Shown: positions 1 to 64,000 of the stretch, piece by piece
How the letters are laid out: each line of letters starts with the position of its first letter
How positions within the stretch are numbered: the first letter of the stretch is position 1
From: Ignavibacteria bacterium
GTDB taxonomy: Bacteria; Bacteroidota; Ignavibacteria; Kapaibacteriales; UBA4661
Direction of reading: 5' to 3'
DNA: 64,000 nucleotides
Assembly (NCBI GenBank): GCA_014654705.1
Contig: JACVZY010000059.1
Coordinates: forward strand, 124,001 to 188,000
The notes under the pieces: generated by a model
Told to the model about the DNA's origin: nothing
Seen by the model: only the letters and a program-made list of their open reading frames with translations
Databases searched by the model: none
Program-made: the position numbers and the translations under genes

Positions 1-1
1 G

Positions 2-1207
2 AATAATACAGCGAATCCCGGGCGATATAGTGCTTTGGCTTCAGCATACAAACAGCTTGGCAAGATGTCTGATTATTACGATATGTTGAGGCGCTTGGGC
101 AAGGAATTTCCGTTATCACCATACACAGGGCAGCAACTTATCCGCTTTTCTTTGCAACAATACAACGATTCGACAAAATGGGAGATTCGTGCGCTGATTC
201 GTTCCATTGCCTCACGGTTTCCAACAAGCTCCATTGCAAGAGAAATGGTAAAACATAGTTTTGCCGACACAACATTAACGATTTCAACGACAAAAAATAT
301 CTTTGATGCATGGATTGCGCAGGAATCAAACAATCTCGAAGCGTACATGGAGTTTCTGCGTTTAGCCAAGCGGACAAAGCCTGTTCCTGAGAACACTGCT
401 CTTTTTGCTCAGTATGCGCTTGAACTCATGATGAAACCTGAAGTTCGGGTACGCTACCAAATGAATAATAATTACTCCATCGGTGACCTGTATCGTCAAG
501 TGTCAGACGCATTGATTGCGGCTGGGCGCACGGGGCAAGCACTGGTTGTGCTCAAAGCAGCACATACGTTTGAGTTTGATGCTGACACGCAAAGTGAACT
601 CGTTGCTAAGGAAGGCTCTCTGCTCCTGCAAAGTGGTCAGGTCTTGCTTGCGCAGGAGGCATTTGTAAAGTCATATACTCTTGGCTCAAAAACAGCAAAA
701 GACTCAGCACTTTTGGTATACAAACAGATTCGCGGCACAGATTCAGGCTTTGCGGCGTTTCTAAAGCAAAAATCCGACAGTATTGCAGCACTGAATAAGA
801 AGCCTGCTCCCACTTTCATGGCAAAAGGTTTGGACGGTAAAACGTATGATATTGCAAAGTTGAAAGGCAAAGCTATTGTGCTGAACTTCTGGTTTATCGG
901 ATGCCCACCATGCCGTCAGGAAATTCCGAGCCTGAATACGCTTGCGAAGGAATTTGCCAAAAAAGATGTCGTGTTTCTCGCCCTCGCGCTCGACGATGAA
1001 AAAGACTTAAAAGAATTTCTCAAAAAAACACCGTTCACCTACACCATTGTACCAAAGGCATCAGAAGTCTCGCAAAAATACGGCGTGGAAGCCTTCCCGA
1101 CCCACATTGTCATTGACCGCAACGGCATGAATATCGGTCAGCTTGTGGGCGGCTCGGAAACACGCCATGAAGACCTTCGACCTTTGATTGAGCGGGCATT
1201 GGAGTAA
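2..1207 (+). CDS. TPR-like / TlpA-type thioredoxin-fold protein (5' partial)
   Basis: The reading frame is open to the first bases of the window, so the N-terminus lies outside it; the TTG at 35 is only the first possible start inside. The N-terminal two thirds is helical and TPR-like (repeated short helices, e.g. around 'QLGKMSDYYDMLRRLG'). The C-terminal ~140 residues form a thioredoxin fold of the TlpA/ResA type: FWFIGCPPCRQEIPSL holds the redox CPPC pair (Cys codons 902-904 and 911-913) and AFPTHIV supplies the cis-Pro loop. Such proteins reduce or exchange disulfides in the periplasm. The next gene follows after 5 bp, so these genes are probably co-transcribed. The family is clear; the substrate is unknown. 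Confidence 0.85.
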   Translation, partial: NNTANPGRYSALASAYKQLGKMSDYYDMLRRLGKEFPLSPYTGQQLIRFSLQQYNDSTKWEIRALIRSIASRFPTSSIAREMVKHSFADTTLTISTTKNIFDAWIAQESNNLEAYMEFLRLAKRTKPVPENTALFAQYALELMMKPEVRVRYQMNNNYSIGDLYRQVSDALIAAGRTGQALVVLKAAHTFEFDADTQSELVAKEGSLLLQSGQVLLAQEAFVKSYTLGSKTAKDSALLVYKQIRGTDSGFAAFLKQKSDSIAALNKKPAPTFMAKGLDGKTYDIAKLKGKAIVLNFWFIGCPPCRQEIPSLNTLAKEFAKKDVVFLALALDDEKDLKEFLKKTPFTYTIVPKASEVSQKYGVEAFPTHIVIDRNGMNIGQLVGGSETRHEDLRPLIERALE

Positions 1208-1212
1208 TTATC

Positions 1213-2112
1213 ATGGCTCGTCCCTGCAAGCGAGTAATCGCTACCGTGATTGTTCTGACGTTTATCGCGTCGGCATTGTCGCTTCCTGCCCAAACGCTTC
1301 TTCTCACCGACAGCGCCTACTCAAGCGTCTTGCAGCGCATGAAGACGTTTGGCGTGATGCTGCCGCAGGGCTATGACACGGCGCGGCGGTATCCGGTGCT
1401 GTATCTGCTGCATGGTTGGGGCGGTGGCTATCAAGATTGGTCGTCGAAGACGCGGCTCCAAGACTACATTTCGTGGTACGATATCATCGTTGTTATGCCT
1501 GACGGGGAAAACTCGTGGTACGTCAATAGTGCCGTGAATCCGCTTGGGCGCTATGAAGACTATGTTGCCACTGAACTCCCTGCGCTTGTTGCCAGTCGCT
1601 ACGCCGCCGATACAAGCAAACAAGCTATTGCAGGGCTTTCGATGGGCGGGTATGGAGCAGTGCTTTTGGGAATGAAATATTCTGCGCGGTATGGCGTTAT
1701 CGGCTCTTTTAGTGGTGCGCTCACAATGCCGCGCGACCTTCGTGTGCGCGAAGGATGGAATCGTGCTGCAAAGGGCAACAACGGCGATTTTGCGCTGCCG
1801 AGCCTACAAGAAGCATTTGGTAAGGAAAACAGTCCTGCACGTGAGAAAGAGAGCGTTTTTACGGCACTCCACACCGTGTCAGCCTTTGATTCAGCACGAA
1901 AGCAACATCTTCCTTACGTTTATCTCGCAACGGGCATCCAAGACCCGCTTTCGCACATCGTTCCGGGCAATCGTGAATTCCGCGATTCGCTGTATGCAGC
2001 AAAAGTACGTTATGAATACCACGAAACTCCCGGCAAACACTCATGGGGATATTGGAACGATGCGCTCCGAGCATTTTTGCCGCGCATGATGGAACTTACG
2101 GGCTGGAAATAA
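1213..2112 (+). CDS. Secreted esterase, alpha/beta hydrolase (esterase D / PHB depolymerase-like)
   Basis: Encodes 299 residues with a signal peptide (hydrophobic stretch about 8-25, ending LPAQT). The nucleophile elbow GLSMGGYGA places the catalytic Ser at 143. Asp244 (ATGIQDP) and His276 (GKHSWGYW) complete a plausible triad, and LLHGWGGG at 65-72 forms the oxyanion region. This is the family of S-formylglutathione hydrolase/esterase D and feruloyl-esterase-like enzymes. The exported location makes an extracytoplasmic ester substrate more likely than S-formylglutathione. It lies 5 bp behind the thioredoxin-fold gene and 18 bp before argC, suggesting one transcript. The specific substrate cannot be read from the sequence. 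Confidence 0.85.
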   Translation: MARPCKRVIATVIVLTFIASALSLPAQTLLLTDSAYSSVLQRMKTFGVMLPQGYDTARRYPVLYLLHGWGGGYQDWSSKTRLQDYISWYDIIVVMPDGENSWYVNSAVNPLGRYEDYVATELPALVASRYAADTSKQAIAGLSMGGYGAVLLGMKYSARYGVIGSFSGALTMPRDLRVREGWNRAAKGNNGDFALPSLQEAFGKENSPAREKESVFTALHTVSAFDSARKQHLPYVYLATGIQDPLSHIVPGNREFRDSLYAAKVRYEYHETPGKHSWGYWNDALRAFLPRMMELTGWK

Positions 2113-2130
2113 TTTTACTTTACCTACACT

Positions 2131-3117
2131 ATGAACACTATTTCACTTGGCATCATCGGCGGCGCTGGCTACACGGGCGGCGAATTACTTCGTATTTTGC
2201 TGCACCACCCCAACGCTCACATTTCTTTCATTCACAGCACCAGCAATGCCGGAAAGCCTGTGGCAAGCGTTCACACGGACGTGCTGGGCGATACGGATTT
2301 GCACTTCACAAACGACATTAGGACGGATGTGGATATACTTTTCCTTTGTCTGGGGCATGGCGAAGCAAAAAAGTTTCTAGCTGCAAACCCGATTCCGCCA
2401 AGCGTTCGCATCATTGACCTCAGCCAAGATTTCCGCTATGCCGATAGTGCAGAGTGGCTCTATGGTTTGCCGGAATTGCACAGAGACCGCATCGTTGCTG
2501 CTCGTGCGGGCAGCGTGAATATCGCCAATCCGGGCTGCTTTGCGACGTGTATTCAGCTTGGTTTGTTGCCGCTTGCGAAGGCGGGTTTGCTGTCGGAAGA
2601 AGTCCATTGCACGGGCGTTACGGGTTCAACAGGTGCGGGGCAAGCGCTTTCGCAAACATCCCATTTTTCGTGGCGGTCGGGTAATATCTCGGTCTATAAA
2701 GCCTTTGAACATCAGCATCTGCGCGAGATTCAGGCAAGTTTGCGTGCGCTTCAGCCGTCGTTTGACGAAACGGCGAACATCTATTTCGTGCCGATGCGCG
2801 GCAGTTTTACGCGAGGTATTCTGGCTTCTACCTACTTGAAATGTGCTGAAAGTCTTGATTCTGTGAGGTCTCTTTATCGTGAGTATTACGCCCAGCATCC
2901 GTTTGTGCATCTCACCGAATCCAGTCCTGATGTGAAACAGGTCGTGAATACAAATAAGTGTGTGATTTCGCTGGAGCAGCATGGCGCAATGCTGCACATT
3001 GTTTCGGTGATTGATAATTTGCTCAAAGGCGCATCGGGACAGGCTGTGCAGAATATGAATGTGCTATTTGATCTGCCGGAGACGGCTGGTTTAGGATTGA
3101 AAGGAATTGCTTTGTAG
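2131..3117 (+). CDS. argC: N-acetyl-gamma-glutamyl-phosphate reductase
   Basis: ArgC reduces N-acetylglutamyl phosphate to the semialdehyde with NADPH, the third step of arginine synthesis, in the cytoplasm. The 328 residues start with the nucleotide-binding GIIGGAGYTGGELLR, carry the catalytic Cys136 in NPGCFATC, and show GVTGSTGAG plus a C-terminal segment (DNLLKGASGQAVQNMN) diagnostic of the family. Length is normal. No other arginine gene lies in the window, so the pathway is scattered. It probably shares a transcript with the two genes upstream (18-bp gap). In some Bacteroidota the pathway uses succinylated rather than acetylated intermediates; the sequence here does not decide this. Confidence 0.96.
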   Translation: MNTISLGIIGGAGYTGGELLRILLHHPNAHISFIHSTSNAGKPVASVHTDVLGDTDLHFTNDIRTDVDILFLCLGHGEAKKFLAANPIPPSVRIIDLSQDFRYADSAEWLYGLPELHRDRIVAARAGSVNIANPGCFATCIQLGLLPLAKAGLLSEEVHCTGVTGSTGAGQALSQTSHFSWRSGNISVYKAFEHQHLREIQASLRALQPSFDETANIYFVPMRGSFTRGILASTYLKCAESLDSVRSLYREYYAQHPFVHLTESSPDVKQVVNTNKCVISLEQHGAMLHIVSVIDNLLKGASGQAVQNMNVLFDLPETAGLGLKGIAL

Positions 3118-3119
3118 AG

Positions 3120-3127
3120 TATTTTTG
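3120..3127 (+). promoter_or_regulatory. TAnnTTTG promoter box, candidate for acs
   Basis: TATTTTTG lies 2 bp after the argC stop and matches the Bacteroidota -7 element TAnnTTTG. If used for acs it would give a leader of about 200 nt before the ATG at 3338. No riboswitch class is recognised in that leader. It is an A/T-rich motif, so a chance match is possible. Confidence 0.35.
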
Positions 3128-3337
3128 TGCGTGAGGTGTTTTTTCTTGCTTTTGAGGGGATTTTTTTGCTTGTTTCGGAAAGTAGAAAATGTAGAATAAA
3201 TTTCAGGGTCACTCCAGATACATACACGATAGACATTCGGTATAAACGTTGTAGAACCTTGTGTGAATGGGGAGTACAGCGTTTTCTTGTGAAATTCCTC
3301 ACTTTTTCTCCCATCTCAAATTTCATTGTTTAGGATT

Positions 3338-5356
3338 ATGGATACTACAACCGCCGTATATGGTAGTGGCAACGCCCAAAATTCAATTTCGTCGGTCATG
3401 CAGGAGCATCGTATTTTCCCGCCACCGCCGGACTTTTCTGCCAAAGCGAATATCAAGTCTGCTGCAGAGTTGGATGCGCTCTGCGATAAAGCCGAGCAAG
3501 ACCCGGTCGCTTTCTGGGAGCAGCAAGCAAATGCTCTAACGTGGTTCAAGAAGTGGGACACGGCGCTTGAGTGGAAGTATCCCTTTGCGAAGTGGTTTAC
3601 GGGTGGGAAAATCAATGCATCCTACAACTGCCTCGATAGACACTTAAACTCGTGGCGGCGCAATAAAGCTGCGCTCATCTGGGAGGGCGAGCCAGGTGAG
3701 GTACGGACGCTGACGTATCAAACGTTGCATGGTGAGGTGAGTCGTTTTGCCAATGTGTTGAAATCCTTCGGTATCAAAAAGGGCGATGTTGTGGCAATTT
3801 ATATGGGTATGGTGCCGGAAGCAGTCGTAGCAATGCTTGCCTGCGCACGTATCGGTGCAACGCATAACGTGGTCTTTGGCGGCTTTTCGGCAGAAGCGTT
3901 GCGTGATCGTGTGAACGACTCAAAAGCAGTTTGTGTCATCACGCAGGATGGCGCTTATCGCAAGGGCATTTTTACACCGCTTAAGCCCGCTGTAGATGCA
4001 GCTTTGACGCAAACGCCGACCGTCGAGAATGTTGTCGTTTTCCGCCGCGCACCGAACGAGGAAACCCAAATGGTCATCGGACGTGACCACTGGTGGCACG
4101 AGCGGGTGCAAGCTGTTAGTAATGTCTGTGCGCCGGAGGAATTGGATAGTGAACATCCATTGTTCATTTTATATACAAGTGGTTCTACCGGCAAACCCAA
4201 AGGAATCTTGCACACCACGGGCGGTTATCTCACGCAGGCTGCATACACCACCAACATCGTGTTTGATATGCGCGACGACGACTTGTACTTCTGCACGGCA
4301 GATATTGGCTGGGTAACGGGTCATTCCTACGTTACCTACGGACCGTTGATGAATGGCGCAACGCTGCTTATGTACGAAGGTGTACCCACCTACCCGGCAC
4401 CGGATAGGCTTTGGGATATTATTGAGCGTCATCGCGTTACCATTTTCTACACTGCCCCGACGGCGATTCGTGCTTTTATGAAAGCGGGAGAAAGCTATGT
4501 CCTGAAGCATGATTTATCTTCGCTGCGGCTTCTGGGAACGGTAGGCGAGCCGATTAACCCAGAGGCGTGGATGTGGTACCACAGCTACGTTGGCGGAAAG
4601 CGTTGCCCTATAGTGGATACGTGGTGGCAGACCGAAACCGGAGCGATGATGATTTCCCCGGTTCCGGGCGCAACACCAACCAAACCCGGCACAGCTACCA
4701 AGCCGCTTCCGGGTATTTTGGCAGATGTGGTGAACAAGGACGGTTCGCCTTGCGGTGCAAACGAAGGTGGATACTTGGTGGTGAAGCATCCGTGGCCCTC
4801 CATGCTGCGCACGGTCTTCGGTGACGACGAGCGCTACAAAAAAACGTATTGGGATGAGTTTCCCGAAACTGCCGAACGTCGTGGTTACTACTTCACAGGC
4901 GACGGTGCGCGTAAGGACGAAGACGGCTACATCTGGATAATGGGACGCGTGGACGATGTGGTGAACGTGAGCGGACACCGCTTAGGCACAGCGGAAGTAG
5001 AGAGTGCGCTTGTGTCGCATCCTGCTGTGGCAGAGGCGGCTGTTGTTGCCCGTCCTGATGACATTAAAGGCTCGGCACTTGTGGCATTTGTTACCCTCAA
5101 AACAGCCACCGATGCAAGCAAAGGCATACTTGCTGAGCTAAAAGAGGAGCTTCGCAATCACGTCGCAAAAGAAATTGGACACATCGCCAAACCCGATGAA
5201 ATTAGGTTTTCGGATTCACTCCCGAAAACCCGCAGCGGAAAAATCATGCGTCGCCTTCTGCGCGAGGTGGCGTCCGGCAATGCCGTTACGGGCGATACGA
5301 CTACACTAGAGGATTTTTCCGTGCTGGAAAAGCTACGCACTGGCGACGAGGAATAA
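3338..5356 (+). CDS. acs: Acetyl-CoA synthetase (AMP-forming)
   Basis: Activates acetate with ATP and CoA to acetyl-CoA via acetyl-AMP, in the cytoplasm. The ATG at 3338 (MDTTTAVYG) is chosen over an in-frame TTG four codons upstream; it gives 672 residues, the normal length. Signature motifs are the P-loop [11 protein letters not shown] (about 278-288), WWQTETG, the hinge/adenylation region [15 protein letters not shown], and the C-terminal [11 protein letters not shown] whose Lys635 is the lysine acetylated in regulated homologues. The gene stands alone, with a roughly 220-bp region upstream and a strong terminator downstream. A MarR regulator follows, but no operator-like dyad is seen before acs. 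Confidence 0.97.
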
Positions 5357-5380
5357 ATATATTTTTTGAAAAAAAACTTA

Positions 5381-5413
5381 AAACCCCGCACGATTCCTTG
5401 TCTTGCGGGGTTT
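5381..5413 (+). terminator. Rho-independent terminator after acs
   Basis: Perfect 10-bp stem AAACCCCGCA (5381-5390) / TGCGGGGTTT (5404-5413) with a 13-nt loop, G+C-rich and ending in T residues. Confidence 0.85.
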
Positions 5414-5450
5414 GTTGTCTGAACACCCGACTATAGGTCTCAAAAAATTA

Positions 5451-5481
5451 TTTGCAAAGAAGTTTCGCTTGTGTTATTTTG
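5451..5481 (+). promoter_or_regulatory. Candidate marR promoter
   Basis: TTTG at 5451-5454, then 19 nt, then TTATTTTG at 5474-5481. This resembles the Bacteroidota consensus TTTG-N19-TAnnTTTG with one mismatch in the -7 box. Transcription would start near 5488, inside the operator-like dyad that follows, which fits autorepression. Confidence 0.5.
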
Positions 5482-5504
5482 CAATAGTTAGCAAAGCAAA
5501 TATT
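5482..5504 (+). promoter_or_regulatory. Candidate MarR operator 1 (marR promoter)
   Basis: Half-sites ATAGTTAGC (5484-5492) and GCAAATATT (5496-5504) form an imperfect inverted repeat with a 3-nt spacer. The left half is identical to the corresponding part of the better dyad at 5971-5996. It sits just downstream of the -7 box and upstream of the ATG at 5521, a usual place for an autorepressor site. Confidence 0.5.
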
Positions 5505-5520
5505 AAATATGCAATAAAAA

Positions 5521-5955
5521 ATGGAAATTGTACAAGCATACCCCTATTTGATGGAACGTGCTATGCGCCGTATGCGTCAGGTAACTCACCAAGCGTTTGC
5601 CGAAGCGGGTCTGGATATTACGGCAGAGCAGTGGGTTGTGCTGTACATCATACACGATGGAAATGGATTGTCCCAAGTAGAAATTACCGAACTTGCCTTT
5701 AAGGATGCGCCGACAGTAACTCGTATAATTGATAATCTCGTCAAAAAAGGCTGGGTGTTTCGGCAAATGGGCACAGAAGACCGCCGTAAATTTGAATTGT
5801 ACATGACGAAGGAAGGTAGTGAGGTGGTCGAAAAACTACTCCCAATTGTAATGGCTCTGCGCCAGCAAGGAATAAATGATCTCAGTGCATCGGACTTGCG
5901 AATATTGAAGAAAGTGCTCAATCGAATCTATACAAATTTTGATACCGGTGAATAA
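5521..5955 (+). CDS. MarR-family transcriptional regulator
   Basis: 144 residues, normal for the family. It shows the winged helix-turn-helix: a recognition region around 45-75 (LSQVEITELAFKDAPTVTR, then NLVKKGWVFR) and the wing DRRKFELYMTKEG with the family's DxR feature. MarR proteins are dimeric repressors that bind short palindromes and release them on ligand or thiol binding. Two related palindromes flank this gene, one over its own promoter and one upstream of the exported protein at 6029, so autoregulation and control of that gene are inferred. The ligand is unknown. The protein contains no cysteine, which argues against simple cysteine-based oxidant sensing. Confidence 0.93.
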   Translation: MEIVQAYPYLMERAMRRMRQVTHQAFAEAGLDITAEQWVVLYIIHDGNGLSQVEITELAFKDAPTVTRIIDNLVKKGWVFRQMGTEDRRKFELYMTKEGSEVVEKLLPIVMALRQQGINDLSASDLRILKKVLNRIYTNFDTGE

Positions 5956-5970
5956 ATATTTTTTTTTGCC

Positions 5971-5996
5971 CAAATAGTTAGCTTGCTAATTATTTG
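5971..5996 (+). promoter_or_regulatory. Candidate MarR operator 2 (long near-perfect dyad)
   Basis: CAAATAGTTAGC (5971-5982), a 2-nt spacer TT, then GCTAATTATTTG (5985-5996): 11 of 12 positions are symmetrical. It repeats the ATAGTTAGC half-site seen upstream of marR and lies about 30 bp before the next start codon. It is followed by a run of T, so a weak A/T-rich terminator for marR is the alternative reading. Confidence 0.55.
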
Positions 5997-6028
5997 TTTT
6001 TTAATAATTTTTTAACAAAGGAAATAAC

Positions 6029-6508
6029 ATGAAAACAATCCTTGCAACACTCGCTCTCGCTCTTACCGGCGGAGTAATGCAGGTTCTGGCGCAGTCAGCT
6101 CCACAACACAAAAGTGCTGCTGACAGCAATACTGCAAGTAAAAAGTCCGCCCAAGATGCGGTGCTTGCTTTTGTAAAGGCAGGCGATGAGCGTAATATCG
6201 CTGTGCTGGAAAAGCTCATCCACGAAAATTTTCGTGCTTTAGCGCATCCGCCCGGCACTACTATTGCCAAGCCTGTCATCGAAAGCCGTGCGAATTATCT
6301 CGCACTTGTCCAAGAGGGGAAAATCGGCGGCAAGCCGCGCAAAGTCTCTCTCCAAAGTGCAGATGTTTGGAATAATACTGCTGTTGTCCGCGTAGAAATG
6401 GAAAGTGCTGAATTACACTTTTCTTCAACGCTTTCGCTGTTCTACGCACCGGAAACAGGCTGGCAACTTGTCCATGACCTTGTGGAACTGCAAGCACGAG
6501 GGAACTAA
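6029..6508 (+). CDS. Exported NTF2/SnoaL-like (DUF4440 or putative lumazine-binding type) protein
   Basis: 159 residues with a clear signal peptide (MKTILATLALALTGGVMQ to VLAQ, about 1-22). The rest looks like a small cone-shaped NTF2-like domain: helix AVLAFVKAGDERNIAVLEKL, then strands ending SLFYAPETGWQLVHDLVEL. This resembles DUF4440 and putative lumazine-binding families, whose members are often ligand pockets or have no known activity. An AAAGGA-like ribosome site precedes the ATG. The gene follows marR by 73 bp and has the strongest operator-like palindrome of the window in front of it, so it is a probable target of that regulator. No catalytic residues can be assigned. Confidence 0.7.
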   Translation: MKTILATLALALTGGVMQVLAQSAPQHKSAADSNTASKKSAQDAVLAFVKAGDERNIAVLEKLIHENFRALAHPPGTTIAKPVIESRANYLALVQEGKIGGKPRKVSLQSADVWNNTAVVRVEMESAELHFSSTLSLFYAPETGWQLVHDLVELQARGN

Positions 6509-6678
6509 CCCTTCTTGTATGGAAACGATTTATCGCTGATGCCTTCATAGTTAAAGGTAGGGTAGATGGGGTATAAAGGACTGTTATTTAGCCCCGCATG
6601 CATTTCTCAAAAATTCACAGAATAAATTTTCACACAACTGAAGAAACGTTTGTAAAAGCGCTGTTGAAAGTGTAATTT

Positions 6679-6729
6679 CATGGCTTGTTGTAGTGGCGTT
6701 ACGATTGCGCGACGTTACAACAAGCCATG
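6679..6729. repeat. 14-bp perfect inverted repeat with 23-nt loop
   Basis: CATGGCTTGTTGTA (6679-6692) and TACAACAAGCCATG (6716-6729) are exact reverse complements. The element lies in the 268-bp space between the genes ending at 6508 and starting at 6777, which holds no other recognisable gene. It could be a REP-like element, an RNA hairpin in the leader of the next gene, or a regulator site. It has no T-run, so it is not a typical terminator. Confidence 0.6.
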
Positions 6730-6776
6730 TTTGTGTTGTCAATTGTACACTCTTATCATCTTCTCCCGGAACGTGC

Positions 6777-7481
6777 ATGAAAACAGTGATTCGTTATGGT
6801 ATTGTTCTGTGCCTTGCTGCACTTATCGGCATAACATCCCAGCTATCCGCCCAAAAACTGGCAAATTTTGAGGGCGTTGTGGTATTTAAGAAAAAGGGCG
6901 AAACGCACGGTGTCGTGGACTCAGTAACAATGCGGCTTTACATCAAGGGTGATAAGTTTATGGCAGAAGATGTAAAAGACGCCAATCAGCCGCGTATTAT
7001 CGTCGATACGAAGAAAAAATTGATTTTTATGATAACAGATCGCAGCCGCGAGTATATGCAAATGCCTACACCGCCTGCACCGCCGGGCGTTGCCGCGAAA
7101 GCACCTGCCAAGACTACCGACAAACAGATAATAGCCGGACATCCCTGTGAACGCTGGCTGGAAAAAAGTTCCGACCTCGACACAGAGTTGTGGGCTTCCA
7201 GTGATATCGGTAAACTCTCGCTTCCAAGCGGTGCTATGGGGGTGAATCTTATCAACTCAAATAATATGGCTGTCTTCTTGAAAAATAGTAATCTCTTTCC
7301 GTTTCTGTTTATTGAGAAGAACAAAGCTGGGCGCGAAATGACGCGCCTTGAGGTCATATCGGTCGAAAAGAAAGCCCTCGCCGAAGCAGTCTTTGAACCG
7401 CCGCAAGGGTATAATAAAATGACTATGCCCACGGGCACACTCTCCGATACTCCGGCACAAAGCGGAAAAAAGAAGAAATAA
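6777..7481 (+). CDS. Exported DUF4412-domain protein
   Basis: The ATG at 6777 is chosen because it begins a signal peptide (MKTVIRYGIVLCLAALIG to LSAQ); the frame could extend upstream to 6693, but that part has no protein-like character and overlaps an inverted repeat. The mature part follows the DUF4412 pattern: FEGVVVFKK, a strand-rich first half (MRLYIKGDKFMAE, KKLIFMITDRSREYM), a Pro/Ala linker, then IIAGHPCERW, which in this family precedes a second beta-rich half. DUF4412 proteins are periplasmic and fold much like LolA/LolB-related domains; their role is unknown. The tail is lysine-rich (SGKKKK). A terminator follows. Confidence 0.75.
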   Translation: MKTVIRYGIVLCLAALIGITSQLSAQKLANFEGVVVFKKKGETHGVVDSVTMRLYIKGDKFMAEDVKDANQPRIIVDTKKKLIFMITDRSREYMQMPTPPAPPGVAAKAPAKTTDKQIIAGHPCERWLEKSSDLDTELWASSDIGKLSLPSGAMGVNLINSNNMAVFLKNSNLFPFLFIEKNKAGREMTRLEVISVEKKALAEAVFEPPQGYNKMTMPTGTLSDTPAQSGKKKK

Positions 7482-7516
7482 AAAGACGTTCAGTATAAAA
7501 TACTAGCGTCGTGACC

Positions 7517-7551
7517 AACCCTGATAACATCGGTGTTATGCAGGGTTTTTT
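7517..7551 (+). terminator. Rho-independent terminator after the DUF4412 gene
   Basis: AACCCTG (7517-7523) pairs with CAGGGTT (7541-7547), and inside it ATAACA pairs with TGTTAT with one bulged G. Six T residues follow. Confidence 0.85.
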
Positions 7552-7707
7552 CTTGAAGGTACGCATTATCGATTTACTTGATTTTCTGTCTAAGTGCATA
7601 CATTTATTCCGTTGGATGATTCCTAGCCCTGAAGTATTTTATGGCGATTCTTCCCGCTCATACCCAAGAACAGTTTGCTATTTTTTAATCTCAAAGGAGA
7701 ACGATAT

Positions 7708-8820
7708 ATGGCTCAACCAATCAAACGAATTGCCGTGAGTACCGGCGGCGGCGATGCTCCCGGCTTAAACGCAGTCATTCGCGCAATCGTTCACGCCGCC
7801 ACACGGCGCGGGTGGGAAGTTTTCGGCATACGCGACGGCTATAATGGCATTTTTCTGCCGGAGCGCTACCCCAATGGTGACGGCGTGATTCCACTCACGC
7901 GAGCACGTGTGCGAGGTATAACACACCTCGGCGGTACAATTATCGGCACGACTAATCGCGGTAATCCTTTCCACTATCCAATGCCGCAGCTTGACGGTAC
8001 AGTGAAAGAAGTTGACCGTTCGGGCGAGATTATTGCAGGCTTTGAAAAATATGGCTTCGATGCCCTAATTGCCATTGGTGGTGACGGTTCACTCACCATA
8101 GCAAATGACCTCGCCAAACGAGGCAATATCCGCGTAGTAGGTGTGCCCAAGACCATCGACAACGATTTAGAGGGCACGGTCGCTACCTTCGGGTTTGATA
8201 GTGCGGTCAGTTTTGCTACCGAAGCCATTGACCGCTTGCACTCCACTGCCGAGTCCCATCACCGCGTCATGGTGGTGGAAGTGATGGGGCGCACTGCGGG
8301 GTGGATTGCGCTGAATGCAGGTGTAGCAGGAACGGCAGATGTGGTGCTGATTCCTGAAATTCCCTACGATATGAGGCTCGTGGCGGATAAAATCAACGCC
8401 CGCGAAGCTGCAGGGCGTAATTTTTCGATTGTCGTTGTTGCTGAAGGTGCTGTTCCTAAGGGCGGTACAACCTCAGTCATCGAAAAAGAAATTGGTAAAG
8501 CAGAGCGTTTCGGTGGTTTGGGTGAAAAAATTGCTGCTCAAATCCAATCGCTTACCCAAAAAGAGACGCGCTGCGTTGTGCTTGGACACCTCTTGCGGGG
8601 TGGTTCTCCCACAGCATTCGACCGCTTGCTTTCGCTTCGTTTCGGTGCAGCAGCAGTTCGGGCGCTAGAGGACGGGCAGTCCGGTGTAGTGGTAGTTCTT
8701 AATCCGCCAGAAGTAAACTATATCCCGATTGATCAGGTAGCAAACCGCGTTCGCCATGTGCCCGTTGATTGCGATACGATTTTGACGGCGCGAGATTTGG
8801 GCGTTAGTTTTGGCGATTAA
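7708..8820 (+). CDS. pfkA: 6-phosphofructokinase (group III type)
   Basis: Phosphorylates fructose 6-phosphate at C1, the committed step of glycolysis. The ATG at 7708 has AAAGGAGA 7 bp upstream; the frame extends 11 codons further but without a site. 370 residues. Motifs: GGGDAPGLNAVIRAIV at the N-terminus, IGGDGS (124-128 region) and PKTIDND (147-153) with the catalytic Asp151, then MGRTAGWIA and PEIPYD. Gly127 in GGDGS is the ATP-type residue, while Lys148 occupies the position that is Lys in PPi enzymes and Gly in E. coli PfkA. This Gly/Lys pair is typical of the mixed group III enzymes, so ATP is the likely donor but PPi use is not excluded. Confidence 0.94.
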   Translation: MAQPIKRIAVSTGGGDAPGLNAVIRAIVHAATRRGWEVFGIRDGYNGIFLPERYPNGDGVIPLTRARVRGITHLGGTIIGTTNRGNPFHYPMPQLDGTVKEVDRSGEIIAGFEKYGFDALIAIGGDGSLTIANDLAKRGNIRVVGVPKTIDNDLEGTVATFGFDSAVSFATEAIDRLHSTAESHHRVMVVEVMGRTAGWIALNAGVAGTADVVLIPEIPYDMRLVADKINAREAAGRNFSIVVVAEGAVPKGGTTSVIEKEIGKAERFGGLGEKIAAQIQSLTQKETRCVVLGHLLRGGSPTAFDRLLSLRFGAAAVRALEDGQSGVVVVLNPPEVNYIPIDQVANRVRHVPVDCDTILTARDLGVSFGD

Positions 8821-8934
8821 ATTATATTATACGGATTGTCAGTTTTTTTGAATATAACTTTTTGTTGATGGTGTTTCCATTCGTGTGTTCCCATCCGCGT
8901 ATTCTCATTTTCACCACTTTTTCTGATATTTGTT

Positions 8935-11772
8935 ATGAATACCCGTCTTCTTCATCTGCTTTGCTGCATCGTTTTTGCAATGTGGAGCGCTCCGGCACAG
9001 CTCCGGGCGCAAGTCCAAGTTAGTCCGCCATTTCCCACCACCGAAGACAGCGTAACCGTTACCTTCGATGCCACACAGGGTACAGGCGGCTTGCGCGGCG
9101 TTTCGCCTGTCTATGCTCATACGGGAGTCATTACCAATCGCAGCACAAGCAATAGTGATTGGAAATTTGTCGTTGCCTCGTGGGGAACGGATAACCCCAA
9201 GGTGCGTATGACTCCGCTCGGCAACAATTTGCATAGTCTTTCATTCAACATTCGTAGTTACTACGGCGTTCCCGCCGCAGATACAGTGCGCCAACTGGCA
9301 TTTGTTTTTCGTAATGTTAACGGTTCACAAGAAGGCAAGGGAGCCGGTGGCACAGATATTTTTTATCCGGTCTATCCGGCAGGGACGTTTATTGCCCGTA
9401 TTCTTTCGCCTTCCTCAGGCACATCCTTTTATCAAGCGGGCGACACCTTGCGCTTCCGCGCCGCTTCATCTCTCACTTCTACGCTCACGCTGAGCGATGG
9501 CGACACACAGCTCGCGCAAACAAGCGGGCGCGAACTAACGTTTAATTACATCATACCGGCTGCGGCAGCAGGCGTTGGGCGCACGATTCGCTTCACAGCC
9601 TCACAAGGCGGACAAACCTTGACCGATTCGCTGACCTTTTTCGTACGTGGTATTACGCCTGTGGCTGAATTGCCGAGTGGGGTAAAAGACGGTATCAATC
9701 TTGTGGACAGCACAACTGTTGTGTTGGTCTTGTTTGCTCCGAACAAACAATTTATTTACACGATTGGTGATTTCAATAACTGGCAGCCGACCGCAAGTGG
9801 TTTGATGAATCGCACTCCTGACGGGCAGCGATATTGGGTGCGTCTCACGGGACTAACTCCGCGAAAAGAATATGGTTTTCAGTATATTATCGATGGCTCT
9901 ACGCGTACTCCGGACCCTTATGTGGAAAAAATTCTCGACCCCTTTAATGACCCCGAAATTATTCGTGAAAATCGCTATCCAAATCTGATGACGTATCCCA
10001 CGGGTAAAACAACGGGTATGGTGGGCGTACTCAAGACCCCACGCGAACCATATGCTTGGCGGGCAAATAATTTCCGCCGTCCGGCAGCAAAAGACCTTGT
10101 CGTGTATGAAATGCTCGTCCGCGATTTCACCACGCAGCGTACATTCCGCGCTGCAATGGATTCGTTGCAATATCTGAAGCGACTTGGCGTGAATTGTATT
10201 GAACTTATGCCGGTGAACGAATTTGACGGTAACCTCAGCTGGGGCTACAATCCTGCATTCTATTGCGCCGTTGATAAATACTATGGCACAGAAAATAATC
10301 TCCGTGAATTTATTGACAGTGCCCATGCGCTCGGCATCGCTATTGTGTTCGATGTCGTGTTTAATCATGCTACGGGTTCGTGTCCTTTGTACCAGATGTA
10401 CTCGGCTGCGGAGAATCCGTATTTTAACGTCGTAGCACGCCATCCCTTTAATGTTTTTAATGATTTTAACCATGAGTTCGTGGGCACACAACAATTTATG
10501 GATAACGTCTTGCGGTTTTGGGTGGAACGTTTCCGTGCAGACGGTTTTCGCTTTGACCTTTCCAAAGGCTTCACTCAAGTCAATACCGGAAGCAATGTCG
10601 GAGCTTGGAGCGCCCGCGATACCTCGCGCATCCGCCTCCTCAAGCGGATGTATGACGAAGTACGCAAATACGACCAAACTGCCTATCTGATTTTGGAACA
10701 TTTTGCTGATAATAGCGAAGAACGCGAACTTGCGGACTACGGCATGATGTTCTGGGGCAACTCGGTCTTCACCTACAACGAAGCCACGATGGGGTACAAC
10801 GGCAATTCCAATTTTAATTGGGTCTATCATCGCCAGCGCGGTTGGCAGCAGCCTCACGTACTTGCTTACATGGAAAGCCATGACGAGGAGCGTCTCATGT
10901 TCAAAAATCTTCAGTTTGGTAATCGCGCCGACACCTATTCCACACGCGACACCGCGACAGCACTGGAGCGAATGAAGATGGCAGCAGCGTTCTTTTTCAC
11001 CATCCCGGGACCGAAGATGATTTGGCAATTCGGCGAATTGGGTTATGATTATTCCATTAACTGGCCTTCGCTCATGGAGCGCGACCGCCTTACTATAAAG
11101 CCCGCACGGTGGGATTACTACGCCGACCCACGCCGTAGAGCGCTCTACAACGTATATGCCGAACTGACCAAACTGAAAGTGCAACAACCCGTTTTTTCCA
11201 GTGATAGCGTTACCCTCGCGCTCGGCGGCTCCTTAAAGCGGATTGCAATTAGCCACCCGACGAATAACGTACTGATTGTGGGCAATTTTGACGTGCAGCC
11301 GCAAGCAATAACGCCGAGTTTCCAGCGTACCGGCATTTGGAATGAGTTCTTCACACGGAGAACGCTGGAGGTAACAGATGTGAATGCACCCATTATGCTG
11401 CGCCCGGGCGAGTTCCGTCTTTATTCGACCACGCCGTTTCCTGCGCCGCCCACAGGTTTGCTTACCAGTGTCCGTGATGAACCTCTCATTAATGATGCCA
11501 TGCCTTCGGCAGCATATCCCAATCCCGCTTCCGATGCTGCAGAAATACGCTTCGCATTGGAAAAGCCCGCTCATGTCAGCGTGAAAATCTATGATGCTTC
11601 GGGGCGTGAAATTGCGACGGTCGCCAACGAAAGCATGAGCGCAGGAGAGCAGCGTGTGGTATGGACAGTGCAGAACGCAAGTGGTCATTCCGTTTCGGAC
11701 GGTGTGTATTTTTATCGGATTTTCACGGGCGAAACCGTGCGGCGCAATGGTAAAATTGTGATTCTGCGCTAG
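8935..11772 (+). CDS. T9SS-exported GH13 (alpha-amylase family) glycosidase
   Basis: 945 residues. A signal peptide (1-26, ending LRAQ) is followed by beta-sandwich modules, one of which (about 265-345, YTIGDFNNWQP) resembles the CBM48/isoamylase N-domain. The (beta/alpha)8 catalytic domain has the four GH13 regions: DVVFNH (473-478), FRFDLSKGF with nucleophile Asp541, LILEHFAD with acid Glu588, and ESHDEER with Asp650. The last ~85 residues (AYPNPASD onward, ending GKIVILR) are a T9SS type A sorting domain, so the enzyme should be released or anchored on the cell surface. Probable substrates are starch- or glycogen-like alpha-glucans. Branching activity is possible given the CBM48-like module, but the surface location favours degradation. 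Confidence 0.92.
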   Translation: MNTRLLHLLCCIVFAMWSAPAQLRAQVQVSPPFPTTEDSVTVTFDATQGTGGLRGVSPVYAHTGVITNRSTSNSDWKFVVASWGTDNPKVRMTPLGNNLHSLSFNIRSYYGVPAADTVRQLAFVFRNVNGSQEGKGAGGTDIFYPVYPAGTFIARILSPSSGTSFYQAGDTLRFRAASSLTSTLTLSDGDTQLAQTSGRELTFNYIIPAAAAGVGRTIRFTASQGGQTLTDSLTFFVRGITPVAELPSGVKDGINLVDSTTVVLVLFAPNKQFIYTIGDFNNWQPTASGLMNRTPDGQRYWVRLTGLTPRKEYGFQYIIDGSTRTPDPYVEKILDPFNDPEIIRENRYPNLMTYPTGKTTGMVGVLKTPREPYAWRANNFRRPAAKDLVVYEMLVRDFTTQRTFRAAMDSLQYLKRLGVNCIELMPVNEFDGNLSWGYNPAFYCAVDKYYGTENNLREFIDSAHALGIAIVFDVVFNHATGSCPLYQMYSAAENPYFNVVARHPFNVFNDFNHEFVGTQQFMDNVLRFWVERFRADGFRFDLSKGFTQVNTGSNVGAWSARDTSRIRLLKRMYDEVRKYDQTAYLILEHFADNSEERELADYGMMFWGNSVFTYNEATMGYNGNSNFNWVYHRQRGWQQPHVLAYMESHDEERLMFKNLQFGNRADTYSTRDTATALERMKMAAAFFFTIPGPKMIWQFGELGYDYSINWPSLMERDRLTIKPARWDYYADPRRRALYNVYAELTKLKVQQPVFSSDSVTLALGGSLKRIAISHPTNNVLIVGNFDVQPQAITPSFQRTGIWNEFFTRRTLEVTDVNAPIMLRPGEFRLYSTTPFPAPPTGLLTSVRDEPLINDAMPSAAYPNPASDAAEIRFALEKPAHVSVKIYDASGREIATVANESMSAGEQRVVWTVQNASGHSVSDGVYFYRIFTGETVRRNGKIVILR

Positions 11773-11795
11773 AAAAGGATTCTGCGCTAGAAAAG
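11760..11795. repeat. 18-bp exact tandem duplication spanning the stop codon
   Basis: GATTCTGCGCTAGAAAAG occurs twice in a row (11760-11777 and 11778-11795). The unit contains the last codons and the TAG stop of the glycosidase gene, so a second, silent copy of the gene end follows the real one. Confidence 0.95.
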
Positions 11796-11827
11796 CAGGA
11801 TGTATCGGCACAAAGATTATCATCTTC

Positions 11828-11862
11828 ACGCCGCGATGTAGCAAGCATCGCGGCGTTTCTTT
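11828..11862 (+). terminator. Rho-independent terminator after the glycosidase gene
   Basis: Perfect 11-bp stem ACGCCGCGATG (11828-11838) / CATCGCGGCGT (11846-11856), loop TAGCAAG, followed by TTTCTTTTTAT. Confidence 0.92.
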
Positions 11863-11884
11863 TTATTGGGGTGCTTCTTTTTCG

Positions 11885-11892
11885 TAGTTTTG
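11885..11892 (+). promoter_or_regulatory. TAnnTTTG box directly before the GT9 operon
   Basis: TAGTTTTG ends 4 bp before the ATG at 11897. If this is the -7 element, transcription would start at or within a few bases of the start codon, giving a leaderless or nearly leaderless mRNA. No ribosome-binding site is visible here, which fits. Confidence 0.4.
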
Positions 11893-11896
11893 CAGC

Positions 11897-12916
11897 ATGA
11901 AAACGATTCTCATTTCCCGCACCGACAGCATTGGCGATGTGATGCTGACGCTTCCGCTTTTGGGATGGCTCAAAGAAATGTTACCGGAGTGCCGTGTGAT
12001 TTTTCTCTGCGCCGCCTATACGCAAGCAGTAGTACGGTCGTGCGAGTATGTTGATGATGTCTTGAATTGGAACGAACTTCAGCTCCTTCCCGAAGATGAG
12101 CAAGTGCTTCATGTACAAGAACTTAGTATTGATGCGGTTCTTCACGTTTTTCCGCGAACTGCCATTGCAAATTTGATGAAAAAAGCAAATGTCCCCTTGC
12201 GTATCGGCACTCGGAGCAGGATCTATCACTGGCGCACGTGCAATAAGCTCATTGCGCTTTCCCGCAAAAATTCGCCGCTGCACGAAGCAGAACTCAATCT
12301 TCGTCTTGCCGAACCATTTGCGCCGCCTACTCCTTTTCCGGCATTAGAAAAACTACATCGCTACTACGGTTTTACAAGATTTTCGGAACTACCGGAACAC
12401 TTTTCGGCGATACTTGACCAAAAGCGTTTCAACCTTATTCTGCATCCCAAATCGCAAGGAAGTGCGCCTGAATGGAGTGAGGCAGGCTATAAGCGCCTTC
12501 TCACGTTGCTGCCGACGGAGCATTACAATATCATTCTGACGGGCACAGAAGCCGAAGGCAAGCACGTGTCCGGCTTGTGCGAGAGCGTGCGCAAGCGCGG
12601 CGGCTACGACCTCACAGGACAAACTACATTGGAAGAACTGATTGCGCTCATAGCGGGTGCTGACGGGCTTCTGGCTTCCAGTACGGGACCGCTTCACATC
12701 GCTGCGGCGCTTGGCAAGCATACGCTTGGACTTTTTGCGCCCATTCGCCCCATGCACCCCGCGCGGTGGAAACCGCTTGGCGTAAAAGCAAGCGTTTTGT
12801 CTCGTGAAAAAAAATGCAATGCCTGTCAAGGCGGTAAGCCTTGTGGGTGCATCAATAGTATCACACCGGAAGAAGTTGCTGCTGTTGTCGTTTCTTGGCT
12901 TGAAAGCGAGCAATAA
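11897..12916 (+). CDS. Glycosyltransferase family 9 (heptosyltransferase-like) 1
   Basis: 339 residues with the GT9 layout: an N-terminal Rossmann domain (ILISRTDSIGDVMLTLPLL, the family's GD(x)xxxxP region) and a C-terminal domain with LILHPKSQGSAPEWS and the sugar-nucleotide region SSTGPLHIAAALGK. It ends in a Cys-rich tail (CNACQGGKPCGC) common in this family. GT9 enzymes add heptose or related sugars from ADP-sugar donors to the LPS core at the inner face of the inner membrane. The stop codon shares its last base with the ATG of the next family 9 gene (TAATG), so the two are translationally coupled. The donor sugar is not predictable. Confidence 0.88.
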   Translation: MKTILISRTDSIGDVMLTLPLLGWLKEMLPECRVIFLCAAYTQAVVRSCEYVDDVLNWNELQLLPEDEQVLHVQELSIDAVLHVFPRTAIANLMKKANVPLRIGTRSRIYHWRTCNKLIALSRKNSPLHEAELNLRLAEPFAPPTPFPALEKLHRYYGFTRFSELPEHFSAILDQKRFNLILHPKSQGSAPEWSEAGYKRLLTLLPTEHYNIILTGTEAEGKHVSGLCESVRKRGGYDLTGQTTLEELIALIAGADGLLASSTGPLHIAAALGKHTLGLFAPIRPMHPARWKPLGVKASVLSREKKCNACQGGKPCGCINSITPEEVAAVVVSWLESEQ

Positions 12917-13953
12917 TGCGCCTTACTGATTTTCGACATATCGTTATCCTACAAACTGCCTTCATTGGTGATGTGGCGCTGGTGCTATTTCTCGCGGAAC
13001 AGGCGCGGCGTTTGCACCCAACGGCGCGGATTACACTTATTACCACGCCCGCATCAGCCACATTTGCACAGTACTGCACCGCGCTCACCGATGTCATCGC
13101 TTTCGACAAACGCGGAGCACACAAAGGGCTACGAGGAATCGTGAGGCTTGCAAAGCAGCTTCGGCGCGAGGGTGTCGATTGTGTGCTAGCCCCTCATCGG
13201 TCGTTTCGCACGGCTCTGCTTGCGCGGTTCTGTGGCACGCGACTGAGTGTCGGATTTGAGAAAAACAGCCTTGCATGGCTTTACGACAGGCGTGTAGAGT
13301 ATCCGCCAGCGCATGAAATTGAACGGAACGCAGCACTTTTGGGCGTATTTGAAGATAGTGCCGAAATACGTGCTTATACGCCCACCGTCAGTTTACCCGA
13401 CAGTATTCGTGCGGCTTCCAAGCGACTGCTCCACGAAGCAGGCTGCGAGCGTGGGTTTATTGCCTGCGCCCCGGGTTCGGTCTGGGCAACGAAGCGTTGG
13501 CGTGAAGAGCATTTTGTGCGGTTGATGAAATTGCTGCGGAAACAAGGAAAAAACGTGCTTTTGCTTGGTGGGAACGAAGACAGAGCGCTCTGTGAGAGAA
13601 TTGCTGTGCAAAGCGGCTGTCCGTCGCTTGCCGGAAAAACATCGCTGCCGGAGATGATAGCACTGTTGGAAAGTACTTCGGTACTGGTCTGCAACGACAG
13701 CGCACCTACCCATCTGGCGGCGCTGGTGGAGTGTCCGACAGTAGCGATTTTTGGTCCGACGGTGCAGGCATTTGGTTTTGCGCCTCGTAGTTCGCGGGCG
13801 GTAGTGGTGGAAAATGAGACTCTTTTGTGCCGCCCCTGCTCGCCACATGGCACGAACACGTGTCCTCTGGGAACGCACGAATGTATGCGGAGCATAGAAG
13901 CAGAGCGGGTTTTGGAGGCGATAGAGATGCTTGTGAACTCTAAGAAAGATTGA
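12916..13953 (+). CDS. Glycosyltransferase family 9 (heptosyltransferase-like) 2
   Basis: 345 residues, overlapping the previous gene by 1 bp. It is a typical heptosyltransferase II-like protein: VILQTAFIGDVALVLFLAEQ at the N-terminus, ACAPGSVWATKRWREEHF at the start of the donor domain, VLLLGGNEDRALCERI, and the conserved CNDSAPTHLAALVECPTVAIFG. A Cys cluster (CRPCSPHGTNTCPLGTHEC) lies near the C-terminus, as in the partner gene. The pair probably adds two successive residues of the LPS core. There is no further LPS gene on either side, so the rest of core assembly is encoded elsewhere. Confidence 0.92.
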   Translation: MRLTDFRHIVILQTAFIGDVALVLFLAEQARRLHPTARITLITTPASATFAQYCTALTDVIAFDKRGAHKGLRGIVRLAKQLRREGVDCVLAPHRSFRTALLARFCGTRLSVGFEKNSLAWLYDRRVEYPPAHEIERNAALLGVFEDSAEIRAYTPTVSLPDSIRAASKRLLHEAGCERGFIACAPGSVWATKRWREEHFVRLMKLLRKQGKNVLLLGGNEDRALCERIAVQSGCPSLAGKTSLPEMIALLESTSVLVCNDSAPTHLAALVECPTVAIFGPTVQAFGFAPRSSRAVVVENETLLCRPCSPHGTNTCPLGTHECMRSIEAERVLEAIEMLVNSKKD

Positions 13954-14016
13954 TTGCGTTTCGTAACAATCTGGCTTAGCTGTTTTTATTCCCGCCAGTA
14001 AATAGAAATTCTTCCA

Positions 14017-14772
14017 CTATCGTAATACAATGAATCGCTTGACTATTCTCTGATTACTAATCAGTATGTGGCAAAAATAAACGCCAGAGGATAGAGATAC
14101 TGCCTCAAGTGGAATAGAGTGTTTGCCCGCTTCTAACATTACAATCTTGCTTGTTGGAGCTACGATTTTACCAAGATTATCAAATACTTGAATGGTGACT
14201 TGTGTAGCTTGAAGTAGAGTTAATTCTAGGTTGCTACTGCTAAATACTGGGTTAGGAACAATAGATAAATCGCCTTTTGTCTGATTTTGGACATCCAAAA
14301 TTACATTACACGGTAGTACACTTTGCGAAATACGATCTAGTTGAGAAAATTGCTTTGCTGTGTCAAGGGCGTTTACAAAATAGCTGGGTAAACACGAATT
14401 TGTTGTGATTGCATTGGTTGGTGCACTTGGGCTAGCACCTGCCTGACCAATGTAAAGAACAATTCTGGTTGAGTCAAATGAGCCATCACGATTTGCAAAA
14501 AATTTATCACAACTTGTACTGCCTTGATAAACAGTGATTTCGGAACTGGTCGTACCTCGCCAAGTACGAAGAACTCTATATGTTACCCAAAAACCATTCA
14601 TGGACGCACTTGTCACTTGAACGATTTTCCCCGCAAAAATATACTTTGTCAATGAAGAGCAAAATACTCTTTCATATGAATCAACATCACAAGAACACGC
14701 CCTTGCACAATAATGGTTTGTCGTGATGACAAATCCAAAGGCAAACAATAATTGTAGCAGGCGGAAATGCAT
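14017..14772 (-). CDS. Exported TIMP/NTR-like protein with T9SS sorting domain
   Basis: The start at 14772 is chosen because MHFRLLQLLFAFGFVITTN begins a signal peptide; 17 further codons upstream lack this character. 251 residues. After cleavage the mature end begins ARACSCDV, followed by YIFAGKIVQV, WRGTTSSEITVY and SCDKFF. This Cys-Ser-Cys start with a small beta barrel recalls the TIMP/NTR-like domain seen in other Bacteroidota surface proteins. From about 170 (LSIVPNPVFSSS) to the end (IVKRFIVLR) is a T9SS type A sorting domain. Function is unknown; protease inhibition is only a family association. It stands alone, converging on the GT9 operon. Confidence 0.75.
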   Translation of the reverse strand: MHFRLLQLLFAFGFVITTNHYCARACSCDVDSYERVFCSSLTKYIFAGKIVQVTSASMNGFWVTYRVLRTWRGTTSSEITVYQGSTSCDKFFANRDGSFDSTRIVLYIGQAGASPSAPTNAITTNSCLPSYFVNALDTAKQFSQLDRISQSVLPCNVILDVQNQTKGDLSIVPNPVFSSSNLELTLLQATQVTIQVFDNLGKIVAPTSKIVMLEAGKHSIPLEAVSLSSGVYFCHILISNQRIVKRFIVLR

Positions 14773-14848
14773 AGTTGTTTTATGACGGAGATGAGAAATA
14801 TTTGGGCATAGCGTATGGTTCATGCCGGAATTACGGGCATAATTGAAC

Positions 14849-15586
14849 TCACATCGGCTGTTGGTCTTCAGGCAGCATAGATGCTATTACAGCATGAATA
14901 TGTTTCATCAACATTCGCTCCACGATGCGGTCGTCCTGTTCCGGCGGCGGCACAGGTTTGCCGATGATGACGCGAATCGTGCCTTGGTGCAATTCCACCG
15001 AATCGGCGCGGAGAATTTTATGCGCATCTACAATAGCCACCGGCACAAGCGGCTTCCGTGCTCGTGCCGCAAGGTGAAACCCCCCGCGCTTGAACTCTTT
15101 CAAACGTCCTGTGCGCGAGCGTGTGCCCTCTGCAAAAATAATGACCGAAGCGCCTTCCTGAATTGCTCCAACGGCTGATGTAATGCTCTCCACGCTGCGC
15201 CGCATTTTCTCTCGTTGAATCGGAATAAACGGGCTTGCCATAAGTTCCCAGCCCAAAAACGGTATTAACTCTAACGTGCGTTTGTAAATGATACGGATGC
15301 GCCCGCCCAGTGATGGTGCGGTTGCCACCCAAATGGCGGGAATATCGAAAATACTGACGTGGTTCGCTACAAAAACATACGTCTCACCCTCTTGTAAGTG
15401 CTCGCGTCCCTCCACAACCAAATTAATTTTGGCGATACGCAATATCGCTTCGGCATAGCGTAAACCATGCTTGTAAAATAGCGCGTGTCCCTTATCAAAC
15501 CACGAAAACGATAACCCGAAAAGCGAATAGCCGATAGTCGTAAGGGAAAGTCGCAATATTTGCAAAAAAGTTGTAAGCCGCTTCAT
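14849..15586 (-). CDS. plsC: 1-acyl-sn-glycerol-3-phosphate acyltransferase
   Basis: 245 residues. The acyltransferase HX4D motif is NHVSIFD (His76, Asp81), and FAEGTRSRTG (Glu153-Arg156) is the acceptor-binding block. A hydrophobic N-terminus (about 8-30) anchors it in the inner membrane. It transfers an acyl group to lysophosphatidic acid, giving phosphatidic acid for phospholipid synthesis. The gene begins 17 bp downstream of a receiver-histidine kinase gene on the same strand and is probably the last gene of that operon, an unusual setting for a lipid enzyme. Confidence 0.92.
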   Translation of the reverse strand: MKRLTTFLQILRLSLTTIGYSLFGLSFSWFDKGHALFYKHGLRYAEAILRIAKINLVVEGREHLQEGETYVFVANHVSIFDIPAIWVATAPSLGGRIRIIYKRTLELIPFLGWELMASPFIPIQREKMRRSVESITSAVGAIQEGASVIIFAEGTRSRTGRLKEFKRGGFHLAARARKPLVPVAIVDAHKILRADSVELHQGTIRVIIGKPVPPPEQDDRIVERMLMKHIHAVIASMLPEDQQPM

Positions 15587-15603
15587 ACCTTCATTTGTTT
15601 GAT

Positions 15604-16710
15604 TTATTCGATATCGCTAGCGATGGGAAAACTGACTGTGAAAGTTGTACCCTTGCCAACTGCACTTTGCACTGAAATTTCTGCACCAAGCCTGTCCACC
15701 AGCGTTTTGACGATAGACAGCCCAAGCCCTATCGAATGTTCGTTGCCTGTGGGCTGCGCCGAAAGGCGGGCAAATTTCTGGAATAGGCGCTTTTTGTCGT
15801 CCTCTGTCATGCCCAAGCCCTCGTCCTGAACTTCCATGCGCACGAAAGCACCATCAGCTATAAGGCGCGTGATTACTTGTGTTCGTGTCGGGGAGTATTT
15901 GATTGCATTAGAAATCAAGTTGTCAAAAATCTGTACAATGGCAACTTCATCCGCTTGGATGAAGGGCAATGTACCACTTTCCTCGTATTTGAGAGTAATT
16001 TTTTTCTTTGCTGCACGTTCGTCGTAATCACGGACGATATGCTCCACAATCACGCCGATCTCAATCGGATTCAGTTCCAGCGCCAGATGCCCCTGCTCAA
16101 TAGCATTGGTATCAAGTAAGTTGCTAATGAGTTCCATCATGCCGTTGACCGTATGAACGATATCCTCAGAAGCATCGGTGATGAGTTCCGGGGTGAACGA
16201 TTCGGCTTGATATGCCATTTTCTCAGCAATAAACTGGATTTTTGAGAGTGGATTCCGAAGGTCGTGCGCTGCAATGCCCAAAAACTCGTCTTTTTCTTTG
16301 TTGAGGTCAAGAAGGCGCTTGTTCTGGCGCACAAGGCGGAGGTGAGTTCGGACTCTCGCCAGAAGCTCCTGCGAAATAAAAGGCTTGGTAATGTAATCCA
16401 CCGCACCGACCTCGAAGCCGCGTACAATATCGTCTATTTCCGTCCGTGCCGTGAGGAAAATCACGGGCAAGTCCGTTGTTTCGGGGTTCTCCTTGAGACG
16501 GCTGCACACGTCGAAGCCGTCCATGTCCGGCATTTGAATATCAAGCAGCACCACATCGGGCATATTTGTCGCAATCGCGTCCAGTGCGCCCTGACCGCTT
16601 GAGGCAACGCTGACACCAAAGCCGTTCTCGCTCAGAATGCTGCCCAAAACTTGCAAATTGCGGGGAATATCATCAACGATGAGAATATGCGCTTCGTCGT
16701 GGTTTGTCAT
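15604..16710 (-). CDS. Hybrid response regulator / histidine kinase (REC-HisKA-HATPase)
   Basis: The start is the ATG at 16710; a TTG four codons upstream is also possible. 368 residues, cytoplasmic. The receiver domain (about 8-125) has phosphorylatable Asp57 in VVLLDIQMPDMDG, Thr87 and Lys109 (ITKPF). A short helix leads to a HisKA domain with H-box AAHDLRNPLS (His149) and a HATPase domain with N-box DNLISNAIKY, DEGLGM and GLGLSIV. The order REC before kinase suggests that an upstream phosphodonor, perhaps the large kinase encoded 42 bp before it, switches this kinase. plsC follows after 17 bp. Confidence 0.93.
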   Translation of the reverse strand: MTNHDEAHILIVDDIPRNLQVLGSILSENGFGVSVASSGQGALDAIATNMPDVVLLDIQMPDMDGFDVCSRLKENPETTDLPVIFLTARTEIDDIVRGFEVGAVDYITKPFISQELLARVRTHLRLVRQNKRLLDLNKEKDEFLGIAAHDLRNPLSKIQFIAEKMAYQAESFTPELITDASEDIVHTVNGMMELISNLLDTNAIEQGHLALELNPIEIGVIVEHIVRDYDERAAKKKITLKYEESGTLPFIQADEVAIVQIFDNLISNAIKYSPTRTQVITRLIADGAFVRMEVQDEGLGMTEDDKKRLFQKFARLSAQPTGNEHSIGLGLSIVKTLVDRLGAEISVQSAVGKGTTFTVSFPIASDIE

Positions 16711-16752
16711 GGTTGTTGTCAAAAAAGAGGTTTGTATCTGTCATCAATAGGT

Positions 16753-19700
16753 TTACAGGTGTTCAATCCGCGCAACAATATCGGAAAATTTTTCGAGATG
16801 AGCGGGTATTTTTTCCATATCAAAACTCTGCACAAAGCCCTCTAAGCGTTCGCCATACTCGGCAAGCAGTCCAACGCCGTTATCCGCCCCAAGTTGCTTC
16901 AAGTGCTCGGCAAATTGCTTTGCTTGTTTGTTGTTGAATGTGCGCCGAAGCGTATTGCACTGTTCGGTAATATCACCCTTGAGCAGTGCCACAAGGAGGG
17001 GAAGTTTAGCGCGGGATTCGGGTGAAAGTGTGATAGTATCAGCTTTTGCTGAAGTATCCCCCGAAGCCGCACTAGTGAGGGTTGTGTGGTGATAGGGCAG
17101 AAACTTCATCAGTTCACTCATCAGTTCTTGTTTTGTGATAGGCTTACGCAAGTAGCCATCGCACAGTGTGGCAATGGTACCCATTTCTTCTTTCATTGCC
17201 GAAGCGGTGAGTGCTATAATCGGAATGTGCTTTGTTGCGGGATTGGCTTTGAGAAGTCGTGTGGCTTCATAACCATCCATTTCGGGCATAAGCAAATCCA
17301 TGAGAATCAATTCCGGCAATTCTTCGCCGGCTTTTTGGAGTGCTACTTTGCCGTTGACTGCTTCCAGTATTCGGACGTTGGAGTGAGCCAGCAAGCCCTC
17401 CACAAGCTCTCGATTGAGCTGCACGTCGTCCACCACGAGAATTCGCGGATTCTCGAACTGCACACTGCTCCACGAGGCTGCATCTTCGGGGGCAAGCAGT
17501 TTTCCAAGTTCGACGGTCTCCACGCTGCGGAAGGTTGCCGTGAAACGCGAACCTTTGCCCAGAGCGCTTTCTACGCCGATATCACCGTTCATCATTTCCA
17601 CAAGGCGCTTGGTAATGGTCAAACCCAGCCCTGTTCCGCCATACTTGCGGGCGCTTTGCCCCTCTTGCTGTCGGAATGCCTCGAATACCGCTTGCTGCTG
17701 CGCCTCCGGGATGCCAATGCCGGTATCTTCCACCGCCAGCGTCAGTCTGATATGGCGTGGAGTGTCTGCCGGCGCGGTCTTGAGGATAATTTTGATAAAG
17801 CCTTTGTCGGTAAATTTTACTGCATTGCCGACCAAATTGAAGAGAATTTGCCGTAGGCGAATCTCGTCCAGCATCATGCCGACAGGCGTGGAAACGTCTG
17901 ATTCTACCAAAAGCTGCAAGCCTTTTTCTTGCAACTTGGCGGCAAACATTGCCCCGACCTCGCGTATGACTTGCGTGATGTCCACCGGCTCGTAGGCAAT
18001 ATCCATGCGCCCAGCTTCGATTTTGGACAAGTCCAAAATGTCGTTGATAAGCCGCATGAGCGTCTTGCCGCTTGAGGAGACTGCGCTTAGGTAACTGCGC
18101 TGCTTCTCGCCTTGTACCTGCTCGTGCAGCAGTTCTGTGAAGCCCAGAATTGAGTTCATGGGTGTACGAATTTCGTGGCTCATATTTGCCAGAAACTCTG
18201 ATTTTGCGTGGTTGGCGCTGTCTGCCGCTTCTTTGGCGCTTTCAAGCTCTTCGGTGCGCTCGGCGACTTTTGCTTCCAGCGTTTCATTAAGGTTTTGCAG
18301 GGTTTCTTCGGCGAGTTTTCTTGCCGTGATGTCGGAAAAGCTCACCACGCAGCCGTCTTGGAATCGCGCTACTTTCAGGTTCATCCAGAAATTCAAGCCG
18401 TCGCCGTCGTAGTACAGTTCGGACTCCTCGGGCTTCCCGCTTTCGCTCACGCGCACATAGCGGTTGAATAAGCCGTTGTGCCGATGTGCCGGAAATTCGC
18501 GCAAAAGCGACTGTCCATGCAATTCTTCTGCTCGGCGTTTTACCATCGTGGCACCGGCTGGATTGCAGAGCAAAAATTCAAAGTCCGTAATCACGCCGTA
18601 GCGGTCGCGTACAGCCTTGAAAAGCATGAGACCGTCGAGCGAGTTCTCCATCACGCCGCGAATGAGTTCGTCTGCCTCGCGCTGCTTCGCCTCGGAGCGT
18701 TTGCGGTCGCCAATATCCAAAATAAGCCCGTTGAAAACGGTCGAACCACTGGCTTTGTGCAGTGTAGGCTTTGCAACACCTTCCCACCAGCGCTCTTCGC
18801 CGTTTGGGAGCAGATAGCGTCCTTCAAACTGAAGCGGTTTCAGAGAGCGCTTCGATTCGCTCAGAGCGTCATTGAAGCGGGCTTCGTCGTCGGGGTGAAT
18901 TTTGAGCGCGTTTACGTCTGCCATCCAATCTTCGGGCGCAATGCCGAAAATATCACGTACACGCGGGCTGACGTAATTGAAGCGGCGCGTTCCGTCGGGA
19001 CTTTCGGCGAGTTGGTAAATTACGCCCGGCACATTGTCTGCCATATCACGGAAACGTCTGTCTGCCTCGCGTTCACGTTCTTCGGCTTTTTTACGTTGGG
19101 TGATATCTTGGGTGAGCAACAGTCCTGCAAAAATCTCTCCGGCACTGTTCCGCACCGGCACAGCGCTTGCGATGAAGGAGCGACCGCCCAAATGCTGGTT
19201 TTCATGCAGGATTTCTTGAGTGGCAGAATTGCCCATCAGTGCTGTGCGGAAAAGCTGTTCGTATTCTGCCGCTACATCAAGTGGGAATGCCTCGTAGAGC
19301 GTTGTGCCGCGCACTTCGGGAACGCGGAGGCTCATGTCTTTCAAGCCCTGACCACCGGCAATCAAAAACTCAAATTCATCGTCAAACAAGAATACCGCGC
19401 CATTGGGGTAGTTCGAGATAATCGTGCGATAGAGTTCTTCGCTGCGCTGCGTCTCGGCTTCGGCGCGTTTACGGCGTGTGATGTTTTGCGTCAGCATGAT
19501 AATACGCACCACCACGCCACTTTCATCAGTAATCGGCACAGCATAGACATCGTACACTTGCTGTCGGAACTCCACTTCCACCGTGATTTTACGACCCTCC
19601 ACGGCTGCCTCCAAGTATGGGCGCAGCGTCTGCTCCAGCTCGGGGCTATAGACCTCAGCAATACTCTTGAGTGCGGCGTTTTCGGTCTGTACGCCGCGTG

Positions 19701-20688
19701 AGCGGACTTCTTCGCCGTCCAAAACGAGGAAGCGAAGCTGCTTATTCAAAATACCCACATCGCCGTTGGGGAAATTCTGCGCAAGAGTGCGATAGAGCGC
19801 TTCACTTTCGCGCAAGGCTAGGTTGGTGTCGGCGAGTAGAGCAGTGCGCTCTTGGACGCGGAACTCAAGCGTTTTATTGAGCGTTTGAGTGTTTTCCATG
19901 GAGTGGCGAATGTTGTCCACCATCACATTGAAACTACTTGCCAGTGAGCCAATTTCATCTCGGGAACGAATCTCAACGGACTGCGTAACATCGCCCTCGG
20001 CAACCTTCACGGCGGCGGCTTCCAACGCACGAATCGGGCGACTGACGCGCCGCGCAATCACGAGGGCTATCACCAAGACCAGCACCGATGCGCCCGCCAT
20101 TGCTCCGACCACCCATTGCACAGAAATTTCGTAGATGTCGTCGCTCTCGCGGCTGGCTCGTGCGCTGCCGCGCGTGGTATAGCGTGCTAGTTCTTGAAGT
20201 TTTTCGTCAAGTTTGGTATATATCAGGCGGGCTTCACCTTGCTGAATCACATTTGCTTCTTCCTTGCGGTTTTCCCGTGAGAGCGCAATAAGACGTGAAC
20301 TGGCTTCGGAGTACATGGTGAAAAACCGCGCGATTTCATCGAAGCGAGAGGTTTCGCTTTGGCTGGTAATGTAATTGCGGTAGCCTTGTGCTTCTTGCTC
20401 GAATCCCACCGCTTCATCGCTCACACGGCGCTCGACCTCATCAAACTTCGTGCTGTCCAGCGTAATGATATGTTTATTCACCCAATACCGATGCTCGGAA
20501 AGCCGGGTTTGGAGATTTGCTGCCCGCGTTACGCTGGGAAGCCATTTTTTGCGAATTTCGGTCGATTTCTTGTTAATTTCCGACATGGTGTACAAGCCGA
20601 AAACATTGGTGGCTACAAGTGCCACGAGCGCAAGACTAAAGCCAATAATGAGCTTCGGTGCAATGCGGAGATTATCGAACCACTTCAT
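16753..20688 (-). CDS. Large membrane hybrid histidine kinase (HAMP, 4 PAS, HisKA, HATPase, REC, Hpt-like)
   Basis: The ATG at 20688 (MKWFDNLRIAPKLIIGF) is chosen because a transmembrane segment follows at once; the frame extends 37 codons upstream without sign of coding. 1311 residues: TM1 about 11-33, a four-helix MCP-like sensor, TM2 190-212, HAMP 213-265, four PAS/PAC units (about 300-810), HisKA with SHEIRTPMN (His838), HATPase (DTGIGIP, GGTGLGLTI), REC with Asp1131 (LMDLLMPEMDGYE), and a C-terminal helical domain. That last domain resembles Hpt but has no HxxKG phosphoacceptor. The gene starts the probable operon with the next kinase and plsC, and is divergent from the diadenylate cyclase gene across 140 bp. 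Confidence 0.93.
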   Translation of the reverse strand: MKWFDNLRIAPKLIIGFSLALVALVATNVFGLYTMSEINKKSTEIRKKWLPSVTRAANLQTRLSEHRYWVNKHIITLDSTKFDEVERRVSDEAVGFEQEAQGYRNYITSQSETSRFDEIARFFTMYSEASSRLIALSRENRKEEANVIQQGEARLIYTKLDEKLQELARYTTRGSARASRESDDIYEISVQWVVGAMAGASVLVLVIALVIARRVSRPIRALEAAAVKVAEGDVTQSVEIRSRDEIGSLASSFNVMVDNIRHSMENTQTLNKTLEFRVQERTALLADTNLALRESEALYRTLAQNFPNGDVGILNKQLRFLVLDGEEVRSRGVQTENAALKSIAEVYSPELEQTLRPYLEAAVEGRKITVEVEFRQQVYDVYAVPITDESGVVVRIIMLTQNITRRKRAEAETQRSEELYRTIISNYPNGAVFLFDDEFEFLIAGGQGLKDMSLRVPEVRGTTLYEAFPLDVAAEYEQLFRTALMGNSATQEILHENQHLGGRSFIASAVPVRNSAGEIFAGLLLTQDITQRKKAEEREREADRRFRDMADNVPGVIYQLAESPDGTRRFNYVSPRVRDIFGIAPEDWMADVNALKIHPDDEARFNDALSESKRSLKPLQFEGRYLLPNGEERWWEGVAKPTLHKASGSTVFNGLILDIGDRKRSEAKQREADELIRGVMENSLDGLMLFKAVRDRYGVITDFEFLLCNPAGATMVKRRAEELHGQSLLREFPAHRHNGLFNRYVRVSESGKPEESELYYDGDGLNFWMNLKVARFQDGCVVSFSDITARKLAEETLQNLNETLEAKVAERTEELESAKEAADSANHAKSEFLANMSHEIRTPMNSILGFTELLHEQVQGEKQRSYLSAVSSSGKTLMRLINDILDLSKIEAGRMDIAYEPVDITQVIREVGAMFAAKLQEKGLQLLVESDVSTPVGMMLDEIRLRQILFNLVGNAVKFTDKGFIKIILKTAPADTPRHIRLTLAVEDTGIGIPEAQQQAVFEAFRQQEGQSARKYGGTGLGLTITKRLVEMMNGDIGVESALGKGSRFTATFRSVETVELGKLLAPEDAASWSSVQFENPRILVVDDVQLNRELVEGLLAHSNVRILEAVNGKVALQKAGEELPELILMDLLMPEMDGYEATRLLKANPATKHIPIIALTASAMKEEMGTIATLCDGYLRKPITKQELMSELMKFLPYHHTTLTSAASGDTSAKADTITLSPESRAKLPLLVALLKGDITEQCNTLRRTFNNKQAKQFAEHLKQLGADNGVGLLAEYGERLEGFVQSFDMEKIPAHLEKFSDIVARIEHL

Positions 20689-20828
20689 TGGAGAATGAGG
20701 TTTGGTGGATGATGGGCGAACTCTCGGAAAAATAGCGAAGATACGGCGCGTATGCAACGGAAAAGCAGCATTTTGTGTATCTTTATGCTTCAAATCCAAT
20801 TTTCTTTTTGTGTCGCCTTTGGTTTATT

Positions 20829-21716
20829 ATGGTCGAACTCTTCAAAATATGGTTTATCAGCGTAACAATTATTGATGTGATTGATATTCTCATTGTTACT
20901 TTTACGTTGTACTTTCTCTACCAAACGGTGAAAAACACCGTAGCAGTGCAGATTTTCTACGCGATTGTGGTGATATTAGGAGTGTATTTTTTGACAGAGG
21001 CATTTCATCTGCGGTTGTTGAATCTTATCTTGCGGACGCTTGGCGGCATTTGGCTTCTGGCGTTTGTGGTGTTGTTCTCGCAGGAAATACGGCGTGTGCT
21101 GTTGCTTATTGTGCGGTCTCCGATTTTCAGTGCCTTCACGCGCTCACAGATGAACGAAACACTGGACGAAGTAGCCCGTGCTGCCGTTGAAATGTCGGAA
21201 AAGCGCACCGGCGCTCTTATTGTCTTTGCCCGCTCGACCAATATCAAAATGACCATCGAAACCGGCATCCCGCTTCAAGCGCAGCTTTCCAAGGAACTTC
21301 TCGTCTCTATTTTTAATCCCAAGTCGCCGCTCCACGACGGCGCAATTGTCATTCAAAATGGCGTGATTGAGGCGGCGCGATGTATTTTGCCTCTTACTCT
21401 CACCACACGCTTTCAGGGCAAACACTTAGGAACGCGCCACCGCGCCGCAATGGGCATTTCCGAGCAAGCGGACGTGCTTGTGCTGGTGGTGTCGGAAGAA
21501 ACGGGTAAAATCTCACTTGCCGAAGAAGGTGCCTTTGTGCCGGGCGTAACGGCGGTGAATCTCTACGATATGCTTGCTGAACGGCTCTCCGGCGGTCGAG
21601 CGCGAACTCAGGAAAAAGATTTGGCGCTGCTGGTGGAAGAACTTCGCTCGGTCAATATGACGCTTGCCACCAAAGCCGAAACCGCCGGAGAAACTACGGG
21701 AAAATCGAAACGATAG
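20829..21716 (+). CDS. cdaA: CdaA-type diadenylate cyclase (c-di-AMP synthase)
   Basis: The start at 20829 gives MVELFKIWF and a typical 295-residue CdaA. Three transmembrane helices fill about the first 90 residues. The DAC domain follows with both catalytic motifs: SPLHDGAIVI (Asp-Gly-Ala 170-172) and GTRHRAAMG (Arg-His-Arg 203-205). It converts two ATP to c-di-AMP, a second messenger for cell wall, osmotic and potassium control. In Firmicutes it is followed by cdaR and glmM; neither is present here. It shares a 140-bp divergent promoter region with the large histidine kinase. The C-terminal tail (about 260-295) is a charged helix. Confidence 0.94.
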   Translation: MVELFKIWFISVTIIDVIDILIVTFTLYFLYQTVKNTVAVQIFYAIVVILGVYFLTEAFHLRLLNLILRTLGGIWLLAFVVLFSQEIRRVLLLIVRSPIFSAFTRSQMNETLDEVARAAVEMSEKRTGALIVFARSTNIKMTIETGIPLQAQLSKELLVSIFNPKSPLHDGAIVIQNGVIEAARCILPLTLTTRFQGKHLGTRHRAAMGISEQADVLVLVVSEETGKISLAEEGAFVPGVTAVNLYDMLAERLSGGRARTQEKDLALLVEELRSVNMTLATKAETAGETTGKSKR

Positions 21717-21732
21717 AACACCAACTGCGCTT

Positions 21733-22590
21733 TTACGCCTTTAACTGCTCTTTCAAAAATGCTACCGTCCGTGCCCACGCTGTTTCGGCGGCTTGTCTGT
21801 TGTACCGAGCTTGGGAGGTGTCGTTATTAAAAGCGTGGTTTACGCCTTCGTACAGGTGGAGCGTATATTTTTTCTGTGCTTTTTTGAGTGCTTCTTCAAA
21901 CGCCGGAATCCCTGCATTGACGCGCTCGTCCAGTCCGGCGTAGTGCAGCAAAAGCGGTGCGGATATTTTCTCCACATCTGTTTTGGGCTGGCGACCGTAG
22001 TAAACCACTCCTGCCTTGAGATTCGGTGCATTCACTGCTAAATCGCCCACCATCCCGCCGCCCCAGCAAAAGCCCATTGCGCCGACGTTGCCGTTACTGC
22101 GGGGCTGCTTTGCAAAAAATGTTATGCCTGCCACGAGATTTTGTATGGTTTCGGTAGCCACAAGTTTTCCTATCATCTCGCGTGCAGTATCTTCATTGCT
22201 TGGTGTGCCGCCCAGAGGAGAAAGCAAGTCGGTCGCAATAGCAAAAAAGCCTTCCAGCGCAATACGCCGCGTTACATCCTCAATGTGCGGATTTAGCCCG
22301 CGATTTTCGTGGATAACAAGCACTGTTGGGAGTTTTGAAGTGCCTTTGGGGCTTGCTGTGTAAACCTTTACATCTCCCGTTGCACCTTTGTAGCTTGTTC
22401 GCTCGGTTTCGAGACGTGCATCGTCGGGCGCAAGCTGCGCGGCGTGTGCTTGATTTGCTTCCAGCAAGGGCACAAGCGCCATTGCTGCTGCCAGCCCACC
22501 GGTCAATGTGGCAAGGCGCTCCAGAAAGGTACGTCGGTCAAGCGGTGCGTGGGTGTACTCGTCGTAGAGGTTGATGATGTCTTGGTTCAT
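21733..22590 (-). CDS. Dienelactone hydrolase family protein, Tat-type signal
   Basis: 285 residues. The N-terminus has a twin-arginine-like signal (DRRTFLERLATLTGG, 18-32, then a hydrophobic stretch to about 50), suggesting export in folded form. The alpha/beta hydrolase domain has the dienelactone hydrolase triad: Cys175 in GFCWGGGM, Asp221 in AGLDERVN and His252 in GVNHAF. Classical members open dienelactones in chloroaromatic breakdown, but many relatives are general hydrolases, so the substrate is open. It converges on cdaA with only 16 bp between the stops. Confidence 0.9.
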   Translation of the reverse strand: MNQDIINLYDEYTHAPLDRRTFLERLATLTGGLAAAMALVPLLEANQAHAAQLAPDDARLETERTSYKGATGDVKVYTASPKGTSKLPTVLVIHENRGLNPHIEDVTRRIALEGFFAIATDLLSPLGGTPSNEDTAREMIGKLVATETIQNLVAGITFFAKQPRSNGNVGAMGFCWGGGMVGDLAVNAPNLKAGVVYYGRQPKTDVEKISAPLLLHYAGLDERVNAGIPAFEEALKKAQKKYTLHLYEGVNHAFNNDTSQARYNRQAAETAWARTVAFLKEQLKA

Positions 22591-23017
22591 GGCGTATTGG
22601 GAATTAAAGATGGAAATGGAGTAGCACTACCAAAATACAGAAAAGCATGAAAATACCAGACGGTTTGTGAGGGTTTTGAAAAGTAAGGTTGGATTCTTTG
22701 CTCTTTGGTATCTTTCAATTTACACAATGATGAATGTGCTATCTTTACTACTACTGCTTTCTGTTTCCGTAACAATCTCACGTCTTCGAGCATCAAGTAT
22801 TTGCTCTCGGCTGTTGGGTTTGTGCGGTATTGCCCTTTTTCGTACATTTGGGTTCTCCGAAAATGTGCGCAACATTTTCTCCAATCGTGTCGGGTGCAAG
22901 CCTCACTCCTCTGCTGTTTTTCTACTTGCAGCCCGCTATTCTTCAACATTAAATTCAAGAGGGAATAAAAAGCATTTTGTTCCCCCCATTTATTTTCGTT
23001 GTAATTACCAAACATTT
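22591..23017. other. 427-bp intergenic region without a convincing gene
   Basis: Lies between the divergent dienelactone hydrolase and S41 genes, so it must hold both promoters. Open frames run through it on both strands, but their translations lack protein-like composition and no domain is recognisable. No hairpin, repeat or tRNA was noticed. Confidence 0.5.
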
Positions 23018-25546
23018 ATGCCTCAATCACAGAATTTTGCACCCTCATATTGGGCAAGTAAAATAGTAATCGCCTGTTTTGTTTCCACGTTGCTTACAGT
23101 ACATTGTTATTCAAAATCTTTCAGTGGTCGAGATTCCTTGCAAAAAGAAAATGAGCGCATTCAACGTCTCCAAACACTCGCCGACCTTTGGGGCAAGTTC
23201 TATCTCTTCCATCCCAACATCATCCGAGCCGACAAGCCGATTGATTGGCACGCAGCAGTAGAGAAAGCAATACCAGCAGTAGAAAGCGCCCGAATACCGG
23301 ACGAGTTTGTTTCTGTGCTCAATACACATTTTTTCAAAATCCTCAACGCTCCCGATGCGTTTGCCTTCAAACTCCCCGATTCCATAACTTCGGAAGAATG
23401 GTGGAAAAAATATAATTTTTCTCTGCTCGACAGCGGTGAGTTTGTTCGGAGGCGTATTTTGCCTCGTGTCAATCTCACCTCAACGATGGTGTACATAGAT
23501 GCCGCACACGCGACACTACGCGGCAACCCCATGGACACTCTTGCTGCACGATATTTGTACGATGCACTGCAGGCCAAAAAGAATAATGATACTCTCATCA
23601 TAGACCTTCGCATTCAGGACGAGCGGTACGACATCTATGCCCAACTTTTTACCCTGCGATGCTTCACCCCAGTGTTTACTATCGGTTCCAGTATATCGCG
23701 GGCACATCGAGGCTGGAATGAAAATATGAAGTCTATGACGTGGCAAGGGCAAAAATGGATAGTGAACCCGATGCATACGAAAACACGGGCTTTATGGGGA
23801 TCAAAAGTGGTATCAGAATTTGAACGCAGAAAATTTCAAGCGCGTAGTTCCACAGTGATATTTCTTGTCAACAAAGCAACCCTAGCATTTCTCCGTGATT
23901 ATTGCGCTATTGCCAAGGGCAATGCAAATGTAACAATGATACTAGACACAACAGATAATGCTGCTGTGCGTTCTGTCTTTGCCGCCACTGCCGCCGAGCT
24001 ATACCCTACCGACAGTATTGGTGTGGTTGCTTTTACTGACATTCTCCAAGCACAAGGTGTTATGTTTGGTGTTGATGGCATGAGTGATAGCACCATTACC
24101 GACGTTCGGAACACAAAACGTTTTGCTGATGTTGCCCGTGCGATACTTCTCCAAAAAGAAAAGAAACCTACTGGCGCATTTTCATTGGACACGCGCTTTG
24201 TTTCTCCCGATACCATTCCGGCACAAGGCACACCGCAACAAATGAGTCGTGAAAGTCGATTACGCGGACTTTTCAAGGTGTGGACAGTTGTTAAGTATTT
24301 GTACCCTCATCTAAAAACCGCAGGCGTGAATTGGGATAGTGCGCTCACACGGTTTATTCCGCGTATCGAATCCGTCCGAACCTCTCAAGACTATTATCTG
24401 GTCATGCAAGAATTTTCCGCACTGCTCAAAGATAGCCATACTCAACAGCTCATAAATGTAAATTATCAAGATACAACAGCACTTCTATTTCCTTTTAATC
24501 TCAAAAAAATAGGTAACAGTGTTATTGTTGGCAAACCTAATCAAGGACGTTGGCTCCCGGATTCTGTCATAACAACAGGAAGCGAAATTGTTGGTATTAA
24601 TGGACAAACTATACAAGAATTTGAATCATATTGGCGTAAGCGTATTCCTGCGTCCACAGAACAAGCATTCTTGCGAGATCTATATTTTATTATGGATGGT
24701 GTATTTAATAGTTATGGACGTTCCAGCATTGAATTATCAGTTCAAACACCAAGAGGTGTACAATCGGTACAGGTTCCATTGATAATGTTTAAGCAATTCA
24801 TGGCACAACGCCGCAAAGCGGAAGTGGTAGAGCAAGCAAAGAAATTATACGGAACTGAACGACCTCTTGTGGAGATGCTTTCACGAGAAATTGGCTACAT
24901 CAAACTTTTTTCAATACCATTCGCCAAAGAAAAATTTCTTGATAGTATTCTACTTTCTTGGGAAAAATCAAGTGAAGGGATTATTCTTGACTTACGGGGT
25001 TATCCTCAACTTAATTATCGAGTCTTGCTGTCAAAATTTTTGCAGCATCCTACCCAAGGTGCCATTTACTCAATACCTTATATCACGCCACGCCAGTCGT
25101 TTACAAATAGTCTTTTGAGTATGGTAGAGGACAAAAAAATGCTGCAAGATCAAGCACAAATAGAGCCACATCCAACTATTCACTATACAAAACCGATTGT
25201 TGCACTTATTAGTGAGGACTTGCAAAGTCAAGCAGAAGATTTTTGTATTTTCTTGAAAAATGCACATCGTTGTACTTTTGTGGGAACACCTACCACAGGA
25301 GCTAATGGAACGATTGCTTACATTTTCTTACCAGGTGGAAAAAAAATAGGTTTCACTGGTGAAGAAGTTCGTTATCCGGATGGTACGCCATTTCAGCGTA
25401 TTGGTATTCTGCCGGATGTTAAGGTGTCGCCAAGTGTAAACGGCATACGCGCCGGACGCGACGAAGTACTGGAAAAAGGAGTGGAAGTACTCCAAGCACT
25501 CCTCAAACAAAGCAGCACTCCGGCACAATCTTCTCCGCGCAAATAG
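23018..25546 (+). CDS. Exported S41-family peptidase with tandem S41-like modules
   Basis: The ATG at 23018 starts a signal peptide (WASKIVIACFVSTLLTVHC); the open frame upstream to 22667 is judged non-coding. 842 residues. Two related halves are visible. The first (about 45-380) has an S41-like core (DTLIIDLRIQDERY, VIFLVNKATLAF) but no Ser at the nucleophile site. The second (about 385-842) has a helical cap (RLRGLFKVWTVVKYLYPHL), a PDZ-like segment (SEIVGINGQTIQEF), LDLRGYPQ, catalytic Ser737 in DLQSQAEDF and a family-typical end (GILPDVKVSP, AGRDEVLEKG). It probably cleaves proteins or peptides in the periplasm. Part of the second half looks richer in A/T than its surroundings. Confidence 0.85.
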   Translation: MPQSQNFAPSYWASKIVIACFVSTLLTVHCYSKSFSGRDSLQKENERIQRLQTLADLWGKFYLFHPNIIRADKPIDWHAAVEKAIPAVESARIPDEFVSVLNTHFFKILNAPDAFAFKLPDSITSEEWWKKYNFSLLDSGEFVRRRILPRVNLTSTMVYIDAAHATLRGNPMDTLAARYLYDALQAKKNNDTLIIDLRIQDERYDIYAQLFTLRCFTPVFTIGSSISRAHRGWNENMKSMTWQGQKWIVNPMHTKTRALWGSKVVSEFERRKFQARSSTVIFLVNKATLAFLRDYCAIAKGNANVTMILDTTDNAAVRSVFAATAAELYPTDSIGVVAFTDILQAQGVMFGVDGMSDSTITDVRNTKRFADVARAILLQKEKKPTGAFSLDTRFVSPDTIPAQGTPQQMSRESRLRGLFKVWTVVKYLYPHLKTAGVNWDSALTRFIPRIESVRTSQDYYLVMQEFSALLKDSHTQQLINVNYQDTTALLFPFNLKKIGNSVIVGKPNQGRWLPDSVITTGSEIVGINGQTIQEFESYWRKRIPASTEQAFLRDLYFIMDGVFNSYGRSSIELSVQTPRGVQSVQVPLIMFKQFMAQRRKAEVVEQAKKLYGTERPLVEMLSREIGYIKLFSIPFAKEKFLDSILLSWEKSSEGIILDLRGYPQLNYRVLLSKFLQHPTQGAIYSIPYITPRQSFTNSLLSMVEDKKMLQDQAQIEPHPTIHYTKPIVALISEDLQSQAEDFCIFLKNAHRCTFVGTPTTGANGTIAYIFLPGGKKIGFTGEEVRYPDGTPFQRIGILPDVKVSPSVNGIRAGRDEVLEKGVEVLQALLKQSSTPAQSSPRK

Positions 25547-25552
25547 ATACTC

Positions 25553-25592
25553 CCAAAAAAGCTCACCTACCAAAGCGGGCTTTTTTGGTTTT
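25553..25592 (+). terminator. Terminator after the S41 gene
   Basis: CCAAAAAAGC (25553-25562) pairs with GCTTTTTTGG (25579-25588), with T residues in and after the 3' arm. The A-run on the 5' arm lets it act in both directions. Confidence 0.7.
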
Positions 25593-25644
25593 CCGCCCGC
25601 CACAATCATCTGTGGGTAGATATTCCGCGATAAGGTAATTCCGT

Positions 25645-25682
25645 AACAGGTTTGGTAGAGCAATCTACTAAACCTGTTTTCG
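25645..25682 (+). other. Strong 15-bp hairpin with GCAA tetraloop
   Basis: AACAGGTTTGGTAGA (25645-25659), loop GCAA (a GNRA tetraloop), TCTACTAAACCTGTT (25664-25678), with one G-T pair. TTCG follows, then TTTCG. It lies in a 318-bp gap (25547-25864) which otherwise holds only the terminator before it and a promoter box after it. It may be a second terminator or the end of a short unannotated transcript. Confidence 0.6.
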
Positions 25683-25785
25683 TTTCGCGACAACCCCATA
25701 CATAGCCAAACACCTCTACACCAAATCCATTTCCTTCCCCTACCACGCAACAAGGAATTTCTTTCGCTCACTGCGAAAAAAATCG

Positions 25786-25793
25786 TAATTTTG
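25786..25793 (+). promoter_or_regulatory. TAnnTTTG box, candidate gcdH promoter
   Basis: TAATTTTG matches the Bacteroidota -7 element and lies 71 bp before the ATG at 25865. A CAAGGAAT ribosome site precedes that ATG. Confidence 0.5.
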
Positions 25794-25864
25794 CGGTCTC
25801 CACCGTAGCCCATATAAGCCGATAAAAATTTCTCACACTTCTTTATTTTTCAAGGAATAACGCC

Positions 25865-27112
25865 ATGTCTGCAATAGCAACAGCCCCAAAAACAAATGGT
25901 ACCCACTCGAACGGTGCGCCCAAAAACGCTCAAGCCCCCAAACAAAGCGCCAACAACGCTTTTGACTACTACAACCTCGACGGCTTGTATTCCCCCGAAG
26001 AGCGTCTGATACGAGACACTGTGCGCTCCTTTGTGGACGATGAAGTTTCGCCCATCATCGAAGAACATTATCAAGCCGGAACCTTCCCGAAACACCTTGC
26101 CAAGCGCATGGCAGAACTTGGTGTATTCGGCATCACACTCCCGCACGAGTACGGATGCGCCGGAGCCAGCTACACCGCCTACGGACTGGCAATGCAAGAA
26201 CTTGAGCGCGGCGATTCCGGTTTGCGTTCCTACGCTTCGGTGCAAAGTTCGCTCGTCATGTACCCGATTTATGCCTACGGCAATGAAGAGCAGCGTAAAC
26301 ACTGGCTTCCAAAGTTGGCTTCGGCGGAGGCTATCGGCTGCTTCGGGCTGACCGAACCCGATCACGGCTCAAACCCTAACGGTATGATTACCAATGCTAA
26401 AAAAACCAGCAACGGCTTTCTGCTGAACGGCGCAAAAATGTGGATTACCAACGGCAATGTGGCTGATGTGGCTGTTGTGTGGGCAAAGTTGGACGGTGTT
26501 GTGCGTGGCTTCTTAGTTGAAAAAGGTACGCCGGGCTTCACAGCGCCGGAAATGAAAGGCAAACACTCGCTTCGTGCTTCCGCGACGGGCGAACTTGTGT
26601 TCCAGGATTGCGAAATTCCCGAAGCAAACTTGCTGCCGAACGTTTCAGGACTCAAAGGACCTCTTGGCTGCTTGACCCAAGCTCGTTACGGCATTTCGTG
26701 GGGCGCTCTGGGTGCTGCAATGGCGTGCTACGAATCCTCGTTGGACTATGCAAAAACGCGCATTCAGTTCGGTAAGCCAATCGCGGGCTTCCAACTTGTG
26801 CAAGAAAAACTCGTCTGGATGCTGAACGAAATTACCAAAGGGCAGCTGATGGCACACCGTCTGGGACAAATGAAAGATGCGGGCGAATCCACACCGCAGC
26901 ACGTCTCGATGGCAAAACGCAATAACGTCTGGATGGCGCTTGAAATAGCTCGTATCGCCCGCGACATTCACGGCGCAAACGGCATCTTGGGCGAATATCC
27001 TATCATGCGCCATATGGCAAACCTCGAGTCGGTTAAAACCTACGAGGGAACGCACGATATTCACACTCTGATTTTGGGTGCGGATATTACAGGTATTCAG
27101 GCATTTGAATAA
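25865..27112 (+). CDS. gcdH: Glutaryl-CoA dehydrogenase (acyl-CoA dehydrogenase family)
   Basis: A flavoenzyme that oxidises and decarboxylates glutaryl-CoA to crotonyl-CoA in lysine, tryptophan or aromatic breakdown. 415 residues; the first ~35 are a low-complexity Ala/Asn/Lys extension. The core tracks known glutaryl-CoA dehydrogenases closely: SYASVQSSLVMYPIYAYG with the substrate-binding Arg just before it, GCFGLTEPDHGS, GKHSLRASATGE, LTQARYGISWGALGA and TYEGTHDIHTLILG with the catalytic base Glu394. The match over these blocks favours this enzyme over a general acyl-CoA dehydrogenase. REP-like palindromes separate it from the PaaN-type gene; whether they share a pathway is inference. Confidence 0.93.
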   Translation: MSAIATAPKTNGTHSNGAPKNAQAPKQSANNAFDYYNLDGLYSPEERLIRDTVRSFVDDEVSPIIEEHYQAGTFPKHLAKRMAELGVFGITLPHEYGCAGASYTAYGLAMQELERGDSGLRSYASVQSSLVMYPIYAYGNEEQRKHWLPKLASAEAIGCFGLTEPDHGSNPNGMITNAKKTSNGFLLNGAKMWITNGNVADVAVVWAKLDGVVRGFLVEKGTPGFTAPEMKGKHSLRASATGELVFQDCEIPEANLLPNVSGLKGPLGCLTQARYGISWGALGAAMACYESSLDYAKTRIQFGKPIAGFQLVQEKLVWMLNEITKGQLMAHRLGQMKDAGESTPQHVSMAKRNNVWMALEIARIARDIHGANGILGEYPIMRHMANLESVKTYEGTHDIHTLILGADITGIQAFE

Positions 27113-27137
27113 ATAAAGAATCAAAATTTTGGTCTTC

Positions 27138-27213
27138 GGTGGCACAGACATTCCTGTCTGTGAGGTTTGAAGCGGTATTTAAGGACTACACAGGCAGGAA
27201 TGCCCGTGCCACC
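27138..27213. repeat. REP-like paired palindromes (copies A and B)
   Basis: Copy A (27138-27162) begins GGTGGCACAGACATTCC; inside it CACAGACA and TGTCTGTG form an 8-bp hairpin around TTCC. Copy B (27189-27213), read on the minus strand, matches A at 22 of 25 positions. A and B therefore form a large inverted repeat about 76 bp long, typical of paired REP elements. No transposase is nearby. Confidence 0.8.
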
Positions 27214-27267
27214 AAAAAATTGCACTCTTATTTTTGAACCATTTCTAAGCTCTTTTTTTTGATACCT

Positions 27268-27297
27268 TGTAGCACAGACAGGAATGTCCGTGCTACA
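27268..27297. repeat. REP-like palindrome (copy C)
   Basis: TGTAGCACAGACA (27268-27280), GGAA, TGTCCGTGCTACA (27285-27297): 12 of 13 positions pair. The core is the same as in copy B, but the outer bases are TGTAG instead of GGTGG. It ends 33 bp before the start codon of the PaaN-type gene. Confidence 0.8.
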
Positions 27298-27330
27298 GAG
27301 ATAGCACTTTCAACTACATCTCTAGTTACC

Positions 27331-29010
27331 ATGACCCTCACAGAACTCACCCAAAAACACAGCGAAACGCTCGATAAAGCCGTTCAAGCAAACATTTCAC
27401 GCGAATACTTCGCGCATTGGAACGAATCGCCCAGCAAAAAAGTCTATGGCGAAACCGCATCCGAAGAAGGCGAAGCAGCCTTCAAAGCCTCACTGCACCA
27501 CAAGTTCACACGCCTTCAGCAGGCAGGCGAAACCGGATGGCACGGCGAGGAAGAATCTCCCTTTGGCTTCGGGCTTGGTGTGCAGTACCCGACGTTTACG
27601 ATTGAACATCTCATCACGAGTGCTCACAACGCCAAAAAGCAATGGCAGCGCCTTTCCCCGACTGACCGCGCCGTTGTGCTCATTGAAGCATTGGAGCGGG
27701 CTGGCACGGGCAAAACGTTCTTCGAGATTGCGTATTCGACCATGCACACTGCGGGGCAGAGTTTTGCGATGTCCTTCCAAGCGTCGGGTCCACACTCGTT
27801 CGACCGTGCATTGGAGGCGCTTGCGCTTGGTTTTAGCGAACAGGCGCAATTTGTTACCGAAGCAACGTGGGTCAAACCTGCCGGAGCTGCCAACATCACT
27901 GTTAAGAAGAATTTTCACATCGTGCCCAAAGGCATCGGTTTGGTGATTGGTTGCTCCACCTTTCCGGTCTGGAACACGCTTCCGGGCTTGTTTGCCAGTC
28001 TTGTTACGGGGAACCCCGTTATCGTGAAGCCTCATCCGAAATCGGTTTTGGCGATTGCTGTCGTTGTGGCAAGTATGCAAGAGACGTTCAAGGATTTGGG
28101 TTTAGACCCACATTTGGTGCAACTTGCTGCCGATAGCAGTGCAAACCCGCTTACGCTCACGCTTTCGGAGCATCCTGCGGTAAATGTGATTGATTTTACG
28201 GGTGGTGCGTTTGGTAATACGATTGAGGAAATCGGACGCAAGCACGGTAAAGCGGTCTTCACGGAAAAAGCGGGCGTGAATGGTGTAATTTTGGAAAGTG
28301 TTGAGAACCTTGATGCAGTGCTGGACAACCTTGCTTTTACGCTGTCGCTCTATAGCGGGCAGATGTGTACTACGTCGCAGAACTTTTTCATCAATAAACA
28401 CGGCGTAAAAGAAGGCGATACCGTTGTTCCCTTCGATGAAGTAGCGCAGCGCTTTGCCGCAAAAATAGATGCGCTTGTGAACAATCCGAAAATGTCCGCT
28501 ATCACCGGTGGCATACAGAGTGAAATCACCTACAAGCGTGTGGCAGAAGCAAAAGCACTTGGACTGAAGGTTGTGCGCGATTCCCAGCCCGTTCCGCAAG
28601 GCGGCTTTGATAACGCTCGGACGGCATCGCCGCTACTTTTGCAAGCAGATGCGGCGCAGCATGACAAATATGAGCACGAATGGTTCGGTCCCATTAGTTT
28701 CCTTATCCCGACCGACGGCTTCGACCACAGCTTGCACCTGCTCTTGCGCAGTCTGAAGCACAAAGGAGCGCTCACGACGCTTGTCTATACCACCGACGCA
28801 GCGCAGCGCGAACAAGCCGAAGATGCTATCATCTTCGAGGGCAAAGCGCCTGTGGCATTCAATTACGTGGGTGGAATTTTTGTCAATCAATCCTCCGCCT
28901 TTAGTGATTTCCACGGCGCAGGTGCAAATCCGGCGGGCAATGCGTCCTTTGCCGATGCCTCCTTCGTTACCAATCGTTTTAATGTCATTGGCGCACGAGA
29001 AGTGGCATGA
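27331..29010 (+). CDS. paaN: PaaN-type aldehyde dehydrogenase family protein
   Basis: The ATG at 27331 is chosen; the frame extends upstream through a REP-like palindrome, which is not coding. 559 residues, close to the PaaN (phenylacetate degradation) family. It has an aldehyde dehydrogenase fold: PKGIGLVIGCSTFPVWNTLPGL, GNPVIVKPHPKS, FTGGAFGN, FTEKAGVNGVI (catalytic Glu region) and LYSGQMCTTSQNFFI with the nucleophile Cys. In phenylacetate breakdown these proteins oxidise the ring-opened semialdehyde. No paaABCDE, paaK or paaG gene is in the window, so the pathway assignment rests on family only; another CoA-linked aldehyde is possible. Confidence 0.85.
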   Translation: MTLTELTQKHSETLDKAVQANISREYFAHWNESPSKKVYGETASEEGEAAFKASLHHKFTRLQQAGETGWHGEEESPFGFGLGVQYPTFTIEHLITSAHNAKKQWQRLSPTDRAVVLIEALERAGTGKTFFEIAYSTMHTAGQSFAMSFQASGPHSFDRALEALALGFSEQAQFVTEATWVKPAGAANITVKKNFHIVPKGIGLVIGCSTFPVWNTLPGLFASLVTGNPVIVKPHPKSVLAIAVVVASMQETFKDLGLDPHLVQLAADSSANPLTLTLSEHPAVNVIDFTGGAFGNTIEEIGRKHGKAVFTEKAGVNGVILESVENLDAVLDNLAFTLSLYSGQMCTTSQNFFINKHGVKEGDTVVPFDEVAQRFAAKIDALVNNPKMSAITGGIQSEITYKRVAEAKALGLKVVRDSQPVPQGGFDNARTASPLLLQADAAQHDKYEHEWFGPISFLIPTDGFDHSLHLLLRSLKHKGALTTLVYTTDAAQREQAEDAIIFEGKAPVAFNYVGGIFVNQSSAFSDFHGAGANPAGNASFADASFVTNRFNVIGAREVA

Positions 29011-29143
29011 ACCAGTCTTGAATGAGATTGCAAGCGTTATAGAGCCATTCTTTGTAAAAAAGCCTGCCTCCCAAAAGGTACTGCTTCCTTTTGCTCTGTA
29101 CGCAATAAGCAACAATTAGCTCTGAGGGAATGATACAAAACTG

Positions 29144-29172
29144 CAAAAGCCGTTCTTTATGGACGGCTTTTG
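29144..29172. terminator. Hairpin, probable terminator after paaN
   Basis: CAAAAGCCGT (29144-29153) / ACGGCTTTTG (29163-29172), a perfect 10-bp stem with loop TCTTTATGG. T residues lie in the 3' arm. It sits in the 276-bp gap between paaN and the Uma2 gene, which shows no other gene. Confidence 0.65.
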
Positions 29173-29236
29173 TGTTGTGTGTGGTAGTGTTTGTGCCGTC
29201 CCGCAGTTTGATGTTCCGGTTATCACGGAGATTCGG

Positions 29237-29244
29237 TATTTTTG
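29237..29244 (+). promoter_or_regulatory. TAnnTTTG box, candidate Uma2 promoter
   Basis: TATTTTTG, an exact match to the Bacteroidota -7 element, 42 bp before the ATG at 29287. Confidence 0.5.
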
Positions 29245-29286
29245 CAGGTCAACCCGTTTTTCATTTGACTTCCCCGAGGCTTTGCC

Positions 29287-29856
29287 ATGACGACCACGTT
29301 TGATGATTCCGAAGTACTCGCTCCGCCGAACTCGCTGGCAGAGTATTTGATCATGCCCGAAGGACCGCCATACTACGAATTTATCAACGGAGTAGCACAT
29401 TTTATACCCTCGCCAACTACCACGCATCAACGTATTCTGCGTAGAATATGCCGTCTCATGGATTTGTTTGTAGAAGCGCACGGACTTGGACAAGTTCTCT
29501 TTGCGCCGCTTGACGTGTATTTGAGTGATGAAGAATACTATCAACCCGATATGCTTTTTGTTTCTAACGAGCGAAAAAGTATTATTCAAGAACGCATCTA
29601 TGGCGCACCAGACCTTGTTGTAGAGGTGCTTTCTCCGTCTAACGGCTACAAGGATTTGACGCACAAAAAGCGGATGTATGAGGCGTTTGGTGTGCGTGAG
29701 TATTGGATTCTCGACCCGTTGGAAAAAGCCGTTGAAGTCTTGTTTAACGCCGAAAACGGCTTTCAAATTGCATCAAAAGCCTATAGCAAGGGCTTTGTTC
29801 AATCCCAGATTTTAAGCGGTTTTGCGGTTGATGTCGAACAACTTTTTGCGGAATAA
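29287..29856 (+). CDS. Uma2 family (DUF820) PD-(D/E)XK nuclease-like protein
   Basis: 189 residues, normal length. The Uma2 core is plain: YYEFINGVAHFIPSPTTTHQ near the N-terminus, YYQPDMLFVS with the metal-binding Asp, PDLVVEVLSPS with the Glu, and the conserved KKRMYEAFGVREYWILDP after it. The family has a restriction-endonuclease-like fold and occurs in many copies in cyanobacteria and Bacteroidota/Chlorobiota; its substrate and role are not established. A gene for an unknown membrane protein follows after 11 bp, probably on the same transcript. Confidence 0.92.
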   Translation: MTTTFDDSEVLAPPNSLAEYLIMPEGPPYYEFINGVAHFIPSPTTTHQRILRRICRLMDLFVEAHGLGQVLFAPLDVYLSDEEYYQPDMLFVSNERKSIIQERIYGAPDLVVEVLSPSNGYKDLTHKKRMYEAFGVREYWILDPLEKAVEVLFNAENGFQIASKAYSKGFVQSQILSGFAVDVEQLFAE

Positions 29857-29867
29857 ATATTTGAGCA

Positions 29868-30470
29868 ATGAAAGCCACAAGCATTGTTGCAAAACCATAC
29901 ATCGTGATAAACCGCATGAATACTCGTGATTTCAAATTGTACATTCTCAAGACGCTGGGCGTAGCATCACTCATGGCTTTGGGTGCGGTTTTTCTGGTTC
30001 TTGCTGCGACGTTTACGTCAAGTAAAAGCCTGAAAAACTATCGTCCTGCTTTCAAGATATATGATAAGAGATGGGAGTATAATGTCGATATAGATAGATT
30101 CTTCCCGAAAGCCAACGATTCTTTTGCACGACGATTCGGACCCAAACCAAATCTAGATATTCATTCTTGCCCTCCTTATGTATTTCGATATTTAATTCGA
30201 GACTATAACCCGACAGGTATTGAATACATAGTTTGGAATGAACCGATGACACTGGGTTTGGTTGCTGCAGAGAAAGCGGGTATTTCTTACAGCACCATTC
30301 AATTATACTACGATGTGTACCACAGGGCAAATTTTAAGGACGGCAGACACAATCTACTTAACGCAACATCGTACAGTCCGGCCCCGAACTATTATCCTCA
30401 TAATAACATCTACTACGGTTTAACAATATCCGAAGAGTTACGGTCAAAAGTTTTTCCCAAGTCACAATAA
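29868..30470 (+). CDS. Unknown single-span membrane protein
   Basis: I do not recognise this protein. 200 residues from the ATG at 29868; a start at 29916 (MNTRDFKLY) would remove 16 residues and is equally reasonable. One hydrophobic helix (about 29-48, LGVASLMALGAVFLVLAATF) is followed by a polar, Tyr- and Asn-rich domain outside the membrane (YYPHNNIYYGLTISEEL near the end). No cysteine pair or catalytic motif stands out. It follows the Uma2 gene by 11 bp and precedes valS by 47 bp. Composition leans to A/T compared with valS. Confidence 0.6.
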   Translation: MKATSIVAKPYIVINRMNTRDFKLYILKTLGVASLMALGAVFLVLAATFTSSKSLKNYRPAFKIYDKRWEYNVDIDRFFPKANDSFARRFGPKPNLDIHSCPPYVFRYLIRDYNPTGIEYIVWNEPMTLGLVAAEKAGISYSTIQLYYDVYHRANFKDGRHNLLNATSYSPAPNYYPHNNIYYGLTISEELRSKVFPKSQ

Positions 30471-30517
30471 GCGAATCATTGTTATCAAACACCATATCAT
30501 ATCAACTCTGAATACCC

Positions 30518-33313
30518 ATGACCAACGAACTACCCAAAGCATATTCCCCCGCCGATACCGAACAAAAATGGTATAAATACTGGATTGAGCGCAATCTTTT
30601 TGCTGCTTCGGACACCTCACCAAAGCCCGCGTACAGTGTGCTGATGCCGCCCCCAAATGTAACGGGGATGTTGCATTTCGGGCATATTCTGAACCACACT
30701 ATTCAAGACATCTACATTCGCTGGAACCGCATGAAAGGCAAGGAATCATGCTGGTTTCCGGGAACCGACCATGCGGGTATTGCAACCGAATCCAAAGTCG
30801 TGCAGCAGCTTCGCAAAGAAGGCGTGAAGCGGCAGGACTTGGGACGCGAGAAGTTCTTGGAGCGCGTTTGGCAGTGGAAAGAGCAGTACGGCGGTATTAT
30901 TTTCGACCAACTCCGTGCGCTGGGCAATTCCAGCGATTGGGCGCGAAATATCTTCACGATGGATGCGCACTCCTACCAAGCCGTGCAGGAAGTGTTTATT
31001 CAGCTTTTTGATGAGGGACTCATTTATCGCGGCAAGCGTATCATCAACTGGTCGCCGGCAGCACAATCAGCACTTTCAGATGAAGAAGTGCAGTGGCGTG
31101 AGGTGAAAGAGTATATGTACACGCTGCGGTATGAATTCGAGGGTGACACCACGATTGAAATGCAACGCACTATCACGGAAACCGCCGAAGACGGCACGGC
31201 GACAAAGCGCGTCGTTACGGAGCGCGTGAACTGTCTCGCCGTTGCCACAGCCCGCCCCGAAACGCTTTTCGGCGATGTGGCGGTGGCGGTGAATCCCAAA
31301 GATGAACGGTATAAAGCGCTTATCGGGAAACGTGTTCGTGTGCCGCTTTCGGGGCAATTTGTGCCGATTATTGCCGATGATTACGCCGATCCCGAATTTG
31401 GAACGGGGTGCGTAAAAATTACTCCTGCGCATGATCCGAATGACTTTATGGTCGGAGAGCGTCATGGTTTAGCGCTTCTGAACACCATCAATCCCGACGG
31501 TACGCTGAATGAACTCACGGGTGAATTTCAAGGCGTAGAGCGCTTTGCAGCCCGCAAGGCGATTGTAGAGAAATTGAAAGCGCAAGATTTGGTCGAGGAA
31601 ATCAAGGATTACACGCACAACGTTGGCTATTCCGAGCGTGGTGGCGAGCCGATTGAGCCATATCTCAGCGACCAATGGTTTGTGCAGATGAAGCCCCTTG
31701 CCGAACCCGCTTTGAAAGCCGTACAGGAGGGCAAAGTGAAATTTTATCCCGAACATTGGGTAAAAACCTACGAACACTGGATGAACGGCATCAAGGATTG
31801 GTGTATCTCGCGCCAACTCTGGTGGGGAATCCGTATTCCTGCCTACTACGCCGAAGATGGACGCGTAACGGCTGCACGCTCGGAAGCCGAAGCACGGCAA
31901 AAGCTGGGCTTAAGCGCTGATGCACCCTTGCGTCAGGAAGATGACGTATTCGACACGTGGTTTTCGTCAAACATTTGGCCCCTCACCACGATGGGCTGGG
32001 ACGGTACAAAAGCTACTGCCAGCACGCCCACGATGCAGAAATTTTTGCCAACAGACCTGTTAGTAACAGGTCCCGACATTATTTTCTTCTGGGTGGCGCG
32101 GATGATTATGTTCAATCTGAAGTTTCACGGCGAAGTGCCGTTCAAGGATGTGTATTTTACCAGCATCATTCGCGACGCAAAGGGACGCAAACTCTCGAAG
32201 TCGCTTGGTAACTCGCCCGATCCGTTGCCGCTTATTGCGAAATATGGTGCGGATGCAATGCGCTTCACGATGATAAACGCTGCGCCGATTGGACAGGATG
32301 TACGTTTGCAAATCAATGAAAAAACTGGTGATATTGAATCGTTGGAATTGGGGCGAAATTTTGCCAACAAAGTCTGGAATGCCGCACGATTCCTGATGAT
32401 GAAGCGCGAAGAAGCATTTGCAGATCTTGACCCGATGCAGAGAGCGCTTTCCACTAATATCCTCAAAGATGAGGCACAAAGCCTTTCGGATAAATGGATT
32501 CTCGCGCGATTCCATGCCACCATCCGCGAAACGCAGCAGCAACTTGAGTCGTACAAACTGCATGATTATGCCCGCACGATGTACCAATTCATCTGGAATG
32601 ACTTTTGCGATTGGTATGTGGAAGTGGTTAAAATCCGCATGAATGCTTCCTCGGACAAAAATTACAATCGTGCGCTGATTAACTTTGCCATTAACCTTTT
32701 CGACGGTGTTCTTCGGCTTCTGCACCCGATTATGCCTTTTGCCACCGAAGAAATCTGGCAAGCGCTCACGAAACGCGACGACGGCGCGAGTATATGTGTT
32801 GCGCCCGTTCCATCTGCTCCTGATGTGCCGGATGCCGCGTCACTAGAGCGTTTTGGCAAAGTGCAGTATATCGTTGAGCAAATACGCGCTCTCAGAGGCT
32901 TGATGAATATTCAGCCCGCCGAGAAATTGCCCGTAACTATTTCTTGTATGAGCGAGGAAATACACGCTCTTGCGGACGACCAAGCGGCAATCATCAAGGC
33001 AATGACACGCGCTTCGGAGCTTGTGGTCGGCGTTTCGGCGGCAAAGCCGGAAGGCAGCGTGTCGGCGGTTGCACAAGGCGTGGAAATATTTTTGACCGTG
33101 AAAGGTGCGGTAGATTTTGCCGAAGAGCGCAAGCGTCTCGAAAAAGAACTCACGCGCTTGGAAGGCTTTGCAAAGTCCATTGAAACGAAACTTGCGAATG
33201 AAAAATTCGTCGCTAACGCTGCGCCGGAAATTGTCGAATACGAGCGCGAAAAGCTGGCAAGCGCGAAAGATTCGGTGATGAAAATTCGGGCGAATATTCA
33301 AGAATTGGCGTAG
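30518..33313 (+). CDS. valS: Valyl-tRNA synthetase
   Basis: Class I synthetase charging tRNA-Val, with an editing domain. 931 residues. The HIGH motif is HFGH (53-56, in NVTGMLHFGHILNH) and the KMSKS motif is KLSKS (558-562, in GRKLSKSLGNSPDPL). The editing (CP1) insert carries the usual ARPETLFGDVAV and GTGCVKITPAHDPND. The anticodon-binding domain (about 650-800) and a C-terminal coiled coil (ERKRLEKELTRLEGFAKS) complete the bacterial type. Two small genes, DUF4160 and DUF2442, follow after only 9 bp. Confidence 0.97.
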   Translation: MTNELPKAYSPADTEQKWYKYWIERNLFAASDTSPKPAYSVLMPPPNVTGMLHFGHILNHTIQDIYIRWNRMKGKESCWFPGTDHAGIATESKVVQQLRKEGVKRQDLGREKFLERVWQWKEQYGGIIFDQLRALGNSSDWARNIFTMDAHSYQAVQEVFIQLFDEGLIYRGKRIINWSPAAQSALSDEEVQWREVKEYMYTLRYEFEGDTTIEMQRTITETAEDGTATKRVVTERVNCLAVATARPETLFGDVAVAVNPKDERYKALIGKRVRVPLSGQFVPIIADDYADPEFGTGCVKITPAHDPNDFMVGERHGLALLNTINPDGTLNELTGEFQGVERFAARKAIVEKLKAQDLVEEIKDYTHNVGYSERGGEPIEPYLSDQWFVQMKPLAEPALKAVQEGKVKFYPEHWVKTYEHWMNGIKDWCISRQLWWGIRIPAYYAEDGRVTAARSEAEARQKLGLSADAPLRQEDDVFDTWFSSNIWPLTTMGWDGTKATASTPTMQKFLPTDLLVTGPDIIFFWVARMIMFNLKFHGEVPFKDVYFTSIIRDAKGRKLSKSLGNSPDPLPLIAKYGADAMRFTMINAAPIGQDVRLQINEKTGDIESLELGRNFANKVWNAARFLMMKREEAFADLDPMQRALSTNILKDEAQSLSDKWILARFHATIRETQQQLESYKLHDYARTMYQFIWNDFCDWYVEVVKIRMNASSDKNYNRALINFAINLFDGVLRLLHPIMPFATEEIWQALTKRDDGASICVAPVPSAPDVPDAASLERFGKVQYIVEQIRALRGLMNIQPAEKLPVTISCMSEEIHALADDQAAIIKAMTRASELVVGVSAAKPEGSVSAVAQGVEIFLTVKGAVDFAEERKRLEKELTRLEGFAKSIETKLANEKFVANAAPEIVEYEREKLASAKDSVMKIRANIQELA

Positions 33314-33322
33314 GAGCTAGAT

Positions 33323-33592
33323 ATGGCAGTCCTTTCAATGTTCTATGGTATTATCGTTTCGATGTACTATTTTGACAATCGTCAGCATAAGTTACCGCAT
33401 ATTCACGTGCGATACCAAGACCACGAAGCTGTTATTGCTATTGAGGATGGTGTTGTGCTTGAAGGTGATTTACCTGGTAACAAAATGAAGTTGATTCAAG
33501 CATGGGTAGAATTACACAAAGACGACCTGATAGCCAATTGGTCATTAGCAATCTCCGGTGAAGGAGTCTTCAAAATTGATCCGTTACGATAA
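33323..33592 (+). CDS. DUF4160 small protein
   Basis: 89 residues. The DUF4160 signature is visible: SMYYFDNRQHKLPHIHVRYQ, then the short acidic strand pair AVIAIEDGVVLEGDLP and WVELHKDDLIANW. The function of this family is unknown. Members are very often found directly beside a DUF2442 gene, as here (12 bp downstream), and the pair has the size and arrangement of a toxin-antitoxin module; that is inference, not proven. It starts 9 bp behind valS and may be read from the valS transcript. Confidence 0.88.
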   Translation: MAVLSMFYGIIVSMYYFDNRQHKLPHIHVRYQDHEAVIAIEDGVVLEGDLPGNKMKLIQAWVELHKDDLIANWSLAISGEGVFKIDPLR

Positions 33593-33604
33593 TTTCAAAG
33601 TACT

Positions 33605-33880
33605 ATGAAAAATCCTCGTATTCAATCCGTTCAAGCGCAGCAAAATTACACACTTATCTTACTCTTCGATAATGGTGAAGAGCGTGTTTTTGACGTAAAG
33701 CCATTTCTGGATAAGGGTATTTTTCGAGATTTGCAAAATGTCCGCATATTCAGTTCAGTCAAGCCGTTTCTAGGAAGTATTCAGTGGTCAAACGGTGCTG
33801 ATTTTTGCCCGGATATGCTTTATGAAGAGAGTATTTCGCTCGTAAGCGGTTCTCTTGGAAGGTATGAAAAAGCGCTGTGA
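33605..33880 (+). CDS. DUF2442 small protein
   Basis: 91 residues matching the DUF2442 pattern: YTLILLFDNGEERVFDVKPFLDK in the first half and VKPFLGSIQWSNGADFCPDMLYEES in the second. In this family the segment after IQW...G.D..P..LYE is the most conserved; some members are followed by a DNA-binding domain, which is absent here. Function unknown. It is the partner of the DUF4160 gene 12 bp upstream. Confidence 0.88.
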   Translation: MKNPRIQSVQAQQNYTLILLFDNGEERVFDVKPFLDKGIFRDLQNVRIFSSVKPFLGSIQWSNGADFCPDMLYEESISLVSGSLGRYEKAL

Positions 33881-33956
33881 ATTTTTAAGGTCATGTGACT
33901 TTTTCTTGTTCCGCGACTCTTCCTCTCTATATCACCTATTTTTTTGAATAACCGTC

Positions 33957-34532
33957 ATGCAATCAATATCAGTTTTTTTGAGCAGAGCCCGCTTTCTGAG
34001 CGGGTTTTGCTTCTTGTTTGTCGTCTGGTGTTTTGCTTCTATTACTGTGGCGCAAACTCCGAAGTCCACCAAAAGCAAGAACGTTTCTAAGACTCTCGTC
34101 GAAATTATCACCTTCGACCGCCTCCAAGCGCTCATGCAGCCGAATCCCGACACGGTGCGCATTATTAACTTCTGGGCGACGACCTGTCGTCCGTGCATTG
34201 AAGAAATGCCGTCATTTGACCGATTCCACCGTGAATACTCTCTGTCGAAGGACGGACAAAAAACCGTGCAGGTTCTTTTTGTTAGCCTTGATTTCAAAAG
34301 AGATATGGAAACCAAGGTTGTTCCCTTCGTGAAAAAGCGCGGCATTCAGGCTCCGGTTGTTTTTCTGGGACCGCCCAAAAGCGCAGAGATTGATGGTGTA
34401 GATGCGTCGTGGTCGGGTTCAATGCCCGCAACATTGATTATTGGGACGAAGGCAGGTCAGCGGTCGTTCTACGAAAAAAAAATGGAGTATGATGAACTGA
34501 AAGATTTTGTTAAGACATATTTATTTCCGTAG
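33957..34532 (+). CDS. Exported TlpA-like thioredoxin-fold protein
   Basis: 191 residues with a signal peptide (hydrophobic 13-31, ending TVAQ). The thioredoxin fold starts at about 55: INFWATTCRPCIEEMPSF contains the redox CRPC pair, and GSMPATLII is the cis-Pro loop. Proteins of this kind act as periplasmic thiol-disulfide oxidoreductases, for example in cytochrome c maturation or repair of secreted proteins. A second redox-type protein gene starts 38 bp downstream, so they may form one unit. Confidence 0.9.
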   Translation: MQSISVFLSRARFLSGFCFLFVVWCFASITVAQTPKSTKSKNVSKTLVEIITFDRLQALMQPNPDTVRIINFWATTCRPCIEEMPSFDRFHREYSLSKDGQKTVQVLFVSLDFKRDMETKVVPFVKKRGIQAPVVFLGPPKSAEIDGVDASWSGSMPATLIIGTKAGQRSFYEKKMEYDELKDFVKTYLFP

Positions 34533-34570
34533 TTTAGTAGTCTTTTTTGTTAAACTATCTGTTACAATAA

Positions 34571-35170
34571 ATGAAAAATATTCTCTTTGCCGTGCTGCTC
34601 TGCGTCGCCTCGTCGCTCTATGCTGCCGATGGTTACAAGGTCGGGGATGTTGCCCGCGACTTTAGCTTGAAAAATGTGGACGGGAAAATGGTATCGCTTG
34701 CCAGTTACCCAGATGCAAAAGGTATGATTGTAGTTTTTACCTGTAATCACTGCCCTTACGCCAAGGCATATGAAAGCCGTGTTATCGGGCTGCATAAAGC
34801 GTTTGCATCAAAAGGGTATCCTGTGGTAGCGATTAACCCAAACGATCCTGTGGCATATCCCGAAGATTCCTTTGAGAATATGGCAAAACGGTCGAAAGAA
34901 AAATCGTACCCTTTTGCATATCTGTTTGACGAAACACAAGAGATTGCCAAAAGCTATGGTGCTACGCGCACGCCGCATGTTTTCTTGCTGAAGAAAAATG
35001 CCGACAAGTATGAAGTGGCATACATTGGTGCCATCGACGACAACAGCGAAAGTGCCGATGCGGTCAAAGAAAAATACGTGGAGCAGGCAATTGCCGCCCT
35101 CGTAACAGGCAAAGTGCCCACCGTGTCCACGACGAAAGCAGTTGGTTGTGGCATTAAATGGAAGAAATAA
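34571..35170 (+). CDS. Exported redoxin / AhpC-TSA-like thioredoxin-fold protein
   Basis: 199 residues. Signal peptide MKNILFAVLLCVASSLYA (1-18). Mature part: GDVARDFSLKNVDGK, a peroxiredoxin-like entry, FTCNHCPYAKAYESR with a CNHC pair where typical thioredoxins have CGPC, and ATRTPHVFLL with the cis-Pro. A further Cys lies near the C-terminus (AVGCGIKWKK). This matches the family usually named thioredoxin family protein/redoxin that is frequent in Bacteroidota and Planctomycetota. It may reduce peroxide or act as a disulfide reductase; the activity is not shown by sequence. Confidence 0.88.
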   Translation: MKNILFAVLLCVASSLYAADGYKVGDVARDFSLKNVDGKMVSLASYPDAKGMIVVFTCNHCPYAKAYESRVIGLHKAFASKGYPVVAINPNDPVAYPEDSFENMAKRSKEKSYPFAYLFDETQEIAKSYGATRTPHVFLLKKNADKYEVAYIGAIDDNSESADAVKEKYVEQAIAALVTGKVPTVSTTKAVGCGIKWKK

Positions 35171-35241
35171 TAAAGAGACTATGACTTTTGGTCATGGTAT
35201 ATTCTTACTTCTAGTGACTACCCACTGCAATAGGAATTGAG

Positions 35242-35249
35242 TATATTTG
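35242..35249 (+). promoter_or_regulatory. TAnnTTTG box before the giant surface protein gene
   Basis: TATATTTG matches the -7 consensus exactly, 76 bp before the ATG at 35326. An AAAGGT ribosome site lies 8 bp before that ATG. Confidence 0.5.
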
Positions 35250-35325
35250 CTGTGTGGATAATTCTCCACACTTTAAAAGATTGATGCAGAAATTTTAACC
35301 ATTTTTTATTCTTAAAGGTACATTT

Positions 35326-38300
35326 ATGTTGAAACGTTTTTCTACGCTGTTTGCGTTGCTCTTTGCCCTCTCGGTGGCAAGTGGCTGGGCGCAGACATTC
35401 ACCTATAATGCGAGCGGTACGTGGCAACTTGCCTCGACGTGGACCGCTGCTTTAGGTGCTTCGGGCTTCCCCGGTCAGGCTTCCAATAATGGCGATGTTA
35501 CTATTTCGCCAACTGCTGCTGCGCTTGTGTTCGCAGATGCACCACCGGCATTCCCAATTTCGTCCCTGACGATGACCGGTACGCAGCCAACAACGTTAGG
35601 TGCAGGTACTCTCACTATCACCGGTGCATTTACATTGAATGCTGGTGCAGTGCTTAATATCCCTGCCGGTACTACGGTTGTTGTTAACGGTGCTTCGACA
35701 ATTGCGGGCACAATTAACTTGACAGCTGGAACGAGCAAGATTATTTTTAATGGTGCCGTGACCCAAAGTGGCTCAGGCGTTATTACTGCCGCTGCTGCCG
35801 CTTCAACGGTTCAGCTTGGCGCTGGTGTTACAACTATTGCCGGTACTTTGTTCCAAAATCCTTTTGGTGGCACGATTCAAACCGGTGGAGCGCTTAATCT
35901 CACCTCAGGTCTGACCATAGGCGCAGCAGGTATTTTGAATCTGGTTGGCACGACCACCATCAATTCCGGTGTAACCCTTACAGTAAACAATACGGCTGCC
36001 GGTGCAATCACAGGCGCAGGTAATCTTCAGGGTGCGGCTGCAAATTCTATCGTTGACTTCTCGGGCGGTCCTACCGCTCTTCAAGGTACGTGGTTCGCAA
36101 ATCCTTTTAATGGTACGCTTCGCACTTCTACTGCGGGGGCTTCCGCGCTTACCGGAACTCTGACAATTGGTTCGACAGGTGTCCTTAACCTGACCTCTCA
36201 GAATCTTAACCCTGCTGCGGGTGCAAATCTCATTCTGAATAATACGGCGGCAAACTCTCTGACAGGTACGGGTAGAATTAATATCATTAATATGGTGACC
36301 GTAACCTTAGGACCTGGCTTTAATGGCGGTACGCTTAACGGCGACTCGTTTGTTAATCCGATTACTGGTTCCTTGAATACCGGCGGTAACTTGACTGCAA
36401 CTGGTGCAGGTACGCCGATTTTGCAGTTTAATAATACCAATGGTGTTTTCAACATCACCGGTACGCTGACGATTGCTGCGGGCAAGACCATTTTTATGAA
36501 TAATACCGGAGCAGGTTCGCTTCCTGGTTCGGGTACGTTTGCAGCGGCGGATAACACTGCTATCCTGCGCTTTGTAGCAGGAGCAAACGGTGGTGCTATT
36601 TCGGGTAACATCTTCTCGAATCCTTGGAATGGTCGTCTTCGTATCGACGGTGCCTTGGAATTAGGTGCTACCTTTGGCGCAACGGGTTCTTCGATTTTCA
36701 ATGCCGGTCCGAATGCTATTCTTGATTTGGGCGGTAACTTGACGGTGAATGACAGCTTGGCATTGAACTGTACACAGCCTGCGGGGACAGTATTCCCAAG
36801 TGCAGGTTTTATAGTTGCTCGCACAGGTGGTCCTAGCACCGGTGCTCCCGGTCCTGGTGGTCGTGTTACTGTTGGTCCGAACTCATTTGCGGGCTTTTTG
36901 CCTGTTGCTAATTTGGGTACGGGTGCGCAATGGCAAACCGGAAATCTCTTTATTGCAGGTTCATCAGCTTTGAATGCTAACTATCAATTTACGAATGGTT
37001 CATTTTTGTTCTTGAATACCGGTTCGGTACTTCAGGTCGCATCCACTCGTACGCTGACCTTAGACGGTCGCATGCTTGGTACGGGACGTATCAACGGTCA
37101 AGACAATACGGCTATTGTTACTCTTACCGCGAATTTCGCTAGCCCGGCTAATACCACAGATATTCCGGGTGCAAACTTAGGTAATCCAAACTTCGACGGT
37201 GATTTGAGAATTAATCAAGCACGAACGCTTTCGGGTAGCCTAACAATGGGTCCAAATTCCATCTATACTACGGGCGGTTTTACAACTACTGTTAATACAC
37301 CAAGTGTTTTAACGTTCAACCAAACAGCTGCAGGTGGTTTGGTCGGTGCTGGTGCGTTTATCGGTACAGGAACGTTGACCTTTGGTAATAACGCTCTTGG
37401 CGCAACGTTTCCTGTTGCTAATGTAACAAGTGGTGCAGGTAACTTCACTGGTCGCATTATTTTGGGCGATGGGGTGAATTTCGCTACTACCTATCCGTTG
37501 AACAACCCAACGATATTGCAACTGAACGGTACAACACAAATCAATGCCGGCGTTACATTGAACATCAATAATACAGCAGCCAGCTCTCTGACTGGTACTG
37601 GCAGACTGCAAGCGCAAGCTGCAAACAGCGTTCTTGCTTTTGCTGCGGGTGCTAACGGTGGCACGGTTCCAGGAGCAAACATTGCGACCACATATGTGGG
37701 GCAAATCACTACTGCCGGAGCAATGAATTTGACAGGCAACTTGAGCATGGGCGCGACAAGCGTCTTGAACATTGCCGGAGACCTGACATTAAGCGCTACA
37801 TCGCAGGTAACGTTGGGTATGAGCGCCGTACCAGCTACGGCACTTCCGGGTGTTGGTAACTTGGTTGGTCAGCCTTCCGGCACGAACATTCCCGAAATCG
37901 TCTTGTCGAATGGTTCATTGGGTGGTCAACTGCCAACCAATCGGATTCCTACGGGTTCCGCGGCGAATCAATTTGGCGGTCGCCTTACAGTTGGTACAGG
38001 ATACGCTGTTACTGCAAACACCACGATTAACCAACCGGCAATTTTGAATATCCAAACCGGTGCACAACTTATTGTGAATGCAGGTCAAACACTTACCCTT
38101 AATACGACCACTTCGCCGGCAACAGGTGCGGGAACTGGTACTATTCAAGGACAAGATAACACAGCCATTGTTTCGCTGGGTAACGGTTTCAACGGTACTA
38201 CGCTTCCCGGTGCTTTGTTTGCAACGCCATTTGCAGGCCAGCTGATTATACCGGCAATGGGTCTGAACCAAACAGGTAATCTTACCATGGGTGTAAGCAG

Positions 38301-41016
38301 CATCTTGCTTATGAATGGCAATTTGAATGTGAACTCGGGTTCGACTCTGACGCTTAATGGCGGAGTAAATTCTCTCCAAAGCGGCGGTGGATTGCTCAAT
38401 GGTGCTAATAATCTTGCTGTGGTTGCTCTTGGTGCCGGCTTCAATGGCGGTACACTTCCGGTTAATCGCTTTGCTATACCATTTAATGGCGGCTTGACAA
38501 CAGCAGGACCGTTAACAGTAAGTGCATCAATGAACTTTGGTACACCAGCTTCGTTGTCTCTTGGTGGCGATTTGACAATTCCGGCAGGCGTGGTTCTGAA
38601 CCTCGCAATGACGGGAGCAAACACCCTTACCGGCACAGGTCGCTTTGTTGCAGGTTCTGCAACGTCCCAAGTATCTCTTGGCGGCGGTTTTAACAACACC
38701 TTTATTCCGGGTGCAAACTTTACGAATTTTGGTGGTGTGGTTTCGATGGTTTCCGCTCTCAGCCTCTCAAGTTCCATGGTTCTTGGTGCAACTGGTGCCC
38801 TTGATCTTGGTGGTGGTCGCAACACGCTTACTCTCGGTAATGGTGGCGCTAGCCTTTCGGTTGTTACTCCTATTCGTGGTACAAGCGCAACAGCGTTTAT
38901 TATCACCAACGGAACCGGTGGTTTGACTATCAATAATCCGGCGTTAACATCGTTCTTTTTCCCTGTCGGTACGACTGCCGCTACCTATTCGCCGCTCAGT
39001 TTGAGCAATGCAAGCGCCGCAGACGTTTTCACTGTGCGTGCTCGCGCAGGCATTACCAACAGTCCTACAACCTATCCGAATTTTGTCAACGTGGAGTGGG
39101 TGGTTTCGCAAGCTGGTTCCGGCAATCGTAACGTTACCTTTGCACCGCAATGGGCATCTGCGAACCAACAAGGACCACGATTCAACACCAACGCTGTTGG
39201 TTTGGGTCTGTTTGTCAACAACCAATACACCGAGACCACAACGGGCGCTACTATTGCTGTTACCGGAGGCTTAACGACGTTCAACGGAACGTTCAATACC
39301 TCGTTCACCAGTACCCCGCTTGTAGCATTCTCAAAAGTAGTACTGCCGCCCGTCGTTGTGGTAACTCCGATTGTGAGCAGCATTACGCCGTCATCAATAC
39401 CGGTGAGCAATGATGGTTTCACCGTTACTATTGCCGGTTCAAATCTGGGAACTGTTACCAGAATTACAGCACAAAACCTGACAAATAATGTTTCTGTTGT
39501 CGGTACGATTACTGGAACACAGTTGGCAACACTTCTGACCGTCAACTTCCCCGGTGCTGTTCGTAGCATTAGCGGTGTTGTTCGTCTTACGTTGACCAAT
39601 GCTACTGTTGGCTTTACAACTGCTCAGATTACGGTTACCCCAATTTCCAGCCCAACATTGACGGCTCTTGCTCCATCGACAACCGCAAGCGGTCGCGCAT
39701 TTACGTTGAACCTGACCGGTTCGGGCTTCTTGTCGCAAACACGCCTGAGCATTAATGGTAATGCAGCGCGAGTAATGGGCACGACAACCGGAACGACAGC
39801 AGCAATCGAAATTCCGGCTTCGCTCAATAATACTTCTGGCACACTTCGTATTCGTGCTACTAATACCGATGGTCAGTTTGCAGAACTTACCTATACGATT
39901 GGTCAAGCAGCGCGTCCAAATATCTTGAGCATCAACCCGCGTGCGGTATTTGTTGGCACCAATGGTGTTACCATCAATGTTGAAGGCTCCGGCTTCTTTG
40001 GTCCTGGCTTTGTAACAGCATTTTTTGGCTCAAATCCGATTAATGTCAGCGTTCTTAGCCCAACCCGTCTCACTTTGACCGTTCCGGCAAGCTTCTTAAC
40101 GGCGACCGGCTTCCCGTCTATTCTCATTAGCAACTCGGATGCTCAGTCTATTGGTTATGTCTTTAGCATTCTTCCACGAGTCGAGCAAGGTCCGACACCT
40201 GTTATCACCAGCTATACACCTACCACTACTACTGCCAGCAGCCGCGCGTACAGCGTTGTGGTGAACGGTAGTAACTTCAGCCGCAATGCACTCGTTACTG
40301 TACGTGGCACTGTGGTAACACCAAGCGTACTCGACACCAATCGTTTCGTGGTAGAAATTCCGGGTGGCTTAAATGTTAGCGGTGCGCCGTTGGACATCGT
40401 TCTTCAAAATCCTGACCTTCAGGCAGTAACTGCTACTGTTGCGGTTGGTGCAGCGCTTCCTGCTCCGGTCTTGAATACCCTTACTCCGTTGACAACGACG
40501 GCAAGTGCGGCACCGGGAAGAGCATTTACTATTACAATTTCGGGTAGTAACTTTTCCAATGCAACTGTTCTGTTAAATGGACAACCTTTGCAAATTGTTT
40601 CGCAAAGTGCGACTCAGATTATTGCTATTGTCTCGTCGAACAGACAACCGGTTATTAATCTTGACCCTGTACCAAACAATGTTGTTGTTCTCAATGGTGA
40701 TGGTCAGGCTACACCTGCTGCAATCTTTACCGTAACAACACAGGTATCCGTTCTTGATAACTCACTTCCGGGCTTTAGCGTTTACCCAAGCCCTGTAAAC
40801 GATGTAATGACCATTCAAGGCGGTTTCGAGCGTCCGACGAATGTTGTTGTTACCATCAGCAATGTTATCGGTCAGCGCGTGATGAGCTTTACGGAGCAGC
40901 AAGTTTCCGGTGGCTACAGCCGTCAGGTGAATGTCGCTTCGCTTCCGACTGGCACGTACATCGTCGAAATCAACGATGGTGCGCGTCGGATGGTGCAAAA
41001 AGTTATCAAATACTAA
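35326..41016 (+). CDS. Giant repetitive T9SS-exported surface protein with IPT/TIG domains
   Basis: 1896 residues. Signal peptide 1-23 (ending GWAQ). Residues about 40-1200 are built of roughly twelve divergent units of about 100 residues, each with phrases like NNTAAxSLTGTGRL, NTAIVxL, GFNGGTLPG, then LTMGxxSILNLxGNLT; they are rich in Gly, Asn, Thr and Ala and probably form a long beta-helix or filament. A module at about 1205-1340 (FFFPVGTTAATYSPL) precedes five IPT/TIG-like immunoglobulin domains (about 1348-1805, each opening like PTLTALAPSTT and containing SGSGF or NGSNF). The last ~80 residues (SVYPSPVNDVM to QKVIKY) are the T9SS type A sorting domain. Probably an abundant adhesin or surface-layer-like protein; codon use looks strongly biased. 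Confidence 0.9.
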   Translation: MLKRFSTLFALLFALSVASGWAQTFTYNASGTWQLASTWTAALGASGFPGQASNNGDVTISPTAAALVFADAPPAFPISSLTMTGTQPTTLGAGTLTITGAFTLNAGAVLNIPAGTTVVVNGASTIAGTINLTAGTSKIIFNGAVTQSGSGVITAAAAASTVQLGAGVTTIAGTLFQNPFGGTIQTGGALNLTSGLTIGAAGILNLVGTTTINSGVTLTVNNTAAGAITGAGNLQGAAANSIVDFSGGPTALQGTWFANPFNGTLRTSTAGASALTGTLTIGSTGVLNLTSQNLNPAAGANLILNNTAANSLTGTGRINIINMVTVTLGPGFNGGTLNGDSFVNPITGSLNTGGNLTATGAGTPILQFNNTNGVFNITGTLTIAAGKTIFMNNTGAGSLPGSGTFAAADNTAILRFVAGANGGAISGNIFSNPWNGRLRIDGALELGATFGATGSSIFNAGPNAILDLGGNLTVNDSLALNCTQPAGTVFPSAGFIVARTGGPSTGAPGPGGRVTVGPNSFAGFLPVANLGTGAQWQTGNLFIAGSSALNANYQFTNGSFLFLNTGSVLQVASTRTLTLDGRMLGTGRINGQDNTAIVTLTANFASPANTTDIPGANLGNPNFDGDLRINQARTLSGSLTMGPNSIYTTGGFTTTVNTPSVLTFNQTAAGGLVGAGAFIGTGTLTFGNNALGATFPVANVTSGAGNFTGRIILGDGVNFATTYPLNNPTILQLNGTTQINAGVTLNINNTAASSLTGTGRLQAQAANSVLAFAAGANGGTVPGANIATTYVGQITTAGAMNLTGNLSMGATSVLNIAGDLTLSATSQVTLGMSAVPATALPGVGNLVGQPSGTNIPEIVLSNGSLGGQLPTNRIPTGSAANQFGGRLTVGTGYAVTANTTINQPAILNIQTGAQLIVNAGQTLTLNTTTSPATGAGTGTIQGQDNTAIVSLGNGFNGTTLPGALFATPFAGQLIIPAMGLNQTGNLTMGVSSILLMNGNLNVNSGSTLTLNGGVNSLQSGGGLLNGANNLAVVALGAGFNGGTLPVNRFAIPFNGGLTTAGPLTVSASMNFGTPASLSLGGDLTIPAGVVLNLAMTGANTLTGTGRFVAGSATSQVSLGGGFNNTFIPGANFTNFGGVVSMVSALSLSSSMVLGATGALDLGGGRNTLTLGNGGASLSVVTPIRGTSATAFIITNGTGGLTINNPALTSFFFPVGTTAATYSPLSLSNASAADVFTVRARAGITNSPTTYPNFVNVEWVVSQAGSGNRNVTFAPQWASANQQGPRFNTNAVGLGLFVNNQYTETTTGATIAVTGGLTTFNGTFNTSFTSTPLVAFSKVVLPPVVVVTPIVSSITPSSIPVSNDGFTVTIAGSNLGTVTRITAQNLTNNVSVVGTITGTQLATLLTVNFPGAVRSISGVVRLTLTNATVGFTTAQITVTPISSPTLTALAPSTTASGRAFTLNLTGSGFLSQTRLSINGNAARVMGTTTGTTAAIEIPASLNNTSGTLRIRATNTDGQFAELTYTIGQAARPNILSINPRAVFVGTNGVTINVEGSGFFGPGFVTAFFGSNPINVSVLSPTRLTLTVPASFLTATGFPSILISNSDAQSIGYVFSILPRVEQGPTPVITSYTPTTTTASSRAYSVVVNGSNFSRNALVTVRGTVVTPSVLDTNRFVVEIPGGLNVSGAPLDIVLQNPDLQAVTATVAVGAALPAPVLNTLTPLTTTASAAPGRAFTITISGSNFSNATVLLNGQPLQIVSQSATQIIAIVSSNRQPVINLDPVPNNVVVLNGDGQATPAAIFTVTTQVSVLDNSLPGFSVYPSPVNDVMTIQGGFERPTNVVVTISNVIGQRVMSFTEQQVSGGYSRQVNVASLPTGTYIVEINDGARRMVQKVIKY
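35690..38830 (+). repeat. Coding tandem repeats of about 100 codons in the giant gene
   Basis: About twelve diverged units. Good landmarks are the repeated AATACGGC / AATACAGCAGCC (Asn-Thr-Ala) codons near 35990, 36240, 37570 and the GGTACGGG / GGTACTGGC (Gly-Thr-Gly) codons just after them. Unit length varies by several codons, and nucleotide identity is modest, so these are old duplications kept at protein level. Confidence 0.75.
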
Positions 41017-41067
41017 TTTCAAGCGCGAAAGCCTTTGCGCAAGAAAACAGTAAAATAACCTTTGATT

Positions 41068-41110
41068 CAAACGGCAGTCCGCGTATTTTTGCGGACTGCC
41101 GTTTGTTATT
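41068..41110 (+). terminator. Strong terminator after the giant gene
   Basis: Perfect stem CAAACGGCAGTCCGC, without interruption, against GCGGACTGCCGTTTG (41068-41082 / 41091-41105), loop GTATTTTT, followed by TTATTTTA. Confidence 0.92.
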
Positions 41111-41190
41111 TTAGGGCGGTGTCGCTCTGTGATACGCCCAGTATGCCAACGTTGTAATTCGTCATTCCAAATTCGTAATTGTTACAAACT

Positions 41191-42618
41191 ATGAAACCAG
41201 TAACGTTAGATACCATCGTGTCGCTCGCCAAGCGGCGCGGTTTTGTATTTCAATCATCAGAAATTTACGGTGGCTTGAACGGCTGCTGGGACTACGGTTC
41301 GCTCGGCGTGGAGCTTTTGCGCAATCTTAAGGATGCGTGGTGGAAGGCAATGACCTATCGCGACGACATCGAAGGCGTGGATGCGTCCATTCTCATGCAC
41401 CCCCGCGTTTGGGAAGCAAGCGGGCACGTTGCCAATTTTACCGACCCCATGATTGATAATAAGACTAGTAAAGCCCGCTACCGAGCCGATACGCTTATTG
41501 AGGACTACATTGCCAAGTTGGAGAAGAATGGCAAGACCGACCGTGCAAAGGCGGTTGCTGACCGTTTGGCGGCAGCGCGTGAGCCAGAGGATTTCTATCA
41601 AATTATCGTGGATGAAGAAATTACTGACCCTGTTGGCGGTTCTAAAGACTGGACACCGGTGCGTTATTTCAATCTGATGTTCAAAACGTTCGTGGGACCT
41701 GTCGAGGATACGAATAGCGTGGTCTATTTGCGCCCCGAAACTGCACAGGGTATTTTTGTGAATTTCCGTAACGTGCTGGATTCGGCACGTCAGAAAATAC
41801 CGTTTGGTATCGCTCAAATCGGCAAAGCGTTTCGCAACGAAATCAATACGAAATACTTCCTTTTTCGCACCCGCGAATTTGAGCAGATGGAAATGCAGTA
41901 TTTTGTGAAACCCGGCACGCACCCTGAGCAGTTTGAGTATTGGCGTGAGCAACGCTTTCAGTGGTTCTTGGATTTGGGTATGTCGCCCGATTCGATTCGA
42001 TTCAAACCCCACGACAAACTTGCCCACTATGCGGATGCTGCGGTGGACATAGAGTATAAATTTCCCTTTGGCTGGGGTGAAATTGAAGGCATTCACTCGC
42101 GTACAAATTTTGACTTGGGGCGGCACGAGGAGTACTCGGGCAAAAAGCTGGAATTTGTAGATACGGTAACAAGAGACCGTTTTGTGCCATATGTAATTGA
42201 GACTTCGGTTGGTGCGTCGCGTTCATTTATGGCGTTCCTTTGCCATGCCTACAACGTTGAAAATGTCGGTGCTGCTGATGGCGGCGAAGATGCAGAACGC
42301 ACCGTTCTGAAATTTCACCCGAAATTGGCGCCGGTGAAAGCAGCTGTTTTGCCCCTTGTCAAAAAAGACGGTATGCCGGAGTTTGCTGATAAGCTCTATC
42401 GAGATTTGCAAAAATCATTTAGTGTTCAGTACGATGAATCGGCAGCCGTGGGGCGGCGCTATCGTCGTCAGGACGAGATTGGAACGCCCTTTTGCATCAC
42501 GATAGACGGGGAATCCTTGCAAGACAACACCGTAACCATCCGTGAGCGCGATACGATGCAGCAAATTCGCGTTTCAGCCGATACGGTGAAGGAATATGTG
42601 ATGAAGTCGTTGATATAA
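41191..42618 (+). CDS. glyS: Glycyl-tRNA synthetase (single-chain, alpha2 type)
   Basis: Charges tRNA-Gly. The ATG at 41191 (MKPVTLDTIVSLAKRRGF) is preferred over a start four codons upstream; 475 residues. Class II motifs are clear: RPETAQGIFVNF, motif 2 FRNEINTKYFLFRTREFEQ, GWGEIEGIHSRTNFDL, and motif 3 VIETSVGASRSFMAFL. The C-terminal anticodon-binding domain begins near 375 (FHPKLAPVKAAVLPLVK). It is the eukaryote/archaea-like dimeric form, not the alpha/beta tetramer (glyQ and glyS) of E. coli. It stands alone between two strong terminators. Confidence 0.97.
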   Translation: MKPVTLDTIVSLAKRRGFVFQSSEIYGGLNGCWDYGSLGVELLRNLKDAWWKAMTYRDDIEGVDASILMHPRVWEASGHVANFTDPMIDNKTSKARYRADTLIEDYIAKLEKNGKTDRAKAVADRLAAAREPEDFYQIIVDEEITDPVGGSKDWTPVRYFNLMFKTFVGPVEDTNSVVYLRPETAQGIFVNFRNVLDSARQKIPFGIAQIGKAFRNEINTKYFLFRTREFEQMEMQYFVKPGTHPEQFEYWREQRFQWFLDLGMSPDSIRFKPHDKLAHYADAAVDIEYKFPFGWGEIEGIHSRTNFDLGRHEEYSGKKLEFVDTVTRDRFVPYVIETSVGASRSFMAFLCHAYNVENVGAADGGEDAERTVLKFHPKLAPVKAAVLPLVKKDGMPEFADKLYRDLQKSFSVQYDESAAVGRRYRRQDEIGTPFCITIDGESLQDNTVTIRERDTMQQIRVSADTVKEYVMKSLI

Positions 42619-42639
42619 ACAGTGCTGAAGCTGTAAAAA

Positions 42640-42689
42640 CAAGAGCTAACAATGCGGGACGTTTTGCATTGTTAGCTCTTGCTTTTTTA
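42640..42689. terminator. Bidirectional terminator between glyS and the lycopene cyclase gene
   Basis: Perfect 16-bp stem CAAGAGCTAACAATGC (42640-42655) / GCATTGTTAGCTCTTG (42666-42681), then CTTTTTTAC. On the minus strand the other side gives GTTTTTAC, so it can end both convergent genes. Confidence 0.93.
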
Positions 42690-42728
42690 CGGTTACTTTT
42701 TCTCTTTTGTCTTTTTTACTCTTGTTTT

Positions 42729-43424
42729 TTACACGAGGTCTTGTTGGGCTCTTCCCGTGCGGAGTTTGAGGTATTCATAGAAAATATTGCAGAGGGCGAT
42801 GTGTGTCAGTCCATAGCCAAAGTCTTCGATAGGAATGGTAATGATTCGGAAATCAATCTGATAGGCGGGAGCATAGATAAGAAGCGGTCTGGCGGTGAGG
42901 TATGTGTTGAATATGAGTGTAAATCCAATGACGGCAGCGAAAAAAACGTATGTTCGGGTCTGAAGAAGAGTATTGGTGCGGAGTTGGCGATCCAGAAAGG
43001 CGACTACGCCGAAGGCAATCAACACCAATCCCGTATATTCTTTGCCCGCCTGAAAAATCAATACCCCTATTGGTAGAAGTGCAAACATTCCTGCGCGTGC
43101 CCATTCTAACCCTCGTACAATGCGGTTTTTGACAACAAGTTTCAAGACCTCTCGAACAAAGAGACAAGCGTAGGGAACGGTAATAAAAAAAAGCCACTCC
43201 TCAATAGGCAATTTGAAAAAACGAAAGTCCAGCATATATGGCGCATTGAAGTACCAGTGCCGATTTGTCACTGCTGAATCCCAAGCGACATAGACAAGAA
43301 GCGAACCAACTATCCCCCCAAAGGCTTCACGCCAGTACTGGCGAAAGTTGATGTTCTTCTCAAAGCTGTATGCAAGTGGTCCGGCAAGGACGACAAAATT
43401 AAAAAGCAGATACTCAAATTTCAT
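42729..43424 (-). CDS. Fused CrtYcd-type lycopene cyclase domain protein
   Basis: 231 residues, almost all in about six to seven transmembrane helices. Two copies of the heterodimeric-type lycopene cyclase domain are fused: the first has LPIEEWLFFITVPYACLF and the second ITIPIEDFGYGLTHIALC, each with the conserved Pro-x-Glu-(Glu/Asp) of CrtYc/CrtYd. This family cyclises lycopene ends to form carotene rings in the membrane. No other carotenoid gene (crtB, crtI, crtE) is in the window, so the pathway must be encoded elsewhere or the protein acts on another polyene. It converges on glyS. Confidence 0.85.
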   Translation of the reverse strand: MKFEYLLFNFVVLAGPLAYSFEKNINFRQYWREAFGGIVGSLLVYVAWDSAVTNRHWYFNAPYMLDFRFFKLPIEEWLFFITVPYACLFVREVLKLVVKNRIVRGLEWARAGMFALLPIGVLIFQAGKEYTGLVLIAFGVVAFLDRQLRTNTLLQTRTYVFFAAVIGFTLIFNTYLTARPLLIYAPAYQIDFRIITIPIEDFGYGLTHIALCNIFYEYLKLRTGRAQQDLV

Positions 43425-43504
43425 GACGAGATGGCATTAAATGAAGAAATTTCCATTTTTTTCAATGAAGACGATTAAGGCGTAAAAATGATTGCGGAAA
43501 ATGC

Positions 43505-43535
43505 TTGACATTGTACAGGAAAAATGCTAATTTTG
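43505..43535 (+). promoter_or_regulatory. tRNA-Thr promoter
   Basis: TTGACA (43505-43510), 17 nt, then TAATTTTG (43528-43535), which is both an extended -10-like box and an exact TAnnTTTG element. The tRNA begins 20 bp after it. Confidence 0.7.
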
Positions 43536-43555
43536 TAATCCCTATTCAAAAAAAT

Positions 43556-43627
43556 GCCACTTTAGCTCAGCGGTAGAGCAACGGTTTTGTAAACCGTCGG
43601 TCGTTGGTTCAATTCCGACAAGTGGCT
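43556..43627 (+). tRNA. tRNA-Thr (anticodon UGU)
   Basis: A complete cloverleaf: acceptor GCCACTT / AAGTGGC, D arm GCTC-AGCGGTA-GAGC, anticodon stem ACGGT / ACCGT around loop TTTGTAA with anticodon TGT at 43588-43590, and T arm GTTGG-TTCAATT-CCGAC. The discriminator base is T and the CCA end is not encoded. A terminator follows at once, so it is a single-gene transcript. Confidence 0.97.
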
Positions 43628-43630
43628 CTC

Positions 43631-43669
43631 AAAAAAGCCTTGTCAGCAAATAGCTGGCAAGGCTTTTTT
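43631..43669 (+). terminator. Terminator of tRNA-Thr
   Basis: AAAAAAGCCTTGTCAGC (43631-43647) / GCTGGCAAGGCTTTTTT (43653-43669), 17 pairs with one G-T, loop AAATA. It is nearly symmetrical and could also stop the convergent bshA transcript. Confidence 0.93.
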
Positions 43670-43707
43670 GTGTTTAGCGCTTGAGTATTCGAAAGCACAG
43701 CCAAGAC

Positions 43708-44895
43708 TTAGACAACAAAATCCATTACATAGCCATTTTGTGCCGTACCGGATGGTGTTTTCTCACTTGGTGTCGCCAACAATCGTTCGTAGAGAGCAGT
43801 GTATTGGGGCAAGAGCAGTTTCGTTTCAAATTCGTCAATAGCGCGTTGGCGAGAGGCTTCGGCAAAACGTTTGTGCTTTTTGGGATTTGTCAGCAAGTCA
43901 ACCACATATTTTGCCATGCGCTCGGTGTCGCCGATTTCTGCCACGTAGCCTGTTTCCCCATGCACTACCACTTCGGGAATACCGCCACTGCTTGTCGCTA
44001 CCACCGGCACACCGCAACTCATGGCTTCGAGCGCTGCCAAGCCAAAGCTCTCGGATTGGCTTGGCAGCAAGAATACATCGGCTGCGGAGAGGATTTGAGG
44101 AAGTCCGTTTTGTTTGCCCAAAAAACGTACGTGCTCGGCGATGCCGAGTTCGCGGCTGAGGCGCTCTGCTTCTGAGCGTTCCGGTCCGTCGCCGACCAAA
44201 ATGAGTTTTGCCGGAACAGTTTTCAAAACTTCGTGCAGGATGCGAACTGTATCAGCCACGCGCTTGACGGGGCGGAAGTTTGAGGTATGCATTAGGATTT
44301 TTTCGCCCTGAGGTGCGTATTGCTGACGCAAACCACAATCCACGAAGGGTTTGTAGGTCTCGGTGTCAATAAAATTTTGTATAACATCAATTTCTTTGTT
44401 TTTGATGTTAAAATTAGTCAGCGTTTTTTCACGGAGAAACCGCGAGACAGACGTAACGGCATCAGATTCCTCAATGGCAAATTTGACCAGAGGCAGAAAA
44501 CTTGGCTCCAAGCCGATGAGCGTAATATCTGTGCCGTGTAGAGTCGTTACTATCTTGATGTCGCGTTCTTTCTCAATGATTTTTTTTGCCAAATATGCGC
44601 TGGTAGCGTGAGGAATAGCATAATGAACGTGTACAATATCAAGCTTTTCATAACGAATTACATCTACCATTTTGCTGGCAAGCGCGAGAGTGTAGAGCTG
44701 AAACTCGAAGAGCGGATAATTGGGCATTTCCACTTCGTGATAAAAAACATTTTTGTAGAACCCATCCAACCGAAAGGGCATAGCGTAGGTGATAAAGTGT
44801 ACCTGATGCCCTTCTTCGGCGAGCGCTTTCCCCAGTTCTGTGGCTACTACGCCGCTTCCGCCGTAGGTCGGGTAACAAACAATTCCGATATTCAT
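43708..44895 (-). CDS. bshA: N-acetyl-alpha-D-glucosaminyl L-malate synthase (bacillithiol step 1)
   Basis: A GT4 glycosyltransferase that joins GlcNAc from UDP-GlcNAc to L-malate, the first step of bacillithiol synthesis. 395 residues. The BshA-type N-terminus is [22 protein letters not shown], followed by [26 protein letters not shown] and the GT4 donor region [20 protein letters not shown] with the EX7E pair. This fits Bacteroidota, many of which use bacillithiol rather than glutathione. bshB and bshC are not in the window. It is divergent from the YigZ-like gene. Confidence 0.94.
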
Positions 44896-44984
44896 AGCGA
44901 ATCTGCTTTCCTAAAAACGTAACGTTGCTTTTTGCCTCAGTGAATTTATCGTGGCTTTTCTGCCGTTCATAGCAAAAAATGATG

Positions 44985-44992
44985 TATTTTTG
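44985..44992 (+). promoter_or_regulatory. TAnnTTTG box, candidate yigZ promoter
   Basis: TATTTTTG, an exact -7 consensus, 18 bp before the ATG at 45011; this implies a leader of about 12-15 nt. Confidence 0.5.
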
Positions 44993-45010
44993 TGGTTTCT
45001 TGTGCTTACT

Positions 45011-45640
45011 ATGACTCATCAACCCGATACTTATTGTACTATTGCCTCGCGCGAGCGGGCGGAGATTGTCGTCAAAGGCTCACGCTTTATCGGCTCTGTC
45101 GCTCCTGTGCAGACCAAAGAAGATGCTTTCCGGTATATCGAAGACATTCGGAAAGAGTTCTACGATGCGACGCATAATTGTTTTGCATATCGCTTGGGTG
45201 CTCAAGGGTTGAACTTTCGTACCGCAGACGATGGCGAACCATCGGGGAGCGCAGGCAAGCCAATGCTTTTTGTGCTGCAAAAATTTGAAGTCAGCGATCT
45301 CGTTGCTGTCGTGACGCGGTATTACGGCGGCACGAAGCTTGGCGTTGGCGGTTTGGCGCGTGCGTATTCGGATGCCACCGAAGCAGTATTGCAACTTTGC
45401 ACAAAATTGGATGTTGTGCAAACAAAAGCGCTGCGTATCTTCTGTGTTTACGAAGATATAAACATCATCAAGCGTTTGCTACAGCAATATGCCAATAGGT
45501 ACGATGAATCATACGGGGATGTGGTAGAATTTGTTGCACATATTCCTCTGTCCAAGGCTGATGAATTCAGCACTGCCGTCACAAATGCCTCTTCTGCACG
45601 TGCAGGCACGAGCGAGGCACATTTTGCCGACGGTGTGTAG
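45011..45640 (+). CDS. YigZ / IMPACT (UPF0029) family protein
   Basis: The ATG at 45011 starts MTHQPDTYCTIASRERAEI, the normal beginning of the family; 20 more open codons upstream contain the promoter box and are discounted. 209 residues. Family motifs: KGSRFIGSVAPV, DATHNCFAYRLG, DDGEPSGSAGKPML and VVTRYYGGTKLGVGGLARAY. IMPACT/YigZ proteins bind ribosomes or nucleic acids; in eukaryotes they counter GCN2 signalling, while the bacterial role is not settled. A second, weaker domain (about 135-205) is the usual DUF1949-like part. Confidence 0.93.
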   Translation: MTHQPDTYCTIASRERAEIVVKGSRFIGSVAPVQTKEDAFRYIEDIRKEFYDATHNCFAYRLGAQGLNFRTADDGEPSGSAGKPMLFVLQKFEVSDLVAVVTRYYGGTKLGVGGLARAYSDATEAVLQLCTKLDVVQTKALRIFCVYEDINIIKRLLQQYANRYDESYGDVVEFVAHIPLSKADEFSTAVTNASSARAGTSEAHFADGV

Positions 45641-45821
45641 GAGTTTGATTGATAATATGGAGCGGAGAATTTTGGTTGCAAATGAATTTTAATGAAAATT
45701 TCTCTGTGTGATTGCATTTTTTTTGTATATTGCGCCTCATTGCTGAGAGCATAGGTTGTATCAGCAATACAGAATCAAGACTTTACCGTCATTTTCTATT
45801 TCCATTCTTAGTGGACAGGTT

Positions 45822-46304
45822 ATGAAGCCATTAGCGCTTGTTGTGGACGATAATAAAATTACCACCAAATTACTGAACCGCTATCTTACGCCGGCGGGCT
45901 ACAACGTCAAAGAAGCATACGACGGTGTAGAGTGTTTGGAAAAAGTACAAGAAGAAACACCCGATGCAATCGTGCTCGACGTGATGATGCCGCGTCTTGA
46001 CGGCTATGAGACGGTAAAGCGCCTCAAAGCTGACCCCAAAACAGCAAAAATTCCCGTCGTTATCGTAACTGCGCTCAACGATGTTTCTAACCAAGTAAAA
46101 GCAATAGAATCCGGTGCTGATGATTTCCTCAGTAAACCAATCGAAGATAAATTGCTGATTGCTAAAGTGAAACTTCTTTCGTCTCTCAGCGTTGCGCAAA
46201 AGCGCGTTGACGTACTCAGCGAAATCCTCGGCAAGTCCTTGAAGGGTGAAATTTCGCAGGATGAAGTACAACAAAAATTGGCGCAGATTGACATTAGCCT
46301 CTAA
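45822..46304 (+). CDS. Single-domain response regulator 1
   Basis: The ATG at 45822 (MKPLALVVDDNK) is chosen by alignment to receiver domains. 160 residues: REC domain (1-122) with acidic pair Asp9-Asp10, phosphorylation site Asp53 (AIVLDVMMPRLDG), Thr83 and Lys105 (FLSKPIED). The last ~35 residues form a charged helix (LGKSLKGEISQDEVQQKLAQ) without a DNA-binding domain. It probably works as a phosphorelay shuttle or through protein contacts. No kinase gene is adjacent. Confidence 0.93.
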   Translation: MKPLALVVDDNKITTKLLNRYLTPAGYNVKEAYDGVECLEKVQEETPDAIVLDVMMPRLDGYETVKRLKADPKTAKIPVVIVTALNDVSNQVKAIESGADDFLSKPIEDKLLIAKVKLLSSLSVAQKRVDVLSEILGKSLKGEISQDEVQQKLAQIDISL

Positions 46305-46324
46305 ATTTTTTAGCGAAAATGTGC

Positions 46325-46378
46325 AAGCGCTTGGACGGATGAGCAATACTGCTGCTCTTACGCCAAGCGCTTTTTTTA
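46325..46378 (+). terminator. Terminator after response regulator 1
   Basis: AAGCGCTTGG (46325-46334) / CCAAGCGCTT (46363-46372), with a second stem GAGCA / TGCTC inside, followed by TTTTTATT. Confidence 0.9.
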
Positions 46379-46468
46379 TTGTCCGTTAATGTGTTCCGCT
46401 TGAATTCAAGTATTCTGCTCCGCTAAATTTTTCTTACACAACTCCCCCAGTTTATTCCGGCATCGTTT

Positions 46469-47638
46469 GTGGTAGAACTTATCATTATATCGTTTATTAC
46501 GCTGCTCATTACCACCGCTGGTTCGTTTATTTCTGCGGCTTTTAGTGGTGTTTCGCATCATCATCTGACCGAACTTGCAGAGTCAGGTAATACGTCTGCA
46601 CAGAGGCTGCTTGATTTTAAGCGTGATAGCGACCCACCACGCTCGGCGCTTTTTCTCATAGATACTGTTGTTTCTACGCTCGGTTGCATTGGTGTTGGCG
46701 GCTATGCTGTTGTCGTTTTTGGGAGTATTCAGGCGGTTGCTGTGTCACTGATGATAACATTGATGCTATTGGTCTTGGGGCGTATGTTGCCGAGGGCACT
46801 CGGCAAACGCTACGCTGTCTCGCTCGTGCGATTTGTGGAGCGTTCTCTGACGTTGACAATGTTTGTTCTGAAGCCGATTGTCAGTATCGTCGCTAATTTT
46901 TTCGCACTTTTTGCGCCTCCGGAGCGTGACGACGATGAAGTCGTCCGCGAAGAACTTGATGAAATTCTTGAAACAGCGCATGACGAAGGCTCACTTGATG
47001 CTGATGAATACAAGCGTCTCAAAAATTTTGTGCGTTTTAATGAGGTTTATGTTTCGGATGTAATGACACCACGAACCGTCATTTTTACCTGCCCCTGCCA
47101 TCTGACTGCCGAAGAAGCCATTAACCTGCCGGAAATGCACCAGTACTCGCGTTTTCCTGTGTACGAAGAGGATTCTATTGATTCGGTTGTGGGATATGTA
47201 CTCACCAAAGATATTTTCTGGTCGCTACTGAGTGGTCAAAAAGATGTTCGCTTGCGTGATTTGTCCCGCGAAGTCTATTTTATTCCCGAAAATATTGATC
47301 TCGACCGCGCACTGCAAAATTTCTTGGAGCGTCGCGAACACTTATTTGTGGTCGTTGACGAATATGGCGGCGTGGAGGGCTTAATCACGATGGAAGATGT
47401 AATGGAAACGCTGCTTGGTGTGGAGATTCTCGACGAGATGGACCAGGTGAGTAACTTGCGTCATCTTGCCGCAGAACGTCGAGATGAGCGAATTGCAAGC
47501 CTTCGAGCACAAAATGCCCACGTGGATGACTCTGCCGACGGTTTGTCCTCGGATGCTAATGCCGATAGCAATGTCTCGGCAATAACAGAGGCGGATGAGT
47601 CCAGCGAGTCAGAAATGCCCCCTATTGAGCCTGAGTAA
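46469..47638 (+). CDS. CNNM/DUF21 transmembrane protein with CBS pair
   Basis: Starts at GTG (46469); no ATG is available near the conserved N-terminus. 389 residues: a DUF21 membrane domain of about four helices (about 1-140), then DEGSLDADEYKRLKN leading into two CBS domains (about 195-330: SDVMTPRTVIF, SRFPVYEEDSIDSVVGYV, LFVVVDEYGGVEGLITMEDV). These proteins are linked to magnesium or cobalt export and are often misnamed hemolysins. The C-terminal CorC_HlyC domain of many relatives is missing; instead there is an acidic low-complexity tail (DDSADGLSSDANADSN). No partner gene is adjacent. Confidence 0.9.
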   Translation: MVELIIISFITLLITTAGSFISAAFSGVSHHHLTELAESGNTSAQRLLDFKRDSDPPRSALFLIDTVVSTLGCIGVGGYAVVVFGSIQAVAVSLMITLMLLVLGRMLPRALGKRYAVSLVRFVERSLTLTMFVLKPIVSIVANFFALFAPPERDDDEVVREELDEILETAHDEGSLDADEYKRLKNFVRFNEVYVSDVMTPRTVIFTCPCHLTAEEAINLPEMHQYSRFPVYEEDSIDSVVGYVLTKDIFWSLLSGQKDVRLRDLSREVYFIPENIDLDRALQNFLERREHLFVVVDEYGGVEGLITMEDVMETLLGVEILDEMDQVSNLRHLAAERRDERIASLRAQNAHVDDSADGLSSDANADSNVSAITEADESSESEMPPIEPE

Positions 47639-47812
47639 CTTCAGGAATGAAGCCGAAAAAGTGTTCATGCCAAGTCGATTTGCTCAACATCGTTTTGCTC
47701 AAGGCAAGTAGCCGTGCTAAAAAATGTATTGCCCAAATTTTGTGCAAGATCACATTCGCATATCTCTTGAATTCAAGCCTATTTTTTTACCAACAAACGT
47801 ATCCTCGGTTGT

Positions 47813-49714
47813 ATGAACAGACGCATTCTTTTTTTTGTTCTTAAAATAGCTTTTGTCATCGCCTGTGTGCCGCCTCATGGAGTCGCCCAGCCTAGTGTCG
47901 CCCAGGAGAAAGATAGTCTTGGCGGTGCTGCCACAAAAAAATATAACCTTCCGCAAGAAGTAACTGTTACCGGCAGCCGTATTCCTGACGACGGCAAGAA
48001 CCAGCGCCATTTGCTTGTGGTGGTGCAACGCACCGACATTGAGAAATCGCAAGCGCGGAGTGTGGAGGAAGTCTTACGAAATTTGGCTGGAGTGGACGTG
48101 CGGCAGCGCGGCACCTTTGGTGTGCAAGCTGACATCAGTATTCGTGGAGGTACATTTGAGCAGACACTGATTATGATTGACGGCGTGAAAATGATAGACC
48201 CCCAAACCGGACACCACGCCATGAATATACCGCTCACACTAGATGATATTGAACGGATTGAGGTTTTGAAAGGACCCGGCTCACGTCAGTATGGACCAAA
48301 TGCTTTCAATGGAGCAATCAATATCATTACTCGCCGACATACACGCCCCGCGGCGCGTATTCAAGCGATGGGTGGTGAAAATGGCTTGTGGGAGACATCT
48401 GTTTCCGGCGGTGCGCCCCTGAGTCTGGGAGAAAATACAACATTGCTGAATCGTGTCTCCGTCATGCGTCGGCGTTCGGACGGCTATCGCCCTTTTACAG
48501 ACTTTGATATTTGGACAATTGCCGGTGGCGCACAGTTGCTTGCTGGAGATAAATTTGCCTTGGATGCGTCCGCGAACTATGTTGACAAAAAATTTGGTGG
48601 TAATGGTTTTTACTCCCTTGCTTTTCCTTCGCAATACGAAGAGACTAAGACGCTTTTTGCTAATCTTACTGCGCGAATGGATATAGGTGTGCCTGTGCGT
48701 CTGACGGCAGCATGGCGGCGCAATAACGATTATTTTATTCTTCGTCGTGAGAATCCGGCGTTTTATCAAAATTTCCACACCTCCAATACTCTCAGTGTAG
48801 ATGCGCAGACAACGCTCTACTCCTCGCTCGGCGCTACAGCATTGGGAATAGAATACGCAGCCGATATGCTCGAGAGCACTAATTTGGGAAATCGGCAGCG
48901 CAGCCGCTTTAGTGTATTTGCCGAGCATCAAATAAAGCCTTTAGAGAACCTCACAGTGGAACTGGGGGCAACGGCGCTCTACAACAGCGATTGGGGCTGG
49001 AACGTTGCGCCGGGCGCTGATATTGGCTGGCAGGTATCAGAAAATCTTTCGCTTCGCGGTTCGGCGGCAAATTCGTTTCGTATTCCAAGCTACACCGAAC
49101 TTTTTTACAGCGACAGAGTAACGCTTGGTAATAAAGATATTAAGCCGGAGCGGGCATGGACATACGAAATTGGTGGCAGGTGGCGTACGGGTTCGGTAGA
49201 TGTGCAAGCCTCAATTTTTCGCCGCGATGCTGTACAGCTTATAGACTATGTGCGCAATTCTACTACTGCTCTCTGGCAGGCACAAAATCTTTCATCGGCG
49301 GCGACCAATGGTGCAGATATCCACCTTAGCATCACAACACGCGAGGCACTGCCAGTTCTGGAGCGAATTACGGGCAGTTACACGTATCTCGACCCATATT
49401 TCAATGTAGAGCCTGGTTTGCAGTCGCGTTACGCACTCGACCAGTTACGTCACCAAGCGTCGTTAGTGCTTGATTTGCGGTGGTTTGGTCTTATCACAAA
49501 TCAATGGCGCTTTCGCTATGAGCGCCGCTTGAATGTAGAGCAAGATGCAGGCTTTGTGGATGTGCGCTTGGGCTGGTCGGGCGGTGGCTTTGAATTGTTT
49601 GCCGAGGCTACGAATCTCTTCAGCGCTCCGGCATTTGATTTTGCAGGATTGCCTTTGCCCGGGCGGTGGTTGCGCGTGGGCGGTGCGGTCAATCTGGCAG
49701 AAGCATTCCACTAA
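47813..49714 (+). CDS. TonB-dependent outer-membrane receptor
   Basis: 633 residues, short for the family and close to BtuB in size. Signal peptide about 1-25 (ending GVAQ). Plug domain: EVTVTGSRIP, SVEEVLRNLAGVDVRQRG, DISIRGGTFEQTLIMIDGV, IERIEVLKGPGSRQYGPNAFNGAINIIT. The remaining ~450 residues are amphipathic strands of the 22-strand barrel, ending LRVGGAVNLAEAFH. There is no N-terminal carboxypeptidase-like domain and no SusD partner, so it is more like a vitamin B12 or siderophore receptor than a SusC. No riboswitch is seen in the 174 bp upstream; the ligand is unknown. Confidence 0.93.
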   Translation: MNRRILFFVLKIAFVIACVPPHGVAQPSVAQEKDSLGGAATKKYNLPQEVTVTGSRIPDDGKNQRHLLVVVQRTDIEKSQARSVEEVLRNLAGVDVRQRGTFGVQADISIRGGTFEQTLIMIDGVKMIDPQTGHHAMNIPLTLDDIERIEVLKGPGSRQYGPNAFNGAINIITRRHTRPAARIQAMGGENGLWETSVSGGAPLSLGENTTLLNRVSVMRRRSDGYRPFTDFDIWTIAGGAQLLAGDKFALDASANYVDKKFGGNGFYSLAFPSQYEETKTLFANLTARMDIGVPVRLTAAWRRNNDYFILRRENPAFYQNFHTSNTLSVDAQTTLYSSLGATALGIEYAADMLESTNLGNRQRSRFSVFAEHQIKPLENLTVELGATALYNSDWGWNVAPGADIGWQVSENLSLRGSAANSFRIPSYTELFYSDRVTLGNKDIKPERAWTYEIGGRWRTGSVDVQASIFRRDAVQLIDYVRNSTTALWQAQNLSSAATNGADIHLSITTREALPVLERITGSYTYLDPYFNVEPGLQSRYALDQLRHQASLVLDLRWFGLITNQWRFRYERRLNVEQDAGFVDVRLGWSGGGFELFAEATNLFSAPAFDFAGLPLPGRWLRVGGAVNLAEAFH

Positions 49715-49844
49715 TGCTTGCTTAATGCTTGTCTCGGTGTGCGATGTGAAAAGTTCTTGTCTGCAAAAGATTCGTTTAGTAGATTGAAAATCTGTGATTC
49801 ATCCCTAATTTTTCCATTCTCTTTCACTTTTTTCAGGAGCAATA

Positions 49845-50879
49845 ATGAAACGTTCCTTTCGCCTCGATTTGATTCTGGTAGCATTTGCTATGGCTATCAC
49901 GATGAGCGCGTGTGGCAAAAAGGCAGAAGTACCCGCCATCGCTGACCTTGACACCTACGAAGACAAATCCATGAATTTCAGCATCAAATTTCCGAAAAAC
50001 TGGAAAGCTGCTGTGGAAGCCGGTAAACGTGCTGAATACTATTCAGATGACAAAATTATGCAGCGCTTCCGCGAGTACAACGAATCCGAAATAACGGGCG
50101 CAAAAATGACAATCTTTGCCAATAAGTTGGAAGGTCCTGTAAATATGGATAGCGTTATTGAAGGAACCAAGATTTTTCAAGATCCGTCGGTCTATTCTGC
50201 ACCGGAAAAAGTTCAGATTGACGGCGTAGAAGCCACCCGTATTAAGTATGCGTACAAATACGGCGACGGCGAATTCAAGGGCGAGCGCTATTTCGCAATG
50301 AAAGACAGTACCGCTATGACGATTATTGAATTTGAATCATTCGGTGGTACATTCGACCAATTGCATCCTAAATTTGAAGAAATGCTGAAATCGGTCAAAT
50401 TGGCGTACTACAAAGCTGTCGTGAAAGATACAACCGGCGGTAAGCCGGCTGAAGTCTTCAAACCATCGGAAGCTATGGCTTCATTTGATGGCAAAAACTT
50501 CTCCCTCCAGTATCCGAACAACTTCTCCGGTAAGAACACAGGTGGTGGCTTGGAAACGGTGGAGTTCAAAGGTATTGGCGGTCCGGCGGATTGTATTATC
50601 AACGTGACTGTGACTGACGCGTCGAAGCAAAACAATCTCGACCGAATTGTAGAGCAGAACAAAAAACTCTACAAAGCATCCGCATCTTCGCCTGCAAAAG
50701 TCGGTGGCGAAACAGGTGCCTTCATTGAGGATTCGCCAGTCAAAGACGTACGTCGCCGCACGTATTTTGCTGTCAAAGGTAGTAAACTCTACAAAGTTAC
50801 CTTACAATGGTACAAACCGGAACAAGAGATATTCTTGCCAAGTTTTGAAAAGAGTTTTGCGTCCTTAACTTTGAAATAA
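49845..50879 (+). CDS. Two-domain lipoprotein (PsbP-like repeats)
   Basis: 344 residues with a lipoprotein signal: hydrophobic 8-20 followed by the lipobox TMSACG (lipidated Cys23). AGGAG lies 5 bp before the ATG. The mature part has two similar halves, each opening with a strand pair of the kind YEDKSMNFSIKFPKNWK (about 40-55) and FDGKNFSLQYPNNFSG (about 215-230), and each ending in a helix-strand with FEEMLKSVKLA / FEKSFASLTLK. This duplicated PsbP/DUF-like fold is common in bacterial lipoproteins of unknown role. It probably faces the periplasm or cell surface. Confidence 0.8.
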   Translation: MKRSFRLDLILVAFAMAITMSACGKKAEVPAIADLDTYEDKSMNFSIKFPKNWKAAVEAGKRAEYYSDDKIMQRFREYNESEITGAKMTIFANKLEGPVNMDSVIEGTKIFQDPSVYSAPEKVQIDGVEATRIKYAYKYGDGEFKGERYFAMKDSTAMTIIEFESFGGTFDQLHPKFEEMLKSVKLAYYKAVVKDTTGGKPAEVFKPSEAMASFDGKNFSLQYPNNFSGKNTGGGLETVEFKGIGGPADCIINVTVTDASKQNNLDRIVEQNKKLYKASASSPAKVGGETGAFIEDSPVKDVRRRTYFAVKGSKLYKVTLQWYKPEQEIFLPSFEKSFASLTLK

Positions 50880-50914
50880 AACACCGTAAGATTCTATACG
50901 AAAGAAGCCGTACA

Positions 50915-50955
50915 AGCGAGTAGTTGAGCCTATTTCAACTACTCGCTTTTTTTTT
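50915..50955 (+). terminator. Terminator after the lipoprotein gene
   Basis: Perfect 13-bp stem AGCGAGTAGTTGA (50915-50927) / TCAACTACTCGCT (50935-50947), loop GCCTATT, followed by eight T. Confidence 0.95.
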
Positions 50956-50978
50956 CTCTGAGGCGGTGTAAAAAAATT

Positions 50979-51075
50979 TTGGCGTAGAACTGAGAAATTT
51001 GGTATAATTGCATCGTTGTTATGCTTGTCATGGGTGGCCGTACTACCGAAATTCGGGGGTGCGGCTTTTTTTTAT
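50979..51075 (+). ncRNA. Candidate short transcript (promoter plus terminator) in a 351-bp gap
   Basis: TTGGCG (50979-50984), 18 nt, TATAAT (51003-51008), then about 20 nt further a hairpin GCCGTACTACCG / CGGGGGTGCGGC (51038-51049 / 51054-51065; nine Watson-Crick and two G-T pairs) followed by TTTTTTTT. Such a unit would give an RNA of about 55-60 nt. It could also be an attenuator upstream of the response regulator at 51231. The rest of the gap shows nothing. Expression is not known, and the -10 box is of the E. coli rather than Bacteroidota type. Confidence 0.3.
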
Positions 51076-51230
51076 CGCGGTAGCATATAAAATTCAGGGG
51101 AAGCAAGTTTTTTTTTCGCCGAGCGATGTGCTGACTTTGATTATTCGGCATTTTATTCTAAATTGAACGTTCGTAGGAAAATCCATAACAATCGAACTAC
51201 TTTACTACACTCAAAAATCGTTTGATAACC

Positions 51231-51638
51231 ATGCGCATTCTGATACTTGAAGATGACTTTTTTCAGCGCAAACTCATGGCACGTTTGCTGATTTCATACG
51301 GTGAATGTGATGTTGCGGCAACTGGTCCTGATGCGGTTGAAGCATTCAGACGTTCGCTGGAGAATAACCGTACATACGACCTGATATTTCTTGACATCAT
51401 GGTTCCGGGTATGGATGGGCAGAAAGTTCTTCGCGCCATTCGTGACTTGGAGCAAGAGCGTAATATCGAAGGCTTGTCCCGTTCAAAGGTAGTGATGGTA
51501 ACGGCACTTGGCGATAAGCACAATGTAACGACCGCTTACAAAGAAAACTGCGATGCCTATTTGGTGAAACCATATGAAGAAGCAAAACTTGTGGACACAA
51601 TTAAGAAACTTGGTTTGTTACCGAGTGCTCAGAGTTAG
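51231..51638 (+). CDS. Single-domain response regulator 2 (CheY-like)
   Basis: The ATG at 51231 gives MRILILEDDFFQRKL; a TTG three codons upstream is unlikely. 135 residues, only a receiver domain: Glu7-Asp8-Asp9 cluster, phosphorylation site Asp55 (LIFLDIMVPGMDG), Thr91 (MVTALGD) and Lys113 (LVKPYEE). No output domain, so it must act by protein contact or phosphotransfer. The hybrid kinase gene 75 bp downstream is the natural partner by position. Confidence 0.93.
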   Translation: MRILILEDDFFQRKLMARLLISYGECDVAATGPDAVEAFRRSLENNRTYDLIFLDIMVPGMDGQKVLRAIRDLEQERNIEGLSRSKVVMVTALGDKHNVTTAYKENCDAYLVKPYEEAKLVDTIKKLGLLPSAQS

Positions 51639-51713
51639 AGTTGTGATATTGTTTTAACGTAATTACTGTTTGCTGCCACGACGATTTCTTGCTATCTCAC
51701 ATTCCATGCAAAT

Positions 51714-52856
51714 ATGAGTAAACGTATTTTGGTTATAGAGGACGATGTCAGTCTGCGTGAGTTTATGATTAAGTACTTTCTTGAAAAAGAGGGGTACCAT
51801 GTCATTACAGCCGAAAATGGAGAAATCGGTTTAGAAAAAGCGAAGCAGGAACTGCCGGACCTTATCATTTGCGACATTATGATGCCGAAAATGAATGGTT
51901 ATGAGGTTATTCAAGCACTGCACGAGTACACGCCTACGGCAAGTATTCCGTTTATCTTTCTGACCGCGATGAGCGACCGTGCCAATATTCGTGATGGCAT
52001 GAATCTCGGCGCCGATGATTTTTTAACAAAGCCCTTTGTGAGCCAAGAACTCATATCGGCAGTTAAAAAGCGTCTTCAGAAAAGAGGTGACGATGATGAT
52101 AGAATGAGGCGGATGATAGATGAATTTCGGCGAAAAATTATTAGTGTTCTCCCGCACGAATTTCGCACCCCTCTTTCTACAATTCTCAACGCCTCGAATA
52201 TTCTGAAGGACGAGTGCGATACAATTGAAAAAGATGAACTTCATGAGTTTATTTATTTTATCAATACGTCGGCAAAACGCCTCAATAGACTTATTGAGAA
52301 TTATCTTCTTTACATTAGTCTTGAGAATACAACACTCAGTGGAGAGATAAGCAAAGAGACAACACTCTGTACGAATGAGCATATTAAAGAGTGCGCGGTA
52401 AACCAATTAAAGCAGCACAACCGCGAGGAAGATATTGTCTGGCAAGCAGGTATTCCTAGTGGTGGCATCCGTATTCCAATGCCTGAGAACTATTTTAATA
52501 AGATTATTGAGGAAATTACTGATAACTGCTGTAAATTCTCTACTGTCGGCAAGCCGATTACCATAGCTTCTTCGGTTGATGATGGCAATCTCATATTGGA
52601 ATTTACCGATCATGGGGTAGGTATGACCAAAGAACAGATTGAACAAATTGGTGCATTTAACCAATTTGACCGCCCCACTATGGAGCAGCAAGGTGCTGGA
52701 TTTGGTTTGGCGTTGGCGAAAAATATTATTGAATTGCACCGTTCAAAGTTGATTATTGATAGCATCGTCGGTACAAAAACTACTGTTCGTGTTTCTATTC
52801 CAAGTGTGGCAGATTCAGAAATACATGATAATTATCCTGCCCACCTCGTCAATTAA
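51714..52856 (+). CDS. Hybrid response regulator / histidine kinase (REC-HisKA-HATPase) 2
   Basis: 380 residues, cytoplasmic. N-terminal receiver with Asp54 (LIICDIMMPKMNGYE), Thr84 and Lys106 (FLTKPF); a charged linker (KKRLQKRGDDDDRMRR); HisKA with LPHEFRTPLS (His148); HATPase with DNCCKFS, DHGVGM and GAGFGLALAKNI. The layout is the same as the kinase at 15604-16710, but the two are clearly diverged. It likely takes its input from a phosphodonor through the receiver. The CheY-like gene upstream may be donor or acceptor. Confidence 0.93.
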   Translation: MSKRILVIEDDVSLREFMIKYFLEKEGYHVITAENGEIGLEKAKQELPDLIICDIMMPKMNGYEVIQALHEYTPTASIPFIFLTAMSDRANIRDGMNLGADDFLTKPFVSQELISAVKKRLQKRGDDDDRMRRMIDEFRRKIISVLPHEFRTPLSTILNASNILKDECDTIEKDELHEFIYFINTSAKRLNRLIENYLLYISLENTTLSGEISKETTLCTNEHIKECAVNQLKQHNREEDIVWQAGIPSGGIRIPMPENYFNKIIEEITDNCCKFSTVGKPITIASSVDDGNLILEFTDHGVGMTKEQIEQIGAFNQFDRPTMEQQGAGFGLALAKNIIELHRSKLIIDSIVGTKTTVRVSIPSVADSEIHDNYPAHLVN

Positions 52857-52918
52857 CTTTGAAGTAATGCTGCATTTTCTTCGCGGTGTTTTTCTGCATT
52901 GATTATGAAATTTCTTGT

Positions 52919-52968
52919 TTGCGCCTGTATTGTGCTGACACACCCCGTTCAGCAGAGTACAGGCGCAA
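52919..52968. other. Structured hairpin in the gap before lpdA
   Basis: TTGCGCCTGTA (52919-52929) pairs with TACAGGCGCAA (52958-52968); after a symmetrical 4/4 internal loop, GCTGA pairs with TCAGC around a 10-nt loop. ATTTTGG follows rather than a T-run. It lies 63 bp after the kinase stop in a 353-bp gap (52857-53209) that shows no gene; it may be a terminator or an RNA element. Confidence 0.55.
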
Positions 52969-53140
52969 CGCATTTTGGAGCGTTTCTTCTGCCCCCAAGC
53001 CTCAGCTGGCAGCATAATTGAAAGAATAATTTTGAAAGGAAGTTGGTATTGTCCCATTAACCTTCTTCCTTCGGAATTAGTGGCGAATCAGCGTGTTTGC
53101 GCTCTGCAGAAATTCCTTTCTCCGAATCCCTAACAAACCG

Positions 53141-53148
53141 TATATTTG
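53141..53148 (+). promoter_or_regulatory. TAnnTTTG box, candidate lpdA promoter
   Basis: TATATTTG, an exact -7 consensus, 61 bp before the ATG at 53210. Confidence 0.5.
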
Positions 53149-53209
53149 CTGAGTTTTGTCTCACTCTACTCATTCTTTCACCCTGTTTTTTTATTACAAG
53201 GATTTTATC

Positions 53210-54613
53210 ATGGCTCAACATCAATGCGATTTGGTTGTGATTGGCGCAGGTCCGGGCGGCTATGTGGCGGCAATTCGCGCCTCGCAGCTTGGATTGAAAA
53301 CAATTTGCGTCGAGGCTGAACACTTGGGCGGCATTTGTCTCAACTGGGGCTGTATCCCGACTAAAGCACTCATCAAAAACGCCGAATATATGCACTTCCT
53401 GAACCACGCAAGCGATTTTGGTTTCAATGTAAAAGGCGTGGATGTTGATTTTGGCAAGGTTGTGCAGCGCAGTCGTGGCGTTGCCGACCAGATGTCGAAA
53501 GGAATTGCGTTTCTTTTCAAAAAATATCAAGTCCAGTCAGTAACAGGCTTCGGTGTGATTAAATCACTTGGTAATGTGGAAGTGAAAGATAAAAGTGGGG
53601 CTGTTACCGATACAATTTCGTGCAAAAATATCATCGTTGCGACCGGTGCACGTCCACGTATGTTTCCCGGTATTGACGTTGACCGTGAACGCGTTATCAC
53701 AAGCCATGAGGCAATGGTACAAAAAGAAATCCCGAAATCAATGATTGTGATGGGTGCAGGCGCTATTGGTGTAGAGTTCGCTTACTTCTTCAATGCCTTT
53801 GGTACGAAGGTAACGATTATTGAAATGCAGAAAAATATTTTGCCTATCGAAGACATCGAAGTCTCCAAAGAACTTGAAAGACATTACCGCAAGTACGGTA
53901 TCGAAATGCTCACCGAAACGCGCGTTCTATCGGCAAAGACCGTTGGCAAAGGTGTGGAAGTGAAAATCCAGAAAAAAGACGGCACCGAAGAAACTTTGAA
54001 AGCAGACCTCGCACTGAACGCAATTGGTATTCAAGCTAATATCGAAAACATTGGGCTAGAAGCAGTCGGCGTAGCAACTGAGCGCGGTTTTATCAAAATT
54101 GATAAATTCTTGCGCACAAATGTAGCCGGTGTTTTTGCTATCGGCGACGTAGCGGGCGCACCATGGCTTGCGCATAAGGCTTCTGCTGAAGGCATCACGG
54201 TTGCGGAGTTTATTGCCGGACACCACACCGACGGCGTGAATTACAACAACATTCCCGGCTGTACCTATTGCAACCCGCAAGTAGCATCTATCGGTCTTAC
54301 CGAAGAAAAAGCAAAAGCTGCTGGGCATGAAATTAAAGTTGGCAAGTTTCCTTTCACCGCTGCCGGAAAAGCACACGCTATCGGCGAGGCAAAGGGTTTT
54401 GTGAAGCTCATTTTCGACGCAAAATACGGCGAACTCTTGGGCGCCCACATGATCGGACCCGACGTAACCGAGATGATTGCTGAAATGGGCTTGGCGCGGA
54501 CGCTTGAGGCAACCGGTCCGGCAATTTTCAAAACCATGCACGCGCATCCGACCCTGAGCGAAGCCGTCATGGAAGCCGCCGCCGCCGCCTACGGCGAAGC
54601 AGTGAATTTCTAA
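53210..54613 (+). CDS. lpdA: Dihydrolipoyl dehydrogenase (E3)
   Basis: Reoxidises dihydrolipoamide of the 2-oxoacid dehydrogenase and glycine cleavage complexes with NAD+. The ATG at 53210 has CAAGGA upstream. 467 residues: FAD site VIGAGPGGYVAA, redox disulfide Cys43-Cys48 in GGICLNWGCIPTKAL, NAD site GAGAIGVEFAYFF, second FAD motif FAIGDVAGAPWLAHKA, and the dimer-interface HPTLSE with the base His446 and Glu451. All key residues are intact. It is not next to E1 or E2 genes and has its own promoter and terminator. Confidence 0.97.
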   Translation: MAQHQCDLVVIGAGPGGYVAAIRASQLGLKTICVEAEHLGGICLNWGCIPTKALIKNAEYMHFLNHASDFGFNVKGVDVDFGKVVQRSRGVADQMSKGIAFLFKKYQVQSVTGFGVIKSLGNVEVKDKSGAVTDTISCKNIIVATGARPRMFPGIDVDRERVITSHEAMVQKEIPKSMIVMGAGAIGVEFAYFFNAFGTKVTIIEMQKNILPIEDIEVSKELERHYRKYGIEMLTETRVLSAKTVGKGVEVKIQKKDGTEETLKADLALNAIGIQANIENIGLEAVGVATERGFIKIDKFLRTNVAGVFAIGDVAGAPWLAHKASAEGITVAEFIAGHHTDGVNYNNIPGCTYCNPQVASIGLTEEKAKAAGHEIKVGKFPFTAAGKAHAIGEAKGFVKLIFDAKYGELLGAHMIGPDVTEMIAEMGLARTLEATGPAIFKTMHAHPTLSEAVMEAAAAAYGEAVNF

Positions 54614-54626
54614 AATGTACTTTTTC

Positions 54627-54663
54627 TGAGAGGCGCATGGAATCATGCGTCTCTCACTTTTTT
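54627..54663 (+). terminator. Terminator after lpdA
   Basis: TGAGAGGCGCATG (54627-54639) / CATGCGTCTCTCA (54644-54656) with one G-T pair, tetraloop GAAT, followed by CTTTTTTA. Confidence 0.95.
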
Positions 54664-54679
54664 ATCCTGAGTTATTGTA

Positions 54680-55801
54680 GTGAATACCACGCTTTCTCCC
54701 GCACAAAACACCATTGCCGAGCTTCTGGCAACCGCATACACACTGCTACCGAACAATGATAAACGCAGCGCCGAGCACTTGGGGCGCATTGGCACGGAAC
54801 TCGAAAGCCGTTCTCGCCTCGCTCACGCACGAGCCATTCTGGAACGAGCCATTCAGATAGACCCGCTTGGGCATCCCGAATGGTATCTGTCGTTAGCATT
54901 TGCGCATTTCCGCGATGTGACGGGCAGTTTTGCTGCCGATGGTGAGCGTATTATTGTTGATGGTATTGAAGAAACAGACTCGGATTACTTGAAAGCCTCA
55001 TATTTGTCCATTTTAGAAGGCGGCGACGGTAGTGATATTACCGAGATGATAGAGTATTTAGCTGCTTCCGAGGACGTTTCGGTGCGCTTTGCGCTTGGGC
55101 ACTCGCTTCTCTGGCGTGGTGAGCAGCACCGTGCTTATACGCTGCTTCGAGAGACGGTTGACCTTCTGGGCGATGATGAAGTTGCTGTTGGTCTGGATTC
55201 CTACTGCGGTGCGCTGAATTGGATGCGTGGACAAGGCATGGATATTGACCTCAAAAGCGAGGTTTTACCGTATCTGGAGCGTCTCATTCATTTTTCGCCA
55301 AACGTTTACAATTTCCGTGCTCTCAAAATTCAGATGTATCAGACGCTGAAAGAGTACGAGCACGTGAAAAATGCTGCCCTGGAGACGCTTGCGGTTTTCC
55401 CAGATGAAGAAACAACGATGGTGGCACTTGCCTCGGCATATGAAAAATTGGGTGACGACGACCGCGCTATTCTCTGGTACAATCGTGCCGTTGGTGCAAA
55501 ACCAAGCTTTGCTCGTGCGCGTGTGATGCTGGGCAAACTCTATGAGCGGCTTGGTAAGCAAGATGTAGCAGAGCAAGTCTTTCGTGAAATTGGCGTGGCG
55601 TATCCCGATTATTATGCCGGAAAGATAGAAATTGCCTATTTTCTTCGGCGCATTGGGAAGCACAGCGAGGCTACATCGCTCTTTCGGTATGCGTACGACC
55701 ACCTCAAAACATTTGAGAAAGCCTCAGTAGAGCAGCATCCGGACGGAAAGCAATTTATGGCAGAAATGTTCTCTATGGATTTGCCAGTCCTGATGCGCTA
55801 G
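54680..55801 (+). CDS. TPR-repeat protein
   Basis: Starts with GTG (54680). 373 residues, helical throughout, with several tetratricopeptide units: ARAILERAIQIDPLGHPEWYLSL at 35-60, MVALASAYEKLGDDDRAILWYNRAV and ARVMLGKLYERLGKQDVAEQVF at about 255-310. No signal peptide or membrane segment, so probably a cytoplasmic scaffold. The partner is unknown. It has a short upstream space after the lpdA terminator and is followed at 68 bp by the YqgE gene. Confidence 0.85.
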   Translation: MNTTLSPAQNTIAELLATAYTLLPNNDKRSAEHLGRIGTELESRSRLAHARAILERAIQIDPLGHPEWYLSLAFAHFRDVTGSFAADGERIIVDGIEETDSDYLKASYLSILEGGDGSDITEMIEYLAASEDVSVRFALGHSLLWRGEQHRAYTLLRETVDLLGDDEVAVGLDSYCGALNWMRGQGMDIDLKSEVLPYLERLIHFSPNVYNFRALKIQMYQTLKEYEHVKNAALETLAVFPDEETTMVALASAYEKLGDDDRAILWYNRAVGAKPSFARARVMLGKLYERLGKQDVAEQVFREIGVAYPDYYAGKIEIAYFLRRIGKHSEATSLFRYAYDHLKTFEKASVEQHPDGKQFMAEMFSMDLPVLMR

Positions 55802-55869
55802 GTGTTGAGATTGAATAAAACTGAAAAAGATATTGCCTAACCTTTTTACTTCATCCGTTATCCTTTTCC

Positions 55870-56421
55870 ATGTCCCCTGCTTCCGGCATACTTCTTCTGG
55901 CTGCTCCTACACTGCTTGATTCCAATTTCAAGCGGGCGGTGGTGTTTTTGGCGCAGCATGGTGAAGATGGAACGCTTGGTTATGTGCTGAATCGTCCCCT
56001 AGAGACAACGCTTGCCGAGATTGTGCCTGATGATGTCTATGGGTTCGATGCTCCGCTTTACTGGGGCGGTCCGTGCCAAAACGACACGCTACATTGCATT
56101 CACAATGTAGGAACGCATATTCCCGGAGCAGCAGAAATTACCGATGGGGTCTATTGGGGTGGGGATTTTGATGTGATTCGAGACCTCATCATCGCTGGTG
56201 GAGCCTCGTCGGACGACTTTCGCTTTTTCATTGGCTATGCCGGCTGGGGAAGCGGACAACTGGATGAAGAAATTAAGGAAACATCGTGGGTGCTGACCGA
56301 TTCATCGCCACAGATTGTTTTTCCTGAGACGGTAAAAAATCTCTGGACACGGACACTCAAAGGTATGGGCGGCGAGTATCGTATTCTTGCCAGCACGCCG
56401 GAGCATCCATCTTTGAATTGA
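55870..56421 (+). CDS. YqgE/AlgH family protein (UPF0301)
   Basis: 183 residues, normal size. Family landmarks: GILLLAAPTLLDSNFKRAVVFL at the N-terminus, GTLGYVLNRPLE, LYWGGPCQNDTLHCIH, ITDGVYWGGDFDVIRDLI and FFIGYAGWGSGQLDEEI. AlgH/YqgE proteins are small cytoplasmic alpha/beta proteins with no settled biochemical function; AlgH was named for a role in alginate control in Pseudomonas. The following SdpI-like gene starts 44 bp downstream. Confidence 0.94.
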   Translation: MSPASGILLLAAPTLLDSNFKRAVVFLAQHGEDGTLGYVLNRPLETTLAEIVPDDVYGFDAPLYWGGPCQNDTLHCIHNVGTHIPGAAEITDGVYWGGDFDVIRDLIIAGGASSDDFRFFIGYAGWGSGQLDEEIKETSWVLTDSSPQIVFPETVKNLWTRTLKGMGGEYRILASTPEHPSLN

Positions 56422-56465
56422 AGAAGCAAGTATCGTTTACTATCATTCGTATTGAAACTGCAAGG

Positions 56466-56834
56466 ATGAACTCATACTCAAGTCCATTGCCATTAACATT
56501 CGGTGGCTATTTGCTGCTTGCCGTTGGGCTTCTGCTTATTGGGATTAGTATTCCCTTAATCAAGCGGTCTATTCAGATGAATCAGTATTACGGAGTAAGA
56601 ACACCCGAGGCTTTCAAGTCGGAAGAGAATTGGTACGAGATAAACAGCTACGGCGGAAAACAGTTGTTGGGCTTGGGTTTTTTTACAATAATTCTCAGTG
56701 GGCTCGATACTTTCTTCGTTCTTGTAGGTATCATCACTCATGAATTGGTTGTTATTATGAGTGTTTGTTTACCTTTTCTTATTGGATTGCGGATTGTCTT
56801 TGTACGCATTATGGCTTACAATGAGCAGTTCTAA
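56466..56834 (+). CDS. SdpI-like membrane protein
   Basis: The ATG at 56466 (MNSYSSPLPLTFGGYLLL) with AAGG just before is preferred over a TTG that would overlap the yqgE stop. 122 residues with three transmembrane helices (about 10-33, 62-86, 88-112). The segment between the first two (QMNQYYGVRTPEAFKSEENW then YEINSYGGKQLL) is the hallmark of the SdpI/YfhL family; SdpI of Bacillus subtilis gives immunity to the SdpC toxin. No toxin gene is next to it here, and in most bacteria the role is unknown. Confidence 0.8.
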   Translation: MNSYSSPLPLTFGGYLLLAVGLLLIGISIPLIKRSIQMNQYYGVRTPEAFKSEENWYEINSYGGKQLLGLGFFTIILSGLDTFFVLVGIITHELVVIMSVCLPFLIGLRIVFVRIMAYNEQF

Positions 56835-56954
56835 CTAAAGTTGCGTATTCAAAAATCAAACGTTTGTGTGTTTGTGTTGAGCGCGGTTATCGGTTGTCGC
56901 CGCTCAAAACCCTATCATTTTCTGACAGCCGACCAATTTATTCCTTACATTGCT

Positions 56955-58070
56955 ATGATTATTGGAGTTCCCAAAGAGATAAAATCCTACGAAAATCGTG
57001 TGGGACTTGTTCCGTCGGGCGTAGAGGTACTGAAGCAGCACGGGCATTCTGTGTATGTCGAAACAAATGCTGGTAAAGGTAGTGGCTTTTCTGATGAAAC
57101 ATACATTAAGGCGGGCGCGGAAATTCTGCCCACAGCAAAAGATATTTATGACAAAGCAGAAATGATTGTAAAGGTTAAAGAGCCTATCGAACCTGAGTAT
57201 GAACTTATCCGCGAAGGGCAAATTCTCTTTACGTATTTCCACTTTGCCGCTTCGCGGGAGCTTACCGAAGCGATGGTCGAGAGCGAAAGTATTTGTATCG
57301 CTTACGAGACAGTGCAGCGTCCCGATGGTTCCTTGCCTCTCCTTATTCCGATGAGTGAAGTTGCCGGTCGTATGGCTGCCCACGAAGGCTCGAAGTATTT
57401 GGAGCGAGCGATGGGCGGGCGTGGTATTTTGCTCGGCGGCGTGCCGGGTACGCCACCGGCAAATGTGGTAGTGCTGGGCGGCGGAGTTGTCGGCACGAAT
57501 GCGGCGAAAATCGCGGCGGGCTTGGGTGCACGAGTATTTATCTTGGACACCAATCTGTATCGTCTGCGCTATCTGGACGATGTGATGCCGAAAAATGTCG
57601 TTACGCTGATGTCGAATCCGGCAACTGTCCGCGAAGTCTCACGCGAAGCGGACTTGATAATTGGTGGCGTTCTCATCCCAGGCGCACTTGCCCCGAAACT
57701 CATCACCCGCTCTATGCTGAAAGATATGAAAGAGGGTGCTGTGATGGTGGATGTGGCAATTGATCAAGGTGGCTGCTTTGAGACCAGCAAAGCCACCACC
57801 CACGAAAATCCGACCTATGTTATTGATGGCGTACTGCACTATTGCGTTGCGAATATGCCGGGCGCGGTACCGTTTACTTCCACGATTGCACTTACAAACG
57901 CTACATTTCCGTATGCGCTCCAGCTTGCCAACAAGGGCTATAAAAAAGCCATCAGCGATAGCCAAGAGCTACGTTTAGGCTTGAATGTTTATCGAGGCAC
58001 CATTACTTACGGTGCGGTTGCCGAAGCGTTTAATCTGCCATGGGAAGAATCCACGAAATTTATTCCGTAA
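56955..58070 (+). CDS. ald: Alanine dehydrogenase
   Basis: Catalyses NAD-dependent interconversion of L-alanine and pyruvate plus ammonia. The ATG at 56955 (MIIGVPKEIKSYENRVGL) is the family-typical start; 38 open codons upstream are not used. 371 residues. Landmarks: KVKEPIEPEYELI with the active-site Lys, FTYFHFAASRELT with the catalytic His, LGGGVVGTNAAKIAAGLGA for NAD, and DVAIDQGGCFETSKATTHENPTY near the C-terminus with the catalytic Asp. It is 120 bp downstream of the SdpI-like gene and ends at a terminator. Confidence 0.96.
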   Translation: MIIGVPKEIKSYENRVGLVPSGVEVLKQHGHSVYVETNAGKGSGFSDETYIKAGAEILPTAKDIYDKAEMIVKVKEPIEPEYELIREGQILFTYFHFAASRELTEAMVESESICIAYETVQRPDGSLPLLIPMSEVAGRMAAHEGSKYLERAMGGRGILLGGVPGTPPANVVVLGGGVVGTNAAKIAAGLGARVFILDTNLYRLRYLDDVMPKNVVTLMSNPATVREVSREADLIIGGVLIPGALAPKLITRSMLKDMKEGAVMVDVAIDQGGCFETSKATTHENPTYVIDGVLHYCVANMPGAVPFTSTIALTNATFPYALQLANKGYKKAISDSQELRLGLNVYRGTITYGAVAEAFNLPWEESTKFIP

Positions 58071-58097
58071 TTGGCGCACAGTCTAATTTGCCAGTAC

Positions 58098-58142
58098 GAA
58101 CCCGCGTTCCTTAGATAACGAAGAAGCGCGGGTTCTCTTTTT
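58098..58142 (+). terminator. Terminator after ald
   Basis: GAACCCGCG (58098-58106) / CGCGGGTTC (58127-58135), followed by TCTTTTTATT. Confidence 0.85.
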
Positions 58143-58260
58143 ATTGCCAATTCATTAGCAAAAATTGTTTTTTATGCAAGTGTTTTCTGTCTAAGTAGGA
58201 ATTTTTGCCGGTCGTTATTTTTTGTTAAATGATTCTGCTCTATACCGTTTATTCTTTTCC

Positions 58261-58446
58261 TCAATACCGCGTTTTTTCTAGGTTGAAGCTCGTCAAATTC
58301 CGTATAACCATTGTTGCTGTAATGTGTTGAAACGATTCGGTCTTGGTCAGGTAGAATGAAAGTTCTATATTGCCGTCCCGCATAATGTTTGTAGCGTTTA
58401 GCGAACATTCTTGAGGAGCAACATACGTGCTGTTTGGCTTGCCCAT
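58261..58446 (-). pseudogene. Possible remnant of a small gene
   Basis: The 472-bp gap 58071-58542 has no sound gene, but this minus-strand segment reads as a protein-like sequence (MGKPNSTYVAPQECSLNATN, then ELSFYLTKTESFQHITATM) with mixed codon use and stays open upstream through a hydrophobic stretch (FFLVGHFSAATPFGYA) without an earlier ATG. After its stop, another frame continues with a lysine-rich end. It may be a decayed gene; I do not recognise a family, and chance is a real alternative. Confidence 0.22.
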
Positions 58447-58542
58447 GGCATAACCAAACGGCGTTGCTGCTGAAAAATGTCCTACTAAAAAAAACGTTGT
58501 GCGCGTAGTCCATTTCTCAATTACATTCTACGAGGAACCCGC

Positions 58543-61176
58543 ATGGCACAATTTCTACGCACGTGCGCAATAGCAGCGTTTCTGCTCCCTCTCTTTGCGG
58601 TGCTGGAAAGTATTACCCAAGTCAATTCGCTCTCTGCGCCGACGTATTCGCACACATTGTTTGCCCAAACCCCTCGCAAAGAGGCACCGGCACGCCCGCA
58701 AACGCCGCAAACAGGCGATACAAAAACGATTATTCCACGCTTGCAGGATGATTTTGCAGAGTTGGACGACACACTTCAAATAGTCGCCGGGGTTCAAATA
58801 AACGACCGCTTTGTGACAAGCACCCTGGAATCTGCCCGCCAGCAATATCTTCGCGCACTCTCCTATATCAACCGCTCCGACACCGCCCGTGCTGCCCGCT
58901 CTTTCGACCAAGCTATCGAAACGCTCAATAAAATTGCGGACTTCCCCAAAATTCAGGATAATCAAGACTTCATAGACCTCATGCAATCTATCATTGAGGA
59001 CTATGAAAACTATATCAAGAATTTGGACAATCTGAGCGAAAAATCGCCGATTGTCGTGCTGCGCGATAAATTCTTCCAGTCCATCGAAAATAGCGATATG
59101 CCCTCGTATGACGACCTGAACTTCCCACGTGGTAAGGACTCAAGTCGTCTGAAGTTTGCGCCGTTAAATCTGCCTGAATCCAGTTCTGCGCTGGCTACAT
59201 TTACTGGTATGCGTGGTGTGAATTTGCAAGTACCGATGCCGGAGAACCAAGAAGTGCTCTGGGCGGTAGAATTCTTGGCAGTGCGTGGACGGCGATATTT
59301 CCAAAAATGGATGGAGCGCACGGGCAAATGGTTCCCGATGATGCGCAAAATTGCTCGTGAAGAAGGCGCACCCGAAGAAATTATTTACCTTTCCATGATA
59401 GAAAGCGGTTTGAGTCCATATGCAACATCGTGGGCAAAAGCTGTGGGATTGTGGCAATTTATCAAGGGTACAGGGCAGATGTACGGCTTGGGCGTAGATT
59501 ACTGGCAGGATGAGCGTCGCGATCCCGAAAAAGCTACTCGTGCTGCAATGCGTCACCTTAAAGACCTCTACAACGAGCTTGGTGATTGGCACTTGGCGCT
59601 TGCTGCCTATAACTGCGGTTTGGGCGGGGTGCGTCGTGCGATTGCCCGTTCCGGTCTGAGCCAGCCGAATTATTGGGACGTGCGACCGTATCTGCCCAAA
59701 GAAACCCGCAACTATGTGCCGCTCTACGTGGCTGCTTCCAAAGTCTGTATGAATCCTGAGGCATATGGTTTCACGAATTTGCAGTTTGAAGAGCGCTTCA
59801 ATTATGATGTTGTTCCGATTAGCGAAGCGGTAGATTTTCGTGTCCTGTCGCGTTGCGCAGGCGTAAGCGAAGAAACACTCCACGACCTCAATCCTGAGCT
59901 TATTCACCAATCCACACCACCGTATTCCGAACAGTACCAGCTCAAGATTCCCGTCGGCACCAAAAGCACGTTTATTGCCAACTACGAGAAAATGAGCAAG
60001 GCGGACAAACACTCATGGACTATGCACGAAGTGAGCGGTAGCGAAACTTTAAGCTCTATTGCCAAAAAGTATGGGGTATCCTCATCGGTCATTGCGGCTG
60101 CAAACGATCTAACAGGAAAGAAAAAACGTATTTCTGTCGGCACGATGCTTCGTATTCCTACTGATGGACGCTACACGCCGCCCGCCAATAGCAAAGACGA
60201 AGAAGACGAAGAGGAAGACAATCCGCCTGTGCAAGCTGTGGCAGCCAACACGAAAGAAAAACAACAAGGTGCAAAAGCCGAAAATCATGATAAATCCGCC
60301 ACAAACGATAAGTCTGACGATACGGATGTAGTGCAGCACCGCCCCGCCCCGCCGCCGCCGAATAGCAAAAAAATTGAGCACGAAGTAGCAGCAGGTGAGA
60401 CATTGTACAGCATTGCTGCCCGCTTTAATGTGCGCCTGACGGATTTGCGGAATTGGAATAATATCCCCTATAATTCCGACAAGGTGACCCTGGGCGACCA
60501 GTTGACGTTGTATGTAGATAAATACTTCAGTGAAGCAGAAGTAACAAAAACAAGCGCTGCAAAGCCTAAACCCGGCACACTGAGCCACACCGTGGCTAAA
60601 GGTGAAACATTAGCGAAAATTGCCGATGATTATGGCGTATCGATGGATGAAATTCGCACTGCCAGCAAGATGAAGAAGAATGCTCGCATATACGTTGGGC
60701 AGGCTCTGACCGTTCCTGCAAATGCCGAGAATCAATCGACAAAGCAAACGCAATCTGCTACTGCCGATGCCGCCACTCCAGCCACCGAGCCAAAAGTAAC
60801 TGCATCATCATCAACTGCTCCTGCCGGAAAGCCGACACTCTACAAAGTGAAAAAAGGCGAAACGCTGAATGCAATTGCCGAGCGCTACAACGTAACGACG
60901 CGGGACTTATCGCAGTGGAACAGTTTGCGAGGCACATACATCAAGCCCGGCATGGAACTCAAGGTCTATGCACAAAGCATCAGCAAGGGCGACGAAATAC
61001 CGAAGACAACAGCAACCGACAGCGAGAGCGACGGAACAAGTCATACCGTGCGCTCTGGCGACACGCTCTATTCGATTGCACGTCGTTACGGGCTAACGGT
61101 CGAGCAAGTGAAAAAGCTCAATCCTTCGCTAACGAGCAACACAGCTCGCTTGGGGCAGGTTTTGAAGGTGAAGTAA
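58543..61176 (+). CDS. mltD: MltD-type lytic transglycosylase with five LysM domains
   Basis: 877 residues. Signal peptide 1-27. After a helical region comes the SLT domain (about 265-400): SMIESGLSPYATSWAKAVG with catalytic Glu287, GLWQFIKGTGQMYGL and LAAYNCGLGGVRRAI, then PKETRNYVPLYVAA, which marks the MltD family. Five peptidoglycan-binding LysM units follow (about 494-540, 611-657, 682-725, 767-810, 833-877; e.g. SHTVAKGETLAKIADDYGV), separated by low-complexity linkers including an acidic one (SKDEEDEEEDNPP). It cuts glycan strands to 1,6-anhydro ends during wall remodelling. E. coli MltD has two LysM units, so this one has an extended binding region. Confidence 0.95.
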   Translation: MAQFLRTCAIAAFLLPLFAVLESITQVNSLSAPTYSHTLFAQTPRKEAPARPQTPQTGDTKTIIPRLQDDFAELDDTLQIVAGVQINDRFVTSTLESARQQYLRALSYINRSDTARAARSFDQAIETLNKIADFPKIQDNQDFIDLMQSIIEDYENYIKNLDNLSEKSPIVVLRDKFFQSIENSDMPSYDDLNFPRGKDSSRLKFAPLNLPESSSALATFTGMRGVNLQVPMPENQEVLWAVEFLAVRGRRYFQKWMERTGKWFPMMRKIAREEGAPEEIIYLSMIESGLSPYATSWAKAVGLWQFIKGTGQMYGLGVDYWQDERRDPEKATRAAMRHLKDLYNELGDWHLALAAYNCGLGGVRRAIARSGLSQPNYWDVRPYLPKETRNYVPLYVAASKVCMNPEAYGFTNLQFEERFNYDVVPISEAVDFRVLSRCAGVSEETLHDLNPELIHQSTPPYSEQYQLKIPVGTKSTFIANYEKMSKADKHSWTMHEVSGSETLSSIAKKYGVSSSVIAAANDLTGKKKRISVGTMLRIPTDGRYTPPANSKDEEDEEEDNPPVQAVAANTKEKQQGAKAENHDKSATNDKSDDTDVVQHRPAPPPPNSKKIEHEVAAGETLYSIAARFNVRLTDLRNWNNIPYNSDKVTLGDQLTLYVDKYFSEAEVTKTSAAKPKPGTLSHTVAKGETLAKIADDYGVSMDEIRTASKMKKNARIYVGQALTVPANAENQSTKQTQSATADAATPATEPKVTASSSTAPAGKPTLYKVKKGETLNAIAERYNVTTRDLSQWNSLRGTYIKPGMELKVYAQSISKGDEIPKTTATDSESDGTSHTVRSGDTLYSIARRYGLTVEQVKKLNPSLTSNTARLGQVLKVK

Positions 61177-61217
61177 ATTTGAAACGTATTCCGTGAATGC
61201 AAGCAATCCAAACTTTC

Positions 61218-61254
61218 AAGATGTAGTTCATTTTCACAATGGGCTACATCTTTG
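61218..61254 (+). terminator. Weak hairpin after mltD
   Basis: AAGATGTAG (61218-61226) / CTACATCTT (61244-61252) with an inner CATT / AATG pairing. No clean T-run follows, so termination is uncertain. Confidence 0.4.
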
Positions 61255-61330
61255 TATATTAAGCCGATTCCATCACTTCCGCAAATAATCGTCCAGATAC
61301 TCCCCCCATATTTTTTTTTCATCAATACTC

Positions 61331-63190
61331 ATGAATATCCGACTCTATGCGCTTTGCACGGTTCTGTTGTGGTACTGCGCTTCGCCAAATCTTCTTGCTC
61401 AAAAGGCATCAAAGCAAGTCAAAAGCGCCCAAGCAGCCTCGGTCGTTGCTGCTGCACCTGCCACGGCACTTCTCTATGAAGTCAATCTCAATGACCGTTC
61501 GGACGATACCTTCAAAGTACGTTTACTTGTCAGTGGTTTGAAAGCTGCAAATGCGGTTTATCAGTTTGCTTCCACCGCGCCCGGCACGTATCAGGTCATG
61601 GACATCGGACGATTTGTGCGGAAATTTCAGGCGTTTGACGAGAAAGGCAAGGAAATTCCTTGTGACCATATTTCGGTGAATCAGTGGAAAATTAAACAAC
61701 CAGAAAAAGTGGTTGAAATTCGCTATGCCGTTGCCGAGACGTTCGACACTCCTGTACCGCGCGACGAAATTTTCCGTATGTGTGGTTCGTCGCTGGAGGA
61801 TGACCATGCGCTTTTCAATGTTCAAACCGCTATCGGTTTTCCGTCCGGAATGCAAGCGACCCCTCTTAAAATTAAGTTTCTACGCCCGTCGGCATGGAAA
61901 ATTGGTACGGCTATGGAACAAGACAGCGCGGGGTATTTCCTTGCGAAGAATTATGACTATGCCGTAGATTCACCTGTGTTGATGGGGCGCTTAACGGCAG
62001 CCCGCACGACGGTCAAAAATACTGCGGTTGAGATTTATACCTACTCCAAAACCGACCAAATTTCATCGGAGCAATTACTGAGTTCCATGAGCAAAATGCT
62101 TGCATCGGCAGGAGAATTTCTTGTCGAACTGCCAGTGAAGCGCTACACTTTTCTTTTTCACCTCGAAGACACCCCGGCGGGCGCTTGGGAGCATTCGTAC
62201 AGCTCGGAATATGTGCTGGAGGAGCGTCCGTACTCGCCGGAATATGGGCAATATATCACGGACATTGCGGCGCATGAGTTCTTTCACGTTGTTACTCCAC
62301 TCAACATTCACAGCGAAATTATCGAACATTTTGATTTTGTAAAGCCGACTCCTTCCGAACATCTCTGGCTCTACGAGGGCACAACGGAATGGGCTGCACA
62401 CGTGATGCAGCTTCGGAGCGGTTTGAAGTCGCTCGACCAGTACCTTGCCGACCTGAGCCAAAAAACGCTTGTTGACCAAAACTACTTCGACCGCGCTTAC
62501 AGCCTCAGTAAACTCAGCATGACGTGTTACAGCGATTCAGGGCAAAAACAGTATGGAAACATTTACTATCGTGGGGCGCTGGTAGCGGGAATGCTGGATA
62601 TTCGCTTACTTGAGCTTTCAGGCGGCAAGCGAGGACTGCGCGAAGTAATACAAGAACTGGCGAAGAAGTACGGTCCTGAGAAGTCATTTGCGGAGAAGGA
62701 CTTTTTCAATGAGTTTGTGAAAATGACGTATCCCGAAATTGCAGACTTCTTTGAGCAATATGTCAAACGCGCCAATCCACTTCCGCTCCGCGAATACTAC
62801 GCAAAAATCGGAATTGCGTATAATGAACGCAAGTTCTCCGACAGCCTACTGCCGGAAGCTGGCTTGAAAACACGCCTCCGTGAGGGAAAACTCGTCGTAG
62901 CAGATTTTCGTGAAAACCTTGCGCCGAGCGGCATTCAGCTTGATGACGAAATTCGTGCCGTCAATGGGCAGGTTCTCACTTCTGCCGACAACAAGACCTT
63001 CGCTAGTATCACTGCAAAATTCTCGCCTACGACCACCTACACGCTCACCGTCGCGCGTTCCGGCAAAGAATTGACCCTGACGCTTCCCGTGCAGACACGC
63101 CGTGAAGAGCGTCAATACGTCTTCGAGATTAGCCCCCAGGCATATCACCGACAAGTGATGCTGCGCACCGCGTGGCTTAAAAATCTGTAA
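61331..63190 (+). CDS. M61 family metallopeptidase (glycyl aminopeptidase type) with PDZ
   Basis: 619 residues. Signal peptide about 1-24 (ending LLAQ). An N-terminal beta domain (about 45-205) precedes the gluzincin catalytic domain with HEFFH (His315, Glu316, His319) and the third zinc ligand Glu349 in LWLYEGTTEW. A C-terminal PDZ-like segment (about 535-605: LAPSGIQLDDEIRAVNGQVL) is typical of this family. M61 enzymes cleave N-terminal Gly/Ala or act as periplasmic peptidases. It is followed at 42 bp by a small transporter gene. All zinc-site residues are present. Confidence 0.93.
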   Translation: MNIRLYALCTVLLWYCASPNLLAQKASKQVKSAQAASVVAAAPATALLYEVNLNDRSDDTFKVRLLVSGLKAANAVYQFASTAPGTYQVMDIGRFVRKFQAFDEKGKEIPCDHISVNQWKIKQPEKVVEIRYAVAETFDTPVPRDEIFRMCGSSLEDDHALFNVQTAIGFPSGMQATPLKIKFLRPSAWKIGTAMEQDSAGYFLAKNYDYAVDSPVLMGRLTAARTTVKNTAVEIYTYSKTDQISSEQLLSSMSKMLASAGEFLVELPVKRYTFLFHLEDTPAGAWEHSYSSEYVLEERPYSPEYGQYITDIAAHEFFHVVTPLNIHSEIIEHFDFVKPTPSEHLWLYEGTTEWAAHVMQLRSGLKSLDQYLADLSQKTLVDQNYFDRAYSLSKLSMTCYSDSGQKQYGNIYYRGALVAGMLDIRLLELSGGKRGLREVIQELAKKYGPEKSFAEKDFFNEFVKMTYPEIADFFEQYVKRANPLPLREYYAKIGIAYNERKFSDSLLPEAGLKTRLREGKLVVADFRENLAPSGIQLDDEIRAVNGQVLTSADNKTFASITAKFSPTTTYTLTVARSGKELTLTLPVQTRREERQYVFEISPQAYHRQVMLRTAWLKNL

Positions 63191-63232
63191 CACCCTTCTA
63201 ATGCCGTGATTCTCTACCATAGCAAGACAGCC

Positions 63233-63658
63233 ATGTTTTATATTTCTATCGGGATTGTGATATTGGCAAATGTACTCTATCACACGGCACAGAAATCGGT
63301 TGCGCCCGACGCACATCCGCTTGTGGCGACGATAGTAGCATATTTCGTGGCGATAGTGATTTGCGTTCTGGCATTTCCGCTTTTTCCTATCCAAAACACA
63401 CTTCAGGAAGAGTTTCGCCGCATCAATTGGTCGAGCTATGCACTTGCGCTCTCCATTGTTGGCGTAGAACTCGGATATTTACTGGTGTACAGGTCTGGCT
63501 GGGACGTAAGCATCGGTTCGGTGGTAGCAAATGTAGCGATTGCGATTATGCTTATTCCTATCGGGATATGGATATTCAAAGAGTCCGTTTCGTGGACGAC
63601 CATTGCCGGAGTGGCGTTATGTCTGGTAGGCGTGGCACTCATAGCGGCGAAAAAATAA
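63233..63658 (+). CDS. Half-size EamA/DMT-superfamily transporter
   Basis: The ATG at 63233 (MFYISIGIVILANVLY) is chosen; a GTG nine codons upstream is possible. 141 residues with five transmembrane helices, ending in a helix WTTIAGVALCLVGVALIAAKK of the EamA type. It corresponds to one half of the usual ten-helix transporters, so it would need to dimerise. Substrate unknown. It runs with the M61 gene and ends at a bidirectional terminator. Confidence 0.82.
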   Translation: MFYISIGIVILANVLYHTAQKSVAPDAHPLVATIVAYFVAIVICVLAFPLFPIQNTLQEEFRRINWSSYALALSIVGVELGYLLVYRSGWDVSIGSVVANVAIAIMLIPIGIWIFKESVSWTTIAGVALCLVGVALIAAKK

Positions 63659-63704
63659 GCAATGGAGCGAAGCTGGGAGTCAGTATGTAGGCAGCTGTAA
63701 AAAG

Positions 63705-63740
63705 AAAAGCGTGGAGCAATAAGCTACCACGCTTTTTTCT
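63705..63740. terminator. Bidirectional terminator between convergent genes
   Basis: AAAAGCGTGG (63705-63714) / CCACGCTTTT (63727-63736) extended by AGC / GCT with one bulge, followed by TTCTTTT. A-rich bases on the other side give a T-run on the minus strand for the Rieske gene. Confidence 0.88.
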
Positions 63741-63773
63741 TTTGAAAACGCCGTACAGTCAATGGATGTTGGC

Positions 63774-64000
63774 TCACACTGATATTGTAAGCGTGTTTGC
63801 GGCTTTATCAAATATCGCCGTGTAGCTACGCAGTCTTGCGCCTGCCGGTCCGGCAAGTACGCTCCCATTGGATGCAGAAAAACGGGAGCCGTGACAGGGG
63901 CATTCTATTACGCCATTGGAGGGTAATCCTACTTGACACCCTTCATGGGTGCAGACAGCAGTGAGGACGAGAAATTCTGTGTCGCTTGTACGCATAATCA
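63774..64000 (-). CDS. Rieske [2Fe-2S] protein (5' partial)
   Basis: Only the C-terminal 73-75 residues are in the window; the frame stays open to the edge. Both halves of the Rieske cluster site are present: CTHEGC (Cys and His) and CPCHGS (Cys and His), followed by the Pro-loop-like GSVLAGPAGARLRSY. This is the electron-transfer domain of bc-type complexes and of small stand-alone Rieske proteins. The missing N-terminus would tell whether there is a membrane anchor or Tat signal, so subunit identity is open. Confidence 0.9.
   Translation of the reverse strand, partial: IMRTSDTEFLVLTAVCTHEGCQVGLPSNGVIECPCHGSRFSASNGSVLAGPAGARLRSYTAIFDKAANTLTISV

Follow-up and report, generated by a model that had tools for sequence, protein, structure and literature searches.

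Does a MarR-family regulator that is encoded directly ahead of a gene for an exported protein control that gene together with its own? MarR proteins that repress their own gene are common, with efflux pumps, oxidoreductases, and catabolic genes as familiar targets, and the locus that raises the question instead has an exported protein of NTF2-like fold as the neighbor. It lies in the window, by which we mean the whole 64-kb stretch analyzed here (contig G000:C59:124001-188000 of a 5.72-Mb assembly), from a genome whose nearest named relatives are metagenome assemblies of Ignavibacteria and Candidatus Kapaibacterium. The marR gene (5521-5955, plus strand) encodes a winged-helix regulator of 144 aa with no cysteine, which scores 53.9 bits against the Pfam MarR model (PF01047; cut-off 24.6). 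Upstream of it are an argC-like gene (2131-3117) and an acetyl-CoA synthetase gene (3326-5356), the latter likely set apart from marR by an intrinsic terminator of its own at 5382-5412 on the plus strand (11 of 12 pairs, a 7-nt loop, then TTTGTTGTCT), within which a terminator scan reports the shorter stem 5396-5410. The NTF2-like gene (6029-6508, plus strand) encodes 159 aa with a signal-like N terminus at residues 1 to about 21, signal sequences being judged by eye for all proteins here and not with a signal-peptide program. Its product scores 26.9 bits (gathering cut-off 22.1) against PF12893, Lumazine_bd_2, a family described by Pfam itself as putative lumazine-binding, and its AlphaFold model (mean pLDDT 80.1) has as top Foldseek match 3fka (E 4e-8), an NTF2-like protein whose function is unknown. 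The window protein shares Pfam family and fold with 3fka and with 3duk, likewise of unknown function, and differs from them in its signal-like N terminus; the structure-match records name no ligand for either. Genes for a DUF4412 protein (6780-7481) and phosphofructokinase (7675-8820) follow. An inverted repeat with perfect 14-bp arms (CATGGCTTGTTGTA and TACAACAAGCCATG), a 23-nt loop, and a T-rich stretch behind it occupies 6679-6729 in the gap 3' of the NTF2-like gene and is perhaps its terminator.

Between marR and the NTF2-like gene, positions 5971-5996 read CAAATAGTTAGC-TT-GCTAATTATTTG, with 11 of the 12 arm positions paired around a 2-nt spacer, and the half-site ATAGTTAGC recurs exactly at 5484-5492; on both counts an earlier sequence-only reading of this DNA had described the locus correctly. 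We refer to the dyad as predicted operator O2 (20-mer at 5974-5993, ATAGTTAGCTTGCTAATTAT; minus-strand core TTAGCAAGCTAA) and to the second site, at the marR promoter, as predicted operator O1 (5484-5503, plus strand, ATAGTTAGCAAAGCAAATAT; left half exact, right half degenerate). The same reading had put the latter over the predicted marR start site, and it does sit in the predicted start region, directly downstream of a predicted promoter at 5451-5481 on the plus strand (TTTG at 5451-5454, a 20-nt spacer, TATTTTG at 5475-5481) that resembles a Bacteroidota-type promoter and whose spacing is, by eye, the same in the congeners G002, G004, and G005. Taken as a bare palindrome, the dyad is only mildly unusual, not rare: it is the sole palindrome in the window with 12-bp arms, a 2-nt spacer, and at least 11 pairs, and Markov sequences of window composition (20 sequences) lead one to expect 0.5 of these, with that spacer, per 64 kb. 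Its significance comes from the fact that a model taken from elsewhere, a position weight matrix (PWM) made from the sites of the three congeners only, ranks the two sites first and second in the window, with scores of 26.5 for O2, 15.1 for O1, and 7.7 for the third-ranked position. The highest scores of 100 Markov windows have 10.1 as their median and reach 21.8 at most, which places O2 above all 100 simulated maxima and O1 below the largest; the case for O1 therefore rests on its position and its conservation. Compared with an ideal site derived from relatives, ATAGTTAG-N4-CTAACTAT, the dyad matches at 15 of 16 positions, 5484-5503 at 13, and the next position in the window at 12. Across all 5.72 Mb of the genome, no place other than the dyad comes within one mismatch of this ideal; eight places, O1 and O2 among them, have at most three mismatches, and four of the other six are inside predicted genes. 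O1 pairs at 5 of 10 positions in the window, as against 6 in an unrelated AT-rich stretch beside it, and it matches the letter motif WTAGTTR-N6-YAACTAW at 13 of 14 positions; its right half is the degenerate GCAAATAT in the window and ACAACTAT in four relatives.

A genome-wide search for a regulon did not discriminate: a degenerate pattern with up to 2 mismatches matched 79 places on the two strands of the window genome (G000) and its reversed control 205, and we dropped the genome-wide regulon drawn from this loose pattern. Another MarR gene of the same genome (G000:C43:16907-17440; L163 942-1520) has a near-palindrome, ATAGTTATTTTTATCACTAT, just behind it and before the next gene, with a near-identical copy behind a MarR gene in G002 (G002:C603:3271-3764); these sites are possibly a related operator or a point of cross-talk.

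Both predicted sites are conserved with the two genes. Among 61 genomes of near relatives (own, genus, family, and order), MarR matches have 73-74% identity in G002, G004, and G005 and 49% in G009, all four of them metagenome assemblies, and the six NTF2-like matches are the window's own, those of the three congeners (59-63%), and distant ones in G016 (25%) and G024 (20%). Each of the six follows a MarR match on its own strand at a distance of no more than 450 nt. The three congeners keep marR, the NTF2-like gene, and the two sites, O1 as ATARTTAG-N4-ACAACTAT at 35-37 nt before marR and O2 as ATAGTTAG-N4-CTAAYTAT at 55 nt before the NTF2-like gene. Absence of the dyad from close relatives, which the sequence-only reading had named as a point that would count against it, was thus not found. 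The upstream neighbor in G005 is ruvA, in place of the acetyl-CoA synthetase gene, and the pairing of marR with the NTF2-like gene is therefore not dependent on a frozen neighborhood. G009 (L092 2958-4080) has two operator-like sites at its MarR gene, the second of them before a gene for an AhpC/TSA peroxiredoxin.

The arrangement recurs at greater distances. A six-row NTF2 profile has 38 matches in 34 genomes of a phylum-wide sample of 395; of the 30 loci examined, 7 have a MarR gene at most 1.5 kb upstream on the same strand, and 23 have none nearby. Together with G002, G004, G016, and G024, these seven (the window and G005 among them) bring the MarR-NTF2 pairs to 11 genomes, window included. 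In all 11, the gap from MarR to the following gene contains a TT..AA-core palindrome with 6 or more of 10 pairs, and in 10 of them one with 7 or more; 132-nt control stretches of the same loci, the window left out, contain such palindromes in 26 and 8 of 370 cases, respectively, the G016 gap being longer than these stretches at about 385 nt. Upstream of MarR, 7 of the 11 show a motif-like site that pairs at 6 or more of 10 positions, with weaker sites in the window (O1, 5 pairs), G143 (5), and G262 (4) and none recognized in G373 when the palindromes of the 11 pairs were listed. Half-sites vary among genomes (TTAG, TTGCC, TTGATG); within a single genome, those of the two promoters are, as judged by eye, mostly alike, as expected if regulator and sites change together. 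In G016 (L059 3836-4101), three near-identical AATAGTTGCCT..GCAA(C/T)AAAT repeats, 123 nt apart, precede the NTF2-like gene, which suggests that several MarR dimers may occupy one promoter. Seven of the 23 loci without MarR nearby were inspected: L185 shows TTGCC-type sites, and the other six (L186-L188, L191, L192, and L195) show no common pattern among their neighbors, five of these six non-TTGCC loci encoding proteins that by eye have no obvious signal sequence.

In some genomes the pair has a third member. Six genomes encode an exported DOMON protein, linked to the pair in five and found in the sixth with the NTF2-like gene elsewhere: the NTF2-like gene of G002, G004, and G005 shares its last 4 nt with the beginning of the DOMON gene (PF03351), in G262 and G207 the DOMON gene sits between MarR and NTF2, and the window genome lacks a DOMON match. 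Of the 395 genomes, four (G005, G207, G262, and G294) match a profile of this DOMON subfamily; each copy adjoins MarR or is one gene away, and an NTF2-like gene is present in all four genomes. G294 has MarR and DOMON together (L216 821-1971) and its NTF2-like gene on another contig, with a TTGCC-type site of 6 of 10 pairs 59 nt upstream (L185 1430-1489); a weak TTGCC-type repeat that overlaps the DOMON start codon pairs poorly and is missing from the palindrome listing. These are apparently the same partners, regulated in trans, and the arrangement offers a natural test of such regulation. The DOMON protein itself looks like one of the b-heme type. A methionine (Met94) and a histidine (His177/178) are invariant in all five aligned sequences, and the top three fold matches are heme domains of cellobiose dehydrogenase (E 1e-3 to 5e-3, TM about 0.36), matches of a model of low confidence (pLDDT 62.5); the sequence profile had no match among solved structures up to E 1. 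In the cytochrome domain of cellobiose dehydrogenase, Met and His ligate the heme, and the two are not conserved in sugar-binding DOMONs (PMC10691727, in excerpt). The DOMON proteins of the cassette differ from that domain in being small and bacterial, with a low-confidence model and no representative in the window genome.

How, then, is the dyad to be read? It could be the intrinsic terminator of marR, with the NTF2-like gene transcribed from a promoter of its own or by read-through, and the hexamer TTTTTT behind it in the window, its RNA fold of -9.1 kcal/mol (z -3.1), and the C and TTTTT behind the stem in G005 are what a terminator would have. However, the corresponding sequence in G002 and G004, TATTAGCTATTTAAC, has no T-run, the stem is poor in G-C pairs and was not reported by the terminator scan, and it is the half-site letters, beyond mere pairing, that all four genomes keep and that are repeated at the marR promoter. 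We do not favor a terminator, because of the T-run missing from G002 and G004 and the conserved half-site letters; this objection, which the sequence-only reading had raised against itself and which the T5 of G005 still speaks for, appears unlikely to hold, and we read the dyad as a protein-binding site. A binding site may nevertheless serve the regulator alone. Autoregulation and nothing more is a common arrangement among MarR regulators, and 23 of 30 NTF2-like loci do without one nearby, as they might if the gene were a passenger and O2 either served marR or were idle. Against this stand the 11 genomes with the pair, each of which has a palindrome immediately ahead of the gene that follows MarR, and the similar site before the unlinked NTF2-like gene of G294, and we regard a passenger as very improbable.

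A third alternative concerns the sign of the regulation. The minus-strand core of O2, TTAGCAAGCTAA, agrees at 12 of 12 positions with the SlyA consensus and its TTA-N6-TAA pattern, and that consensus played no part in the scoring of the dyad. SlyA, a MarR-family protein whose consensus also occurs 22 bp upstream of E. coli slyA, is reported as both a negative and a positive regulator (PMC5797941, in excerpt), and the window MarR might likewise be an activator or countersilencer at O2 instead of a repressor. O1, however, would lie over the predicted start region of marR, a repressor's position, and for this reason we infer repression and hold activation at O2 to be rather improbable. The window MarR is not SlyA itself, since it scores 50.2 bits against the NCBIfam SlyA model, whose cut-off is 120; it shares with the SlyA/RovA-type regulators the winged-helix MarR domain and the operator core, and differs from them in its likely target, the adjacent exported protein.

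Repression of both genes by the marR product, released by a ligand, is thus the reading that we consider probable. Its central claim, made already by the sequence-only reading, is that one regulator acts on itself and on the exported protein, and it gains from the two sites kept in three congeners and from the 11 genomes with the pair and a palindrome behind MarR. The marR product would, like others of its family, form a dimer that binds two SlyA-type palindromes, O1 (5484-5503), which would cover the start region of the marR transcript, and O2 (5971-5996), behind marR and ahead of the exported NTF2-like gene. With ligand absent, MarR would hold both promoters low; a small molecule, conceivably aromatic or quinone-like, might release it, whereupon the NTF2-like protein would be made and exported and could bind or convert this molecule, or one related to it, outside the cytoplasm. 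In some relatives the cassette DOMON protein, if it carries a b-type heme, might add a redox step outside the inner membrane. Computed observations are the sites, the fact that they are conserved together with the gene pair, the recurrence of the cassette, and the co-occurrence of its members; an aromatic or quinone-like ligand that the exported proteins bind or convert is speculative. Release by a small ligand and not by cysteine oxidation is suggested by the regulator's composition. Sensors of the OhrR or thiol-oxidation type have a conserved sensing cysteine, and no cysteine occurs in the window MarR or in the 11 related rows inspected, several of which are end-trimmed; thiol-based sensing by the window MarR is accordingly not supported.

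Regulator and operator are in themselves ordinary. The operator of YetL reads TAGTTAG..CTAACTA, and the solved structure 7wze is only a distant match to the window MarR (E 5.5e-8). In B. subtilis, YetL is a MarR repressor of yetM that flavonoids release, and MarR-family proteins bind palindromes of 16-20 bp (PMC10458429, in excerpt); the window has conserved palindromic sites of the predicted MarR operator type, and the YetL target, unlike that in the window, is a monooxygenase. For several Alteromonadales and Pseudoalteromonadales, hmgAB is predicted to be under the control of HmgS, itself a predicted MarR regulator of tyrosine degradation (PMC5343134, in excerpt). Regulators considered here resemble it in gene neighborhood: a pattern scan of one-per-species genomes gave 130 confirmed MarR loci, and in 47 of the best 80 of these an hmgA-like or hpd gene stands no more than 3 kb from MarR, some of the 80 ending at contig ends and gene names being checked on one example each. 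The window MarR belongs to a clade separate from these hmgA-like/hpd-linked rows. In excerpts of the open-licence PubMed Central literature, we found no description of a MarR regulon made up of exported proteins of the NTF2-like and DOMON types.

These neighborhoods bear on what the ligand may be. Within the best 80 of the 130 loci, a site that matches WTAGTTR-N6-YAACTAW at 12 or more of 14 positions lies before or after MarR in 33 of the 47 hmgA-like/hpd loci and in 2 of 29 loci with other neighbors, compared with 21 of 1955 control stretches, each of which is a single stretch whereas 'before or after' allows two. The occurrence of the same operator type at MarR loci beside tyrosine-pathway genes hints at an aromatic ligand. 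A tyrosine-type ligand is only a lead, because the window MarR falls in a separate group and the hpd of its genome (64% identity) is located elsewhere and has no operator in the roughly 400 nt upstream. The short hmgA-like protein has a single match in that genome, at 28% identity, and the idea that the regulator acts directly on hpd or hmgA-like genes there was dropped when no upstream site was found. The sequence-only reading had also made the exported protein the main target of the switch, and as a general statement this cannot be kept: five of the 11 pairs have DOMON in their cassette as well, the MarR of G009 faces a peroxiredoxin, and 47 of the best 80 of 130 loci have the tyrosine-pathway neighbors just described.

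In the MarR tree, the four rows of the genus form one clade (99/99), joined by G009 and three paralogues at 97/95, and three groups are separate: this window clade, the distant MarR-NTF2 pairs with other relatives of the order, and 72 rows rich in hmgA-like/hpd loci. Their order depends on where the root is placed, and the deep forks are uncertain because the columns are few. The 11 pairs fall into two MarR clades, with at least three changes of label, and L190 and L194 are long branches of unsure placement. A broader proposal, which we regard as tentative and rather doubtful, is that of a regulon scattered over the phylum, in which a cysteine-free MarR would control together an exported b-heme DOMON protein and an exported NTF2-like pocket protein that jointly capture and oxidize or reduce an aromatic or quinone-type compound outside the inner membrane; related regulators that share the operator type would be wired elsewhere to the breakdown of tyrosine and homogentisate, and the window species would have kept the switch and the pocket protein and lost DOMON. 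Through the cassette, both PF12893 proteins and small bacterial DOMON proteins become more accessible to study, since the ligand that releases the regulator should tell what the exported proteins act on, and the operator type in common with MarR genes of the tyrosine pathway suggests the first compounds to try.

The best 80 of the 130 MarR loci (L079-L158; for example, L083, L086, L089, and L147) are nearly all from Bacteroidota. In these loci, ATARTTAG..YAACTAW sites precede MarR-hmgA-like operons and TTGC..GCAAC-type sites precede hpd, and the MarR of the hmgA-like/hpd loci looks, from its predicted sites and neighbors, like a regulator of tyrosine catabolism. Among the examples of neighboring genes, hpd and fahA score above the cut-offs of their models. 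The hmgA-like label reflects PF20510 (46.2 bits; cut-off 20.2), the score against the classical HmgA model being 57.2 bits where 510.75 is required. At L082, L083, and L086, a 386-aa hmgA-like protein that exceeds the Pfam HgmA_N cut-off is encoded beside hpd and is perhaps a divergent short form.
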